This document shows positions 1 to 14,203 of a stretch of 14,203 nucleotides of DNA, piece by piece. The DNA lies in contig JABIQT010000945.1 of assembly GCA_018667995.1 (NCBI GenBank), positions 1-14,203 of the forward strand, in the 5' to 3' direction. Position 1 is the first letter of the stretch. Each line of letters begins with the position of its first letter. The notes beneath the pieces were generated by a model. The model saw only the letters and a list, made by a program, of their open reading frames with translations. It was not told the origin of the DNA and did no database searches. The position numbers and the translations under genes were made by a program. The DNA is from Candidatus Latescibacterota bacterium. Its GTDB lineage: Bacteria; JAAXHH01; JABIQT01.

Positions 1-656
1 TAACTGACGCTACCTCGGGGACCGCGCCTTCACGGCATCAGGTGCTGAAGTTCTCGCACGACGGAGAGCTCGTGATGACGTTGGGAGCCGAAGGTGTTCC
101 TGGACTGGATGGAAATCATTTCAACCAGCCCACCGACATCGCCATCGCATCAAACGGAGACGTATTTGTATCAGATGGATATATGAATCGCCGAGTCGTC
201 AAGTTCGACAAATCTGGGCAGTACTTGTTGGACTGGGGAATGGAGGGTGAAGACGATGGAGAATTCGCGCTTCCGCATGGCATCGCTGTGGACCTCCAGA
301 ATCGCGTTTACGTTGCGGATCGATCCAATTTGCGCATCCAGGTATTTGATGGCGAAAGCGGACGACATTTGGCCACCTGGAAACCTTCGGTGATGGCGCG
401 ACCGTGGGGCCTCGAGGTGGGTACTGATGGCAATCTCTACGTTATGGACGGCGGTCACCTTAAAACCGAACTGCCAGACGAGGCGCGGATCATAAAAATG
501 GATCTTTCGGGCAAGGTGTTAACGACCTGGAGTTCTTTTGGCCAGCAGGATGGGCAGATATTCTGGGGGCATGATCTGGCAGTGGGCTCGGACGGCAGCG
601 TCTACGCGGTGGATGTACGCGGACAACGAATACAGAAATTTCTCCCGGCGAACTAA
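1..656 (+). CDS. NHL-repeat six-bladed beta-propeller protein, 5' end missing
   Basis: The reading frame is open from base 3 to the stop at 654-656, giving 217 visible residues, so the start lies left of the window. A GTG at 42 would be a possible start, but the residues before it (ending RHQ, then VLKFSHDGELVMTLG) continue a propeller blade, so I treat the gene as truncated by the window edge. At least three NHL-type blades are visible. Their cores are QPTDIAIASNGDVFVSDGYM, LPHGIAVDLQNRVYVADR and RPWGLEVGTDGNLYVMDGG, and a last blade contains GHDLAVGSDGSVYAVD. The pattern resembles bacterial homologues of the peptidyl-alpha-hydroxyglycine alpha-amidating lyase propeller, where histidines in PHGIAVD- and GHDLAV-like turns bind metal. 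Real lyase activity is not implied; most bacterial members have no known substrate. The next gene starts 116 bp downstream. Confidence 0.85.
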   Translation, partial: TDATSGTAPSRHQVLKFSHDGELVMTLGAEGVPGLDGNHFNQPTDIAIASNGDVFVSDGYMNRRVVKFDKSGQYLLDWGMEGEDDGEFALPHGIAVDLQNRVYVADRSNLRIQVFDGESGRHLATWKPSVMARPWGLEVGTDGNLYVMDGGHLKTELPDEARIIKMDLSGKVLTTWSSFGQQDGQIFWGHDLAVGSDGSVYAVDVRGQRIQKFLPAN

Positions 657-699
657 GGATCCCTGATTTAGTATGAATGGACAGTGATGAAGAGTGTAC

Positions 700-751
700 T
701 TATCGGAGAACAACCGATAACCGAATATCCTATTCCAGCCATGCCGGTTAT
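700..751 (+). promoter_or_regulatory. Two mutually exclusive short hairpins upstream of the exported protein gene
   Basis: TTATCGG (700-706) pairs perfectly with CCGATAA (714-720) around a 7-nt loop. ATAACCG (717-723) pairs perfectly with CGGTTAT (745-751). The two stems share bases 717-720, so they cannot form together. No T-run follows either stem, so neither is a standard terminator. The arrangement could be an attenuator-like leader or chance; the stems are only 7 bp. Confidence 0.3.
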
Positions 752-772
752 GGTTCACGTGAGGACCTGTCG

Positions 773-1909
773 ATGACCCTTCGACTACTGTTTTCGCTGC
801 TGATTGCTACCTTTCTTATAACGTCCAGTTCTGACAGCCAGGCCCAAGGACATGAACTGGAAACCGGGGGACTCTCAAACCAAGAGTTCGCGGCGACTGT
901 AGCGAAATTGTCGGAACCCACGGGATCGTTTGATAGCGATAACTACATCTCAAACGAAACTGGCTATCTCTACATCCTGCCTAAGCTGCAGGAACTGAAG
1001 GTACGTGGCGGAGTCTATGTGGGGGTTGGCCCGGAGCAGAACTTTACATATATCGCCCAAATCCGACCCGAGATAGCGTTCATTCTAGATATACGGCGCG
1101 ACAATCTGCTCGAACATCTGCTGTTCAAAGCGCTTTTTGAGATGGCTGATAGTCGACAGTCCTTCCTCTCTCTGCTATTGAGCAAGCCGGTTTCTTCGGC
1201 GGGTGCCCTTTCTGATTCCCCATCGGTAAGTGATCTGGTCACATATTTTGATGCCATTGAGGCAGACGCTGGCCTGTTCGAACGCAGCAGTGTACAAATC
1301 AAAGAACTGATCGGAACCTATGGTGTGAGTTTGTCGCCAGAGGATCTCAAAACCATTGATAGCACAATGGGTGTGTTTCGAGACCGGCATCTTGACTTGC
1401 GCTGGGAATACAAGACCGATGGTAGCCGGGGTGTGTTCTTCCCTTCGTTCCGCGAGATGTTACTAGCAAAGGACCTGGACGGGCGGTTCGGCAATTTCCT
1501 CAATAGTGATAGAGATTTCTATTACATCAAGGATATGCAGGCGCGCAATCTGATCATTCCTTTAACGGGAGACTTTGCTGGCGAATCTGCATTACGAAAC
1601 ATCGGGGAATACGCAAGAGGCATTGGTGAGACTATCTCGGCATTCTACCTTTCTAATGTAGAATACTACCTGATGCCCGACGGTGTTATGCCTGGATTCG
1701 CCGAGAACGTCAAGTCCCTGCCCATCTCGGATAACAGTATTTTGATACGTGCGTTTGTAAATCTCAGCGCGGCTCAACACCCCTCGCGTTCGGGCACCGA
1801 ATTGATGACTACCTTGATGCAGTATGTGTCATCTTTTGTCGGGCTCTGGGATGAAGGAAAATATCAGACCTATCTGGATGTTGGTGTGGCTGACTATATT
1901 GATCACTGA
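773..1909 (+). CDS. Exported protein of unknown function, methyltransferase-like glycine motif
   Basis: This is a 378-residue protein. I start it at ATG 773 because GAGGA (761-765) sits 7 nt upstream and the first residues then form a good signal peptide (about 1-24, hydrophobic LLFSLLIATFLI, cleavage after SQA). An in-frame ATG at 677 would only add a charged, signal-less extension. After a variable segment, residues 80-109 hold the most family-like stretch: GVGPEQNFTY (84-93), then IRPEIAFILDIRR with the acidic DIRR at 106-109. That pattern is compatible with motif I and motif II of class I SAM-dependent methyltransferases, and I recall related uncharacterised proteins (LIC_10091-like) being linked to that fold. 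The rest has no motif I recognise. Export is odd for a SAM enzyme because SAM is cytoplasmic, so the fold may serve another role. Function unknown. Confidence 0.8.
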   Translation: MTLRLLFSLLIATFLITSSSDSQAQGHELETGGLSNQEFAATVAKLSEPTGSFDSDNYISNETGYLYILPKLQELKVRGGVYVGVGPEQNFTYIAQIRPEIAFILDIRRDNLLEHLLFKALFEMADSRQSFLSLLLSKPVSSAGALSDSPSVSDLVTYFDAIEADAGLFERSSVQIKELIGTYGVSLSPEDLKTIDSTMGVFRDRHLDLRWEYKTDGSRGVFFPSFREMLLAKDLDGRFGNFLNSDRDFYYIKDMQARNLIIPLTGDFAGESALRNIGEYARGIGETISAFYLSNVEYYLMPDGVMPGFAENVKSLPISDNSILIRAFVNLSAAQHPSRSGTELMTTLMQYVSSFVGLWDEGKYQTYLDVGVADYIDH

Positions 1910-1960
1910 GGCCGCGAAACTATCCGAGGGAATCTCAAGGAATTATCGACTAAATAAAGC

Positions 1961-1988
1961 TTTACAGGCATGCTACCCGTTTTATATT
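1961..1988 (+). promoter_or_regulatory. Candidate sigma70-type promoter for the PQQ dehydrogenase operon
   Basis: TTTACA (1961-1966) and TATATT (1983-1988) each match the -35 and -10 consensus at five of six positions, with a 16-nt spacer. Transcription from here would give a leader of roughly 270 nt before the dehydrogenase. Consensus-based call only; promoter consensus in this phylum may differ. Confidence 0.4.
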
Positions 1989-2204
1989 AACGACCGACAG
2001 TCCAAAATTCCCAATTGAGTACTATTCGGCCACAGCCTCTCGGTTTGACGAAATGGATCGGTACTGGCCTATCATGCCGATGCAAATTTGCTGCCCGCAC
2101 GTACCGTAATATCCTGATTCCGTGGGTTCAGGGCGTTTCGTCAACACGCCTTACTGGCACGGATCAGTCGCTTCTGTCAATTTGAAAGTCATCAACCAGT
2201 CAGC

Positions 2205-2228
2205 CCTGCCGTACCTTAGTATGGCAGG
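2205..2228 (+). promoter_or_regulatory. 10-bp leader hairpin just upstream of the PQQ dehydrogenase ribosome site
   Basis: CCTGCCGTAC (2205-2214) pairs with GTATGGCAGG (2219-2228) around a CTTA loop, with one G-U pair. It ends 25 nt before the AGGAGG ribosome site. It is followed by ATTTC rather than a T-run, so it is a weak terminator at best; it could be a leader structure that stabilises the mRNA or controls translation. Confidence 0.45.
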
Positions 2229-2266
2229 ATTTCATCACGTTCCTATTCTTAACAGGAGGTTTGCGG

Positions 2267-4273
2267 GTGATATTATTCGCGAAACGCTCATTTAGAAGTT
2301 CGGCATTCGCCGTTGTTGCGGCTCTGGCATTTATGGTTGCCTTTTCTTGTCAGCAACAGCCACAACGGCAACCGGGCAAGATCATTCCGCTGGAGCAGCC
2401 TGACGGCGAATGGCGCAGCCTCGGTCGCGATTTGTCGTTTACAAGGTACTCGCCCTTGGACCAGATCAATGCCGAAAACGTAGGGTCGCTAGAGATAGCC
2501 TGGCGATTCAAACAAGAGAACTACGGTCTATCCCCAGCCATTGGCGGCCAGAGTTCGGAGGCCACGGCAATTTATGTGGATGGTACGGCCTATGTTACGG
2601 CTGGATTGCGACGTGCTGTGGTCGCCATCGATCCCGGGACCGGCGAAGCGCTCTGGTCCTATCGTCCCCAGGAAGACCCCGAACGATTTCAGAAAGCACC
2701 ACGACCGAGCCCCGGACGTGGTGTGACATTCTGGACCGACGGTAAGGGTGACAACAGAATTTATACGGTTTCCAAGGGATTCTATCTCCATGCGATCGAT
2801 GCCGAAACCGGTGAGTTGGTAGAGTCATTCGGAACCGGGGGTGTCGTGGATCTCATGGCCGGCCTGCGAAAGCGTGACGACGTGGATATGGCGGGATCTA
2901 TCGGGTCCAGTTCCCCTCCGACCATCGTAAACGACGTTATTGTTGTGGGACCAGCACTGGCCGCAGCATCGGGATTCCGACCGGCAAACGTGGCTAACAC
3001 GCCCGGCGATGTGCAGGCATTCGATGTCAAAACGGGCGCTCCGCTCTGGACATTCCATACAATTCCCGACGAAGGGGAAACCGGAGTCGAAACATGGGAA
3101 AATGACTCGTGGAAAGTTATAGGAAATACAGGCGTCTGGACGTCTATTTCAGCCGATCCTGAGCTGGGATATGTCTATCTACCTGTAGAGTGTCCCACCA
3201 ACGATTACTATGGTGGTCAGCGCCCCGGAGACAATCTCTGGGCAAATTCGCTCGTTTGCATGGACGCCAAGACTGGTGAAATGGTCTGGCACTATCAGAT
3301 CGTTCATCATGATGTTTGGGACTATGACAATCCAGCGGCACCGATCCTGGCTGATCTTACCATCGATGGACAGAATCGCAAGATCGTGATTCAGAATACG
3401 AAGCAGGGCTATTCTTACGTATTCGATCGCGTTACCGGCGAGCCGATCTGGCCAATCGAGGAGCGTGAAGTACCACAATCAGACGTTCCTGGTGAGCGCA
3501 CATCACCCACCCAGCCGCATCCGACCAATCCCGCACCATGGGAGCAGCAAGGGATCTCGGAAGCCGACCTGGTGGATTTCACGCCCGCCGTAAAGAGAGA
3601 AGCTATCAAGGTTCTTTCGCAGTTTCGCTCCGGTCCTTTGTTCACGCCTGCCTCTTTGGGCGATGCGGAAGACGGTACGCAGGGAGTTATCCAGATTCCC
3701 GGTGCTAATGGGGGGGTCAACTGGAACATGACAAGTTTCGATCCCATACTCGGCGTTAACTATATTCCATCGAACACGAGTATTTCACGGCTGGCATTGC
3801 AGACAGGCTCGGATGAGTCTGGTGTCGATTTTCATCAGAGCTTCGGCCGTGTCAGCACCCGTGTCTTCGGCGAAATATTGTTGAGCAAGCCACCGTGGGG
3901 ACGTATTACTGCCATCGATATGACATCCGGTGATCACATGTGGATGGTTGCCAATGGTGATACCCCCCAGGCCGTAAAGGACCTGCCTCAGCTTCGCAGG
4001 GCTAATGTTCCCAAGACCGGTAAGGCGACCCGCGTAACTTCTATGGTGACGAGCACCTTGCTCTTCGCCGGCGAGGGGTACGGCGGAGATCCTTTCCTTC
4101 ATGCCTACGATAAGTCGACTGGCGACGTCGTAGCCTCCATAGAACTGCCAGCGGCAATGAGCGGTATGCCGTCAACTTTCATGCACGATGGCAAACAGTA
4201 CATTGTTTTCACCATCGGCGAACGCGGCATGCCTGCTGAATTCGTCGCTCTCACGCTACCGGATGCCGAATAA
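2267..4273 (+). CDS. PQQ-dependent dehydrogenase lipoprotein (glucose dehydrogenase-like quinoprotein)
   Basis: I start this at GTG 2267: AGGAGG (2254-2259) lies 7 nt upstream, whereas the in-frame TTG at 2261 is only 1 nt from it. The 668-residue product has a basic, hydrophobic N-terminus ending AFSC28, a plausible lipoprotein site. The remainder is a quinoprotein propeller: WRSLGRDLSFTRYSPLDQI near the start, tryptophan-docking repeats such as AIDPGTGEALWSYRP, and HHDVWDYD at 347-354 followed by NTKQGYSYVFDRVTGEPIW. In E. coli Gcd, as I recall it, catalytic Asp466 and PQQ-contacting Lys493 are 27 residues apart in the same motifs; here D352 and K379 have the same spacing. The protein should oxidise a sugar or polyol in the periplasm and pass electrons on. 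It has no CxxCH haem site, so it needs a partner such as the cytochrome encoded at 7394-7786. There is no vicinal Cys-Cys pair as in alcohol-type quinoproteins. The substrate cannot be read from the sequence. Confidence 0.93.
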   Translation: MILFAKRSFRSSAFAVVAALAFMVAFSCQQQPQRQPGKIIPLEQPDGEWRSLGRDLSFTRYSPLDQINAENVGSLEIAWRFKQENYGLSPAIGGQSSEATAIYVDGTAYVTAGLRRAVVAIDPGTGEALWSYRPQEDPERFQKAPRPSPGRGVTFWTDGKGDNRIYTVSKGFYLHAIDAETGELVESFGTGGVVDLMAGLRKRDDVDMAGSIGSSSPPTIVNDVIVVGPALAAASGFRPANVANTPGDVQAFDVKTGAPLWTFHTIPDEGETGVETWENDSWKVIGNTGVWTSISADPELGYVYLPVECPTNDYYGGQRPGDNLWANSLVCMDAKTGEMVWHYQIVHHDVWDYDNPAAPILADLTIDGQNRKIVIQNTKQGYSYVFDRVTGEPIWPIEEREVPQSDVPGERTSPTQPHPTNPAPWEQQGISEADLVDFTPAVKREAIKVLSQFRSGPLFTPASLGDAEDGTQGVIQIPGANGGVNWNMTSFDPILGVNYIPSNTSISRLALQTGSDESGVDFHQSFGRVSTRVFGEILLSKPPWGRITAIDMTSGDHMWMVANGDTPQAVKDLPQLRRANVPKTGKATRVTSMVTSTLLFAGEGYGGDPFLHAYDKSTGDVVASIELPAAMSGMPSTFMHDGKQYIVFTIGERGMPAEFVALTLPDAE

Positions 4274-4279
4274 CGCGTC

Positions 4280-4341
4280 AGTCCAATCGGGTGTTCTCGA
4301 GTGTCGATTTAGTTTGGCACTAGAGAACACCCAGATTGACT
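4280..4341 (+). terminator. Long imperfect hairpin between the PQQ dehydrogenase and DUF1080 genes
   Basis: GGGTGTTCTC (4289-4298) pairs perfectly with GAGAACACCC (4323-4332). The stem extends on both sides, imperfectly, to 4280-4303 and 4318-4341, around a 14-nt loop. No T-run follows, and the structure ends 4 nt before the DUF1080 gene's ribosome site (4345-4348). It may be a partial or Rho-assisted terminator, or an mRNA-stabilising element that sets different levels for the two genes. Confidence 0.6.
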
Positions 4342-4354
4342 AATGGAGAAACAT

Positions 4355-4984
4355 ATGAAACGATTGCTCTGTGTACTTTCTGCGGCATTGATGCTTATGT
4401 CCGCCCAGACAGACAGTTATGCTCAGATGTCAGACAACATGCTTAGCGATGCAGACAAGGAAGCAGGCTGGAAACTCCTGTTTGACGGTCGAAGTCTGCT
4501 CGGTTGGAACCCTCGTGGTGGTGGCGCGGAGTGGAGCGTCGAGGATGGAACCATAACAGCGGTTGCTGTGCGAGGGCCAAGTTACATCGGGTCCACTCAG
4601 GAATTTGCGGACTTCACACTGAAGGCAGATTTCTGGACCGACGAAGGCCACAACAGCGGCATCTTCGTTAGAGGGCCTGCGAATCCCGGGGCCAGGGTGG
4701 GTCAGTTTTCATTCTATGAGATCAATATCGCTGATACGCACCGTTCCGGATTTACGACGGGTAGTATCGTGGATAAGAAAGTCTTCGAGCCAGCGCCAAC
4801 AACGGCTGGAAAATGGAATACCATTGAGATTGTGGCCAATGGGCGTGATCTTTCCGTTACACTCAACGGAGAAAAAGGCCTCGAAATCAAAGACAGCACG
4901 CACTATAGTGGTGTTATTGCCCTACAGGTATTCGGCGAGGGCAGGGTTCGATTTAAGAACATCAAGATTATGGAGATCAAGTAG
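4355..4984 (+). CDS. Secreted DUF1080 protein (3-keto-disaccharide hydrolase-like)
   Basis: The start is ATG 4355, with GGAG at 4345-4348 6 nt upstream; the in-frame ATG at 4343 overlaps that site and is unlikely. The 209-residue protein has a signal peptide (about 1-23, cleavage after SYA). One jelly-roll DUF1080 domain fills the rest (about 36-208). Family marks are GWKLLFDGRSLLGWN, WSVEDGTITAV, a DFTLKADFW strand, NSGIFVRGP, GKWNTIEIVANGRDLSVTLNG and a closing VRFKNIKIMEI strand. This is the family that includes 3-keto-glycoside hydrolases acting on sugars oxidised at C3; many members are uncharacterised and some are only lectin-like. Its place between a quinoprotein sugar dehydrogenase and a TonB receptor supports action on an oxidised glycoside in the periplasm or outside the cell, but the substrate is inferred. 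Confidence 0.9.
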   Translation: MKRLLCVLSAALMLMSAQTDSYAQMSDNMLSDADKEAGWKLLFDGRSLLGWNPRGGGAEWSVEDGTITAVAVRGPSYIGSTQEFADFTLKADFWTDEGHNSGIFVRGPANPGARVGQFSFYEINIADTHRSGFTTGSIVDKKVFEPAPTTAGKWNTIEIVANGRDLSVTLNGEKGLEIKDSTHYSGVIALQVFGEGRVRFKNIKIMEIK

Positions 4985-5005
4985 TTACTAGCCTATAGTA
5001 AACGT

Positions 5006-5084
5006 GTTCGAACTGCTACGAACGGACACAGACGATTCCGGACAGGAGTGTTAATCGTGTTCGCTTGCGTTTGTGTCCGTTTGT
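5006..5084 (+). promoter_or_regulatory. 17-bp hairpin with alternative pairing upstream of the TonB receptor gene
   Basis: ACGAACGGACACAGACG (5018-5034) pairs along its whole length with CGTTTGTGTCCGTTTGT (5068-5084): 17 pairs, two of them G-U, with a 33-nt loop. CGAAC at 5019-5023, inside the left arm, can instead pair with GTTCG at 5006-5010 or at 5059-5063; the octamer CGTGTTCG occurs at both 5003-5010 and 5056-5063. No T-run follows the long stem. It lies 42 nt before the chosen start of the receptor gene, where such a structure could switch or dampen expression. Confidence 0.5.
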
Positions 5085-5126
5085 GGTTTGATGTCATTCG
5101 TCAAGAGATCGAGGAAGATAAGAATT

Positions 5127-7301
5127 ATGAAAATCGCAGCTATTGTTGGGTTAGCGAGCATTTGTCTGTTCCCAGTCAGCGGGAGAACTCAGAGCGAGCA
5201 AGACTCAACTAACACTCAGGTGCCCGAGTACCAAATCGATCCAGTAGTGATCAGCGCAACTCGCTATGCACGTCCCATCTTTCGCGTGCCCTACGCCGTT
5301 GATGTGAAGGGACTGGACGACATCCAGCTGGGTGAGGTTGGTCTCTCTCTCGAAGAAACACTTCGCTCGCTCCCAGGTGTTGTGGTCCAGAATAGATATA
5401 ACCTCTCGCAAGGTGACAGAATCACATTGCGGGGAATCGGTAGCCGAGCTCCATTTGGTGTGAGGGGAATAAAACTCATCCAGGACGGTATACCCCTAAC
5501 TATGGCGGATGGACAGTCACAGTTGAACAATGTGGATCTTTCGTCGGTAGGGCAGATAGAAGTGCTTCGAGGTCCGAGTTCGTCACTATATGGGAATGCG
5601 GCAGGTGGGGTAATAACTCTCCAGACACAGCCTTCCTCCGACCACAAGGTGCAGGTACAGCCGAGATTCCTTACCGGGTCAAACGGACTATACAGGTGGC
5701 AGGGCAAGCTCTCAGGAAAATCGGGCGACAGCCAATATCTTGTCAATCTGAATACCCTGTGGCAGGACGGGTATCGGGATCATTCAAATGCCCGTTCGAC
5801 TGATGTAAATGCGGTTGCTAAGCACAACATTAATGATCGGCTATCTTTGACTGCCGTATTGAACGTCTATGACGCGCCTTACCTGCTCAACCCAAGTTCT
5901 CTTGACAAAGCTACCGCTACGACGGCTCCAACAAGCGCACGTGGTTTTGTGAAAAATCAGGGAGCAGCGAAAAAAATACGTCAGGGCCAAGGTGGTGTCA
6001 CGCTGCAGTATAGGGATGATGCCGATACTCGGGCTGATATCACCGTTTATGGTGTCGGTAGGACCCTATTCAACCCCATCCCAGGTAGAATTATCGATCT
6101 ATCCAGACGTGCAGGAGGGATCAGGACCCTATATAGCAGGCGGTTTGTGGCTGGAGAAACTCAGATCAGGGTCACCACCGGTGCTGATTTGGAGCTCCTC
6201 AGTGATACCCGCAAAGAATGGAGCAACGGCGGAGTGTCAACGGTCACCAGCGACGCATCTATTTTCGATAACTTATCGTTTGGCGCCCAGGGGCTCGATC
6301 AGGACGAGCAGGTTTTCGGAGTCGGGCCATTTGCAGAGGTAGAACTGTCACCTTCTCCAAACTGGATTGTTACGGTAGGCGGTCGCTATGATCGATACCG
6401 ATTCAAAGTAGATGACAATCTTCTATCGGACGGCGTGGATGATTCCGGCTCACGGGTGATGGATCAGTTTAGCCCCATGGCTGGTATAACGTATCGCCCT
6501 CATGCCTTTGTGAATCTATATTCAAACTTCTCTACGGCGTTTCAGACGCCCACCACAACGGAGTTGAGCAATCAGGCGAGCAGGGAAGGTGGATTCAATC
6601 CCAATCTCGATCCGGAGAGACTTCGAGGCTTCGAAGCAGGAATGAAAGGTGGATGGCCAGATCAGCGGTTGAGTTGGGATGCCGCGATTTTCCTCTTTAA
6701 TATCGACAATATGGTTATCCCCTTCCAGATCAATGATCCTACTACCGAAGAGGTTTTCTTTCGCAACGCGGGAAAATCTAAGAATAAAGGGTTCGAAGCT
6801 AAAGTTGGCTGGTCTCCAGTTGAAGAACTTCGACTGTCCATGGCCTATACGATAATGAAGTTTGAATTTGATGATTTTACAGTGGTGCGTGACGTCAACA
6901 GTATTCCGACTTCTATTCAACTCGCCGGCAACGATATCCCTGGCGTGCCACCCCAGCATGTATTCGCAGGAATCTCTTATCGACATCGTAGCGGCGTTTT
7001 TGCCGAGACCAACCTGCAATGGATCGACGAATACTTCGGAAACGACTTCAATGGGCCGCCACCAGGCAGCACTAAGCCGCTTAGCGCGTTCGTTAACGAT
7101 AGCTATGCGCTGGTCGACAGTCGGTTTGGTATCCAGCGCGGTTTCGGAGGCGTCGGGTTTGAATTCTTCATCGGGGTCAACAACTTGTTCGACACCCAAT
7201 ACAGCGGCTCCATTGTTCCGAACGCCTTCGGTGACCGTTTCTTTGAGCCGGCGGCAGGACGAACCTGGTACTTGGGGGCGGGTGTACCCATACCCCACTG
7301 A
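5127..7301 (+). CDS. TonB-dependent outer-membrane receptor, YncD/PqqU-like
   Basis: I start at ATG 5127, which follows GAGGA (5111-5115, 11-nt spacing) and opens a signal peptide (MKIAAIVGLASICLFPVSG). The in-frame start at 5073 would lie inside a hairpin arm and hide the signal. The 724-residue mature-type receptor has a TonB box-like DPVVISATR (38-46), a plug domain to about residue 165 (LRGIGSRAPFGVRGI, DGIPLTMADGQSQLNNVDLS, IEVLRGPSSSLYGNAAGGVI) and a 22-strand-type barrel ending NNLFDTQYSGSIVPNAFGD and FFEPAAGRTWYLGAG. These landmarks, including GYRDHS after the plug and FQTPTTTELS in the barrel, match what I recall of E. coli YncD, now known as the PQQ receptor PqqU. Its neighbour is a PQQ enzyme, which fits, but receptors for other ligands share parts of this pattern. 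The C-terminus, VPIPH, lacks the usual final aromatic residue. Confidence 0.93.
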   Translation: MKIAAIVGLASICLFPVSGRTQSEQDSTNTQVPEYQIDPVVISATRYARPIFRVPYAVDVKGLDDIQLGEVGLSLEETLRSLPGVVVQNRYNLSQGDRITLRGIGSRAPFGVRGIKLIQDGIPLTMADGQSQLNNVDLSSVGQIEVLRGPSSSLYGNAAGGVITLQTQPSSDHKVQVQPRFLTGSNGLYRWQGKLSGKSGDSQYLVNLNTLWQDGYRDHSNARSTDVNAVAKHNINDRLSLTAVLNVYDAPYLLNPSSLDKATATTAPTSARGFVKNQGAAKKIRQGQGGVTLQYRDDADTRADITVYGVGRTLFNPIPGRIIDLSRRAGGIRTLYSRRFVAGETQIRVTTGADLELLSDTRKEWSNGGVSTVTSDASIFDNLSFGAQGLDQDEQVFGVGPFAEVELSPSPNWIVTVGGRYDRYRFKVDDNLLSDGVDDSGSRVMDQFSPMAGITYRPHAFVNLYSNFSTAFQTPTTTELSNQASREGGFNPNLDPERLRGFEAGMKGGWPDQRLSWDAAIFLFNIDNMVIPFQINDPTTEEVFFRNAGKSKNKGFEAKVGWSPVEELRLSMAYTIMKFEFDDFTVVRDVNSIPTSIQLAGNDIPGVPPQHVFAGISYRHRSGVFAETNLQWIDEYFGNDFNGPPPGSTKPLSAFVNDSYALVDSRFGIQRGFGGVGFEFFIGVNNLFDTQYSGSIVPNAFGDRFFEPAAGRTWYLGAGVPIPH

Positions 7302-7393
7302 GCATTATTCATCTGAAGGATCCGGATGTCCCTCCCATGGACAGTTCCTACCAATAGAACCATGCAGAAAAACATATAAAGGAGTTTCGGTAC

Positions 7394-7786
7394 ATGAACA
7401 AAGTTGGATCAACCATTGGATACCTTGCGGCTATAATTCTTCCGGCCATAGTCCTGGTTTACTATATCCATGTCGTCGCTGAAGCCAAAGAGCAGGCCTT
7501 GGCGATTGCTCGGGCAAAGGAGCCAGAGATCAAAACATTGACAGATCCATCAACCGGGCTACCGGTAGACCCGGTGACAAACATGATTATGGGTGACGGA
7601 TATGCCACAGTGAAGAAGGAGTGCGCGCGCTGCCACCCGACAACATTGATCACCACCTATCGAGCCGATAAAAAAGGTTGGACCGACACTATTAGGTGGA
7701 TGCAGTCAGAAAAAGGGCTTCCTATATTCAAGCCAGAGACCGAAGAGGTAATTCTTACCTATCTTACTTCTTATTACGGAAAATAG
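7394..7786 (+). CDS. Membrane-anchored mono-haem cytochrome c
   Basis: ATG 7394 follows AAAGGAG (7378-7384) at 9 nt. The 130-residue protein has an N-terminal membrane helix (about 9-25, YLAAIILPAIVLVYYI) that should hold it in the inner membrane with the rest in the periplasm. A helical, Ala- and Glu-rich stretch leads to a single haem site, CARCH at 77-81. M103 in GWTDTIRWMQSEKGL is the likely second axial ligand, and the tail EEVILTYLTSYYG is the closing helix. The arrangement (CxxCH, then W..TIRWM, then ILTYL) is that of small mono-haem cytochromes that serve periplasmic dehydrogenases. As last gene of the unit, just before a terminator, it is the natural electron acceptor for the haem-free quinoprotein, passing electrons to the respiratory chain. 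That pairing is inferred from context. Confidence 0.88.
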   Translation: MNKVGSTIGYLAAIILPAIVLVYYIHVVAEAKEQALAIARAKEPEIKTLTDPSTGLPVDPVTNMIMGDGYATVKKECARCHPTTLITTYRADKKGWTDTIRWMQSEKGLPIFKPETEEVILTYLTSYYGK

Positions 7787-7814
7787 GCCCCGAGCACAGT
7801 TGCCCGAAAGATTG

Positions 7815-7854
7815 AGCCGGATCGGTACCCACTGGGATGCCGACCGGCTTTTTT
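7815..7854 (+). terminator. Intrinsic terminator after the cytochrome gene
   Basis: AGCCGG-A-TCGG (7815-7825, one bulged A) pairs with CCGACCGGCT (7840-7849), followed at once by a run of six T (7849-7854). It begins 29 nt after the cytochrome stop codon. This is the clearest terminator of the window and marks the right end of the PQQ dehydrogenase unit. Confidence 0.85.
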
Positions 7855-8023
7855 GTAGATACGATAGCGGGCTCCCGCACAATCAGAATCCGGACAGGGC
7901 TCGATCTTTTCCAATCTCGGTTAGCGGAAAGGAGGGCAGCGTTGTTTTCAATCTCCACCTCACACAGGTTTTTCGCACTGACCTCTCGGCCGGCTATCAC
8001 GATTAGCAGCAACTCGGTAAGTA

Positions 8024-8051
8024 TTGACAAATCTCTGATGGATGGTATAAA
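8024..8051 (+). promoter_or_regulatory. Sigma70-type promoter upstream of the PD40 protein gene
   Basis: A perfect -35 TTGACA (8024-8029) is followed after 16 nt by TATAAA (8046-8051), within GGTATAAAAT. Transcription should start near 8058, leaving a leader of about 230 nt before the ATG at 8289. This is the best promoter match in the window. Confidence 0.65.
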
Positions 8052-8058
8052 ATATCGA

Positions 8059-8288
8059 TGCGCTGAAAGCATAGCCCCTCTGCGCACGTGATTTAGGATT
8101 AAATCAGTGCACTGGGCACCCCCGTAGGCCGTTGTCATCTTCTGATGAACTGTCTAGGTGGGGGGAGTTGCACGATCGCCTTATTGGCTCAATTATCTCC
8201 GACCGAGGCGGCCCCTAAGCTCAAAGCCAGTAATCAAGTGGCCCTAGTAGTTGGAATGTGAATGCGAAAAAACGGACGTCAATTATAG
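8059..8288 (+). ncRNA. Structured 5' leader or small RNA candidate
   Basis: Downstream of the promoter, GCAC-G-TGATTTA (8084-8095) pairs with TAAATCAGTGC (8100-8110) around a GGAT loop with one bulged G. TGCGC (8059-8063) can pair with GCGCA (8082-8086), and GTGC (8107-8110) with GCAC (8116-8119); both compete with the first stem. Further on, TCATC and GATGA form a small hairpin near 8135-8148 between a C-run and a G-run. I match it to no known riboswitch or RNA family. It may be a leader of the PD40 gene, whose start has no clear ribosome site, or a separate small RNA. Confidence 0.3.
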
Positions 8289-10106
8289 ATGGCTGAAGTC
8301 ATTCTCACTACTGATACTGGTGCTCCGCGTAAGCCTGCATCGATGGCAATCATCGCTGGTGTTGTGATACTGGTTGGCATCGGAATCTGGTACGGTGTCA
8401 CTCGAATCCTTAGCGTGACGGGATCCGTGCTCGTGAAGCACGAGTTGGTTCTCGATATAACCACAGATGACTCCAATGGTCCTGTCATATCTCCGGACGG
8501 TGATACCATTGTTTATACGAAAGATGGACGTCTGTGGTCACACTATCTTTCGAATGATTCCGCGCAGCTGATCGAAGGTTCAGATGGCGCAGAGAGGCCC
8601 TTCTGGTCCCCAGATGGTCGGAATGTCGGATTCTTCAAGCAAGCTACGGTGGGTGCTCCCGCTGTTTATTCCGTACCAACGGACGGTGGTGTGATTCGTA
8701 GGATAGGCGGGCTTCCTGCCGGGTATCCCTATGGCGCAGACTGGAAAGATGATGGAGAGATCACGGTTGGGTTGACACCGCGAACGAGAGGGTTCGTTAA
8801 CGCCGAACTGTATTCCCTGTCACTAGGCGAAGGAAGTGCCAGGATTTTGCTTCAACCGATGGCGGCAAGAGGCGAGTCGGGGATAATGTACCCTTCCTAT
8901 TTGCCGGACGGAAGTTTGATGTACGCGTTGACGACCATTGAAGGAGCTGGCACTCTCGTTGTCAAATCTGGCCAGACCCTTACGATCCTGATCAGTCACG
9001 AAGGTGAGGCCATTGCTTTCCCATCGTATTCGCCATCGGGTCATATCGTATACCAGTTAGGATTTCCTCGCAGCTCGGGAATATGGGCGCTTCCGTTCAA
9101 TGGGGTGACCAAGAACAGAAATGCGGCACCGTTTCGAATAACGGACAAAGGTTCCATGCCAAGCGTTTCGGATAACGGCACCCTGGTGTATCATATTCCC
9201 CCTGGTGGGGAACTGAGACAGCTCGTGCGGGTGGACAGACAGGGCGCAGTCCTGGATACGGTCAGTGAAGTTCAGGAGGAGATGGATTTTCCTGCAATAG
9301 CTCCGGATGACACCCGAGTGGCCGTTACGGCCAAATCAGACAGGAATATAGATATATGGGTGCATAGATTAGACAACGGTAGAAAACTGCGCTTAACGGA
9401 AAGCCAGGCGCTGGATCACTTCCCATCGTGGGCGCCATCCGGAGATCATGTGGCGTTTAGCTCCACGAGGAACACGGAGGGCGGGATATTCTATCGGCGA
9501 TCTGATGCACAGGGGCTCGTAAGACCTCTGGTGGTAAGTGAAACCGCCTGGGCGCCCTCTTGGGGGCGCGATAATGCCCTGATTTACCAGTCGTTTTCGC
9601 CGGACACACAGGGCGATCTCGCATATATCCGTCCGTGGACCAATAGGACGTCCCGGCCATTTTTGACATTTCCGTCTTTCGAAGCCACGCCCGTCATTTC
9701 ACCTGATAGTCGGTATGTGGCATACGCGTCGGACATTAGTGGTAGGTCTGAGATCTACATCACCTCGTTCCCCCGGGCGGGCATGTTGACACAGGTGTCA
9801 CGTGAAGGTGGTGCGCTGCCCAAATGGAGTCGAAGTAGTCACGAGCTCTTTTACGTGGCGCCATCTCAAGGCGGTGAGGATCCGAGATCCATGATCATGG
9901 CTGTTACAGTGAAGACCGATGGGAAGCTTGCAGTAGCATACCCCCAGGCCTTGTTCGAACTCAGCCGTATCGGTTCCGCAACTGCGGTCGGAAGCTATGA
10001 TGTCATGGGAGATGGCCAACACTTCCTCGTTGTACAGGCAATTGACAATACGCCGAAAGCTACTGTTCGAATTGCTGAAAACTGGCATCGGGAGTTCGGT
10101 CGATAG
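8289..10106 (+). CDS. Membrane-anchored PD40/TolB-like beta-propeller protein
   Basis: This 605-residue protein begins at ATG 8289, directly after an in-frame TAG. There is no clear Shine-Dalgarno sequence, so a leaderless or later start (ATG 8343) cannot be excluded. Residues 1-18 are a short cytoplasmic tail with R14-K15, and 19-37 (MAIIAGVVILVGIGIWYGV) a membrane helix; the rest should be periplasmic. It contains about eight PD40 blades, with cores such as GPVISPDGDTIVYT, RPFWSPDGRNVGFF, FPSYSPSGHIVYQ, FPSWAPSGDHVAFSSTR and TPVISPDSRYVAYASD, and closes with DVMGDGQHFLVVQ and an ENWHREF tail. Helix, propeller and tail match the extracytoplasmic half of PD40-containing Ser/Thr kinases common in Acidobacteriota and Gemmatimonadota, but the kinase is absent here. 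It may sense or bind a ligand or protein; no enzymatic residues are recognisable. Confidence 0.85.
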   Translation: MAEVILTTDTGAPRKPASMAIIAGVVILVGIGIWYGVTRILSVTGSVLVKHELVLDITTDDSNGPVISPDGDTIVYTKDGRLWSHYLSNDSAQLIEGSDGAERPFWSPDGRNVGFFKQATVGAPAVYSVPTDGGVIRRIGGLPAGYPYGADWKDDGEITVGLTPRTRGFVNAELYSLSLGEGSARILLQPMAARGESGIMYPSYLPDGSLMYALTTIEGAGTLVVKSGQTLTILISHEGEAIAFPSYSPSGHIVYQLGFPRSSGIWALPFNGVTKNRNAAPFRITDKGSMPSVSDNGTLVYHIPPGGELRQLVRVDRQGAVLDTVSEVQEEMDFPAIAPDDTRVAVTAKSDRNIDIWVHRLDNGRKLRLTESQALDHFPSWAPSGDHVAFSSTRNTEGGIFYRRSDAQGLVRPLVVSETAWAPSWGRDNALIYQSFSPDTQGDLAYIRPWTNRTSRPFLTFPSFEATPVISPDSRYVAYASDISGRSEIYITSFPRAGMLTQVSREGGALPKWSRSSHELFYVAPSQGGEDPRSMIMAVTVKTDGKLAVAYPQALFELSRIGSATAVGSYDVMGDGQHFLVVQAIDNTPKATVRIAENWHREFGR

Positions 10107-10190
10107 TCGATACTCAATAGCAATTTAAGGTCATGGCCCGCCCCGAATGCCAGGATCTTAAGAAGGTCAAGTAGAGGAGTAATTTCTACC

Positions 10191-11021
10191 ATGGTGATTT
10201 CCGCACTCTTTATTATAGGCGGCCTATTGGTTGTAATTCTGGGTCTTTCTGGTGATTTCATGAATCCAACGATGGGGATTCTGGCGGGAACGCTACTCTT
10301 CGTTTTCGGACTGATTATACTGCGAAGACAGAAGAGACAGATTCGTATAACAGAATCCCGGATTCCTCCGTTTGAGGAAGGATCGAGCATCCCCGAGCCC
10401 AGCGAAACCGCTCCCAGCAATGGTCTGGAAATCAGTCAGACGAATTCCGAGGAGACCACGGAATCTGATAAGAATCTGATCGGTGAACCAGTGTTTGATC
10501 AGGATGACAAACCGGAACCAGGAGAAATCGTGAATGAAGAAGCTGAAAGCGATGCGATAGAAGAGGACACATTGAAAGATGAAAGTGATGTCAACGATGA
10601 GGACGCATCTTCTATAGATGCCGAAGCAGCATCGCCAATTCCAACACTCCCGCCTATGCCTCCTTCGCCTCCACTCCCGCCAATAGCTGCCGTGCCTCCT
10701 GTGGATCCTGTGGAACGTGAGTTTGTAAAAGTTGCGAGTATGGATGAGGTGAAGATGAATGCGTGTCACTCCGTTGACGTAAATGGCGTACAGATTGTCC
10801 TAGTCAATCTTGATGGTGAGTTTTTTGCCATGAGGGACAACTGTTCGCATGCCCGTGCCCGCCTCTCGGCGGGGGATATAGAGGGAAACGAAATCGTCTG
10901 CCCACTTCATGGCGCCACATTCAATATCAAAACAGGTGAGGCGACTGGACCGCCTGCCTACAACGGCGTCAAGACCTATCAGGTAAGAGTCACAGGTTCA
11001 GATCTCGAATTGGAAGTATAG
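10191..11021 (+). CDS. Membrane-tethered Rieske [2Fe-2S] protein with long acidic linker
   Basis: ATG 10191 follows GAGGAG (10174-10179) at 11 nt. The 276-residue protein opens with two membrane helices (about 3-19 and 28-44). RRQKRQIR after the second predicts that the remainder faces the cytoplasm. An unstructured linker rich in Glu and Asp (about 55-145) is followed by a proline-rich stretch (149-173). The C-terminal domain (about 175-276) is a Rieske ferredoxin fold: C218-S-H220 and C237-P-L-H240 are the cluster ligands, with the family's CPLHGATFNIKTGEATGPPA context. That domain resembles the ferredoxins of ring-hydroxylating dioxygenases and the NirD type rather than the bc1 Rieske subunit. 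The role should be one-electron transfer at the membrane. The partner oxygenase or reductase is not in the window. Confidence 0.9.
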   Translation: MVISALFIIGGLLVVILGLSGDFMNPTMGILAGTLLFVFGLIILRRQKRQIRITESRIPPFEEGSSIPEPSETAPSNGLEISQTNSEETTESDKNLIGEPVFDQDDKPEPGEIVNEEAESDAIEEDTLKDESDVNDEDASSIDAEAASPIPTLPPMPPSPPLPPIAAVPPVDPVEREFVKVASMDEVKMNACHSVDVNGVQIVLVNLDGEFFAMRDNCSHARARLSAGDIEGNEIVCPLHGATFNIKTGEATGPPAYNGVKTYQVRVTGSDLELEV

Positions 11022-11134
11022 TCTATGCTGCCCGTCGATCGGTAGCCAACGGTGTATACGTCAATCGATCGCAGAGCTGTACCCGATTTTCTCATGTAAA
11101 ACGCATGTTATTGCTAAAGTAAAGGACAGAGTGA

Positions 11135-12160
11135 ATGGCATATTCCACGTTGATATGCGGTAGCGGTGGCGCTGGCAGGCTGGTAGCTGAAGTGATGTCG
11201 AAGGATGGACGGGGCCACATTGCAGGACTTTTTGATCCGGTGCCTGATCAACTTGAAAAGGCTCAGGCGGCTTTCCCTGAAGCCGAGGCGGGGAACGACT
11301 ATGAGCGATTGCTGGATAAGGTCAATCCTGACGTTGTCGTAATAGCGGGACCAGATCATTTGCATGCCGACCAGGCTATCGCGGCTATGGATCACGGCTG
11401 TAACGTGCTTATTGAGAAGCCACTTGCGACGACGTCCGCCGACGCCCAGCGTATCGTCGAGGCACACGAGCGGACGGGGCTGCATGTTATGACGGACCAC
11501 ACGGTTCGATACATATATCCATGGCGGGACATGGCCATTGCGGCACGAGCTGGCGAGGTGGGGCGCGTCTTTTTCATTCAGGGCGAGTATATTCACGATC
11601 TGTGGACCCACTATTCCCCGGACAGTCCAAGTTATACGCCCTGGCGTATCGATAGTAAGAATCCCCAGAATATCCTACTTGGAGGGGGATGCCACCCAAT
11701 TGACATTATGCTCTGGACCATGGACTCTCCGGTTAAAGAAGTATTTGCTTACAGCAGTCACCTTAGTGCACCTGAATTTCCATCAGACGACTGCTATATA
11801 GTCGTTATGCGGTTCGAGAACGACGCGCTCGGCAAGGTATTCGTAACAAGCGGATGCTCGGGCAACCAGTGGACGGATTCGGGGTGTGGATTCCTATCGG
11901 TCCATGGCACCAACGGAACCCTTTATAAAGGGGAACTTTCGCGCAGGCATGAGGAGACCATAACGCTGGAGGATTCCTCAGGTGACGCGGTAGTCGGCGG
12001 ACACGGATGGGGAAGCTCAGTCACAGACTTTCTGGACACCCTTGATGGCAAGATAGAAAACCCGATCCCTCCGAGGGTTGGAGCCCGGATCGTAGCTGTC
12101 TGCGAAGCGGCCATGAATTCTAACACTACAGGGCAGCCCCAGAAGCCGGTAGCTTTCTAG
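11135..12160 (+). CDS. Gfo/Idh/MocA-family NAD(P)-dependent oxidoreductase
   Basis: ATG 11135 follows AAAGGA (11121-11126) at 8 nt. The 341-residue protein has no signal peptide, so it is cytoplasmic. It begins with a Rossmann fold (LICGSGGAGR, with the glycines at 9, 11 and 14), then DYERLLDKVNPDVVVIAGPDHLHADQAI and the family's EKP motif at 94-96. The C-terminal alpha/beta domain carries GGGCHPIDIMLW, where H187 is the usual catalytic histidine. Such enzymes oxidise or reduce sugars and cyclitols, including the 3-keto steps of glycoside breakdown, with bound NAD(P). The sequence does not fix the substrate. It sits 113 bp after the Rieske gene and only 33 bp before the histidine kinase, so the last two are likely co-transcribed. 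A functional link to the upstream DUF1080 gene is conceivable. Confidence 0.92.
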   Translation: MAYSTLICGSGGAGRLVAEVMSKDGRGHIAGLFDPVPDQLEKAQAAFPEAEAGNDYERLLDKVNPDVVVIAGPDHLHADQAIAAMDHGCNVLIEKPLATTSADAQRIVEAHERTGLHVMTDHTVRYIYPWRDMAIAARAGEVGRVFFIQGEYIHDLWTHYSPDSPSYTPWRIDSKNPQNILLGGGCHPIDIMLWTMDSPVKEVFAYSSHLSAPEFPSDDCYIVVMRFENDALGKVFVTSGCSGNQWTDSGCGFLSVHGTNGTLYKGELSRRHEETITLEDSSGDAVVGGHGWGSSVTDFLDTLDGKIENPIPPRVGARIVAVCEAAMNSNTTGQPQKPVAF

Positions 12161-12193
12161 CAAAACTCGATCGCCCGTTGCGGAGCGTGCAAG

Positions 12194-14203
12194 ATGGAAA
12201 CACCGATCATGCCGCATGACGAAGCAGAGCGTCTGGCATCGTTGCGGGCGCTCAATGTTCTGGACACCACGTCGGAGGAACGCTATGACCGTCTGACGCG
12301 TCTGGCTGCTTCGATTATGGATGTTCCCATTGCGCTGGTATCTCTCGTAGACACTGATCGACAGTGGTTCAAGTCCAAATTCGGTCTCGATGCTATCGAG
12401 ACACCAAGAGATATCTCTTTCTGCGGGCACACTATTTTGGGTGACGAACTGTTCGAGATTTCCAATGCGTTAGAGGATACGCGTTTTGCCGATAACCCAC
12501 TCGTCGTTGACGCTCCCAATATCCGGTTTTACGCGGGCCAGCCTCTCCGTACACCAAACGGATTCCGCATAGGCACACTCTGTGTCATAGATATCGAGCC
12601 GAGGGAGTTGACTGTTGAGCAGCGCAATCTGTTAGGCGATCTTGCCCGTCTGGTGGAGCAAGAGCTAATAATTCATGACATAACAGAGCTCCAAAAGCGA
12701 ATGTTGAAAGAACAGAGAGACCGGAGAATCTACCAGAAGCGCCTTGAAGAAAGTGAAGTTCGATTCAGGACGCTCGCCGGAGCAACCACCGAAGGGATTG
12801 CCATTAGTGAACTTGGGACGGTCGTAGATGCAAATCAGAGCCTGGCTGGAATGCTGGGATATGACTTGGACACGTTGACGGGCTTGGAGATAACTTCGCT
12901 TATTCAGGAATCTGAGCGGGACAAGATCCGCCAAGAGATAAAAGATGCGCAGAACAGTACAACTCGGTGCGCTGGCCTGAACCAAGATGGTACAGAGATA
13001 CCATTGGAGATCTTTACCAATGAGACGATGTACAATGGTAAGTCGGCTCGTGTGACCGTGTTCCGCGACCTTCGTGAACAGCATAAGATTGACAGAATGA
13101 AGAACGAATTTGTGTCGAATGTGAGTCACGAACTTCGCACCCCGTTGACATCCATTCAGGGATCGCTTGGTTTAATCCTAGGTGGTTTGACGGGTGAGAT
13201 GTCGCAACAATTAAAGGAATTACTTGAGATCGCCCATAAAAACAGTTCCCGACTGATTCAGCTCATAAATGACATTCTCGACATTCAAAAGATCGAATCT
13301 GGTCAGATGGACTTCCAATATTCAGCGGAATCGGTGAACGACATCGTGCAGGAGTCAATCAGCGAGAACCAACCTTATGCCGAGCGCTACAATGTCAGTT
13401 TCGATTTTGTCCCGCCAGGGGAGTCTCACTCAGTTTCGGTCGATCCGACGCGGATTAAGCAGGTGCTATCTAATCTGTTGTCCAATGCAGCCAAGTTCTC
13501 ACCCAAGGGTGGCAATGTAAAGTTATCGATCAACCGGAAGGACGATTGGGTGGAGATACGCGTAAAGGATAATGGTCCAGGAATTCCGGACGAATTTCGG
13601 CCCAAGGTCTTTGAGCGCTTCTCTCAAGCCGAGGCGTCGGGATCGCGTCCACGGGGTGGTACAGGGCTAGGGCTAAGCATCACCAAGGTTATAGTAGAGA
13701 GAATGGGCGGAGAAATCGGATTCGAAACGGAAGTCGGAAAGGGCTCGGAGTTCTATTTCACCTTGCCGCTAATTACGGCTACTTCGGAGCAAATCCCGGT
13801 ATTGGATAGGGATCGAGTATTGATCTGCGAGGACAATCTGGGTATAGCAGACATCATCAAAACGCTGCTAGAGAGGGCGGGGCATACATGTGATGTGGCC
13901 CATACGGCCGCGGATGCCCAGATGCTGTTGGATAACAACGATTACCTGGCTATGACACTGGACATTACGCTGCCAGACAAGGATGGACTGACATTCTTAC
14001 GGGAGCTCAGACAATCGGCCAAGACACGCGATATGCCTGTCATCATCATTTCTGCGTACGATGACAGTGCGCTGGAAATGGCGACCGTCGAGGCTGGTGC
14101 CATGGGCATTGTCAACTGGCTACAGAAACCCGTGGATTACGGTGAATTGCTGGATGTGTTCCGTAAGATCCGAATTCCCAACTATGAGTCAAGAACGCCT
14201 CGA
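12194..14203 (+). CDS. Cytosolic GAF-PAS hybrid sensor histidine kinase, 3' end missing
   Basis: The frame runs from ATG 12194 (GGAG at 12182-12185, 8 nt upstream) to the window end without a stop, giving 670 visible residues. Order: a GAF domain (about 1-155; ISFCGHTIL, FYAGQPLRTPNGFRIGTLCV) of the kind common in bacterial diguanylate cyclases and kinases; a short coiled segment (about 155-190); a PAS domain (about 190-295); HisKA with the phospho-histidine H312 in NVSHELRTPLTSIQG; HATPase with N-box NLLSNAAKFSP (427-437), G1 DNGPGIP (459-465), and G2 GGTGLGLSI (488-496); then a receiver domain with E546-D547, phospho-acceptor D590 in DITLPDKDG, and K645 in QKPVD. All catalytic residues are present, so it should autophosphorylate and pass phosphate to its own receiver. 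There is no membrane helix. More domains or the stop may lie beyond the edge. Ligand unknown. Confidence 0.92.
   Translation, partial: METPIMPHDEAERLASLRALNVLDTTSEERYDRLTRLAASIMDVPIALVSLVDTDRQWFKSKFGLDAIETPRDISFCGHTILGDELFEISNALEDTRFADNPLVVDAPNIRFYAGQPLRTPNGFRIGTLCVIDIEPRELTVEQRNLLGDLARLVEQELIIHDITELQKRMLKEQRDRRIYQKRLEESEVRFRTLAGATTEGIAISELGTVVDANQSLAGMLGYDLDTLTGLEITSLIQESERDKIRQEIKDAQNSTTRCAGLNQDGTEIPLEIFTNETMYNGKSARVTVFRDLREQHKIDRMKNEFVSNVSHELRTPLTSIQGSLGLILGGLTGEMSQQLKELLEIAHKNSSRLIQLINDILDIQKIESGQMDFQYSAESVNDIVQESISENQPYAERYNVSFDFVPPGESHSVSVDPTRIKQVLSNLLSNAAKFSPKGGNVKLSINRKDDWVEIRVKDNGPGIPDEFRPKVFERFSQAEASGSRPRGGTGLGLSITKVIVERMGGEIGFETEVGKGSEFYFTLPLITATSEQIPVLDRDRVLICEDNLGIADIIKTLLERAGHTCDVAHTAADAQMLLDNNDYLAMTLDITLPDKDGLTFLRELRQSAKTRDMPVIIISAYDDSALEMATVEAGAMGIVNWLQKPVDYGELLDVFRKIRIPNYESRTPR

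Follow-up and report, generated by a model that had tools for sequence, protein, structure and literature searches.

The presence of a TonB-dependent receptor gene close to the gene of a PQQ enzyme in a Candidatus Latescibacterota genome raises the question as to whether the receptor is a counterpart of the PQQ receptor PqqU (YncD) of E. coli and what the cofactor would be used for. In the window, by which we mean the whole 14,203-nucleotide stretch of DNA that was analysed, the genes concerned are the following:

2261 to 4273, plus strand: PQQ-dependent dehydrogenase, a Gcd-like eight-bladed propeller and predicted lipoprotein (PF01011, 596.5 bits)
4343 to 4984, plus strand: secreted protein of the DUF1080 / 3-keto-disaccharide hydrolase family (PF06439, 124.3 bits)
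5127 to 7301, plus strand: PqqU-like TonB-dependent receptor of 724 aa, predicted PQQ importer (NF041535, match to 9c4o, signature residues)
7394 to 7786, plus strand: small membrane-anchored c-type cytochrome, candidate electron acceptor (CARCH, a CxxCH motif)

The intergenic gaps between these genes are 69, 142 and 92 bases. An earlier note on this DNA had placed the receptor beside a PQQ enzyme, and the dehydrogenase does lie upstream on the same strand, but since the DUF1080 gene intervenes "beside" has to be read as two genes upstream and not as adjacent. The cytochrome has a weak SorB-like match (25 bits) and its syntenic orthologues are 45-49% identical to it. Further out, a DUF7790 protein is encoded at 677-1909, upstream of the quinoprotein, and the product of 10191-11021 has an unusual layout, in which two hydrophobic segments at the N-terminus are followed by a long linker rich in acidic residues and proline and then by a Rieske domain at the C-terminus. 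A GFO/IDH/MocA oxidoreductase is encoded at 11135-12160, 3.3 kb past the cytochrome, with orthologues in relatives (55-62%) located about 6 kb past theirs; this family also feeds 3-keto-sugar pathways.

The receptor frame carries a TonB-box-like sequence (IDPVVISAT) at about residues 37-45 and matches the Plug (65.9 bits) and barrel (155.3 bits) domain families. Its top NCBIfam model is that of PqqU (NF041535, 315.6 bits), with siderophore receptors next at 147. The equivalog cut-off of NF041535, 1200 bits, is not reached, however it was passed in only one of 14 control genomes and so appears to be tuned to close kin of E. coli PqqU; the missed cut-off bars the equivalog label and not membership of the wider PqqU family. 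In a phmmer search against the PDB, YncD/PqqU came first (5e-68), more than 50 orders of magnitude ahead of the runner-up (1.6e-15), and alignment with PqqU of E. coli MG1655 gives 31% identity over 675 aligned residues. The landmarks of YncD that the earlier note had listed, in the same order, all fall in register in this alignment (RGIGSR..GVRGI, DGIPLTMADGQ, GYRDHS, FQTPTTTELS, NLFDTQYSGS and FEPAAGR). An AlphaFold2 model built from 40 homologues (pLDDT 88.4) has the PqqU-PQQ structure 9c4o as its best structural match (Z 46.7, rmsd 1.6 Å, 634 residues), the second PqqU structure, 6v81, scores Z 44.0, and the next receptor families, FoxA and FecA, are near 37 (highest Z 37.3); Foldseek agrees on PqqU. 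The resemblance pointed out in the earlier note is borne out by family model, PDB search and structure, and the product of 5127-7301 belongs to the PqqU (YncD) family as a distant member.

A quick maximum-likelihood tree, of the kind proposed earlier as a check on this assignment, groups the receptor with PqqU-like sequences, apart from BtuB, FhuA, FepA, FecA and CirA. It falls in a 23-row clade (SH-aLRT 100) of Latescibacterota, KSB1, Neomarinimicrobiota and WOR-3 proteins, nested in a 36-row clade with Rhodothermota (support 99), with the Pseudomonadota PqqU, that of E. coli included, as sister group. The PqqU of the window's lineage is distinct in the tree from that of other Latescibacterota loci. 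The split between PqqU-like sequences and the non-PqqU outgroup is weak (76), so the tree by itself would not settle PqqU membership.

In order to define PqqU, Munder et al. (2025, PMC12124388), who solved the PqqU-PQQ structure and mutated its pocket, use an aromatic residue at position 99 together with R304 and R365. All three have counterparts in the aligned receptor (Y99 is F110, R304 is R312 and R365 is R362), as do the further pocket residues K274 (K282), Q84 (Q95) and Q121 (Q132), and these six, which the receptor shares with E. coli PqqU (9c4o, 6v81) along with the fold and the plug and barrel motifs, are invariant across the 14 orthologues of the lineage. All 69 PqqU-like homologues examined carry the three signature residues. 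Ten other TonB receptors served as controls, half of them from E. coli and half from the window's genome and further ones, and none carries the set. As the patterns used in the homologue scan sit elsewhere in the plug and do not contain the three signature positions, the signature was not directly selected for. A conventional receptor for siderophores, haem, vitamin B12 or carbohydrates that is PqqU-like by shared plug motifs alone would account for the matches to generic plug and barrel families, but we hold this to be very improbable given the clear gap in sequence and structure to all other families, the tree placement with PqqU-like sequences and the kept pocket residues, which lie in the barrel too and not just in the plug. 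The receptor is very probably a PQQ importer.

The pocket also shows changes. R536, which contacts a PQQ carboxylate in PqqU, is replaced by E542 in the receptor, and the published signature requires neither K274 nor R536. All 25 homologues of the FCB-side clade have Glu at this position and 43 others have Arg; the column is gap-free up to the next NAGK motif yet lies in a loop, so that a small alignment shift is possible. R272, E364, E541 and R546 are likewise fixed in the FCB-side clade, and in the receptor Q308 is changed to Leu, Q310 to Asn, N477 to Thr and Y481 to Asn. The comparison with the PQQ-contacting residues of PqqU, proposed earlier as a check, comes out in favour of the assignment, as does the tree, the essential contacts being kept and one contact, R536, replaced. 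In E. coli the PqqU single mutants Y481A, Q308A and Q310A grow normally and R536E results in a longer lag (PMC12124388). Since R536 contacts the carboxylate and R536E lengthens the lag, the FCB-side clade would either have shifted this contact to another Arg, a shift that Munder et al. suggest for other homologues, or have changed the form of the ligand, for example to metal-bound PQQ. A PqqU descendant with a new ligand (a PQQ-metal complex, for instance, or a carboxylated quinone of related structure) could explain the fixed Arg-to-Glu change in loop 8 and the gains fixed alongside it; we consider such a switch unlikely because the residues critical in E. coli (R304, R365 and the aromatic at 99) are kept together with K274, because R536 is weakly conserved and at times substituted by another Arg according to Munder et al. 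(PMC12124388), and because the receptor shares its operon with an enzyme that uses PQQ. The apparent clade-wide fixation of Glu in place of R536 in the PQQ pocket is, as aligned here, new in this work.

The reading of the receptor as a PQQ importer also draws support from the conservation of its surroundings. Our lineage sample was a phylum of 16 genomes, that of the window included, in which the window's relatives carry the NCBI labels Candidatus Latescibacterota or Gemmatimonadetes, and 15 of the 16 carry PqqU. The order quinoprotein, DUF1080, PqqU, cytochrome c is found on one contig in 12 of these 15 (the window's genome among them), and in two others (G006 and G010) the cluster is interrupted by contig ends in a manner that fits the same four-gene order; loss of the quinoprotein beside PqqU in these two was considered and rejected in favour of a contig break. 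In G013 the receptor follows DUF7790 and DUF1080 and the quinoprotein is on another contig. At this locus (L053) the DUF7790 orthologue directly precedes DUF1080 and PqqU, taking the place of the quinoprotein, and from about 11490 the receptor frame gives way to AT-rich sequence close to the end of the contig, its 3' end lost, in a join that looks chimeric. G011 (99% complete) lacks both PqqU and a full PF01011 quinoprotein, a single co-absence event. This fixed quinoprotein-DUF1080-PqqU-cytochrome gene cluster, whose genes are predicted to be co-transcribed, is new in this work. Apart from G011, most genomes of the lineage also encode a second quinoprotein away from the cluster, with no PqqU or DUF1080 gene nearby (in the three examined its identity is 41-43%), so the imported PQQ probably serves two enzymes.

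With a view to the source of the cofactor, models of PqqB and PqqC had no match in any of the 16 lineage genomes, although the PqqC model does detect its target in 3 of 5 test genomes. Searches for PqqE gave sub-cut-off radical-SAM background matches alone and carry no information, since the model also picks up other radical-SAM proteins. TonB (TonB_C) is present in all 16. The lack of PqqB and PqqC matches and the joint absence of PqqU and quinoprotein in G011 indicate that the source organism most likely scavenges PQQ, and the lineage looks PQQ-auxotrophic, in agreement with what Munder et al. describe for Latescibacterota (PMC12124388). E. coli PqqU likewise comes from a genome where no PQQ biosynthesis genes were found, however E. 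coli pqqU stands alone whereas the receptor gene of the window lies within a quinoprotein operon.

At 31.5% identity to E. coli Gcd, the quinoprotein shares with it the quinoprotein fold and residues D466, K493, W404, R266 and D730, among them the catalytic Asp and Lys, whereas H262 and N607 are not conserved. Where Gcd has an N-terminal membrane domain the window's quinoprotein has a predicted lipoprotein anchor (lipobox ..AFSC, the start codon being uncertain). A non-PQQ "acido-empty" quinoprotein is disfavoured, since the score of 227 bits falls well short of the cut-off of 650 and the active-site residues are kept. By its PF06439 domain the product of 4343-4984 is a putative DUF1080 3-keto-glycoside hydrolase. 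Among the DUF1080 proteins are a 3-ketotrehalose hydrolase and an enzyme proposed to hydrolyse 3'-ketolactose in partnership with a periplasmic sugar dehydrogenase (PMC9007349). As in the Caulobacter LacABC/DUF1080 system, a periplasmic sugar dehydrogenase gene lies near that of a putative 3-keto-glycoside hydrolase, but the dehydrogenase is LacABC in Caulobacter (PMC9007349) and a PF01011-family quinoprotein in the window. In the literature collection that was searched, no paper connecting DUF1080 with PQQ was found. By this analogy the DUF1080 gene in the cluster suggests a PQQ-driven 3-keto-glycoside pathway.

Taken together we regard it as highly probable that the receptor is an orthologue of PqqU. 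It would bind extracellular PQQ and release it, in a TonB-driven step, into the periplasm, where the PQQ would load the co-encoded quinoprotein and the second one encoded elsewhere. The quinoprotein would oxidise a sugar or glycoside and pass electrons to the co-encoded cytochrome c, with the DUF1080 protein probably acting on the oxidised product. A more specific proposal, which we put forward tentatively and think rather doubtful, is that the operon might form a self-contained PQQ-dependent 3-keto-glycoside pathway in which the quinoprotein lipoprotein, using scavenged PQQ, would oxidise periplasmic glycosides, the DUF1080 protein would cleave the keto product, electrons would go to cytochrome c and the PQQ would be supplied by a dedicated PqqU whose pocket is remodelled (R536 to Glu).

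In order to look at the wider distribution of this linkage we scanned genome contigs; a single-sequence scan returned nothing and an alignment-based scan returned 80 PqqU loci from named genomes. Within 2.2 kb of PqqU there is a dehydrogenase of the PF01011 or GSDH type in the window's lineage, in KSB1 (L061), in WOR-3 (L067, where it is of the GSDH type, Pfam-confirmed) and in proteobacterial loci (L093, L107, L124, L126 and L128-L131). No such dehydrogenase was found in the PqqU flanks retrieved from Rhodothermota, Pseudomonadaceae and other Latescibacterota loci, so the linkage is recurrent and not general. The KSB1 quinoprotein, which faces PqqU (L061, 11448-13769), carries a cytochrome c domain inside its propeller domain and is an all-in-one version of enzyme and acceptor.

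PqqU outside Enterobacteria is already known from Munder et al. (2025, PMC12124388), who report it in 22 phyla, Latescibacterota without PQQ biosynthesis among them; the receptor is a new member of this family and has the same signature and the same absence of PQQ biosynthesis as their Latescibacterota homologues. The synteny described in the available text of that study is of PqqU with PQQ biosynthesis genes in four Burkholderiales genomes (PMC12124388), whereas that of the window joins it to quinoprotein, DUF1080 and cytochrome. The receptor-dehydrogenase linkage outside Enterobacteria that the earlier note had envisaged thus stands as a gene order, and the occurrence of PqqU there is the part that had been reported before. 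The cluster offers evidence at the genome level, which does not depend on the binding-site signature, that PQQ enzymes are served by PqqU homologues outside the Proteobacteria. It points to PQQ scavenging as a habit at the level of the lineage and suggests the use to which the cofactor may be put, and the receptor, as aligned a natural R536-to-Glu PqqU, could serve for testing the pocket model.
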